A stretch of 35,699 nucleotides of DNA. Origin: a virus. The stretch's first letter is position 1; each line of letters starts with the position of its first letter. Under the pieces are notes generated by a model that was not told the origin of the DNA, ran no database searches, and worked only from the letters and a program-made list of their open reading frames with translations. The stretch spans positions 1 through 35,699 of the IMG/VR virus record IMGVR_UViG_3300044620_000139, one strand, 5' to 3'. The position numbers were made by a program, and so were the translations under genes. Shown here piece after piece: positions 1 through 35,699 of this stretch.

Positions 1-784
1 TTTTTGTATAAAATTCTGCTTCTTCTTTAGCATTAAAAGGCTCTTCTGCTTTTGCAATGTAATTTTTAGCTAAGTCGCTTACTATCATTTGCTTAACTAC
101 GTGATTAGGAAGTTGACTATATTCATATAGTCTTTGTCTTTCTAAGTATTCTAGATACCTTGGATCATTTTCATCCTCTACTATTATTGTTGCAGGTACG
201 CAACTTTGCGTAGCTTCGTCCCATCGTAATCCTGGACCACAGTCTCCTGGACCTAGTTGTCCGCCTTCTGCGTAATTATTATTAATCTTTCTTTCTTGAG
301 CTAACATATCTTTTGTAGGCTCTTTTCCTGAACCTGCATTAGCTCTAATGTTATCCCATAAACCTCTTTTAGAATAAGAACCGTCGGCACGTTTTAGCAT
401 TCCTCCATTAGCATAACTATTTGGATTTTCTGCATGCCATTGTTTAGTAGCATCAACTCCTTCACTAATAGTATTAGCGCCAGATTTTTCAGTTAAATTA
501 ATAGTATCCCATTTTCCCTTATCTTCTTTAGGATGGTTTACTATTATATCTCCTTCTGGATTTTTATATATTTTATGAAACTCTCCTCCTGCAGTTAAAA
601 ATTTTCCTCCATTACTATAATACCTTCCTAATGCTGAAGCATAAACACTTGGCAATAAATCTCCTTTAATATTTCTATCATTAAGAGGTCCGCCATCTGC
701 AAAAGGTAATGCTGTAGTATCTCTAAAAATCTTTGTTCCTAAAGATTTATAGTAGGTTGGAAGTATGTTAGGAGTCTTTTTCAT
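1..784 (-). CDS. Large internal virion/cargo-type protein, N-terminal part (cut by window edge)
   Basis: An open frame starts with ATG at 784 and runs without a stop to position 1, so at least 261 residues are present and the C-terminus lies outside the window. The visible part is hydrophilic and carries four copies of a short aromatic-x-(D/N/E)-G-G motif, near residues 28-32, 56-60, 124-128 and 171-175. A longer motif at about 143-167 contains W-D-N-I, G-S-G-K, P-T-K and Q-E-R-K-I. From memory, this combination recurs in very large proteins of Bacteroidota phages, some of which are packaged in the virion. Its ATG overlaps the stop of the upstream tail-barrel gene by one base (TAATG), so the two are probably translationally coupled. 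By position it matches where crAss-like phages encode cargo proteins; that role is inference. Confidence 0.8.
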   Translation of the reverse strand, partial: MKKTPNILPTYYKSLGTKIFRDTTALPFADGGPLNDRNIKGDLLPSVYASALGRYYSNGGKFLTAGGEFHKIYKNPEGDIIVNHPKEDKGKWDTINLTEKSGANTISEGVDATKQWHAENPNSYANGGMLKRADGSYSKRGLWDNIRANAGSGKEPTKDMLAQERKINNNYAEGGQLGPGDCGPGLRWDEATQSCVPATIIVEDENDPRYLEYLERQRLYEYSQLPNHVVKQMIVSDLAKNYIAKAEEPFNAKEEAEFYTK

Positions 785-3700
785 TAGAATACTTGATAAT
801 CAAAATAAGTCATAAGACGATTCATAATTAACTCTTTGTTGTAAGAGTTGTCGAAGTATAAAGTTACAATAAAATATGTACTACGTAAACGCCCTTGTTT
901 ACTAGTTGTATTTTGATCTCTCGGAATTTTTAATCGCCACTTATCAAATTTTCTTTTAAACCTTGTAGGAGAAAAAGGTACTATATCTGTATCTTGATAT
1001 TGAGTAGATATTCTAAATGCAGTAATAGTTTGTGCTCTATCAATTACTTTATTATCATCTCGAACAATAGAATTGTATTCCATTGTACGTAATACTTTAT
1101 TTACATCTGCTTGTGGATTAACTACTAATGTTAATTCACATGTCTCTTCTTTATCATAGAATACTCCCCAATCACCTATACCATTAGTATAAATATCTTT
1201 AAGTTTTAATGGATCAGGAGTTAGGATTATATCACCATTTTCTATCCAAATAGTCGGAGTCATAGAATAACGAGAAGAGAATTGCTGTGCTAATTCATCA
1301 AATACTAAAGTATCAGATTTATATACTTGATTAGCTGTAGCTACTGTACTATTAGCAAGTAATCCTACTAAAGCAGCTGGTAAAGTACCACCTGAAGTAA
1401 AGTTATTTGTAACATAGTAGTAAGTATCGGTGGTGCCGTAATACACAATTGTTCCTGCGGTATAAGCATAATTAGTTGTCAAGACTCTAGATGTAGGCCT
1501 ACTCATAAAAGTAAACAATATCTCATCGTTAATGATGTCTTTACCAATATGCACACCTTTTCCTAAAATAGGATTATCTCCATCATTTTCTTTTCGTGCA
1601 AACACATATTCAGGAAGTGCTTGTAAGTAACTATGCATTCCCTTAATTTCTGAAATAGCACTGTTAGCAGTTTGTCCTGACTGCGCTTGCATCATAAATA
1701 TTTTTCTATGGAAAGCATCAAAGAAATACATACCTGCTTCTGTAGCTTGTACGGCCCATTGATGAATAGCTCCGTGAACTTTAGAATAATAAATATGTTT
1801 ACCAAATCCTAATCCTGTACCTAATTGAGTAGGAACTCCATCAGCAGTAGTAGTAACGGCGGCACGGTTAATGGTATATGCTCCCATTCCTCTATCTTGT
1901 AAAAAATATACAGTATCTTTCCAGTTGATTACTTTATTAATAGGACCGTAGTCATCTATATCATAATAGTTATTTATTCCGTATTTAGTCCAAGAATCTA
2001 CTGTCTCTTCATTAATTTTTACATTAGATAAGTATGCTCTAATATCATTAGCTCCACAATTTTGCAAATCTGCAGGCTGTACATAGAATCCTAAATCGTC
2101 ATTTTGACGAGAGTATACCATGTTATAGCTATACATATTTAATACTTCTGCATATGGTGCTTCAGCATTATTTGTTTCTTGTCTAAAAGCTGCTTCTAGT
2201 AAAGTATTTGATCCTGCTGTAAATTCATATTTAACTCCTGTGCGCAAAGTTGCTCCATTCGCTAATTCTAAATTTAATTCAGTTTCTAAAGCAATTATAT
2301 CAGTAATAGTATTGTCTTTATGGTATTTATTATTACCGTAAAAAGCTGTATTAAATTCTACTAAACCTGTTTGGACTACAAACATGTTAACAAAAATATC
2401 TCCTCCAAATACTATAGGATTTGTATTTGCGGGATCAATGATTGGAGATGCAGGGATAAATTTATTAGCCTCTAAACTTGATTCAGTATATCCTCCATAT
2501 ACTTCTTGTTTTGGTAAAATGCATTCTGTGATAGGAAAATAATTATCGTAATCTCCAGTTGCTACAAAAGAAGTTCTATTTACAGGAAATACACTATTAG
2601 GAGCTTTAAAATAATCTTCAGTAGAACCTGTTATAGGCGTATTAGTAAAAAAGTCTGTATCAATTTTTTGTACTTTACCTATAACACTAGATCCTGCTTT
2701 AAAAAATTCAGGTACTTCACTTACTCCTAAACCTTGTTGAGGCCTATTAGGATTAACTTGTGGATCTCCTGCATCAAAATAATTATCCATGCACCAGTAA
2801 TTTCGCATGTAATAACCAGAAAACATACTACTAGTTACCTTAGTTTCATAGTCAGAAGTGTCTTCCATTTTAAACTTAGCATTATGCTGCCAACGTTTAA
2901 TATTTTCTATTGTATTAAAGTTTACAGGATATATATCATAATATTGATTTCTTATATCTTTAGAATCTTCCCCTAGATCTACATCACTCCAATCATGTGT
3001 AGAATTTGCCCAAGTAACTCTATTACTATAAGCTCCTGTAATTAGTAAACAAGGATTACCTCCTAAATTTAAGATTGAGTCTGCTACACTATTTTTATCA
3101 AAAGATATTTCTGGAGAATAAAATCCTAAATAAGATCCTAATCTATCGTAATTATAATATTGTGGAACATAACTACTAACTGAAGAATCTTCTAAAGTTG
3201 CAAAAGATGCATTATTTGCAGAAGAATCTGGATAATATGGATATAAATGTAAAACATTATTATTTTCATTTACTCGTAAATCAAATCCTCCTGTACCTGT
3301 AAAATGAGGTTCTAAAATTGGATTATAATAAAAACCTTTTAATAATCCTTGTGTCAATCTTCTTTTATCAGTACTTTCTCTTTTAACTCTAACAATTTGG
3401 TATCCAGTAATTTTATTTGCTAAACTAGGACAAGTACTAAAATCTATTTGAAATTCTATTCCCATAGAATATCCTACTGTGTCCTCACTTGCAGTCTTCT
3501 TTTTACTTAGTGGCCAGAACTTGTAACCAGAATTATTTGTTACAGAATCTACTTCAGAAATATCTGGAAATTTAATATCTCCAATATATTCTACAAAAGT
3601 AGCTTCCCCTTTGTTAGTGTAGAATACTATACCAAATCGATAAGTTTCTCCTCTTTTGTATCCACGTAATAATCCAGAAATAAATGGAGATGCGTAATTA

Positions 3701-5094
3701 GGAAATGTAGTATTAGCATAAGGGCCGTAGCCGTCATTTAAATCGTGTCCTGGTGAATCAGGAGTATCATTTACGTAAGTTAATCCTACAGTTTGCCCAG
3801 CAAGCACACTAGTTTCTTCTAAAGTAAATTCTTCTAAATGAAAATTATAAGTAATATTAGGGCCTTCTCCTCCTAATCGTAATCCATCAGATTGATATCT
3901 ATATTGAGAATCTGTTTGCCAAGTTGGATTCCAATGTGCATCAGAATTGTAATCTTTATTAAAAGCATTTTCTAGTATATCACCTGTAGGCAAAGTTTGC
4001 GCACTATCGTATCTCCCAGTTTTTGCTTCAAATGTTTCTAAATCTTCAAGTAAGTCTTGCAGGCTTATTGTTGATTCTATAATGTTTGCAATTAATAAAG
4101 AGTTATCTTTTTGTGCAATAGTTTTAGGAGTTTTAAAAGCGTAGTTTCTTGCAAGAAAATCTAGTAACTCTAAATCAAAGATAGTTGACTCTCCTCCTGT
4201 ATAAGTAATTGTAATACTAGGTTGATCGGCAATAGTCATTGTCTCAATAGATACTACTTCTGTAGTTGCAGTATCTGATGATTTATATATACCAATAAAT
4301 TCTATTTTTTCAAAATCCCAATAATTAGTAGTATCTACAGTCACAGTAATTGCTTTTCCGCTATTGACTACTGTACTATTACCGTTATATTGATTAGATG
4401 GAATACCTGTCTCACTATCAGAAACAATATGGATCAGATTACTAGGCGGTGAAATTAAAGTTGTTTTTCCGTCATCTGTAATTAATCTAAATGCAATTTG
4501 ATATTCTCCTGTAGTTAAACTACCCCCACCTGCTACTCCTACTAATAAAGGTTGAGTAAACTTAACATCTGGGAAGATATCTACAAGACCTACAGGTAAA
4601 TCTACTAAACCAGGGCTTACTACATTAATAGATCTAAAAAAGTTATTATAATCTGTCCAATAAACTCTTTGAATGCAATCAGATTCGAATCTTCCTAATG
4701 CCTCAATTGGCCAAGTTTTTTTAAAGTTTAATGCTGCATTATAATATATAACAGCAAAAGTAGTAATTGCCTTGTTTGCTGGATCGTATTCTAAATTATA
4801 AATCCATCCTTTATCGCCATCATCATCAGCAACAAATAATATAATCTTTGTACGGATTGTAGCATATCCTATAATAGCAGGATTTAATGCTGTCCAAGGA
4901 GTTGTTCCAAAAATACCTGATGTCTCAAGTTCTACTGCAAATTCGTTACCTTTTATGTTAGTAAATCCTCCAAGTGAATCTCCTGTTGTAGTAGTAATTC
5001 TTACATCTAAAGCATCAATATAAAAAGTAGCTGCCAAACTATCGTAGGCAGTATCTTTATTCATTCCTTGGTAGGTGTTTATATGTTGCTCCAT
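784..5094 (-). CDS. Tail-barrel / muzzle (tail stabilisation) protein, crAss-like
   Basis: This is the longest gene in the window (1,436 aa). The N-terminus has the pattern G-M-N-K-D-T followed by Y-I-D-A-L-D-V-R-I and, after a gap, N-I-K-G-N-E. I recognise this as the opening of the long tail stabilisation or muzzle proteins of crAss-like phages, which close the distal end of the short tail. The rest is rich in Asn, Tyr, Thr and Gly, has no predicted membrane segment, and looks beta-rich. It follows the ring-protein genes and precedes the cargo-like gene, as expected for a podovirus tail block. The start is ATG, 9 nt after the stop of the upstream gene. Family assignment rests on the N-terminal pattern, length and order; the detailed mechanism is known only from relatives. 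Confidence 0.75.
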   Translation of the reverse strand: MEQHINTYQGMNKDTAYDSLAATFYIDALDVRITTTTGDSLGGFTNIKGNEFAVELETSGIFGTTPWTALNPAIIGYATIRTKIILFVADDDGDKGWIYNLEYDPANKAITTFAVIYYNAALNFKKTWPIEALGRFESDCIQRVYWTDYNNFFRSINVVSPGLVDLPVGLVDIFPDVKFTQPLLVGVAGGGSLTTGEYQIAFRLITDDGKTTLISPPSNLIHIVSDSETGIPSNQYNGNSTVVNSGKAITVTVDTTNYWDFEKIEFIGIYKSSDTATTEVVSIETMTIADQPSITITYTGGESTIFDLELLDFLARNYAFKTPKTIAQKDNSLLIANIIESTISLQDLLEDLETFEAKTGRYDSAQTLPTGDILENAFNKDYNSDAHWNPTWQTDSQYRYQSDGLRLGGEGPNITYNFHLEEFTLEETSVLAGQTVGLTYVNDTPDSPGHDLNDGYGPYANTTFPNYASPFISGLLRGYKRGETYRFGIVFYTNKGEATFVEYIGDIKFPDISEVDSVTNNSGYKFWPLSKKKTASEDTVGYSMGIEFQIDFSTCPSLANKITGYQIVRVKRESTDKRRLTQGLLKGFYYNPILEPHFTGTGGFDLRVNENNNVLHLYPYYPDSSANNASFATLEDSSVSSYVPQYYNYDRLGSYLGFYSPEISFDKNSVADSILNLGGNPCLLITGAYSNRVTWANSTHDWSDVDLGEDSKDIRNQYYDIYPVNFNTIENIKRWQHNAKFKMEDTSDYETKVTSSMFSGYYMRNYWCMDNYFDAGDPQVNPNRPQQGLGVSEVPEFFKAGSSVIGKVQKIDTDFFTNTPITGSTEDYFKAPNSVFPVNRTSFVATGDYDNYFPITECILPKQEVYGGYTESSLEANKFIPASPIIDPANTNPIVFGGDIFVNMFVVQTGLVEFNTAFYGNNKYHKDNTITDIIALETELNLELANGATLRTGVKYEFTAGSNTLLEAAFRQETNNAEAPYAEVLNMYSYNMVYSRQNDDLGFYVQPADLQNCGANDIRAYLSNVKINEETVDSWTKYGINNYYDIDDYGPINKVINWKDTVYFLQDRGMGAYTINRAAVTTTADGVPTQLGTGLGFGKHIYYSKVHGAIHQWAVQATEAGMYFFDAFHRKIFMMQAQSGQTANSAISEIKGMHSYLQALPEYVFARKENDGDNPILGKGVHIGKDIINDEILFTFMSRPTSRVLTTNYAYTAGTIVYYGTTDTYYYVTNNFTSGGTLPAALVGLLANSTVATANQVYKSDTLVFDELAQQFSSRYSMTPTIWIENGDIILTPDPLKLKDIYTNGIGDWGVFYDKEETCELTLVVNPQADVNKVLRTMEYNSIVRDDNKVIDRAQTITAFRISTQYQDTDIVPFSPTRFKRKFDKWRLKIPRDQNTTSKQGRLRSTYFIVTLYFDNSYNKELIMNRLMTYFDYQVF

Positions 5095-5103
5095 GTTAAA
5101 CTA

Positions 5104-5928
5104 TTAGGATGTTGCTGGGTTTGGCCCATTGACACTTGGTGATACAGCATTAATAGTAGATACTAATGCTACGCCAGATTTAGGTCTAAATTTACGTTGT
5201 TCAGGTAACTGCATGTTAGCAAAGAAAGATGCATGGTCTTGCAATTGTGGAATAGTACGGACAACAGAGTTTTTAACTGTTTCTGCTTCGTCTACACCGT
5301 TCCATTGTTTAGCATGATTAACCGCTTGTGCAAAGTACCATTCTTTATCTTGCTCGATCATTTGATAAACCTGTGGGTTAATTTCTCCACGGATTAATAG
5401 TTTACGGGCAATACGTTGCGCTATGTAGTGCGCACCTGCTTCTAACCATTGTTGCTCTGCAGGAATAGTAGGATATCCACATTCGTCTGTAGGAATAGCA
5501 CTGTATGACATTGCTACAAATCCTTCGTTCATAGAGCCAAAGATATATCCTTGTCCTACTGTGTATGTCTCACGACCTTCGGTAGTATAATCTCTATCAT
5601 CTAAATGATATCTGTTGTGGAAGTAATCAGTTTTCCAACGCATTGGATATAACCTACCTTTACCGCACTCAGCTTCTTCAATAGTACTAACTCCCACAAT
5701 ATGAGCAGTTTGTCCTATCTTATATAAGTCGTAAGGTAAATCACCTCTCCCATCGCAAATTTGAATATAAGCGATCTTCTCTTCCATAGTTACTGGTACA
5801 TTAGTATGTGCCATAAACTCTGCAAGCCACTCTACACCTTCTTCTTCTTTGACGTCGTAGTTAAAACCAAAATCCCTGATAGTTTTATCAAGGATTGTTT
5901 TATAGGAGACTGTTTTACCTGAGTACAT
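5104..5928 (-). CDS. Tail ring/adaptor protein (P22 gp4-like tail accessory candidate)
   Basis: This 274-aa soluble protein has a helical N-terminus followed by an R-G-D-L-P-Y-D motif (about residues 80-86). A conserved-looking central stretch includes S-Y-S-A-I-P-T-D-E. A helical region around 165-215 ends in a low-complexity Ser/Pro/Asn tail. The Y-S-A-I-P-T-D-E pattern followed by helices recalls the portal-adaptor or tail-tubular proteins of crAss-like phages, which stack as rings below the portal. It is sandwiched between other small tail genes and the tail-barrel gene, and its ATG overlaps the previous stop by one base (TAATG). I am fairly sure it is a tail ring component, less sure which ring. 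Confidence 0.6.
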   Translation of the reverse strand: MYSGKTVSYKTILDKTIRDFGFNYDVKEEEGVEWLAEFMAHTNVPVTMEEKIAYIQICDGRGDLPYDLYKIGQTAHIVGVSTIEEAECGKGRLYPMRWKTDYFHNRYHLDDRDYTTEGRETYTVGQGYIFGSMNEGFVAMSYSAIPTDECGYPTIPAEQQWLEAGAHYIAQRIARKLLIRGEINPQVYQMIEQDKEWYFAQAVNHAKQWNGVDEAETVKNSVVRTIPQLQDHASFFANMQLPEQRKFRPKSGVALVSTINAVSPSVNGPNPATS

Positions 5929-6206
5929 TACATTAAGTTTTTAAGTACTGATTCTAAGCGACTAGCAATACCTTCAGCAGATTTATCTAAAGAAGGATCT
6001 TCGGTACTTACAGATTTTTCTGTTTTCCACTCCCATTCGCCTTTGTCATTTTTACAACGACATTCTTTTGTGATGATATAACCACCTTCAACTTGTTCAA
6101 TACGAGTTTCTTCCGAACCTCCATCTTCAAATTGTTTGCGGGTAATCTTAACAGTAGACTCTACTGATTTACCGCCTGATGTCATTTCCATTGCTTCGTT
6201 ATCCAT
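5928..6206 (-). CDS. Small conserved tail-region protein
   Basis: This 92-aa, charged, soluble protein has a central beta-like segment around an E-G-G-Y-I-I-T-K-E-C motif and a Trp-rich E-W-E-W stretch. It ends in a short amphipathic helix. It overlaps the upstream 179-aa gene by 8 nt and the downstream ring gene by 1 nt, which strongly supports it being translated as part of the tail operon. I do not recognise a named domain. It could be a minor virion protein or an assembly factor for its ring-protein neighbours. Confidence 0.7.
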   Translation of the reverse strand: MDNEAMEMTSGGKSVESTVKITRKQFEDGGSEETRIEQVEGGYIITKECRCKNDKGEWEWKTEKSVSTEDPSLDKSAEGIASRLESVLKNLM

Positions 6207-6738
6207 AATAAAATGTTTTACGGTTAGGGTCTTTAACTACTTGTGCAATTAATCTAGAATATTGTCTAGATGCTTTAAAAGTATAAAAACTCTTGTATTT
6301 TAAATTAGTTGTAAAGTTATCCCAAAAGTGTTCATAGAATTCTTGATTGCTATGATCATTCTCATGATAAATTAACGTCTTGTTACTTATCTTTGTTAGT
6401 TCATCTCTTGTTAATCCTGGATATTTAGTTTCCCAGTATTCCCAAGTAGCTGCCCAATTTACTCTTAAACTTTTGGAGCGTTCTCCATTCTGTTTAAAGA
6501 AATGCATTTGCTTGCTTCGGATTCTAATTTTACCTACTCGGTTTATCTTTAGTTCTAAGCCTGTCTCTACTATTTCTCTACTAAAAGTATCTAGCAAATC
6601 TCGTAAAAATTTATTATAAACACTGCGCTCAACTACCTTTTCTTTTGCGTTTTCTTCGTAGTATTTATAAAACTGGTCCTTCTTAATATCACCAGCTATT
6701 TTACCTTTGCCTCTTTTTAAAAAATTATTGTCCTGCAT
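6199..6738 (-). CDS. Conserved tail-module protein with possible HU/IHF-like core
   Basis: This 179-aa basic protein is rich in Lys, Arg, Tyr and Phe. A helical segment (Y-N-K-F-L-R-D-L-L-D-T-F, about residues 42-53) leads into a strand pair with V-G-K-I-R-I-R at about 68-74. This helix-then-'GxIxIR' order is reminiscent of HU/IHF-fold proteins, but the key DNA-bending arm is not obvious. The second half contains Y-H-E-N-D-H-S-N-Q-E-F-Y and W-D-N-F-T motifs that look strongly constrained. It overlaps both neighbours (8 and 14 nt) within the ring-protein cluster, so a structural or assembly role in the tail or neck is likely. The IHF-like reading is inference only. Confidence 0.6.
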   Translation of the reverse strand: MQDNNFLKRGKGKIAGDIKKDQFYKYYEENAKEKVVERSVYNKFLRDLLDTFSREIVETGLELKINRVGKIRIRSKQMHFFKQNGERSKSLRVNWAATWEYWETKYPGLTRDELTKISNKTLIYHENDHSNQEFYEHFWDNFTTNLKYKSFYTFKASRQYSRLIAQVVKDPNRKTFYYG

Positions 6739-7447
6739 TTGTTGCTCCTCCTCCTAATCCTACACCTGTTCTTTGGTCTTGAGCATTGTTAGCTTCATCT
6801 TTTTGGTTGATTCCTTTTTGCATTAATTGTTGTAGTACTAAAGGTTTAATATATGCCCACATCCACATATTTAATGGATAAGGATCGGATGCTGTCCAAC
6901 AAGGAGCTTCTCCTGCACAATTATAATAACCTTGTAACTCAGTAGGATCTTCAAAGATTCCTCTAATACTAAGATACTTCATCATTAAATGCGTAGATGA
7001 TTTACTAGTAACATATAAATGTTTTCCGTATAAGAAAGTGTAGATACTTTTTTGAGTAGTTCTACCGTGGCCTACGTAAGGTACACGAGAGTAATCAATA
7101 AGTATAAATCTTGGCTTCATTATGTCAGCAGGGCCAACACTTGCAATACCTTTTGTAAAGAAAAACTCAATTGTATTAGGTATCTCTTTAACAGTCCGTA
7201 ATACTTTGCATCCTGCTGGCACATCTATACAACAATCAATGGGATTAACTAGTTCTAACTCTAGACATGTTATCTCTTGTAGTATATATGGATCTATACT
7301 ACGATTCTTATTATACTCATTTCTAATCCATAGAGATCTCTGTTCGTTAATTAAATCCGTATAGAGCTCATATGAAAATGAGGATTCTATTGAGTTTATT
7401 TCTAACGACTCATCAATCTGAGCATGTAAATCATTTAGTGATAACAT
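6725..7447 (-). CDS. Tail ring/connector protein
   Basis: This 240-aa protein begins with a helical region and an I-D-P-Y-I-L-Q motif near residue 50. Next comes a C-L-E-L-E-L strand with a cluster of cysteines (C61, C72, C73, C80), and a second strand-rich part. A W-M-W-A-Y-I segment and a helical tail precede a Gly/Asn/Ala-rich, probably disordered C-terminus. The arrangement matches proteins conserved in the tail block of crAss-like phages that form rings between portal and tail barrel. It is the first of four overlapping genes (240, 179, 92 and 274 aa) leading to the tail-barrel gene. Ring assignment is by context and pattern memory. Confidence 0.55.
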   Translation of the reverse strand: MLSLNDLHAQIDESLEINSIESSFSYELYTDLINEQRSLWIRNEYNKNRSIDPYILQEITCLELELVNPIDCCIDVPAGCKVLRTVKEIPNTIEFFFTKGIASVGPADIMKPRFILIDYSRVPYVGHGRTTQKSIYTFLYGKHLYVTSKSSTHLMMKYLSIRGIFEDPTELQGYYNCAGEAPCWTASDPYPLNMWMWAYIKPLVLQQLMQKGINQKDEANNAQDQRTGVGLGGGATNAGQ

Positions 7448-7471
7448 AATTACAAATATACAATTAATTAA

Positions 7472-7612
7472 TTATCTTCCCTGTCCTCTGTAAGCTTTTT
7501 TATAATTCTTAGAACTTTTAAGCTTAGAAGTTTGGGTTTTAGCGTGTACTCCTGGACGTGAGACTTTTACTTTAGCCTTAACACCTCCAGTATTATCTTT
7601 AATTTTAGCCAT
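7472..7612 (-). CDS. Tiny basic protein (46 aa)
   Basis: Reading the gap on the minus strand gives ATG at 7612 and TAA at 7472-7474, 46 codons. The product is very basic (many Lys, Arg, Ser) with no hydrophobic core. Its central motif R-P-G-V-H-A-K-T and C-terminal N-Y-K-K-A-Y-R-G-Q-G-R resemble small basic proteins I associate with Bacteroidota phage genomes. The ATG overlaps the stop of the upstream 52-codon gene in a TAATG junction, the same coupling used elsewhere in this operon. That and the motif make it a real gene despite its size. It could bind nucleic acid or be a minor packaged protein; function unknown. Confidence 0.75.
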   Translation of the reverse strand: MAKIKDNTGGVKAKVKVSRPGVHAKTQTSKLKSSKNYKKAYRGQGR

Positions 7613-7770
7613 TATCTATTCTTTATAGTGATGTTAAAAATAGTAATAAGATAGAAGTTTCTAGACTTATCTATCTCAATGTTAATTAAATCTACAGCAG
7701 AGATTCTAAATCTAATCATGATTTTATCCCATTGCTTATTAGTTGTTTTCCAGTTGTTTCTTAGTTTCAT
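7612..7770 (-). CDS. Small hypothetical protein (52 aa)
   Basis: This short basic protein has Lys/Arg/Trp in the first third and a strand-like Ile-rich C-terminal half (I-N-I-E-I-D, Y-L-I-T-I-F-N-I-T-I). The frame is open back to 7815, but the ATG at 7770 is preferred because it gives a short clean leader after the metallophosphoesterase gene. The stop forms a TAATG junction with the next small gene. I do not recognise it. Amino-acid composition alone would be weak evidence; the coupling to the conserved-looking 46-codon gene raises confidence. Confidence 0.5.
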   Translation of the reverse strand: MKLRNNWKTTNKQWDKIMIRFRISAVDLINIEIDKSRNFYLITIFNITIKNR

Positions 7771-7789
7771 AATGTAAATATAAAAAATA

Positions 7790-8668
7790 TTAAATAGGGA
7801 ATTTAATACTATCAATTGATTTTAATATTAGATCTCTTCCATTTGTAGTATCTCTACGTGTATCAATGATCAAGATTCTACTTCCTACAGGTTTCGGAGG
7901 AGCTCCTCTCTCAATATGCCATCCTTTTGATCCATCACCGTACTCCTCTTTGTATGTACCTGTAATCATCATATGAATTTGTCTATGTTTCTGCGAGTAT
8001 CCTGTTTGAGCTTGATGTTCAATTATATCACGAGCTATGTTAGTGCATTTGTTTTCATGAATATGTCCCATTGCAAATACATCAAAATCTTCAGCCATTT
8101 CAAGAGCTCTAGTAAGATTAATCTCCCCACGAGTAACAATTCCCCCGCCTCCTGAGCCATGAAAATATTTTACTTTTGTTGCGTGAAAGAAATTAGTTCT
8201 AACTTCCTGACGTACAATAAGCCATCCACCATATCCACCTGTCTGAACATTACTCCCATTTTTGTAATTAAGTAGGTCTACAAATCTTTGTAAAACATCA
8301 GTTTCTTGACGTTTGATTACAGAAGTCTCATGATTACCGTACCCGATTACTGTAATTAAATGTGCGTATGGTGAAAAGAAATCTACTGCTGTTTCTACGA
8401 TAGAATCAAGATACTTAATGTTATTGTGCTCAGGACGGATATCAGATTTAGTACCACGTGGATCCCATTTTCCCTGCATCAAACAAAACGTATCCCCATT
8501 AAACATCATGGGGATAGAATGTTTTAGACAATAATTTAAATCTTTTCTTAACAAGTCCCAGTCGCATTTAGGATTATCCCAGTGAATATCTGAGAACATC
8601 GCTATTTTAACTTTTGTTCCACTAATTTTTAATTCGTGAATATTCTTTGCGTGTTTGATTAATTCCAT
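7790..8668 (-). CDS. Calcineurin-like metallophosphoesterase
   Basis: This 292-aa protein shows the full set of two-metal phosphoesterase motifs: D27-x-H29 in F-S-D-I-H, G58-D59 in N-G-D-T, G111-N-H-E114, a histidine in Y-F-H170-G-S-G-G-G-G, and G201-H-I-H204. These residues bind the metal pair in the calcineurin-like superfamily (Mre11, Lambda phosphatase, cyclic nucleotide phosphodiesterases). All are intact, so it should be catalytically competent. The substrate cannot be read from the sequence; DNA or nucleotide phosphoesters are most plausible in a phage. It sits between the lysis genes and the tail-ring genes, an unexpected place for a nucleic-acid enzyme. It has no signal peptide. Confidence 0.88.
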   Translation of the reverse strand: MELIKHAKNIHELKISGTKVKIAMFSDIHWDNPKCDWDLLRKDLNYCLKHSIPMMFNGDTFCLMQGKWDPRGTKSDIRPEHNNIKYLDSIVETAVDFFSPYAHLITVIGYGNHETSVIKRQETDVLQRFVDLLNYKNGSNVQTGGYGGWLIVRQEVRTNFFHATKVKYFHGSGGGGIVTRGEINLTRALEMAEDFDVFAMGHIHENKCTNIARDIIEHQAQTGYSQKHRQIHMMITGTYKEEYGDGSKGWHIERGAPPKPVGSRILIIDTRRDTTNGRDLILKSIDSIKFPI

Positions 8669-8695
8669 AAATACGATATAAAGGATTAGATTAAA

Positions 8696-9157
8696 CTATT
8701 TAAATGGTACATACTTTGTCGTACCTCCAGATTTAATTGCTCGTAAAATTTGTTTACGTTGCGCTCCATCTGAATTATAAGATACGTGTACCCAATCAGG
8801 ATTAGCATCTGTACCAAACTCCCAAATCATTTGATCAAAGTTTACGTTATCCTTAACAAAATCAAATAATTGTTTGTTAGTAATAGTTGTACCGTCCATA
8901 TCGATATCAATTGCTTCACCTTTACAATGTTGGCTGGAAGATGCGCCACCTACCGCTTTATTCAAAGCAGCAGAACGGTACCCAGAACTCAATCGAATAG
9001 GAACACCAAAGTGCTCACGAATAGGTTCAAATACATTCTCAGCTAACTTTTTGAAGTTCTCAATATGCTCTGGTGTAGGCATGTTGCTGATTCCTTTTCT
9101 TTTAGCGGTCTCTGATCTCATCACTTCCGCTAGTGCTAAATGTTTACTTAATTGCAT
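8696..9157 (-). CDS. Peptidoglycan peptidase, M15 family (endolysin component)
   Basis: This 153-aa enzyme has the zinc-peptidase M15 (VanY/peptidase M15A-like) pattern. S-S-G-Y-R-S is at 57-62, with the substrate-binding Arg61. H77 lies in S-Q-H-C-K-G, D84 in A-I-D-I-D, and H124 in W-V-H-V-S; H77, D84 and H124 are the expected zinc ligands. Such enzymes cleave peptide cross-links or stem peptides of peptidoglycan. It has no signal peptide, so export would depend on a holin. It lies directly behind a GH24 lysozyme (3-nt gap), suggesting that glycan and peptide bonds are attacked together at lysis. Confidence 0.9.
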   Translation of the reverse strand: MQLSKHLALAEVMRSETAKRKGISNMPTPEHIENFKKLAENVFEPIREHFGVPIRLSSGYRSAALNKAVGGASSSQHCKGEAIDIDMDGTTITNKQLFDFVKDNVNFDQMIWEFGTDANPDWVHVSYNSDGAQRKQILRAIKSGGTTKYVPFK

Positions 9158-9160
9158 AAC

Positions 9161-9619
9161 TTATTTTTTAAAATATAATTGTGATTCTGCTTCTCTTCTT
9201 CGTACTAAACCTTTTAAAGTTTTGCCACCTGCTTTTACCCATTTCATAAACTCTAATGTAATAGATTCATCTTCAGGGTTAGCATTTACTTTTTTAAGTA
9301 AAGTAGAAGATTTTAAATTTGCTGGTCCTAGATTGTAAGCAAAAGATACTAATGCATCAAATTGATTTTGATTGATGTCATCTCTGCAATAGCTATCTAC
9401 ATACTTCTCAAAGCTAACCAACATACTTTGTAATAATACTGTTCCTTCTGCCTCAGTAATAGCTTTGTCAGCCATAGTTACTTTTTTACCAGTAGGATAA
9501 AATGTTGCTCCGTATCCAATTGTTGGAATACCTGCTGGACATTTGTATGGAGCAGATCTAAATCCTTCGAACATTTTAATTAGTTCGATACCTGCTGTAC
9601 CTGTTTTAGTTATTTTCAT
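9161..9619 (-). CDS. T4-type lysozyme, GH24 endolysin
   Basis: This 152-aa protein has the length and motifs of phage GH24 lysozymes. F-E18-G-F-R carries the catalytic Glu and I-P-T33-I-G-Y-G the catalytic-triad Thr. Q-F-D-A-L-V-S-F-A-Y-N is the conserved helix, and G-L-V-R-R-R the C-terminal signature. The residue at the Asp position of T4 lysozyme (E+9, T-6) is Cys27. An E-8aa-C-5aa-T triad is an accepted GH24 variant, so activity is expected. There is no signal-anchor at the N-terminus, so release probably needs the adjacent two-TM protein, whose gene overlaps this one by 14 nt. Confidence 0.92.
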   Translation of the reverse strand: MKITKTGTAGIELIKMFEGFRSAPYKCPAGIPTIGYGATFYPTGKKVTMADKAITEAEGTVLLQSMLVSFEKYVDSYCRDDINQNQFDALVSFAYNLGPANLKSSTLLKKVNANPEDESITLEFMKWVKAGGKTLKGLVRRREAESQLYFKK

Positions 9620-9881
9620 TTTCTTCTTGATTTTCGTTTTCGTTTGCTTTATTTTTTAACTTCATGATACGTCCAGCAGTAGTAATGCCGAAAGCACCTA
9701 AAGTTAATAACATAAACCCATCAAAGATAAATTCCTTGATTATTAGTTCGTTACCTACTATTCCTGTGACTACGTCAATCACTAGTACAAATACCATTGC
9801 AAAGAAGGAGATTACTCCTACGAATGCTTGCTCATTAATGTGATTATTATCACTAATTAATTCTCTAAAAAACTTTCTCAT
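9606..9881 (-). CDS. Two-TM membrane protein, holin candidate
   Basis: This 91-aa protein has two hydrophobic segments, at about residues 19-43 and 51-70, joined by a short polar turn (V-G-N-E-L). The N-terminus is charged, and a very polar Lys/Asn/Glu-rich C-terminal tail makes up the last 20 residues. Size, topology and a 14-nt overlap with the lysozyme gene fit a class II-type holin. The highly charged tail is typical of holins, which end in the cytoplasm. No specific holin family motif was recognised, and a different small phage membrane protein cannot be excluded. Confidence 0.6.
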   Translation of the reverse strand: MRKFFRELISDNNHINEQAFVGVISFFAMVFVLVIDVVTGIVGNELIIKEFIFDGFMLLTLGAFGITTAGRIMKLKNKANENENQEENENN

Positions 9882-9884
9882 AAT

Positions 9885-10433
9885 TTATAATTTAATTGGG
9901 ACCTTAGTAACTTTAGGTCGTTCTGGTTTAATAATCGCTCTTTCCCATCCTTTAAGTGGATTCTCTTTTTTATCGTATGGATCAATAGGTGTAGGACATT
10001 TATAAAAATAAAGATCTCCAGACATATTATCTTTTTGTACAAAATATTGGCTTAAATCTACTGCGTATATTGTAGTATCGTCCCATGAATAATAAATCCA
10101 ACTGCTATTAATTGCGGCGTCTAGCATCCATGCTTCTAAAAGATCTAATCTTTTAGCAAGCTCATCGTCGAACACATGTTCTACAATTATTTTTTCTTTA
10201 AGTATTAGGAGAGTATCTCGTACAGCGATGATGCTGTCTCTGACAGTGATATCTTTTTTGAAAGCTGCTATCTTAGCTTTTTGATTTTCAAATATAGCAT
10301 TAATGTCGTCAGCTTGCTTTACAGTAAGAATGACAACAGAGTCTCCTTTAATTACCGTCTTCAGAGGGTAGTTTGATTGGCTGGAAATCAAATTCGTCAC
10401 CAGAAGACATACGAGCATTAGTAACTTTCTCAT
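9885..10433 (-). CDS. Secreted periplasmic protein of the lysis cassette (outer-spanin-like candidate)
   Basis: This 182-aa protein starts with a convincing Sec signal peptide (M-R-K, hydrophobic core to about residue 16, then I-S-S-Q). This style is common in Flavobacteriia. The mature part has a helical, heptad-like region at about 33-95 and a Trp/Tyr-rich, Pro-rich C-terminal half. There is no proper lipobox; Cys9 lies inside the hydrophobic core. The first 86 nt overlap the 3' end of the preceding TM plus coiled-coil gene in another frame, an architecture like overlapping Rz/Rz1 spanin genes. That makes it a candidate partner of the 129-aa protein, but the lack of a lipid anchor argues against a classical outer-membrane spanin. 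Confidence 0.6.
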   Translation of the reverse strand: MRKLLMLVCLLVTNLISSQSNYPLKTVIKGDSVVILTVKQADDINAIFENQKAKIAAFKKDITVRDSIIAVRDTLLILKEKIIVEHVFDDELAKRLDLLEAWMLDAAINSSWIYYSWDDTTIYAVDLSQYFVQKDNMSGDLYFYKCPTPIDPYDKKENPLKGWERAIIKPERPKVTKVPIKL

Positions 10434-10737
10434 CTGTTAATTCCTTTTTAATTTTTTGTACTACACTTTTCGTACTATCTAGGTCCCCAATAACTTCGCT
10501 GACCATTTCTTGCATCTCTGCTTTATCTTCTACTAGTTCTTCATTCTTTGCTTCTAAACTAGCCACACTTGTTTTTAATCCTTTATTCTCACTTGTAAGA
10601 GCTTTATTCTCATTAGTTAAACTAGTATTCTCTTCTACTACAACAACATGTTTATGGCCTGTAGAAAATACTTGTAAACAGGTAATACCTATGAATCCGA
10701 TAATGGAACCTAATATGATTCTTTTATTCTTTTTCAT
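10348..10737 (-). CDS. TM plus coiled-coil protein, inner-membrane spanin-like candidate
   Basis: This 129-aa protein has Lys residues at the N-terminus and one TM segment at about 8-25. A long Glu/Asn/Lys-rich region at about 37-105 has clear heptad character and repeats of the type L-T-x-E-N-K. The N-in, periplasmic coiled-coil layout is that of Rz-type inner-membrane spanins. The next gene, encoding a secreted protein, begins within its 3' end, as in many two-component spanin pairs. It overlaps the upstream membrane gene by ATGA. A non-lytic role such as a phage membrane scaffold is possible. Confidence 0.6.
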   Translation of the reverse strand: MKKNKRIILGSIIGFIGITCLQVFSTGHKHVVVVEENTSLTNENKALTSENKGLKTSVASLEAKNEELVEDKAEMQEMVSEVIGDLDSTKSVVQKIKKELTDEKVTNARMSSGDEFDFQPIKLPSEDGN

Positions 10738-10979
10738 TTTTTATTACTTAAAAACATCATAATTGTATCCTTCAAACTTTTAGAGCTTTCAGTATTATCT
10801 TTTAATGTTTTTTCAAAATCATCTCTATAATCTCCTTCTAGGTCTTTTACTCTTTCACGTAAATCATCTTCACTCTTCATTAATCTATTTAAGAAGGTCC
10901 AACATAAATAGCCTAATCCCATTACTGCGAAACCAAGAACTCCATATTGTGCTAAACTATCAAAAATTCCAAATGACAT
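10734..10979 (-). CDS. Single-pass membrane protein, copy 3 of a related trio
   Basis: This 81-aa protein has one TM segment at about 9-30, preceded by F-x-x-L-A-Q-Y-G and containing G-L-G-Y-L-C-W. A polar, helical tail is rich in Asp, Glu and Lys. The N-terminal half closely resembles the next two upstream proteins: they share L-A-(Q/E)-Y-G, a Gly-rich TM with G-Y-x-x-W, and then basic residues. It differs mainly in the tail. Small TM plus charged-helix proteins in lysis regions can act as holins, pinholins or antiholins. Which of these applies cannot be read from the sequence. Confidence 0.65.
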   Translation of the reverse strand: MSFGIFDSLAQYGVLGFAVMGLGYLCWTFLNRLMKSEDDLRERVKDLEGDYRDDFEKTLKDNTESSKSLKDTIMMFLSNKK

Positions 10980-10984
10980 AATGA

Positions 10985-11173
10985 TTATTTTTTACGTTTC
11001 TTTTTGCTATCTAATTCTGCCTGCAATCTGTCTTTTTCTGCAAGATGTCTTTTGATAAATAACCAAGCAACATATCCTAATGCTAATGCTAATAAACCAA
11101 TTGGTCCGTATTCAGCTAATTGACCGAATACTCCAAAATCTTGTGCTCCTGTTGATACTGTTACTGTGTCCAT
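10985..11173 (-). CDS. Single-pass membrane protein, copy 2 of a related trio
   Basis: This 62-aa protein has a polar N-terminus, the shared F-G-Q-L-A-E-Y-G motif, a TM segment at about 22-41 (G-L-L-A-L-A-L-G-Y-V-A-W), and a short highly basic tail ending K-K-K-R-K-K. It is the shortest of three neighbouring relatives, with almost no coiled-coil tail. The ATG overlaps the stop of the copy-1 gene (TAATG). The pattern of near-identical TM regions with different tails suggests duplicated genes that diverged in their cytoplasmic parts, as in effector/inhibitor holin pairs; this role is inference. Confidence 0.65.
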   Translation of the reverse strand: MDTVTVSTGAQDFGVFGQLAEYGPIGLLALALGYVAWLFIKRHLAEKDRLQAELDSKKKRKK

Positions 11174-11433
11174 TATTTTTTCATTATTAGTTGTTTAACT
11201 GCGTCTGATAACTCCCCCACACTTTTTGCCAGATTTTTAATTTCTAATTGAGTCTGTTCTTGAATAGCTTGGTATTTAAGTCTTGACTCTTGTTCTACTA
11301 ACTCAATCTTTCCTTTGAGTTTTCCTAAATTTTCTGTGTTGTTTCTAACATCGCTGTGGATCATTTTTAAAAAATATCCAATAATACCAACTGCTGCTAT
11401 TAGGCCGTACTGTAAAATCTGTGCTAAATCCAT
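11173..11433 (-). CDS. Single-pass membrane protein with coiled-coil tail, copy 1 of a related trio
   Basis: This 86-aa protein has a TM segment at about 5-24 right at the N-terminus, with L-Q-Y-G and G-Y-F motifs shared with the two downstream genes. A helical tail of about 60 residues has heptad-like spacing of Leu and Ile. N-terminal TM plus coiled coil resembles the XhlA-type organisation of some phage lysis proteins, although in XhlA the TM is C-terminal. Stop and start codons overlap on both sides (TAATG), tying it to the spanin gene upstream and copy 2 downstream. Confidence 0.65.
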   Translation of the reverse strand: MDLAQILQYGLIAAVGIIGYFLKMIHSDVRNNTENLGKLKGKIELVEQESRLKYQAIQEQTQLEIKNLAKSVGELSDAVKQLIMKK

Positions 11434-11888
11434 TATAATCTTTTTAAGAAAGTTCTGTAAATTACGTATACTATTATAAGTATAATAAAGGTAATAAAGA
11501 TGCCATTAACTACAGATTGGATTTTTGCTCCAAATGTAGTTTTATCTTTAGGCTTAACGTAGTATTTTATAGGGATTTTTCTTGTGATAATTTTGTCAAT
11601 GTAGACTGTATCACATTGGCCTTGGATATAGACCTTTTTTTCTCTATCCATCCAAACTTTAACTTTAAGTTGTTCTTGTTGGATAAAAATTGTGTCGTAT
11701 AACGACTGAACGTCGACAACAGTATCGACTTTTACTTCTGGCACTACTACTCTGATAGTGTCATGCACGATAACACTATCAGTAGTAAGTAAGTAAGGGT
11801 ACTTGGTTATAAGTCTGTTAAATCTCTTCGTCGGACCGCACGATAGTAGGGTCACTAGTATTAAAAGACTCCATAGTAACTTCTTCAT
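11433..11888 (-). CDS. Unimolecular spanin (u-spanin) candidate
   Basis: This 151-aa protein carries both ends expected of a u-spanin. The N-terminal lipoprotein signal has a lipobox ending L-L-S-C17, for outer-membrane anchoring. A C-terminal TM segment at about 127-145 is followed by R-T-F-L-K-R-L. The roughly 105 residues between are rich in alternating Val/Ile and charged residues, suggesting a beta structure as in phage T1 gp11, and end in a basic Pro/Lys stretch. U-spanins fuse inner and outer membranes in the last step of Gram-negative lysis. The ATG at 11888 is chosen over an upstream TTG at 11906 because it puts the basic M-K-K directly before the signal core. Its 5' end overlaps the 73-aa gene by 71 nt. 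Confidence 0.8.
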   Translation of the reverse strand: MKKLLWSLLILVTLLSCGPTKRFNRLITKYPYLLTTDSVIVHDTIRVVVPEVKVDTVVDVQSLYDTIFIQQEQLKVKVWMDREKKVYIQGQCDTVYIDKIITRKIPIKYYVKPKDKTTFGAKIQSVVNGIFITFIILIIVYVIYRTFLKRL

Positions 11889-12039
11889 TTGCTTGTTGTT
11901 GAGCAAGCGTATTTAGAAAATTGATTAATGGAAATCCTAATCTAGTTGGCATCTCGCTGATATATCCTTCTAAATTTTGAATGTGCTCCTCATTTAATAC
12001 AATTGTTCTAGGCGCTCGTTTAGTTTCTTTTGCTGTCAT
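11818..12039 (-). CDS. Small acidic protein at the head of the lysis cassette
   Basis: This 73-aa soluble protein starts K-E-T-K-R-A-P-R and continues with L-N-E-E-H-I-Q-N-L-E and a helical middle. Its Glu/Asp/Ser-rich C-terminus is encoded over the signal-peptide region of the spanin gene (71-nt overlap, different frame). It is preceded by an A-rich leader and a promoter-like box. The long overlap makes one of the two reading frames suspicious. However, the spanin start is well supported, and this ORF has a sensible start context and amphipathic helices. Function unknown; a lysis regulator is possible by position only. Confidence 0.55.
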   Translation of the reverse strand: MTAKETKRAPRTIVLNEEHIQNLEGYISEMPTRLGFPLINFLNTLAQQQANEEVTMESFNTSDPTIVRSDEEI

Positions 12040-12079
12040 TTTTTTGCTATTAAATTAATACTCCGTGTATTATAAAACC

Positions 12080-12087
12080 CAAAGATA
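12080..12087 (-). promoter_or_regulatory. Promoter-like -7 box and leader of the lysis cassette
   Basis: On the minus strand TATCTTTG (12087-12080) fits the Bacteroidota -7 consensus TAnnTTTG, 41 nt upstream of the ATG at 12039. The leader contains a small hairpin (TAATAC at 12056-12061 with GTATTA at 12067-12072). No good -33 TTTG is found at the expected distance, so the call is weak. If real it would let lysis genes be controlled apart from the fibre genes. Confidence 0.3.
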
Positions 12088-12109
12088 TAAAATAAATTAT
12101 TATAATCTA

Positions 12110-12286
12110 TTATTCTACAATTTCTTTTATAGGTGATTCATTATACCAATGCCATCCGTCTACAGGATAGTTGTAATTATCTTTATTCTCTCTCAATAAT
12201 TCGAAGTCTGGGCCGTACACAAAATTAGGCGCAAATACCCATGAACCATCTTCAAATTGTTTATAAAATCCTGATGTATCTTCCAT
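12110..12286 (-). CDS. Small protein after the LRR fibre gene (58 aa)
   Basis: The gap between the lysis cassette and the LRR gene holds a clean minus-strand ORF: ATG at 12286, TAA at 12110-12112. The start is one base after the LRR stop. The product is acidic and unusually aromatic: D-G-S-W-V-F, then A-P-N-F-V-Y-G-P-D-F, and near the end G-W-H-W-Y. This aromatic pattern looks selected rather than random. Small genes immediately downstream of phage fibre genes often encode fibre assembly chaperones or attach to the fibre. Either is a reasonable guess here, but I do not recognise a family. Confidence 0.7.
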   Translation of the reverse strand: MEDTSGFYKQFEDGSWVFAPNFVYGPDFELLRENKDNYNYPVDGWHWYNESPIKEIVE

Positions 12287-12287
12287 A

Positions 12288-14483
12288 TTATCCTGTTATT
12301 GTCCAACCTTTAGACGTTATAATTAATCTGTCGGCTGCAGTTAATCCTGCTGCACCTACTGCAGTTGAAATATTTATTGTTTTAGATACTACAGTTCCCT
12401 GTGCAGCCATATCGTTAAACAATTGAACTATATTAGCTGTAGACATATTTGTATTAGATACGTTAATTTGCGGAGATGTTCCCGTCCATTGACCTGCTGA
12501 AGTATTTAGTAATCTTACAGATTGAACATCTGTCCTTGCTGAAGAATTATTTCCGCTTAAAGCTAATACACTTAAAGGACATACAAAAGATATAGACAAT
12601 AATCTGGCAAAATTATTTGAACTAGCATTTACTAAAGGAGTTGCCGTTAACGATCCTACTTTATTAAAATTAATTATATTAGTTAAATTAGGACAAGTAT
12701 TAAATGTTGCTAATAGAGTATTAACTAAAGATAATTGATTAGTTGGAAAAGTTATAGATTTTAAACTCCAACAATTCTGAAAAGCACTTGAAAAATCTGT
12801 TACCGAAGAAGATACTGTTGCTGGGAAAACAATAGTTTCTATTGTCCTACATGCATTAAATATTCCAGCAAAACTAGTACAAGCTGTCATACTTGTAGGA
12901 AGAGTAACAGATTTTAAATTATTACAAAAAGAAAATGCATTTTGAGTAGTAGTCACACTATTCATTGTAGCAGGCAAAGAAATAGTCTCTAAAGAATAGC
13001 AAGCAGAAAATCCTTGTAATAAAGTAGTACAAGCATTCATGCTTGTAGGTAATGTAATTGTTTTTAATAAAGGACAAAAATTGAAGCAACCACTTAAAGT
13101 AGTTACAGAATTTTGTACTCCAGGATTCCAATTAAGTATTTTTAAAGACGCACAGTTATTAAATGTATTAGAAAGATTTGTAAATAAATACGAAGAATTT
13201 ATAGTAATCTTTTCAATAGATCTGCAACTACTAAAAGTTGATGAAAAATCTACTCCTGCTGGAGAAAGATTATTTGGTAATGTTACATCAGTTAAATTAC
13301 TACAGGTACCAAATGTATTAAACATACTAGTGCACACAGGCATATCAGATTGAAAAGTAACTTTTTTCAAATTTGTGCATGAAGAAAACGCACTACTCAT
13401 AGTAGTCGCACTAAAGTTTAAGGGAAAAAGAATAGATTTTAAATTAGTACAATTACTAAAAGTATTACTAACTGTATACCTTGCATTACTTGAACATGAT
13501 GCTGGAAAATATACAGTTTGTAAATTAGAACAACTTTGAAATGTAGTACTAAGATTTACTGTAGTAGCACTTGCAAATGTTGGTAAGCTTACAAATTTAA
13601 CCCATTCTAATGACAAACAATTTGTAAAGGTAGATTGAAATGTTGTACAAATATTTGCAGAGGGAAGCGTCACATTTTTTAGTGCATAACAAAAATAAAA
13701 AGTATTTTGAAAAGTTGTACAACTGTTGAGTGTAGTCGGAAGAGAAACAGAAATTAAATTAAAACAATTCTGAAATGTTGAATTACAAGAAGTTATATTT
13801 ACTGAATTAGTAGGAATAGCTACAGATCTTAAAAGAAAACAACTTTGAAAAGCGTTTGCAATACTTGTTAAGTTCGGTGCTGATGTAGGCATTACTACAG
13901 CAGATAAACTAAAACAATCTTGAAATGCCCCTAACATATCCGTAAAAGTTACTGTTATAGGTAATTTAACATATTCTAAGTAATTATAACTTCCTAAACC
14001 ATTAGATCCACTATAATAATAAGTCATACTAACTGTTTGAGTACTATTACCATAATACATTTCTAAAACATAACATGTAGTATATATATTTTGAATATTT
14101 GCAGAAATTTGTACAGGAAGTATTCTACAAGCATTAAGAACAGAAACTCCTGTACCTGTAAAATATACTCTAATTTTAAAAGTGGTATATCCTCTAGAAC
14201 AAGGTGTACCTGTTCCTGGAGTATACACTTTAGTTGTATCTGTTTGTAATGTATTTGTAACAGTTGTAGTAGTTCCATCTCCCCAATCAATTACTATATT
14301 TTGAGATCCAGAAGTTCTAGAAAATTGGGTTCTTATTGTACAAGAAGCGTCTCCTAAATCAGACATTAAAAACTGAACTTCACCAGGGGCATCAGTAATT
14401 ACTGGCCAATCTGTAGGCCGAACCCAAGGCGTAGGATTTACGGCTTTTGTAAAAAAGTTTTGTATAGGTAAATTAACCGCCAT
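12288..14483 (-). CDS. BspA-type leucine-rich-repeat fibre / receptor-binding protein
   Basis: This 731-aa protein has two visible parts. Residues about 25-110 contain a PKD-like pattern (I-D-W-G-D-G-T) and precede the repeats. From about 165 to 620 there are roughly 17 repeats of about 22-28 residues with the core F-x-x-C-x-x-L followed by x-x-(V/I)-x-(L/F)-P-T. This is the BspA-like LRR pattern, with an invariant Cys in each unit. There is no signal peptide, TM or sorting signal, so it is a virion adhesin rather than a bacterial surface protein. It is the last large gene of the fibre module. LRR proteins bind proteins or glycans, so receptor recognition is likely. A horizontal origin of the repeats is plausible. 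Confidence 0.8.
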   Translation of the reverse strand: MAVNLPIQNFFTKAVNPTPWVRPTDWPVITDAPGEVQFLMSDLGDASCTIRTQFSRTSGSQNIVIDWGDGTTTTVTNTLQTDTTKVYTPGTGTPCSRGYTTFKIRVYFTGTGVSVLNACRILPVQISANIQNIYTTCYVLEMYYGNSTQTVSMTYYYSGSNGLGSYNYLEYVKLPITVTFTDMLGAFQDCFSLSAVVMPTSAPNLTSIANAFQSCFLLRSVAIPTNSVNITSCNSTFQNCFNLISVSLPTTLNSCTTFQNTFYFCYALKNVTLPSANICTTFQSTFTNCLSLEWVKFVSLPTFASATTVNLSTTFQSCSNLQTVYFPASCSSNARYTVSNTFSNCTNLKSILFPLNFSATTMSSAFSSCTNLKKVTFQSDMPVCTSMFNTFGTCSNLTDVTLPNNLSPAGVDFSSTFSSCRSIEKITINSSYLFTNLSNTFNNCASLKILNWNPGVQNSVTTLSGCFNFCPLLKTITLPTSMNACTTLLQGFSACYSLETISLPATMNSVTTTQNAFSFCNNLKSVTLPTSMTACTSFAGIFNACRTIETIVFPATVSSSVTDFSSAFQNCWSLKSITFPTNQLSLVNTLLATFNTCPNLTNIINFNKVGSLTATPLVNASSNNFARLLSISFVCPLSVLALSGNNSSARTDVQSVRLLNTSAGQWTGTSPQINVSNTNMSTANIVQLFNDMAAQGTVVSKTINISTAVGAAGLTAADRLIITSKGWTITG

Positions 14484-14485
14484 GA

Positions 14486-15880
14486 TTAAATTGTTGGTAT
14501 AATAGTTATTTCTCCTCTAATATCTGTTGAAGGAGGAAATAAAGAATAAAATGTACAACTTCCTGCAGCTACATCTACTTGTGGCAATAACCCACAAACA
14601 GATACTTCTGAGTAGCTACTATTTTCTGGAGTAAAATCTACTCTAGTATTTGTTGTAATATTTACATTAGAGAATGTGTAGGTATAATAACTGCCTACTA
14701 ATACCCAACTTGCTGATACCAATGTTTGTAAAGTAAGTTTAATAATAGAAGCCCCTCCACCTCCTCCGTACTGAGGAATATTTAATGTAGATCCTACTAA
14801 TGTAGCAGGACCACTTGTACCAATAGTAGTCAGTGTAATAGTGTCTTGCTTTGCATTCCACGTAGCCGCTGAAGCAATTCTTGCATCGTCTAATCTCCCT
14901 GTCCATCCTAATGTAAGAGATACTCCTTGTAATAATGCTGTAGAAGGAGTTCCTCCTAAAGTTAAAGTGACGTTAGTATCATCTACTTTAGTTAATGCTC
15001 CAGGAGTTATAGTAGGTTGTATACCTGCTGCAGATAAAGATTTATTTTTCCATAAATCAGTAGATAGTTCATATTGAAGTATATCATTGTTAGCCGCTGC
15101 AGAAATAGCAACATCGTGAATTTCATCTAATTCGTATCCATTTTGAATACGATAAACAATTGTCCCATTTGTTGGTGATGTTCGTACAACTTTACCTATA
15201 TATACCAAATGATTAGGCGCACTAGGTTTTACTCTTGTAACATATCCTGGCGTAGTTGGAGAAAGATAAATTGTATCTCCGTCAATCAATGTATCCACAG
15301 TAAATGGGTGGGGAGCAGTGTGTCTAGTATCTAAGTTATCAACTGTACCTATTGTAACAGCATTTCCATCTGTATTATTTGGTATGTCTGATAAGATAAC
15401 ACCAAATGTACCCGCTGATGTTGCCTCCGAATTCGCTTGAGCTTTTACATAATTAGGCCTATTTCCTGTTGATCCTGAAATATAAACAATTGTTCCTTTA
15501 TAAAGTGTCGATCCTGTTGAGTTACGTCCAACAGTTACCATTTTATCAGCGCTCGCAAAAGTTGGGAAAGGAACGGGCGCTCCTGTACCATCTAAATAAT
15601 CAGCACTACTTCCAGTGGGGTCATCAAACTTACTATTTAAAGCAGTTTGTAAATCTGTCTGTAAAGAAAGAGTTCCTGTAATTGATCCCCAAGTAGTAGA
15701 TCCTCCACCTGAGTATTGAGGTATATTAAGAGTAGTGCCTATAAGAGTTGCTGGTCCCGAACTACCTGTAGTTGTAAGAATAAGTTTTTCTTGATAAATA
15801 GATTTAACCTTACCGTATTTATTAGTAATGATTAGTTGAGAGGGTGATCCTCCATTACCATATTTATCTACTTTCTCCAT
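14486..15880 (-). CDS. Modular tail fibre protein
   Basis: This 464-aa protein is rich in Gly, Thr, Ser and Asn. Two copies of a small module built on G-P-A-T-L-(I/V)-G-x-T-L-N-I-P-Q-Y lie near residues 36-60 and 351-376, each preceded by a T-T-x-G-(S/T) strand and followed by a Gly run. Between them is a beta-rich stretch with Q-T-D-L-Q-T-A-L-N-S-K. The C-terminal ~88 residues form a distinct domain with two Cys, possibly the receptor-binding tip. This layout is common in tail fibres of Bacteroidota phages. Its start overlaps the previous stop (none lost), and the LRR gene begins 2 nt after its end. Confidence 0.65.
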   Translation of the reverse strand: MEKVDKYGNGGSPSQLIITNKYGKVKSIYQEKLILTTTGSSGPATLIGTTLNIPQYSGGGSTTWGSITGTLSLQTDLQTALNSKFDDPTGSSADYLDGTGAPVPFPTFASADKMVTVGRNSTGSTLYKGTIVYISGSTGNRPNYVKAQANSEATSAGTFGVILSDIPNNTDGNAVTIGTVDNLDTRHTAPHPFTVDTLIDGDTIYLSPTTPGYVTRVKPSAPNHLVYIGKVVRTSPTNGTIVYRIQNGYELDEIHDVAISAAANNDILQYELSTDLWKNKSLSAAGIQPTITPGALTKVDDTNVTLTLGGTPSTALLQGVSLTLGWTGRLDDARIASAATWNAKQDTITLTTIGTSGPATLVGSTLNIPQYGGGGGASIIKLTLQTLVSASWVLVGSYYTYTFSNVNITTNTRVDFTPENSSYSEVSVCGLLPQVDVAAGSCTFYSLFPPSTDIRGEITIIPTI

Positions 15881-16164
15881 TACTTAATAGAAATTGCATA
15901 AAAGGTTTTTCCTATAGAAGAACTAGCCATTAATTTATCTCCTTCTTTTAGTTCGTACTCCATGTTATCTGATACAGTATCTCCTGCATCAAGTATTAGA
16001 TCGTAAAGATCTACAGTTTCGTTTCGAGAACTAATAAATAATTTTATAGAAAGATTGTAAGCTCTTGGATTAGTAAATCTCATTTTAGTAATCGTAGAAC
16101 CATTTATATTATCACAAATATACACAGCAGCTAAACTTATAGACAAAACACCGTTTATAGTCAT
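15880..16164 (-). CDS. Small beta-rich virion-associated protein
   Basis: This 94-aa protein seems to be all beta strand: T-K-M-R-F-T-N-P-R-A-Y, then I-S-S-R-N-E-T, L-Y-D-L-I-L-D-A-G-D-T-V and Y-E-L-K-E-G-D-K-L. The two A-G-D/E-G-D turns suggest a compact jelly-roll or Ig-like unit. Similar small proteins accompany fibre genes in other phages, where they decorate fibres or capsids. It overlaps the start of the modular fibre gene (TAATG), implying matched expression. No enzymatic motif was seen. Confidence 0.6.
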   Translation of the reverse strand: MTINGVLSISLAAVYICDNINGSTITKMRFTNPRAYNLSIKLFISSRNETVDLYDLILDAGDTVSDNMEYELKEGDKLMASSSIGKTFYAISIK

Positions 16165-16194
16165 GATACAATATTTAATTTAATTAATTAAATT

Positions 16195-16344
16195 TTACTC
16201 TTCAGTTGGTACGATTTCAACTAATTCATTTACTTTTTTAATAGCTTCAACAATAGTTGCTGCATCACTCAAGCTGAATACACCTGCCTTTGCAGATACC
16301 TCAAGTGCCTGAGCTAAAACGTTTATTGCTTCTTCCTTAGTCAT
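16195..16344 (-). CDS. Small helical protein (49 aa)
   Basis: Reading the gap shows ATG at 16344 and TAA at 16195-16197. The 49-residue product is Ala/Val/Glu-rich with T-K-E-E-A-I-N-V-L and S-A-K-A-G-V-F-S-L motifs and should fold as two amphipathic helices. It overlaps the stop of the 68-aa gene by 8 nt, which supports translation. It resembles short helical proteins seen near fibre genes of Bacteroidota phages, perhaps a partner of the neighbouring 68-aa protein. Function unknown. Confidence 0.7.
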   Translation of the reverse strand: MTKEEAINVLAQALEVSAKAGVFSLSDAATIVEAIKKVNELVEIVPTEE

Positions 16345-16543
16345 TGATAATTGCATTAATTTGTTCCGTTTGCTCTGATGTCAAAGCAGTAGAAAACCAC
16401 TCATAGCCCATAATAACACGAAGGTGCTCAACATTTCTTTCGATTGTTGCCGCATCATCCTCGTTACGATTAATTAAATCTACGCTGTCAAATGCAGCGG
16501 ATACGCTTTGAGCAATTTGCTCTTGTGTTAACTCGTTTTCCAT
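16337..16543 (-). CDS. Small acidic helical protein (68 aa)
   Basis: This acidic, helix-rich protein starts E-N-E-L-T-Q-E-Q-I-A-Q-S and contains an R-V-I-M-G-Y-E-W-F motif in the second half. It has no Cys and no membrane segment. The ATG overlaps the stop of the YadA-like repeat gene (TAATG), and the 49-aa gene starts within its last codons. Together these two small helical genes follow a repeat-fold fibre, a typical place for a fibre chaperone. That role is inference; I see no named domain. Confidence 0.65.
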   Translation of the reverse strand: MENELTQEQIAQSVSAAFDSVDLINRNEDDAATIERNVEHLRVIMGYEWFSTALTSEQTEQINAIIND

Positions 16544-17535
16544 TACGCTAATAAGATTTTTTGTGCTACTCCGTTAATAATTACTGACCAAGTTTTTGTA
16601 CTGGACAAAGATTCTGTCGTTACTGTTCCCGTTGGGGTTGAGGATGATCCTACTACAAATTGATTTGCTGCGGTTGAAGTTGCTCCTCTACCGATAACTA
16701 TACAACTAGCATTGTTGGATCCAGAACCATTACCAATGACTATGCAATCATTTGCACCAAAAGCATTTGAACCTACTGCTGTCGAGTTGATAACTCCAGC
16801 AGTAAAAACATCAGAATTACTACCAATACAAACATTACTATAACCAGTAGTAATCAGATCTCCAGCAGCATTACCAATAACTGTATTTCCACTTCCAGTT
16901 GTAATTGCCAGACCAGATTGATATCCAAAAGCTGTATTTGCCTGAGATGTCGTTAAAGCTGTTAATGAGTTGTAACCTACGCAAGTGTTATTAATACCAG
17001 TGGTATTTGCATCTAAGGCATAAGATCCAACAGCAACATTGTATCCACCAGTTGTATTCATTGTCATTGACGCTCTACCTAAAGATACATTATAACTACC
17101 AGAAGTTGTAAAGTACAGTGCAGCATATCCAATAGCTAAATTAGAATCAGAAGTATTCTGTGCTGAATACAATGCCTGATATCCGATAGCTATTGTTGCA
17201 TTTGTTTGCTGTGTAGTTTTTAACGCTTCAACTCCAATAGCGATATTTCCTGAACCAGTTGTAATTGCTGTACCTGCGGATTGCCCAATTCCAACATTGT
17301 AATATCCGCCAGTGAGAGCTGTTAACGCGGATGTTCCAAATGCAGAGTTACTTTGTCCAGTAGTTATACTTTTTAAAGCAGATTCTCCAAATGAAAGATT
17401 ACTGGCTATATTACCTTTTCCGTTATTCCATAAAGTTAAGTCAGTTGCGTTTGTCTCTACCCATGCAGGAAGACCTCCTCCAATAGCAACACCGTTTATC
17501 TTATATTGACCTGTTATATTAATATCTATCGGCAT
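16543..17535 (-). CDS. YadA-head-like repeat adhesin / fibre protein
   Basis: This 330-aa protein has about 15 consecutive copies of an N-x-(A/V)-(I/F/V)-G-x-x-(A/S)-L/G repeat from about residue 45 to 300. Spacing ranges from about 14 to 24 residues. This is the pattern of left-handed beta-roll heads of trimeric autotransporter adhesins such as YadA and related haemagglutinins. There is no signal peptide, no membrane anchor and no C-terminal S74 chaperone domain, which often follows these repeats in phage fibres. The short C-terminus is a simple strand pair. It should form a trimeric fibre head contacting the host surface. Confidence 0.75.
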   Translation of the reverse strand: MPIDINITGQYKINGVAIGGGLPAWVETNATDLTLWNNGKGNIASNLSFGESALKSITTGQSNSAFGTSALTALTGGYYNVGIGQSAGTAITTGSGNIAIGVEALKTTQQTNATIAIGYQALYSAQNTSDSNLAIGYAALYFTTSGSYNVSLGRASMTMNTTGGYNVAVGSYALDANTTGINNTCVGYNSLTALTTSQANTAFGYQSGLAITTGSGNTVIGNAAGDLITTGYSNVCIGSNSDVFTAGVINSTAVGSNAFGANDCIVIGNGSGSNNASCIVIGRGATSTAANQFVVGSSSTPTGTVTTESLSSTKTWSVIINGVAQKILLA

Positions 17536-17536
17536 C

Positions 17537-17866
17537 TTACTTAAGTATTACGTTTACAATATTTCTATTTAGCTTATAATTATAAGCTCCCATTCTCTCT
17601 TCTCCATTAATAACGATATAAAATGATATTAGGTCATATACATCACCTTCTTGTAGCTCAGGCTTGTACTCATCATAGATAGCTAATACATCAACAAGCT
17701 CCTCTACAGGAACCTCGACAGGATTACTACGAACCTTCATATCTTCTCTTAATGCAGCTTTCTCTTCATCAGTACCATTGTTTAATGTATGAATCTCTTC
17801 ATCTGTTAGGATAACATGAGGGATCTCTACCCAACTGCTCTCGTTTATTGCTTTATACTGTTTCAT
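17537..17866 (-). CDS. Hypothetical acidic protein in fibre cluster (109 aa)
   Basis: This Glu/Asp-rich protein begins with an aromatic segment (Y-K-A-I-N-E-S-S-W) and continues with charged helices (L-T-D-E-E-I-H, E-E-K-A-A-L-R-E-D). It ends in strands around F-Y-I-V-I-N-G. It lies 2 nt after the beta-helix gene and 1 nt before the YadA-like gene, so it belongs to the fibre operon. I do not recognise the family. Size, charge and position would suit a fibre-assembly chaperone. Confidence 0.6.
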   Translation of the reverse strand: MKQYKAINESSWVEIPHVILTDEEIHTLNNGTDEEKAALREDMKVRSNPVEVPVEELVDVLAIYDEYKPELQEGDVYDLISFYIVINGEERMGAYNYKLNRNIVNVILK

Positions 17867-17868
17867 AA

Positions 17869-19098
17869 TTAATAGTTTACAACACCTGTAGTGTCAATTC
17901 CTAATACTACTCTTCCTCCTGCTGTGGATCCTACTGTAAATGTATCGTTAATCAGAGTACATCTGTATATATCACCAAAGATTGTAAATGAGTTATTACA
18001 ACAAAATGCTAGAGATGATGCAATACAATTAGATATCCACCCTCCGTTGGTACCTGTACCTCCGCAGAAAGCATTTGCAGAGCTAGTTGCATTACAGTTA
18101 ATCATTGAACCATAGTTATAGACTTGAGTTGGAACTGTTACGTGTGCAGCAAAACAGTTGTTTCCTGTTGCTGTACATTCTATAATTCTTCCTGTGTTAT
18201 ACGCTAATCCAAAAGCATTATCTGCTACTGCAAATGAATTTTGTGTTCCTCTACAGTTTATGATTAATCCTGAATTATCTAATCCATTGCCGCTATCTGA
18301 AACACAAAAACTTTTAGTTCCTGTACTAACACAATTTGATATAGTACCGTTGTTAAGAGCAATGTCTCCTATTGAGTATGCAAATGAGTTACTTCCTGCC
18401 CTACAGTTATCAATAATACCTACATTATTTACGGTACCTGCCCCACCTCCTGTTGATTGAGAAGATAAGAAAGAGTAGTTCCCTGCTATACAATTTTTAA
18501 ATGTTCCATATAGCTGAGTGTTACCTCCTACAATCCAATTTCCTACAGGAGCAGTATCATTTATATATCCAAATGAGTAGTTTCCTGCTACACAATTATC
18601 AATAGTTCCTCTAAATCCTGATGAGAATGTGACAAATGAATAATCTCCACCTACACAGTCTCTAATATATATACTTTCATTTACACCTCCTGAACAGGCT
18701 ATTGCAAATGGTCCTGTTGGATAAACACTATTTTTAGTCGTATCAATTCCTGAAATACGAATATTTTTACCTGTACCACCACTAATTACTTGTACACTTG
18801 AGAAGTACACGTCAGCAACTCCACTTAATGATTCAAAGTCAATAAATGATTGGTCTATATACCAATCACCAAGCACTCCTTCATCAAAGTCATAGTATCC
18901 TGGAGCTAACAAGATAACAACTCGGTTAGTAGCTGACTTAGCTACACCATTTGGAGTCATTGCCTGAGCAGCAGTGTATGCGTCTCTTACAGCCTGTCCG
19001 TTCTCAATAGGTGTACCTTTTGCTAATACTGATAGGTAGTTAGTTCCTTCTAAATTGAAAGTACCTCCTCCTCCTGATATTAAAATTTGAGTTCCCAT
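17869..19098 (-). CDS. Parallel beta-helix tail spike/fibre protein
   Basis: This 409-aa protein has an N-terminal region that could anchor it (Gly-rich start, then N-Y-L-S-V-L-A, residues 1-60). After it comes a V-V-I-L-L-A-P-G-Y-Y-D-F motif typical of pectate-lyase-like spikes. From about 140 to 395 there are about nine rungs with the theme (N/D)-C-x-A-(G/T)-x-x-S-F. The nearly regular Cys and Phe spacing suggests stacked ladders inside a right-handed beta-helix. No catalytic acid cluster can be identified, so depolymerase activity is uncertain. It is the first of three repeat-fold fibre genes in transcription order. Confidence 0.75.
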   Translation of the reverse strand: MGTQILISGGGGTFNLEGTNYLSVLAKGTPIENGQAVRDAYTAAQAMTPNGVAKSATNRVVILLAPGYYDFDEGVLGDWYIDQSFIDFESLSGVADVYFSSVQVISGGTGKNIRISGIDTTKNSVYPTGPFAIACSGGVNESIYIRDCVGGDYSFVTFSSGFRGTIDNCVAGNYSFGYINDTAPVGNWIVGGNTQLYGTFKNCIAGNYSFLSSQSTGGGAGTVNNVGIIDNCRAGSNSFAYSIGDIALNNGTISNCVSTGTKSFCVSDSGNGLDNSGLIINCRGTQNSFAVADNAFGLAYNTGRIIECTATGNNCFAAHVTVPTQVYNYGSMINCNATSSANAFCGGTGTNGGWISNCIASSLAFCCNNSFTIFGDIYRCTLINDTFTVGSTAGGRVVLGIDTTGVVNY

Positions 19099-19099
19099 G

Positions 19100-19429
19100 T
19101 TATACTGTAACTAGATAAATAATTAAAAATTCTGTACCTGTAGCATCAAAAGCTATAGGAGCAATTGTATTATTTCCTGGATCAAAAGAAATAGTCTCAG
19201 AAGGTTTTAAAGTTGTACCTCCTACAGTACCGTTAGCAGTACCAACATTAGCTACAGAAAAACCTCTATTAGCAACAATAGTACCCGAAGTGTTGCTACG
19301 AGATATAACAGAACTTAACGTACTTCCTGCTCCATAAGAATTAACTTTTACTAATAGTTCCTCTTGTCCTGTGACAAGTGCCGCAGTATTATTAGGACCT
19401 CCGTGTATTTTGACTTCTCTATTTGGCAT
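19100..19429 (-). CDS. Small beta-rich virion-associated protein (109 aa)
   Basis: This 109-aa protein starts P-N-R-E-V-K-I-H-G and is rich in Gly, Thr, Asn and Val. Strand-like segments end in E-F-L-I-I-Y-L-V-T-V. There is no signal, TM or enzymatic motif. Composition and length are like small phage decoration or spike-base proteins. It precedes the beta-helix spike gene by 1 nt and could join the spike to the virion; function not established. Confidence 0.6.
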   Translation of the reverse strand: MPNREVKIHGGPNNTAALVTGQEELLVKVNSYGAGSTLSSVISRSNTSGTIVANRGFSVANVGTANGTVGGTTLKPSETISFDPGNNTIAPIAFDATGTEFLIIYLVTV

Positions 19430-19440
19430 GATAATATATT

Positions 19441-19983
19441 TTAATATTTTAATAAATCTTTTATTTGACTATAAGTCAAAGTATTATAATTTGTAGTATT
19501 TCCACTAATATCTCTTACATCGTAGCAATTAAGAATTAAAAGAGCTCGTCTTTTATTTTTTAACTCTTCTAATGCATCACAGCAAGTACCTCCAAATTGT
19601 ATTAATCTAATATAGTTTAATACTTCTTTAGCAAAAGTACATTGTTTTTGCCAAACTATAAGTTTAAAACAATTTTCTTCTTCAGTCAATGTACTGCACT
19701 CTGCTGTAGAAAATGCATTAAAATAATGATTAAAGATATCTGGATCAAATGACCAATCTCCAATAGGGCAATCTATGTTAGTATTTGCTCCTATAAAAAT
19801 ATCCTCTCCTGTTTCTACTGCAAATAAAGACCACTGTTCACCATCCCAAAATATAGTATATTCTTGTCCACCAGCAGTAAATGCAAAGGTTGTTAGGCCT
19901 TCTACAATTGTGCTATCTACTTCTATAATTTCTTCTATACCAGTAGAAAATGGAGTTACACTAATTTGTAGGCAGTTGCACAT
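19441..19983 (-). CDS. Cys-containing structural protein (180 aa)
   Basis: This protein starts M-C-N-C and has further Cys at I-D-C-P, A-E-C, N-C-F, Q-C-T, T-C-C and L-N-C (ten in all). The N-terminal half is beta-like (Y-T-I-F-W-D-G-E-Q-W). The C-terminal half is helical and ends Y-S-Q-I-K-D-L-L-K-Y. It is one of three successive Cys-rich genes after the head module. The domain is not recognised. Cys clusters may bind metal or form disulfides after lysis. A connector between head/neck and fibres is plausible from the location. Confidence 0.6.
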   Translation of the reverse strand: MCNCLQISVTPFSTGIEEIIEVDSTIVEGLTTFAFTAGGQEYTIFWDGEQWSLFAVETGEDIFIGANTNIDCPIGDWSFDPDIFNHYFNAFSTAECSTLTEEENCFKLIVWQKQCTFAKEVLNYIRLIQFGGTCCDALEELKNKRRALLILNCYDVRDISGNTTNYNTLTYSQIKDLLKY

Positions 19984-19986
19984 TTC

Positions 19987-20571
19987 TTATATTTTGTTAA
20001 TTTTCATTACACCATAATTTAAATATGCTGCTGTAGGAGAAGTAGAAGTTGATCTAATATCTATAATATCTCCAACTGCTAGAGTCACATTAGATAGTAA
20101 GACAGAAACAGGAATGATATAAGATTGTTCTCCTGCCCCCGTCATGCTTACTCTTTTTTGACCGTTTACACTAATCACACTACCATTTTTATATACGTTT
20201 AAAGTAATAATAGAAGTACCGCTGGATACAAAATTAAATTCTGCATCAGATACAAATAATAACTCATATGTACCTGCTCCTCCCGAAGGAACTGTATAGG
20301 TCATATTTGTAAGAGTAGTAAATGTAGGGGAAGTACCTGAAGTATTAGTTCCTAATCTTTCTTCTTGGTACTTTACTAATACACAGTCACATACACCTGC
20401 AGGTCCTGCTGGACCTGTTGCGCCTATCAAACTTGTAGTACTATAAGAAGTACCATCAGTATAATAAATAGTAAGTACTCCCGTACCTGAATTATACGAA
20501 GTATTTATAATACCGTTACCATCAGTACCTTCAAATAACGTTATTCCATCACAATTAGCGCAGTCGCACAT
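19987..20571 (-). CDS. Structural protein with Cys-rich N-terminus and short collagen-like segment
   Basis: Starting at the ATG at 20571 the product is 194 aa and begins M-C-D-C-A-N-C-D-G. The frame is open to 20604, but the internal ATG avoids overlap with the upstream gene and leaves an 11-nt A-rich leader. A short collagen-like G-x-y run (G-A-T-G-P-A-G-P-A-G) at about 60-69 is followed by V-C-D-C, then a C-terminal beta domain of about 110 residues. Collagen-like linkers with a beta head are common in phage fibres, head fibres and trimeric spikes. It is likely trimeric; its place on the virion is unknown. Confidence 0.65.
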   Translation of the reverse strand: MCDCANCDGITLFEGTDGNGIINTSYNSGTGVLTIYYTDGTSYSTTSLIGATGPAGPAGVCDCVLVKYQEERLGTNTSGTSPTFTTLTNMTYTVPSGGAGTYELLFVSDAEFNFVSSGTSIITLNVYKNGSVISVNGQKRVSMTGAGEQSYIIPVSVLLSNVTLAVGDIIDIRSTSTSPTAAYLNYGVMKINKI

Positions 20572-20582
20572 AATAAAAAGTA

Positions 20583-21413
20583 TTAGCATCCGCTGCACCC
20601 ACAATCGGCACAGTCAGAAATTGTTGTACAATATTTAGTTGCAGCATCTAAGATAGCATCTAGCGTATCAAAATCTCCACAAGAAAAAGCAGACTTGATT
20701 CCATACATGAAAATCTCCATCTGATCTACTTGTTCTTTTAATTTGATTACAGCTTTAGTATCGCATGCATTTAATAGTTTAACTACTAATGCATCCTTGC
20801 AATTACATAAATTGCATAAGAATAAAACATGCTGAGTTTTATTTTTGTATTTATTAGGTCCTACTTCAACAGTATAAACTACTTGATAAACACCGTCAGG
20901 ATTTGACCATGTTGCTTCGTTAATAGCAGTAAACGATCCTGGTGTAGGAGCGCCTGTTGCAGAAGCATAAACATCTATACTACCGTTTTTTAAGTAATAG
21001 TTTCCTGTTACAGAAATACCTGAAATAGTAGTAGAAGTTACAGTTTGCGGTATACTTACTGTGTAAGTTCCTCCATTGTTATTACCTGTTCCTGTTAAGA
21101 ATCCTGTGATAGTAGTTCCTGCAGCAACACCAACTCCTACTAACGTTTGTCCAATTGCAAAAGTACCAGAGAGATGAGTAGCGTCAGTAAATACATTACC
21201 TGATATTGAACCTGTACCTGAAGCATTAATAGCTGAAGGAGGATTAGAGGTAGGGTAAAATGATACATAAGCTAAAGTAATAGCGGATGTGTTAATGTTA
21301 GGAGTTCCCCAACCTCCTGGGTTTGCTGTTTCATATGGTTTAGTATTTTCAACTAAAGTAACCTTATTGCATTTGCCTGTAAAAGAAACTGATATTTTAG
21401 GAACTAGTGCCAT
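20583..21413 (-). CDS. Structural protein with inserted repeat-type beta domain and Cys-rich tail
   Basis: This 276-aa protein has three parts. The N-terminal ~60 residues contain C15. Residues about 65-132 form a Gly/Thr/Ser domain with G-S-I-S-G, I-G-Q-T-L-V-G, G-T-T-I-T-G and G-T-Y-T-V-S motifs, a module that turns up in many unrelated phage and bacterial surface proteins. The C-terminal part contains C-N-L-C-N-C and ends in C-A-D-C-G-C-S-G-C. About eleven Cys in total suggest metal sites or disulfides. It is the first gene after a hairpin and promoter-like sequence at the head/fibre boundary. A head- or neck-fibre base is possible; no enzyme motif seen. Confidence 0.65.
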
Positions 21414-21435
21414 ATGAACGAGCGAATTATTTAAT

Positions 21436-21469
21436 CAAATTTAAGGAAAATATAGTAGCCCGCCACAAA
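21436..21469 (-). promoter_or_regulatory. Bacteroidota-type promoter candidate for the fibre module
   Basis: On the minus strand there is TTTG at 21469-21466, a 22-nt spacer, and TAAATTTG at 21443-21436. This matches the Bacteroidota pattern of a -33 TTTG and a -7 TAnnTTTG with 17-23 nt between. Transcription would start near 21430, about 16 nt before the ATG at 21413. The -33 element lies inside the hairpin that follows the upstream gene. It is a candidate only; AT-rich DNA yields such matches by chance. Confidence 0.4.
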
Positions 21470-21498
21470 GACAGCAAAATTTTTGTGACGGGACTACT
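21454..21498 (-). terminator. Strong hairpin between head and fibre modules
   Basis: The arms 21454-21469 and 21482-21498 pair over about 16 bp with one bulged base and one G-T wobble, around a 12-nt loop. On the minus strand the stem starts 12 nt after the stop of the 423-aa structural gene and is followed by TATATTTTCC, a modest T-rich stretch. It can work as a terminator, an attenuator or a 3' stabiliser of the capsid-region mRNA. The T-tract is weaker than in a classical intrinsic terminator. Confidence 0.6.
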
Positions 21499-21510
21499 GT
21501 GGGCGGAGAA

Positions 21511-22782
21511 TTACGCGTTAAAGTCTGATGCAGTTAATCCAAAAGACGTTACTAATTGGTTACCTGTATTAGTAGTAGCAGATAAACTTCCTGCACTTGT
21601 AAGGTTTAACCAAACAATTACGTTTCCTTTAGCAGGAGCCATAGCTACAAGACCTCTCATGTCTTCTATCCATCCAATGCTTAATGCAGAGTATGTACAG
21701 TCAGCAGCTACAAGAGAACCAACACCAGGGATCTTAACATACTGATCACGAGCTAAAGATGGAACAGCCAATTGGTTGTTTTCTCCTTCGAATCCGTAAG
21801 ATAAGTACTCATCCATTGCAACTTGTTGCCATACACCATTTCCATTTTGAGCTCCAGTTACAGTAACTAATGTAGAAGAGTCAGAGAAAGTAGTAGTAAA
21901 ACGGTTTGCGTAGTAATCACGCATAGTATTTACGTTAAATGGCGCAACAACACCTGTAAGGCGTACACCAAATGCAGCAGTAGCAGCATTAGCAGCAGTA
22001 AAGTAACGAATTGCACCAGCAGTGATTGAATCACCTTGAAGTGGAATGTTAAATGTTATTGTAGTAGTAGACAAAGCTACGATTTTGTAAACTGGAGAAG
22101 TTAATGTAGTTCCCATACGAATAACATCACCTACAACAAATGTTGTAGCAGCTGCATTCAAAGTACCTACTTTACTTCCTTTAGCAATAGTAATACTTGT
22201 AGCAGTACCATCAGTTACAGAAACAGCATTTGAAACAAGTTCGAAACGAAGGTATCCGTTAGCTGGCTCTTGATTAAAGTTTCTGATACCATTTTTTGCT
22301 AAAGCAAATGCAAGTTCTTCTTGAGTACCAGTAGAATCAGTTTGAACTGGTCCTGCAAATAAACTCATTGGTTGAGAACGGTTAGCTGCATCATTATCTC
22401 TCTTACGGATTTTGATGTAGAAATCAGTGCTGTTAGCTACTGGCAAAGCTCCAGTTGTACCATTGTAACCAACATAAGTTACTTGTTGTACAGCTGCTTT
22501 GTATTTAGCAATTGAAAAAGTAGTTGTACCTTTAGTAATTGCTGGAGATTTCATAAGTGAAGTGGTTGTTCCACGACCTTGTACTACAAAGTATTGAGCT
22601 GTAGCAGCTAAAGCTGTGTATGCTGCTGCATCTAAACGACGCATACCCATATCACATAATACTACTGCACCAGACTCAAGGTTGGCATTTGTAACTACTG
22701 TACCTACAGCTGGTAAGTTAGCAGTTAATTTAGTTACGTCACTTAGAACGACACTAAATACGTTGTTTGCTTCTCTAAACAT
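21511..22782 (-). CDS. Major structural protein (auxiliary capsid or neck protein candidate)
   Basis: This 423-aa protein is rich in Ala, Thr, Val and Gly, with no TM segment. The N-terminal region (E-A-N-N-V-F-S-V-V-L) leads to a beta-rich middle that contains V-G-D-V-I-R-M-G and V-Y-K-I near residues 220-240, an Ig-like insertion-domain pattern seen in other phage structural proteins. A conserved-looking C-terminal segment includes W-Q-Q-V-A-M-D-E-Y-L-S-Y-G. The gene is followed by a hairpin, as the capsid gene is, which suits a highly expressed protein. Its place after capsid and connector genes suggests an auxiliary capsid protein or tail component. It resembles no sheath or tube family that I can identify. 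Confidence 0.6.
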   Translation of the reverse strand: MFREANNVFSVVLSDVTKLTANLPAVGTVVTNANLESGAVVLCDMGMRRLDAAAYTALAATAQYFVVQGRGTTTSLMKSPAITKGTTTFSIAKYKAAVQQVTYVGYNGTTGALPVANSTDFYIKIRKRDNDAANRSQPMSLFAGPVQTDSTGTQEELAFALAKNGIRNFNQEPANGYLRFELVSNAVSVTDGTATSITIAKGSKVGTLNAAATTFVVGDVIRMGTTLTSPVYKIVALSTTTITFNIPLQGDSITAGAIRYFTAANAATAAFGVRLTGVVAPFNVNTMRDYYANRFTTTFSDSSTLVTVTGAQNGNGVWQQVAMDEYLSYGFEGENNQLAVPSLARDQYVKIPGVGSLVAADCTYSALSIGWIEDMRGLVAMAPAKGNVIVWLNLTSAGSLSATTNTGNQLVTSFGLTASDFNA

Positions 22783-22815
22783 TTTTGTTTAAGTTTTAAA
22801 ATTAATAATCGTTAT

Positions 22816-23580
22816 TTATTCTAGTTCCTTGAAAGGCTCTACTATTTGTACTTTTTGTTCTTTAATACGTTGCATCATTAAATCTGTTGCAATGTCTATA
22901 ATTACTCTGTGAGTAGATTCATCAAACTCACAATTTTGTTGGTTAGCAGGAGTGTCTCTATCGACTACTATTGCTGCTGGATTCTTAAGGTATCGAATAT
23001 GATAATCGACTACATTAAAAGTTCCATCAGTGAATAGTTCATGACGTTTAGCTGTAGCAGGAGCAGAAGGACTTATACCTGTTACTGATCTACTAAACTC
23101 TGAACGCCATACTCTTGCATCACCAGTTGTACTGTAGTAAGGACGTTTGTACTTACTCCAGTCGAATCTTTGTATTTCACTGTGCGCTACAGTGATAACA
23201 TACGCTATCATCGGAGTAGTTGTACCACATAGATTCTTATCTATGGTACACTGCTCAAATATAGTGTACATGTGATTTGTTGGTAAATCAAAGAACTTCC
23301 CTGTCACATTATTCGTTGCAAGTACGCCAACTTGCGACGATGAAACTGGACAAGAAGCAGCGTCTTGTACTAACGCTGCTAGTCCTTGGTTTCTTATCTC
23401 AATTTCCTCAAAGCCTTTGCCTTTTCGGTTATTTAACTCATCGTAAAACTTTTTAACATACAAATTCTCGGCTTCTGTTAAGACAGAAGATAATTCAAAA
23501 TCCTCGTATCCTGGAGAACCAAAGCTATCTGATCGATCTAACTTTAATTCTAGCTCATCGGCCATTTGATTTGCAGTCAT
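22816..23580 (-). CDS. Head-neck connector / structural protein (254 aa)
   Basis: This 254-aa soluble protein has a helical N-terminus (M-A-D-E-L-E-L-K-L-D, then L-T-E-A-E-N-L-Y-V-K-K-F). The middle is strand-rich with F-D-L-P-T-N-H-M-Y. A Y-H-I-R-Y-L-K-N-P motif lies near residue 193, and C-terminal helices follow. The order of helices, beta domain and an R-Y-L-K-N-P turn is typical of phage proteins that sit on the portal or capsid vertex. It is 2 nt from the upstream gene. Conserved position between capsid protein and auxiliary protein fits crAss-like phages; exact role unknown. Confidence 0.55.
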   Translation of the reverse strand: MTANQMADELELKLDRSDSFGSPGYEDFELSSVLTEAENLYVKKFYDELNNRKGKGFEEIEIRNQGLAALVQDAASCPVSSSQVGVLATNNVTGKFFDLPTNHMYTIFEQCTIDKNLCGTTTPMIAYVITVAHSEIQRFDWSKYKRPYYSTTGDARVWRSEFSRSVTGISPSAPATAKRHELFTDGTFNVVDYHIRYLKNPAAIVVDRDTPANQQNCEFDESTHRVIIDIATDLMMQRIKEQKVQIVEPFKELE

Positions 23581-23582
23581 TT

Positions 23583-24518
23583 TTAATTACGTTTAGTCAT
23601 GTCAATTTTTGCTTTGATGCGAAGTTTAACTTCTTGGTTATCTGGATTAAGTAGGTAGTTAATTACATCCGTAAGATCTCCTAACTCTGCTCCGTTATCA
23701 AGTGTATAACGCTTCTCACCTTTTCTAATAATAGCTCCTGCTTCGGTAGCTTCTTGTACAAAGATACGCTCATTATATTGTGGATGGTTCACAATCTCTA
23801 AGAAATATTTAGGATTTGTGTCAACAATATTGAGTACCTCTGACTTCAACCAATCTTCGCTAGCTGTAGCAGGAATAGTTCTACCAAGAGATTTAATAAA
23901 TCCAATAGTAGATTTCTTGCTATTTGTAATCTCAGCAAATTTGATGAATGCTTGTGATTTAACATTTGCTTCTTCAAGTTTCTGAGTTGTTACTTTGCTT
24001 TCGTCTACAATCATAAATTCATAAGTTGCTTTGTTGATTCTTTCATCATAAGATGGAGAAACTAGCATCTTATTAGATAATAAGATTAAGTACTTAAGCA
24101 TATCTAGAGAGTAGTTAAGATTTAATGTAGCTCCTTCTTTAGTTAGAATTACACGTCCTCTTCTATCTGATCTCCAGAAGTTTTTATCAGCAGCTAGGGT
24201 AGGATTTAAATCTACACCTAACTCTTTTTCAAAGAACTCTTTTTGAGTCATCCCGTTTGGATGAGACTCCATGTACTTTTGAATCTTTACTCTTGATGAG
24301 TCATCCAAAATTACTTTTACTCCACCACCACGATTCTCACTGTTAAGTGGAACTTGGTAGCTTCGTTTTACTTTGTTGTACAAAAAAGGATCCTTTTTGT
24401 TATCCTGATTTGCAACTAATAGGTTACTCCATTTACCCGCGGATTCTACTGGTTTAATGCTTACAATTCTATCCTGTAAGAAAGATCCGTAGACGATCTC
24501 TTTTGCTACTTTTTCCAT
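23583..24518 (-). CDS. Capsid-adjacent virion protein (311 aa)
   Basis: This 311-aa, Lys-rich protein has an N-terminal beta-like region with R-G-G-G-V-K-V. A segment with G-M-T-Q-K-E-F-F-E-K-E-L follows, and then a largely helical second half. No known domain was recognised. It is the first gene after the capsid terminator and starts with ATG behind the sequence GACAGC plus six A. The following connector gene starts 2 nt after its stop. By synteny with crAss-like phages it should be a conserved virion protein of the head or neck. Confidence 0.6.
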   Translation of the reverse strand: MEKVAKEIVYGSFLQDRIVSIKPVESAGKWSNLLVANQDNKKDPFLYNKVKRSYQVPLNSENRGGGVKVILDDSSRVKIQKYMESHPNGMTQKEFFEKELGVDLNPTLAADKNFWRSDRRGRVILTKEGATLNLNYSLDMLKYLILLSNKMLVSPSYDERINKATYEFMIVDESKVTTQKLEEANVKSQAFIKFAEITNSKKSTIGFIKSLGRTIPATASEDWLKSEVLNIVDTNPKYFLEIVNHPQYNERIFVQEATEAGAIIRKGEKRYTLDNGAELGDLTDVINYLLNPDNQEVKLRIKAKIDMTKRN

Positions 24519-24552
24519 TTTTTTGCTGTCTTAAAATTAATTCTCTCAATTT

Positions 24553-24597
24553 AAAAAGGACTCCTCCGAGGCGTTCAACTCCCAGAGGAGGTCCTTT
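24553..24597 (-). terminator. Rho-independent terminator after the capsid gene
   Basis: The arms 24555-24566 and 24585-24597 form a 12-bp GC-rich stem with one bulged base. On the minus strand the stem is followed at once by five T (24557-24553) and an AT-rich stretch. The hairpin begins 20 nt downstream of the capsid stop codon. It would limit transcription of the following genes and may raise capsid mRNA stability. This is the cleanest intrinsic terminator in the window. Confidence 0.85.
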
Positions 24598-24617
24598 CTA
24601 TCGTATGTATAGGTAGA

Positions 24618-26129
24618 TTATCTTTCTACTGCCAAACGCAAGTCAACTACTTTAGTTGGATCTTCGATCATCATTCCACCCCATTTCTGGAAATGTACTT
24701 CATAACCGTCAACACGTGATGCAACCATTTTCGGTGAACCTTTACCTGCAGGAGAGAATGGATCTCTCATACCTGGGATATATGCCCAGTTGTAATCTGG
24801 AACTCCTTTTGGTTTAACACGGTAGATACCAGCATTATCTCCATAATCCAAAGCAAGGATACGGTGAGATTCTACGATACCTTTTCCATCTGGGTGACGT
24901 TGTGGGAAGTATACATCATCATCAAAGAAATCAACGATCTCAACCATGATAACTACTCCGTTGTACCATTCGTACACGTTCCACTGTGGCTCCATTAAAC
25001 CTTTAGTGTTTTTACCACCTAAGTTTCCTGGGTTAGTGTTGCTCATCAAGAACTTGTCAGAAATTACAGTGAATTTACCAGTTCCAGATTTAGCTTGGAT
25101 TTGTTTAGAGATTTCAATCGCACCAAACTCACCTGTTAACAAGTGGATTGTACGTTTGCCACGCTCAATTTTACCAACTCCCATATCTAACAACAACTCT
25201 AAATGCCAATCTAAGTCATAAGTATTGTAGTAGTGTACGTTTGATGGAGCGATTTGATCAAAGAAACCTGCACCTGACTCAACTGCATATTTAGTTTTGT
25301 CATCTTTGTTCAAGTACTTGTGATCCGCTGTCCAGTTTTTCTTACCGTACATCAACATACGAGCAAACATTTCCTCACATTGGTGGTGAGCTACTAAATC
25401 TTGGTAGTTAATCCAGATAGACTCTTGTTGTCCTTTGTAATTGAAACCAAACTCTAAAGGCTCATTTTTACCTTTGTTGATTGTGTTACCTGCTACTTCA
25501 TACTCCATACGAAGTGTAGAAGGGCGGTTTTCCATTCTCCAAGGAGAAGTGAAATAAGGTTTAGCACCTTGGTAAGACAATGTAGAAGGAGACAATGAGT
25601 AGAATTTAGACCAACGAGTACCAATAGCTAATTCCTCAGAAGGAATAGTTTTGTTAGCGTTGTCAGTTACTAATTCAACTTCAAATTTGTAACGAGATCC
25701 TGCATCCATAGAACGTTTTACCAATAAATGGTAATCGTCTACTTCACCGCGAAGTACGTTAGTTTCTTCGAACAAAGGCTCGTCGAAGATTAAATAGAAA
25801 CGCTCACCGTTTGCTCCTACGTTTGCTGGGAATGTCCCTGCAGAGATAGATGCTCCTGAGATAGTTTCTGCGTCAACTAGAGGCAAGTTTTTGTCGTGTT
25901 GACCTTGCAACATCCAGTTGTAGAATCCGTTTTCTTGTTCAACTTCTTTTACTGGGAAGCGATCAACGAATTCACGTAATTTACCTTGAAGATTAGTTTT
26001 GTAGATCTCTTTGATCACGTTGCTAATCAACTGTGGTTTTTGTTGGTACAAAGAATGGAAGTGGTTATCTGTAACCAAACCATTGTAATCTTTAGCCTCA
26101 TACCGTTGTAATGGAAGTAATTGAGCCAT
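24618..26129 (-). CDS. Major capsid protein
   Basis: This 503-aa protein has the length, gene position and amino-acid make-up of crAss-like major capsid proteins (HK97 fold). The N-terminal part is helical (L-I-S-N-V-I-K-E-I-Y, F-V-D-R-F-P-V-K-E). A beta-rich middle includes W-M-L-Q-G-Q-H-D and E-R-F-Y-L-I-F-D-E-P. Next comes a segment with Y-D-L-D-W-H-L-E-L-L, and the C-terminus returns to beta. It lies directly after the scaffold gene and is followed by a strong intrinsic terminator. Seven A precede the ATG, a strong start context in Bacteroidota. The codon choice (frequent AAC, TTC, GGT) looks less AT-biased than neighbouring genes, as expected for high expression. Confidence 0.85.
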   Translation of the reverse strand: MAQLLPLQRYEAKDYNGLVTDNHFHSLYQQKPQLISNVIKEIYKTNLQGKLREFVDRFPVKEVEQENGFYNWMLQGQHDKNLPLVDAETISGASISAGTFPANVGANGERFYLIFDEPLFEETNVLRGEVDDYHLLVKRSMDAGSRYKFEVELVTDNANKTIPSEELAIGTRWSKFYSLSPSTLSYQGAKPYFTSPWRMENRPSTLRMEYEVAGNTINKGKNEPLEFGFNYKGQQESIWINYQDLVAHHQCEEMFARMLMYGKKNWTADHKYLNKDDKTKYAVESGAGFFDQIAPSNVHYYNTYDLDWHLELLLDMGVGKIERGKRTIHLLTGEFGAIEISKQIQAKSGTGKFTVISDKFLMSNTNPGNLGGKNTKGLMEPQWNVYEWYNGVVIMVEIVDFFDDDVYFPQRHPDGKGIVESHRILALDYGDNAGIYRVKPKGVPDYNWAYIPGMRDPFSPAGKGSPKMVASRVDGYEVHFQKWGGMMIEDPTKVVDLRLAVER

Positions 26130-26174
26130 TTTTTTTGGTTGTTAAATTGTTAGACGGAATATATTAATTACTTA

Positions 26175-27356
26175 TTATTTCTTAGCAAATGCACTTTCGA
26201 GCATATTGAGAAGACCTTCTGTTTTCTGCGAAGTTTCGACTGAAGTATTTCGGCCTACACCTCTTTGCTCTTCGGCTGCAATAACTTTATCAAGTTCGTT
26301 AATTGCTGCTGTCTTAGCTACTGTTTTTAATTTAGTAATATCTGGTTTAAATTTACCTTCTTTATCTAAATTAAATAATCCAATTGTGTCATAGTAATTG
26401 ATAAGCATTTCAAACTCTACTGGGTTTCTTTGTTGCTTATACATCAAACTATTTAATTCTGCACCTGTCTTAGGATCTCTGTAGACAGGACTCATAATGT
26501 TTTGTTTTAATTTATCTTTGGCAACTTTGTTTAGATTTAAACCATCAATGAAAGCATCTCTGCTATCAATGTTAGCTACTAAACTGTCAAACATTTTAGA
26601 CTGCGCTTCTTGTTCTGCTCTAGTCTTAGCTTCTTTAGCAGATCTTCCGTGTGCGATCACTGCGTTAGCTTGTGACTTTAATTCAGGAATTGCTTTAAAA
26701 GCTTTGTCTTGAAGTTTGTTTACTGCTTCTGCATCTGCAATAGCTTCTAACGCATCTTCATCACTAAAGTTTTTAGACTTTAATTGTTCAAAGTAAATTT
26801 GCTTTTGCAGGTTAACATCATTTTTAATCTGCTCAGCATTAACATTTTCAAAGAACTCTAGACGTTGCGCCATTAAAATCGCTTGGTCTGTTTCATCAAA
26901 CGCATCTTCTATTTCTAAGAAGCGTTTCTTTTCTGAGGGCAAACTTTGTTTCCAACGTTCTTCTTTAGTCCTAAAGTTTGTCTCTACTGTTTTAGTCATC
27001 AAGTCTTTGATAGTATCAAGAGTACCTGGTAACTCATCTAATTGTTCTACTTCTGCTGCTGTTAAAATACCTGAAGTAACTAATTCCTTCATCAAGGCCT
27101 TATATACTGCTTCGCTTTTTGCTGCTGAAGTATCTATTTTTTCTGCTGCAGGTTTTTCTTCTGCTGCAGGTTTGTTTTCGTATGCTCCTTCTCCTTTTTC
27201 AGTCTCTACAGGTTCTAGTGTGAACTCTGCTTCTGTCGAAGCTGCTGTATTATCTGTGTCCTCTGTTCCATCTTCAGTAGCTCTAACTGCTGAGTTTAGT
27301 TCTTCGGGTGACATTATTTGAAGCCCATCAAATAAGTCGTTTCCTAATTCTGCCAT
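26175..27356 (-). CDS. Capsid scaffolding protein candidate
   Basis: This 393-aa acidic protein has a disordered Glu/Thr/Ala/Pro-rich N-terminus (residues 1-75). Long helices rich in Glu, Lys, Ala and Gln follow (F-D-E-T-D-Q-A-I-L-M, A-D-A-E-A-V-N-K), and a charged C-terminus ends in a short helix. It has no cysteine. The position between portal and major capsid genes is the standard place for a scaffold. Length and composition agree. No protease motif was found, so removal of the scaffold is not explained by this gene. The start is the ATG behind GACAGC plus AAAA. Confidence 0.7.
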   Translation of the reverse strand: MAELGNDLFDGLQIMSPEELNSAVRATEDGTEDTDNTAASTEAEFTLEPVETEKGEGAYENKPAAEEKPAAEKIDTSAAKSEAVYKALMKELVTSGILTAAEVEQLDELPGTLDTIKDLMTKTVETNFRTKEERWKQSLPSEKKRFLEIEDAFDETDQAILMAQRLEFFENVNAEQIKNDVNLQKQIYFEQLKSKNFSDEDALEAIADAEAVNKLQDKAFKAIPELKSQANAVIAHGRSAKEAKTRAEQEAQSKMFDSLVANIDSRDAFIDGLNLNKVAKDKLKQNIMSPVYRDPKTGAELNSLMYKQQRNPVEFEMLINYYDTIGLFNLDKEGKFKPDITKLKTVAKTAAINELDKVIAAEEQRGVGRNTSVETSQKTEGLLNMLESAFAKK

Positions 27357-27402
27357 ATTTTGCTGTCGTTAATTGGTTACAATATTAAAATTATTTTTAT
27401 AA

Positions 27403-27432
27403 AGAGGGATAATAATTTTTATTTACCCCTCT
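27403..27432 (-). terminator. Hairpin downstream of the portal/scaffold junction
   Basis: The 90-nt gap between portal and scaffold genes holds arms AGAGGG (27403-27408) and CCCTCT (27427-27432) around an AT-rich loop that can itself pair. On the minus strand the stem begins 15 nt after the portal stop and is followed by TTATAAAAATAATTTT. It may be a weak terminator or attenuator separating portal from scaffold and capsid expression. Confidence 0.45.
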
Positions 27433-27446
27433 ATAATCCTATAGCT

Positions 27447-29888
27447 TTATTTAGAGCCTGTAGGTTTCTGTGCTAAAGCTGCACGTTGAATTGCCTCTCT
27501 TTCCATGTTAGCTCTTTGTGTTTCTGCTAACCTTTCTTCCTCTAAACGTACTTGTTCATTTTTATAGTTCTCATCGATATCTGTACGACGTAAGTCTAAG
27601 AAATCGTCGATTCCATTTTTGTCTGTATCTATACGGGTATCGTTAGTACGTTGGTGACGTACCTCATTACCCATTTCTCGAATATGTCCTAAGTCTAAGT
27701 TAGCTTGTATCTGTTCGCGCTTAACAGCAATCTCGTCATCATGTTTCTTCATTTCGAAGTCACGTTGTGCTTGACGATCTTGAGCCTCAAGCTGTGCTTG
27801 CTGTTGCGCTTGTTGCATTTTCTTCTCTTCCATTGCTTGGTTCTCTTCTCTAATTTTCTTAGCAGAAGATTCAAGTTTCTTAGCAATTTCTTGTACAGAC
27901 TCTGATTGAGAGATTGCTACAAGATCTGCAATAGTTGCTTGACCATTTTGAATAGCTGCTTGAGAAAGAGCACGTAAGTCGTTGTACAACTGTGTATCAC
28001 TAGTAGAGTTAGAAACGTGTACATCATACTCGGTAGAGACAAACTCATCGAATTTAGATACTATTTCCTGGCCCATATCGTCTAGTAAGTATTGACCCTT
28101 TTTAGGATTAGATTTGTAAGCATACTTACAGCACTCTAAGAATTTAGTAAGTACTCGCTTACGGAAGTTAGCATCAATAGCAAACCACTTCTCAGTAATG
28201 TTAGAACTTTGAGTCATCTCACGTTCTACATTTTGTACTGCCTCACGGTTACTAATCTCGCCCTCTCTTGCTCCCGATACTCCTGCTAATTTACCTAGAG
28301 TAGTCTCAATGTCTAATAGTAAGTTTGTATACATACCGATAGCATTAGGATCTCCCATTTGGATCTGTTGTGCAGTAAGAGTATTAAATGCTCCCGCAGA
28401 TTTACCTTGAGATGGTCCTTTAAGAATCTCGTTAGTTGGATCTAACCATGCAAACTTGTTAATAGTAACATAGCGCATCCATTCTTTAGGATCCCAACCT
28501 GACGGAATAAGCGACGAGTTGATAGCAGTAAAGGCACCCTTATACGTGGCGATTTCTAGCTCTCTTTTGTAGTAAGCGATATCGTAAGAATATGCAAGAG
28601 GCTTCATGATGTCCATAAGAGATTGGACTTTGTAATCGTTGGTGGAGTTGACGGAGCCTACGTATGGAGGAGTGCCTTTAGATTTGTTTACTAATGATTT
28701 AGAAGCATAAGGCACTGGACGCATAAGTGTATAAATATGGTCAGCAATTTTTGTACCTTCCATCCATTCATTAACCCATTTCCATTCTACTGTTTCTCCT
28801 AATTCTTTTTTAGGTTTGTAGTCTTCAGGAACCCAGTCTTTTTGCTCTTGACCTTCTTCATCAAAATAAGTCAACTCTCCGATTTTACGTCGGGATCTCC
28901 AACATACTTTTAATACACGTACATTGCCATATGTATCAAAAGCACCTGCAAATGTTCTTGTTCCCATCTCATTAGGATGGAAGATAGACAAGGCTCCTTG
29001 TTCACCGTAGTAATCATAAACTGATATATCACGATTAAGTCCGATTCCCCCTCCTCCAGCTGAAGCATCTGTTTTACCGCGCTCTAAGAAGTCAACATCA
29101 TCTGCAGATAAAGTATCCCAGTAGTCATCTATAATTTGTCCTATAGATTTATAACCGTACTCCACAATAATATCCGCATCCTCAATATACATAGAGTTAC
29201 CTCCCATGGTATAAAGATTCATTGGATTAACACGACGCATTACAGGAACACCTCCTAATACGCCACAATACATAATTTCCTCACCACCTACTAATAGATC
29301 TTCAAAAGTTCTTAAGAAAGTAAAGTCAAAGTCTCCTTCTTTATATTCTTTCTTTAAGATTTTGTTAGACACTAATTCAGCAACATCTTGGAATTCATAT
29401 GTCTTATATTTTTCTAAAGCTTGTAATCTTTTTTGAATTTCTTCGTCAGAGATAGAAGTACTAGTAATCATACTAGTAACTTCTTCTTTAATCTGCTCCA
29501 TTAACGCCTGCTCTTTACGAGAGATAGCTTCTGAATCATTAGAAGAAATATATGCTTTAAATTCTTTTTTACGTCTTGAGTATTCACCAAGCAATAAATT
29601 AATCTTAGAGTTCTCTATCCCTACGTGCTGAAAACTAGCAGGAAGTGATTCCATATCTAGGTTATCAGGATTAATATATTTTTCAAAATCTTTAGAGTTA
29701 ATAATATTAGCTCTTAAGTTATAATTGGCTTTTTTATTTTTAAAGTTGGAGCGTAGGTTTACATCAGATGTAAGTAAGTGTTCTGCGAAGTCAATATTCT
29801 TCTTGTACCAGTTATCATCTTTCTGCTTATCAGATAGTTTCTGTCTAGGGAAACTAATGTAGCCTTGCATCTTTACAGGTGAGCTCAT
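27447..29888 (-). CDS. Portal protein
   Basis: This 813-aa protein fits portal proteins of crAss-like phages in size and place, right after TerL. The N-terminal and central regions are mixed alpha/beta with W-K-W-V-N-E-W and P-Y-V-G-S-V-N-S. The portal-type helix is found near residue 557 (S-N-R-E-A-V-Q-N-V-E-R-E-M-T). From about 675 to 810 it is a long charged coiled coil rich in Gln, Glu and Arg. Within it, D-T-D-K-N-G-I-D-D at 754-762 matches a Ca-binding loop. The portal forms the dodecameric DNA channel at one capsid vertex and docks the terminase. It starts 26 nt after the TerL stop. Confidence 0.85.
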   Translation of the reverse strand: MSSPVKMQGYISFPRQKLSDKQKDDNWYKKNIDFAEHLLTSDVNLRSNFKNKKANYNLRANIINSKDFEKYINPDNLDMESLPASFQHVGIENSKINLLLGEYSRRKKEFKAYISSNDSEAISRKEQALMEQIKEEVTSMITSTSISDEEIQKRLQALEKYKTYEFQDVAELVSNKILKKEYKEGDFDFTFLRTFEDLLVGGEEIMYCGVLGGVPVMRRVNPMNLYTMGGNSMYIEDADIIVEYGYKSIGQIIDDYWDTLSADDVDFLERGKTDASAGGGGIGLNRDISVYDYYGEQGALSIFHPNEMGTRTFAGAFDTYGNVRVLKVCWRSRRKIGELTYFDEEGQEQKDWVPEDYKPKKELGETVEWKWVNEWMEGTKIADHIYTLMRPVPYASKSLVNKSKGTPPYVGSVNSTNDYKVQSLMDIMKPLAYSYDIAYYKRELEIATYKGAFTAINSSLIPSGWDPKEWMRYVTINKFAWLDPTNEILKGPSQGKSAGAFNTLTAQQIQMGDPNAIGMYTNLLLDIETTLGKLAGVSGAREGEISNREAVQNVEREMTQSSNITEKWFAIDANFRKRVLTKFLECCKYAYKSNPKKGQYLLDDMGQEIVSKFDEFVSTEYDVHVSNSTSDTQLYNDLRALSQAAIQNGQATIADLVAISQSESVQEIAKKLESSAKKIREENQAMEEKKMQQAQQQAQLEAQDRQAQRDFEMKKHDDEIAVKREQIQANLDLGHIREMGNEVRHQRTNDTRIDTDKNGIDDFLDLRRTDIDENYKNEQVRLEEERLAETQRANMEREAIQRAALAQKPTGSK

Positions 29889-29914
29889 AGTGATTTTTTA
29901 TTTAAAACACAAAT

Positions 29915-32089
29915 CTATGAATAAAAATTTGAATCTATAGTTCCGACTACCTTCTTTTTTAAAACACCCATTTGTGCAAAGTAAGGATCATCTAGAAAAG
30001 TTTTTATTTGTTCTGCTTTTTGTGTGACTTCTTTATACATTGTAGAATCTAACCACATTAACATACCTAACGCTGAGACCCTATCAAAGTTTCCATTAGG
30101 ATTCCACATTACTAACTCTGTAAGCATAGCAGGAGAATAGATTGTCTCGTAAACTCTTGTCTCTGTTTTATCCGAGATTCGTTCTTGAAGCCAAGACTTA
30201 ATCATATTACGTGCTTCAGCATTTACTGCTCCTGAGGCATTGATACCTTTAGCTGTGTTTGTTCCTGCTTTATAAGTATCACTTGATCGTAACTGATAAG
30301 GTGTATCTGCTAATAAGTAAGTACACTTATTCTGATCAAAGTAGTTATATAAACCGATAAGGTTTTTCTCATACATTCCTATCGCGTTGTAATATAATAA
30401 TAATTTTCTACATACCTCATAAAAATCTTTAGCTTCTCCTGTACGTCCCGTGTACTCAGCAACTAGTTGACGAGTAAGTCTATTCATTATTACTATAGAA
30501 GGTAATGAGTCAGTAGTTGATTTATCTTTATCGACAACGTCAATCCCAGCTATGTACACATTACGTGGTACAACTCCCTCAGGATTTTTTTGTGGCTTCA
30601 TCCATATTTCTATAGAGCCTCTCTTCTCATCGTTTTTACTAAGAGGAAACTTGCGAATAGGTTCAGCATCTTGGTTAGTATAGAACTCTGGTTCATTAGA
30701 AGCATTAAAAGATATATGCCCTTTAAACGAAGCTTCAGTATACTTCTTGTATTTACCTCCTTCAACTTCTGCTAGCTGCTCTTTCAGTAGTAGTGTAGGA
30801 AAGAAGGCGCCCTCTAGTACCAAGAATGCTTCCGATGGCATCTCTGGACCATTGATAATTTCTGTCTGATATACTGTTGGGTCAGAAGATTTCTTAGCTA
30901 TCGCGCGTTTATTCTCAATATATAATTTTGCTAATTCTTCATCTGTCTCTTTGTTAGGCCCTTTCTTAAACTCATTAAGAGTTCGACGGTAGGGAACAAA
31001 GTATCCTATGAGACCACGTTGCTCGTAAGTATCTTCAAACGATATACAGTTGTAATCATCTGGGTTTCTAAATATACTCTCAGCATATAGTGCTGCTCTA
31101 CCTGATACAAGTCCTCCTGTTCCTAGTGCCCAGATAACTAGATTCTTTTTTGCCTTAGATGCTTGGGTAGCCTCGATTGATCCCCATGCCTCTTTGATGT
31201 TATGCATGAAACCTACCTCATCAATGATACACAAGTTAGGACGTGTACCATTGGCTGCTAATGGGTTATCCTTAAAGGTACGATGTCGTATTACTGATCC
31301 TGTCAGCGATGTAGCATCTCTGTTAGGTGCTAATGAACCTGAGAAGTTAATAGCTAAAGGAGAAGGATATAACTCATCTCCTAATTGAAAACTTCCAGGT
31401 AATAACTCCATAGCAGTTCTAATCTTTTTCATCAACGGCTCCGTATACTTAGTATCGATGGCGCCAATGATTGTATCTGATGCCGTATATTGTCTTAGTT
31501 TCCAGCGCTCTAGGTAATCATCGTAGTCAGTAGCACCACCAAACAAAAAGTTATGCGCTGCAATACCTGCAGATGAATAAGACTTACCAGATCCACGGGC
31601 TTGGATCGACATAAAATGTTTTGCCGAGTTTTTATATAATGGTTTGCCTAGTGATTTACCATGGTTTTTTCTTAAGTATTCTCTAGCAGGAACATACTCT
31701 TTAGTTTTAGCTTCTGCCTCAGTAATCCTGTTTAGCTTAATAGATAGCTCTAACTCTGGGCCATACTTCCTATCACAGGTATATTTCTTATCATCAGTAA
31801 ATCCTGAGAATCCTCTACACTCTTCATAGAGCAAGAATAATTCCCAGTCGATGTCGCGCAAGAAAGGTAGACCAAAAGCCTGTGCTACTGATGTATCATC
31901 CTCAAACTGTATGTTGTTAAAGTTTACATAGTAATATAGAGGACCAGGCATCCACTTTCCAGATACCCAAGCACCTTCAATGCATTTACGCTTTTCTTCT
32001 TTCCAAAATGTCACACGTTCATAGTACTCTAACTCTGGATGAAATCGAGGAATATCTTTTAATCTAAAATTAGAATTTTCTATTATCAT
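29915..32089 (-). CDS. terL: Terminase large subunit (TerL)
   Basis: This 724-aa DNA-packaging motor ATPase/nuclease has Walker A A-R-G-S-G-K-S at about 164-170 and Walker B N-L-C-I-I-D-E at about 285-291. An R-N-A-se H-like nuclease domain follows, with a catalytic Asp in I-A-G-I-D517-V-V-D and a later L-A-D-T-P motif near 593. The protein recognises portal and small terminase and pumps DNA into the capsid. The ATG at 32089 is chosen because it forms an ATGA overlap with the previous gene; a TTG at 32113 would add eight residues but cost a 28-nt overlap. It is intact, with no intein or frameshift. Confidence 0.93.
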   Translation of the reverse strand: MIIENSNFRLKDIPRFHPELEYYERVTFWKEEKRKCIEGAWVSGKWMPGPLYYYVNFNNIQFEDDTSVAQAFGLPFLRDIDWELFLLYEECRGFSGFTDDKKYTCDRKYGPELELSIKLNRITEAEAKTKEYVPAREYLRKNHGKSLGKPLYKNSAKHFMSIQARGSGKSYSSAGIAAHNFLFGGATDYDDYLERWKLRQYTASDTIIGAIDTKYTEPLMKKIRTAMELLPGSFQLGDELYPSPLAINFSGSLAPNRDATSLTGSVIRHRTFKDNPLAANGTRPNLCIIDEVGFMHNIKEAWGSIEATQASKAKKNLVIWALGTGGLVSGRAALYAESIFRNPDDYNCISFEDTYEQRGLIGYFVPYRRTLNEFKKGPNKETDEELAKLYIENKRAIAKKSSDPTVYQTEIINGPEMPSEAFLVLEGAFFPTLLLKEQLAEVEGGKYKKYTEASFKGHISFNASNEPEFYTNQDAEPIRKFPLSKNDEKRGSIEIWMKPQKNPEGVVPRNVYIAGIDVVDKDKSTTDSLPSIVIMNRLTRQLVAEYTGRTGEAKDFYEVCRKLLLYYNAIGMYEKNLIGLYNYFDQNKCTYLLADTPYQLRSSDTYKAGTNTAKGINASGAVNAEARNMIKSWLQERISDKTETRVYETIYSPAMLTELVMWNPNGNFDRVSALGMLMWLDSTMYKEVTQKAEQIKTFLDDPYFAQMGVLKKKVVGTIDSNFYS

Positions 32090-32346
32090 TTCTTTTCTTC
32101 TAAAGCTGGCCAATTACCTTCTGGGCATGATGATTGTAAGGATCTTGTTTTAAAACTAAGTGAACATCCACATACTGAACAACATGTTTTAATTAATGCT
32201 GCACAGTCTGTAGATATATGAGGGCATGCGTTACAAACATCTTGTCTTGCTTTAGCAATGTCCTCAATAAATACTTGTTTATGAAGACTATTCTTAATGC
32301 CTTCAAGTATTTGTCTTTTATTATCCCAGATATCTTTTGCTTTCAT
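32086..32346 (-). CDS. Small zinc-ribbon-like protein next to TerL
   Basis: This 86-aa protein has a helical N-terminal half and a Cys-rich second half. The pattern is C-N-A-C, then D-C, C-C, C-x-x-C-G-C and a final C-P-E-G-N-W: nine Cys plus a His, able to bind one or two zinc ions. It is locked between neighbours by ATGA overlaps on both sides, so expression with TerL is certain. Zinc-ribbon proteins beside TerL could be packaging regulators or DNA-binding adapters. I do not know a named family for it. Confidence 0.75.
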   Translation of the reverse strand: MKAKDIWDNKRQILEGIKNSLHKQVFIEDIAKARQDVCNACPHISTDCAALIKTCCSVCGCSLSFKTRSLQSSCPEGNWPALEEKK

Positions 32347-32864
32347 ATTTCTCCTGCATCTGATAAAGAGGCAATGTGCTTGCCCTTCTTAGTTATTTTT
32401 TCTTCGTCGTAATCTTTGCGGATCTTTTTATAATCCTCAAACATCTTAGGAGTATTAGCTAGCATCTTATCTAGTTTAACAAGTTCATCTGTATCCTTGT
32501 TGTTAATAGCTCCCATGTACATGTCTTTAAGAGAAGTATCACGCATAGTCATAATCTCGTTCCAGTTTACCAGTGCTTTTTCAACATCTGTGAGAACTAA
32601 GTTCTTAAAGATATCTATTAGACTCTGGACGCTGTTCCATTTAAACTTTGGATTCTTTAAAAAATCTTTAGCAAGAATCTCTAGCTTATTAGATAGATTG
32701 AAAAACTTAGACTCTGGATGAAACCCGTAGTGTATAGCCCACATAATTCTAGAGCTATCAGCTTTGTGCTTACTCTTATCCTGCTCGTAAAACTTAGAGA
32801 ACTCCTCTATTACGATTAGCTCAGGATTAATCTCCCAGAAACTATAATCATGCTGTGCCTTCAT
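32343..32864 (-). CDS. Terminase small subunit candidate
   Basis: This 173-aa, mostly helical, charged protein has an N-terminal segment around I-V-I-E-E-F-S-K-F-Y, a central helical region and a Lys/Glu-rich C-terminal helix (M-F-E-D-Y-K-K-I-R-K-D-Y). Position, size and helical character fit a small terminase, which binds DNA and hands it to TerL; many phages place it just upstream. No helix-turn-helix is clear enough to call, so this is a positional guess. It is joined to the zinc-ribbon gene by an ATGA overlap. Confidence 0.5.
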   Translation of the reverse strand: MKAQHDYSFWEINPELIVIEEFSKFYEQDKSKHKADSSRIMWAIHYGFHPESKFFNLSNKLEILAKDFLKNPKFKWNSVQSLIDIFKNLVLTDVEKALVNWNEIMTMRDTSLKDMYMGAINNKDTDELVKLDKMLANTPKMFEDYKKIRKDYDEEKITKKGKHIASLSDAGEI

Positions 32865-32865
32865 A

Positions 32866-33096
32866 TTATTTTAATTTCTCCCATAGTTCACCATAGCTAA
32901 GAGTAGAAATATATTCAGTACCGTTAGTATGAATAGATGAGAAATCAACTCCGCCTTCAGTGAATGGCGCAATAGCATTAATATTATAAAAAGTAACTTG
33001 TCTAGTATCGCAATCTACAAAATCGTATTCTAAACCTAAGTCTTCTAAAGTAGCTGTAGTGTTACTGTGGTGCAGTATCGGAAGTGTGATGTTCAT
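32866..33096 (-). CDS. Small hypothetical protein (76 aa)
   Basis: This small soluble protein contains V-T-F-Y-N-I-N-A-I-A-P and I-H-T-N-G-T-E-Y-I-S, followed by a short C-terminal helix (L-S-Y-G-E-L-W-E-K-L). The F-Y-x-I-x-A-I-x-P and I-H-x-N-G-x-E motifs look conserved and remind me of short proteins found in many Bacteroidota phages. Its start overlaps the IHF-like gene by 35 nt and it stops 1 nt before the next ATG. Function unknown. Confidence 0.7.
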   Translation of the reverse strand: MNITLPILHHSNTTATLEDLGLEYDFVDCDTRQVTFYNINAIAPFTEGGVDFSSIHTNGTEYISTLSYGELWEKLK

Positions 33097-33367
33097 TTTC
33101 TTTCTTTTTATATGTTATACAATGGTTAGCATATTTAATCCTACGCTTGTTAGGTACAAATTTGCCAAAATTTTCTATATGAATTACAGGAAAGGAATCT
33201 TCAACAAAAAACCCTTCTTCACTTTTCGTAGCAGAGCTTACATAAATAGCAATAGTAGAGCCGAAGGATAACCAGATATCTTCAGCCTGGCCTATAGTAA
33301 TACCATGGCGATGTGCCATTGCTACTAATATTTCTTGCTGCTTATGTTTACTTAAAAGTTTACTCAT
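33062..33367 (-). CDS. IHF/HU-like DNA-bending protein
   Basis: This 101-aa protein has the HU/IHF order. N-terminal helices are followed by an amphipathic helix (A-E-D-I-W-L-S-F-G-S-T-I-A-I-Y-V) and a strand with I-H-I-E-N-F-G-K-F-V-P that matches the 'GxF' beta turn of the family. A basic arm segment (N-K-R-R-I-K-Y) is next. The ATG at 33367 is used because the frame upstream (to 33430) overlaps a long stretch of the previous gene. IHF-like proteins are carried by crAss-like phages and probably shape DNA for packaging or transcription. Homodimer is expected; the C-terminus is polar and disordered. Confidence 0.65.
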   Translation of the reverse strand: MSKLLSKHKQQEILVAMAHRHGITIGQAEDIWLSFGSTIAIYVSSATKSEEGFFVEDSFPVIHIENFGKFVPNKRRIKYANHCITYKKKENEHHTSDTAPQ

Positions 33368-33923
33368 CAGGTGAGGATATCGTAAAGTCAAACTCCTCCT
33401 CTTCAAGTACTGGTGCCTTGGAAGCATCATGCTTGTATTCTACAGGAGGTACTTGGTTACTTTCTTGGTTACTTACTTTGTTACTAAGTTCTTCTTCTAC
33501 TAACTCTTCTGTTACCTTGAGTTGGTTAGTAGTAGACACACCAGCAGTCATCACAAAGTTGATCTCTATTTTGAATCCTTCACTATCAGGTTTGTACTTT
33601 AACTCTGGATGTAGAATATTTTTATCATCTAGTAATGGCTTGCCGAAAAATAACTTCTTCTTTAATCTAGAGATCACAACATTAAATTGTTTTTCTTCCA
33701 TCACTAAAGCTTCACGCATTTCTTTACGCATGTCTGTAGACAAAATAAACTTTGCCCGTTTCTCAACAGGCAAAGCTTCGTATTCATTATCGAGTCTGAT
33801 AATCTCCGCTAGTACATCTCTCTCCTGTGGAGTGAGGTTGAGCATAAAGTTCATGAAGGCAAGTATCTGCCTATAAACTTTGCTCTGGTTCGTTGGTAGT
33901 GAAATCACTTTTCGTTGCATCAT
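33360..33923 (-). CDS. Winged-helix-like DNA-binding protein (187 aa)
   Basis: The N-terminal ~110 residues are helical with L-T-P-Q-E-R-D-V-L-A-E-I and a possible helix-turn-helix around E-K-Q-F-N-V-V-I-S-R-L-K-K-K. They end in a wing-like strand (P-E-L-K-Y-K-P). After residue ~125 the protein is acidic and disordered, rich in Glu, Ser and Asn. This layout is common for small phage regulators. The start at 33923 is ATG; the TTG at 33959 is rejected. It overlaps the upstream gene by 53 nt and the IHF-like gene by 8 nt. Confidence 0.55.
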   Translation of the reverse strand: MMQRKVISLPTNQSKVYRQILAFMNFMLNLTPQERDVLAEIIRLDNEYEALPVEKRAKFILSTDMRKEMREALVMEEKQFNVVISRLKKKLFFGKPLLDDKNILHPELKYKPDSEGFKIEINFVMTAGVSTTNQLKVTEELVEEELSNKVSNQESNQVPPVEYKHDASKAPVLEEEEFDFTISSPDE

Positions 33924-34290
33924 CTCTAATTTCTTTTTGAAGGTCCGTATCAGTCGCAAGCATTTTGCCTACTTCATACCACATTGTTAATGCTCCTTGT
34001 GTCATAGCAGCTAATGTCTCTACTATTACATGGTACTCCATGTTCTTAGCATCAATATTATTAGGTCGTAAAAATCTTAGTTGTTGGATAGTCTTTTCTC
34101 CATACCCTAATTCTTTTACAATAATATCCATGTGCCAAGCTTTATAAGTTGTACCATCTTCATTATCATTCTCAACAGGGTAAGATTGATATGAGTATTG
34201 TAAACCTTGAGCTAATGATTTTTCTGTTGCTAATAAAAAGCTAGTTGCTAGCATCTCCTTTGCTATTGCTAATTTCTCCGATGTTCCCAT
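33871..34290 (-). CDS. Hypothetical helical protein (139 aa)
   Basis: This helical protein has an N-terminal stretch E-K-L-A-I-A-K-E-M-L and a central segment D-I-I-V-K-E-L-G-Y-G-E-K-T-I-Q-Q-L-R, which might be a helix-turn-helix. A hydrophobic helix near 90-115 (V-E-T-L-A-A-M-T-Q-G-A-L) comes next, and the C-terminus is acidic. No domain was recognised with confidence. It overlaps the 72-aa gene by 50 nt and the next gene by 53 nt, an unusually compact arrangement. A regulatory or replication accessory role is possible from context. Confidence 0.55.
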   Translation of the reverse strand: MGTSEKLAIAKEMLATSFLLATEKSLAQGLQYSYQSYPVENDNEDGTTYKAWHMDIIVKELGYGEKTIQQLRFLRPNNIDAKNMEYHVIVETLAAMTQGALTMWYEVGKMLATDTDLQKEIRDDATKSDFTTNEPEQSL

Positions 34291-34459
34291 GTTTAGGTGT
34301 TAAGTTAAATTTTAAAATATGTTTTTCTTCTCCCAAGAAATACTGAGTAGTAAGGACCTTACTGTGCTGTCTACAATAAGATCCAAACTTTCTCTTCATA
34401 TGTCTTTCCTGTCTAATTAATTTATCCAGACAAGCAGATGTAAATTCTCCAATTACCAT
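34241..34459 (-). CDS. Small basic hypothetical protein (72 aa)
   Basis: This very basic, His/Lys-rich protein has the segment L-I-R-Q-E-R-H-M-K-R-K-F-G-S-Y-C-R and a strand T-Q-Y-F-L-G-E. The C-terminal third, encoded within the overlap with the next gene, is polar. The ATG overlaps the stop of the preceding 90-aa gene as ATGA, supporting real translation. Nucleic-acid binding is plausible from charge alone; not recognised. Confidence 0.55.
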   Translation of the reverse strand: MVIGEFTSACLDKLIRQERHMKRKFGSYCRQHSKVLTTQYFLGEEKHILKFNLTPKHGNIGEISNSKGDASN

Positions 34460-34731
34460 CAGTAGTCCTCTATTAAATAATCAGATAGCTTATACTTTCC
34501 ACGAGCGATCTTAACAAGTAAGTCTCTTTGTCTAAGTGAAGCTATCATCTTCTCTAATGTAACATTAGATATCTGAAGTTGAAAACATATATGTCCCTTA
34601 TTAATCTTATCAGCATACCAGATGTTGTTATCAAGATCCATTTGCTTCATAATATGATACAGGGCATGGAAACTGTTGTCGTTTGACTTCAGCAATATAC
34701 TGTCTCTAATATCAAGATGTACTAATATCAT
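34459..34731 (-). CDS. Small winged-helix protein (90 aa)
   Basis: This 90-aa protein has the compact pattern of a winged-helix domain. Helices around S-F-H-A-L-Y-H-I-M come first, then a helix-turn-helix with I-S-N-V-T-L-E-K-M-I-A-S-L and a wing (L-L-V-K-I-A-R-G-K-Y-K-L). It is similar in layout to the upstream 172-aa protein and could be a second initiator-like or regulatory protein. A 56-nt AT-rich gap with a small inverted repeat separates the two genes. Confidence 0.6.
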   Translation of the reverse strand: MILVHLDIRDSILLKSNDNSFHALYHIMKQMDLDNNIWYADKINKGHICFQLQISNVTLEKMIASLRQRDLLVKIARGKYKLSDYLIEDY

Positions 34732-34787
34732 GAGGCAAATATATAAATAATTTATAATAACAGAATAAAATCTGTGAATTATTATAA

Positions 34788-35306
34788 TTATTTTATAAAA
34801 GGCTGAAAAACTTTAAAAACAGAATTGTCTATTGTGCGACGTTTACGAGCTATGTAAGGATTTAACATATACACTACACGTACTTCTCCTGATATCCTAC
34901 CCTTTATCTGATAAAGTACTCCAAGCTCCATAAGTTTCTTAAGCAATTTAAAAAACTTATCTCTTGATGAGTAGCCTAGCAATACTTGTAGTGACTCATT
35001 GCTATGTGGTTGAGGGCCATTGTATACTAAATTTAACGGAGTCTTAAGATCAGTAGCCATAGTTATCACACTAGCTAACTCTACTCTTGATAATTCAGTG
35101 ACCAAAAACTTTACTGTAGCACTGTCGAGTACTATATAATCATCTGTGGACATTACTACATAACTTCCCTCCTCAGTAATCTTCACAGTCATCTTATCTT
35201 TACTAAGTGCTGAAGTCAGTAGCTCTCCCGTTTCAGTGTTGACGTATGATTCTAAATCAAAGTCTACATTTTTTGTGACTCTAGGTCTCCTAATTGAATT
35301 TCCCAT
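34788..35306 (-). CDS. RepL-like winged-helix replication/regulatory protein
   Basis: This 172-aa protein has an N-terminal region (R-R-P-R-V-T-K-N, Y-V-N-T-E-T-G-E-L-L). A helical section (L-D-S-A-T-V-K-F-L-V-T-E-L-S) follows, and then a winged-helix with L-Q-V-L-L-G-Y-S-S-R-D-K-F-F-K-L-L and the wing plus V-Y-M-L-N-P-Y-I-A. The 'x-L-N-P-Y-I-A' ending after a winged helix is characteristic of RepL-type replication proteins and related phage regulators. It is the first gene of the leftward block and lies beside the repeat-rich region at the right end, so it could act there. Initiator versus repressor cannot be decided. Confidence 0.65.
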   Translation of the reverse strand: MGNSIRRPRVTKNVDFDLESYVNTETGELLTSALSKDKMTVKITEEGSYVVMSTDDYIVLDSATVKFLVTELSRVELASVITMATDLKTPLNLVYNGPQPHSNESLQVLLGYSSRDKFFKLLKKLMELGVLYQIKGRISGEVRVVYMLNPYIARKRRTIDNSVFKVFQPFIK

Positions 35307-35346
35307 AATACAAAAGTACTATAATATTTTTATAATAACTAGCTAA

Positions 35347-35396
35347 AAGTCCCCTTTTGAGTACTTTTAGGCCCTTATAAGTCCCCTTTTGGGCAC
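35347..35396. repeat. Direct repeat pair upstream of the first leftward gene
   Basis: Two 18-bp units, 35347-35364 and 35379-35396, share AAGTCCCCTTTTG, then differ at two positions before a final AC. Reading the minus strand the shared element is CAAAAGGGGACTT. The nearer copy ends about 40 nt upstream of the ATG at 35306, a distance suitable for a promoter or operator. No further copy was seen on reading the rest of the window. Confidence 0.7.
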
Positions 35397-35644
35397 TCGT
35401 ATAAATCCTCTGTAGCGTAGGAGCAGTATAGGGTATAGAAGATTTTTTCTGTTTTCACGCTTGATATTATTTAGGAATCCTTTTTTCCACCCTTAAAAAC
35501 CTAACCCTATATATAAAATTTTTTAGGGGGGTAGGCCTAAAAAATCATCAGTAGCTGGCTCCGAAAATATACCCCCCCCCTATCCTATGTAGGAGTTTAT
35601 CAGGATATGATAGTCGTGGTTACCACCTAAACCACCAACCCCTA

Positions 35645-35675
35645 CTAAAAAATGGATGGGGGAAAGACCCCCGTC
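35645..35675 (-). terminator. Terminator-like hairpin at the right edge
   Basis: The arms 35655-35662 and 35668-35675 form an 8-bp stem (GGGGG/CCCCC core, one G-T pair) with a 5-nt loop. On the minus strand it is followed after two bases by six T (35652-35647). That orientation would stop leftward transcription entering from beyond the right edge, isolating the control region. On the plus strand it lacks a T-tract. Confidence 0.55.
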
Positions 35676-35699
35676 CCTTTACACCCTTAAAACATAGCA

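Follow-up and report, generated by a model that had tools for sequence, protein, structure and literature searches.

Putative paired operator and its predicted winged-helix reader at the divergent junction of contigs assigned to crAss-like phages

The DNA examined (hereafter the window) is a 35.7-kb viral contig, at whose right-hand end lies a gap between genes (positions 35307-35699). By gene content the window is assigned to the crAss-like phages (Crassvirales) as a genome fragment, since it carries a crAss-type TerL, portal and major capsid protein (PHROG matches phrog_6681, phrog_6547 and phrog_11589, respectively) within the two divergent gene blocks typical of the order. Judged by its terminase, it is nearest among cultured phages to Cellulophaga phage phi14:2, a member of the Crassvirales (Steigviridae), with 33% identity over 95%; no isolate of the clade itself was found in the collections searched. 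The giant virion RNA polymerase gene is absent from the window and was seen in relatives only, where a 3457-aa protein matches the catalytic subunit region of phi14:2. The first gene of the leftward block encodes a 172-aa protein, designated REG, and the proposal of the earlier note that a control region stands at the head of this block was borne out. That note had also suggested extending the assembly to the right. Contig L002, whose REG is 100% identical at the protein level, runs on beyond the right end of the window, and its next gene is divergent with an ATG 4 bases after position 35699, so that the gap is truncated only slightly. Long contigs whose genes could be assigned have those for DNA polymerase, helicases, Sak4 and primase on one side of this junction and those for terminase, portal and capsid on the other, both blocks being transcribed outward. 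The relatives thus show the gap to be the divergent control junction at which the replication and packaging/virion blocks of a crAss-like phage meet, the latter block being headed by REG in the window and in most relatives. The features referred to below are as follows (window positions, strand in brackets).

34788-35306 (-): REG, predicted 172-aa winged-helix DNA-binding protein (AlphaFold2 model, alignment of relatives)
35311-35318 (-): -7-like element TACTTTTG (TAnnTTTG), stopping 4 nt short of the REG start codon
35348-35365 (-): op2, predicted 18-bp operator, gene strand AGTACTCAAAAGGGGACT; half-site AGTCCC intact, AGTACT degenerate
35380-35397 (-): op1, predicted 18-bp operator, gene strand AGTGCCCAAAAGGGGACT; 32 bp start-to-start from op2
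35398-35453 (-): spacer between the conserved block and op1
35454-35473 (-): conserved AT-rich block TAAATAATATCAAGCGTGAA
35572-35580 (no strand assigned): C9 run, on the gene strand a G-run followed by TATATTT
35616-35626 (+): GTGGTTACCAC, part of the GTGGTTACCACCTAAACC..CCCCTACTAAA element
35654-35676 (+): hairpin GGATGGGGGAAAGACCCCCGTCC, that is GGATGGGGG-AAAGA-CCCCCGTCC

All the repeats, inverted repeats, C9 run and hairpin that had been listed for the gap from the letters alone were present, but only some of them proved to be shared with relatives. The two 18-bp copies, AGTCCCCTTTTGAGTACT (35348-35365) and AGTCCCCTTTTGGGCACT (35380-35397), are identical at 16 of 18 positions and had been described as direct repeats; they are in fact degenerate palindromes, in which 5 and 6 of 7 arm positions pair, and the direct-repeat appearance is secondary, because each copy keeps one intact AGTCCC half-site and one degenerate half-site (AGTACT in op2, AGTGCC in op1). 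Several inverted repeats do exist, but those outside the palindrome pair are mostly not conserved in relatives, and the 11-bp repeat CACCCTTAAAA occurs twice in the gap but is likewise not conserved.

REG relatives, down to ∼41% identity, were collected by protein searches with the 172-aa product; none was found in the phages collection or in genome_contigs, and the protein of locus L090 had none in the plasmids. For 27 REG genes, the upstream 220 bp were then subjected to a protein-blind search for two similar dyads spaced by 18-44 bp, and the best dyad pair lay at exactly 32 bp in 26 of the 27 loci. The palindromes thus answer the earlier call to look for the repeats in relatives, where they consist of 18 bp, two 6-bp arms flanking an AT-rich centre of 6 bp. 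Among 200 mononucleotide shuffles per locus, none equalled the observed pair in 24 loci, including the window, whereas one did so for L120 and two for L090. The window contains this sole 32-bp-spaced pair and no pair at other spacings of 20-59 bp. At the 27th locus, in genome G014, REG is displaced by 2.4 kb and the only 32-bp pair of the genome still lies at the junction. Scans of long contigs revealed a single pair per genome, except for G015 with three evenly spaced sites and G017, whose pair is degenerate and fell below the genome-wide threshold. A genome-wide REG regulon was rejected, as a second site pair was absent from the genomes scanned. In G015 (L143, 60299-60380), the three REG-type sites follow at successive 32-bp steps with a partial fourth at the promoter. 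Neither a pair nor a REG homologue was detected in the cultured or reference phages phi14:2, crAss001, FpV4 and cr112_1 (∼98% of crAss001 and cr112_1 covered). The junction of phi14:2 resembles that of the window in the common genome layout and in a divergent intergenic region with a G/C hairpin, but the genome of that phage lacks both a REG homologue and any 32-bp palindrome pair.

The pair is embedded in a larger fixed arrangement. In the window, op2 ends 41 bp upstream of REG and the AT-rich block starts 76 bp before op1; in nearly all relatives the corresponding pattern, TAAATAAN(0-5)ATNAAG, is found 76-79 bp before the first site, with outliers at 73 and 81. The spacer between block and op1 is fixed in length, and its sequence is kept among near relatives only. 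A structured RNA in this spacer was considered and rejected, a common fold being absent.

The AlphaFold2 model of REG, built with 22 sequences, has a mean pLDDT of 57.6, with values of ∼77-87 for residues 101-130. Residues 60-150 are modelled as helix-helix-recognition helix-wing at pLDDT ∼64-87 over most of their length, the predicted recognition helix comprising residues 115-128 and the wing residues 131-148; outside residues 60-90 and 100-150 the confidence is only moderate, and the long N-terminal region is predicted to be poorly ordered. No Pfam or PHROG family matched REG above the cut-off, terminase families included, and the match lists of Foldseek and VIA picked out no single family. 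The earlier note had called the gene RepL-like, a label that has to be withdrawn: REG left the PF05732 profile unmatched up to E 10 in the window and in 13 related REG contigs. The gene following REG (window 34459-34731, minus strand) encodes a probable 90-aa winged-helix protein and is next to REG in most relatives. This neighbour is 90-99 aa long, and its counterpart in G023 gave the sole RepL hit in the 13 contigs, one below the cut-off (15 bits, E 2.5e-4). p-crAssphage is reported to carry a repL gene.

About ten dialects can be told apart among the half-sites of the REG loci, such as AGTCCC, GGTACT, GGTGTT, ACTGTC, ACTGCT, ACTTCC, nGTGCG, TGTACn and nGTGCA, across which T(-7) in the DNA and Ser114 in REG are constant. 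Among 17 representatives with less than 90% identity, the REG column that best predicted the half-site class was 115, followed by 119 and 113, the same top three as in an earlier ranking over 135 variable columns, and residues 113-119, at the start of the predicted recognition helix, ranked first of 166 seven-residue windows. Glu or Gln at 115 accompanied C(-8) in 4/4 cases and Lys, Arg, Asn or Pro accompanied G(-8) in 13/13 (two loci whose half-sites were evenly split at -8 were counted by their intact half-sites, which carry G), Met117 accompanied T(-4) in 5/5 and Lys117 C(-4) in 3/3, and Ala116 accompanied A(-6) in 3/3 and Asp116 C(-6) in 2/2, counts that do not represent independent events because the loci are related. 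Column 115 was the sole one of 172 with disjoint residue sets for C(-8) and G(-8), and column 116 ranked first for base -6. On the REG tree, Lys117, Glu/Gln115 and the Asn-Ser-Thr class each occur on more than one branch. The helix triplets leave a choice at some bases, EST occurring with both ACTGTC and ACTACG. A scan of the viral collection by DNA only, for the GTACT dialect, yielded 11 loci. In all eight of those examined, including the distant L066, the adjacent REG carried Ser-Lys-Ala-Met-Phe, as did the remaining three, which were the already known L010, L011 and L013.

As the letters of the sites covary with REG's recognition helix, it is highly probable that REG binds the operator pair. 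Palindromic sites specific to REG are thus found at its own promoter, judged by sequence and covariation. A REG dimer would read each 18-bp palindrome, touching bases -8 to -4 through the N-terminal part of its recognition helix. Since 32 bp correspond to three turns, two dimers would sit on one face of the DNA and presumably bind cooperatively. The arms of the palindromes also co-vary as base-paired stems do, which would be expected if they formed hairpins in a transcript instead of DNA operators. This explanation can scarcely be entertained, as the palindromes lie upstream of the predicted transcription start, keep their three-turn spacing and covary with a DNA-recognition helix, and the neighbouring spacer has no shared fold.

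Sister phages further indicated that the operators and REG travel together. Over the 80 bp that precede the first site L008 and L009 share 95% identity, and over the next gene 90%, but between the first site and the end of REG the identity is only 64-83%, and the two use different dialects. Likewise, the window and L007 share 100% identity upstream and 88% in the next gene, compared with 67-87% inside REG. Going by these alignments, operators and REG are swapped as one cassette between near-identical flanks, so that regulator and operators are exchanged jointly in both comparisons, as in immunity regions. The downstream 90-aa winged-helix protein was rejected as the reader of the operators, being nearly unchanged between L008 and L009, yet their dialects differ. 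Together with the recognition-helix covariation and the fixed 32-bp spacing, cassette exchange lends strong support to the operator that the earlier note had offered as one possibility for the gap.

Genome G014 provides a second view of the module. Here REG is found in the opposite, replication-side block directly behind the SSB gene (L176:15689-16626), and the pair at the junction is ACTACG-N6-CGTAGT, with a block spacing of 76 bp and with C(-8) as Glu115 predicts. The operator unit is oriented toward the block containing REG, as in the other genomes. This arrangement also bears on a packaging (pac) function with REG as the small terminase, an idea favoured by the gene order of most relatives, in which REG is followed within a few genes by the large terminase; with REG of G014 in the replication-side block while the pair is still at the junction, and with no terminase-family match, we regard it as very improbable.

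All 26 loci that have a pair carry a TAnnTTT[GA] box in the stretch from op2 to the start codon. TAnnTTTG is the host-type -7 consensus, and the promoter of REG is thereby indicated to be of host type rather than phage-specific, contrary to one of the options of the earlier note. As the box of the window ends 4 nt before the start codon, the sequence suggests a nearly leaderless REG mRNA read by the host polymerase. The distance from op2 to the box varies from ∼0 to 58 bp between lineages; op2 abuts or overlaps it in L120 and L134, and additional operator copies surround the promoter in L117, L118 and L090, and both observations favour autorepression. Since the sites lie upstream of or overlap the host-type promoter of REG, negative autoregulation appears the most likely function, and REG would thereby time or limit the operon that it heads, which in the window and most relatives is the packaging/virion block. 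Taken as a whole, a paired REG operator at the divergent junction acting by negative autoregulation is the reading we consider probable; for the narrower claim that REG mainly represses its own operon, the balance tips only slightly in favour.

Alternatively, REG could activate the downstream operon by drawing host RNA polymerase to it, in an early-to-late switch. Early genes of crAss-like phages are assigned to the virion RNA polymerase and late genes probably to that of the host (PMC10136315; PMC8375218), and several lineages place op2 ∼30-58 bp upstream of the -7 box. Against this, the distance from op2 to the box is neither constrained nor helically phased between lineages, and the abutting or overlapping sites and additional promoter copies described above do not fit an activator, which we therefore hold to be improbable.

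For a repressor that simply occludes its promoter, a fixed block-op1-op2 geometry combined with a variable distance to the -7 box is superfluous. As occlusion leaves this geometry unexplained, a replication origin stays in play as the main rival to operator and autorepression, with REG as the initiator, op1 and op2 as its binding sites, the AT-rich block as the site of melting or loading, and the dialects as replicon incompatibility groups. The geometry is held across the ten dialects, even in the genome with REG elsewhere, where the SSB gene is directly upstream of REG. In a skew check, also suggested in the earlier note, contigs spanning the junction had their cumulative GC-skew minimum at this point or no more than ∼1-2 kb from it, but the direction of transcription accounts for the skew equally well. 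Structure matches of REG in the PDB are weak and include RepA initiator N-domains (4pql/4pt7/5kbj, Z ∼8), but these are tied with MarR, Fur and TFE domains. With no RepL match, REG mostly at the head of the packaging and not the replication block, and two sites only in most genomes, we consider an origin unlikely, though a serious competitor. The RepA_N/RepL initiators with iterons are comparable in that a winged-helix protein acts near its own gene on sites at a fixed distance from an AT-rich block; they differ from REG, which has no RepL or RepA family sequence match, two inverted-repeat sites instead of an iteron array in most genomes, and, in most relatives, a gene that opens the packaging block.

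Other close parallels are found among repressors. MarR/PadR autorepressors share the winged helix, a palindromic operator at the own promoter and comparable fold scores, and differ in having no sequence match to REG, which has strict 32-bp twin sites and a long, poorly ordered N-terminal region. In temperate phages, the lambdoid CI/OR is a repressor/operator system of superinfection immunity, and the repressor and stoperators of Cluster A mycobacteriophages reportedly form an immunity system. The likeness to REG lies, at the level of sequence, in the presence of two or more palindromic operators within a divergent control region and in specificities of repressor and operator that diversify together and are apparently cassette-mobile, repression and immunity being hypothetical here. 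The differences are that REG belongs to another protein family, that its sites occur once per genome and are not scattered, and that the Crassvirales are described as incapable of lysogeny (PMC8375218). An immunity-type repressor/operator cassette in this clade, although it is regarded as non-lysogenic, is a speculative proposal that we would put forward with considerable doubt. If it were true, phages in one cell would silence one another when their dialects agree but not when they differ; this would drive the dialects apart and favour the swapping of cassettes, and it could sustain long-term carrier states. If the dialects set phage compatibility, this would bear on the coexistence of the abundant crAss-like phages and on their persistence in the host.

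Promoter and origin sequences of crAss-like phages have hardly been described; the two Crassvirales papers searched mention no phage promoter motif, and one of them gives the replication mode as unknown. The module defined here, a single-copy cis-acting unit of fixed geometry at the main junction with a predicted reader protein, offers a first testable regulatory site for this poorly understood group, and its ∼ten dialects a natural residue-to-base code that can be tested with existing orthologues.

The C9 run is present as noted earlier but varies in length and is C8 in the near-identical L002; a G/C homopolymer followed by TATATTT, of variable run length, was observed in nearly all relatives. 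The terminator-like hairpin (35654-35676), in the 5' leader of the divergent gene, recurs in relatives but the T-run behind it does not, and an intrinsic terminator was therefore rejected. The GTGGTTACCAC motif is conserved and single-copy in the same leader. A GTGGTAACCAC/hairpin element as a repeated phage promoter was also rejected: it is single per genome, which leaves a recurrent polymerase promoter unsupported. The GTGGTTACCACCTAAACC..CCCCTACTAAA element and the G5/C5 hairpin (35616-35676) lie together in the leader of the divergent replication-side gene, and could represent a virion-polymerase promoter or an RNA element. A similar-looking arrangement of element and hairpin was seen by eye in phi14:2 near 98.0 kb.
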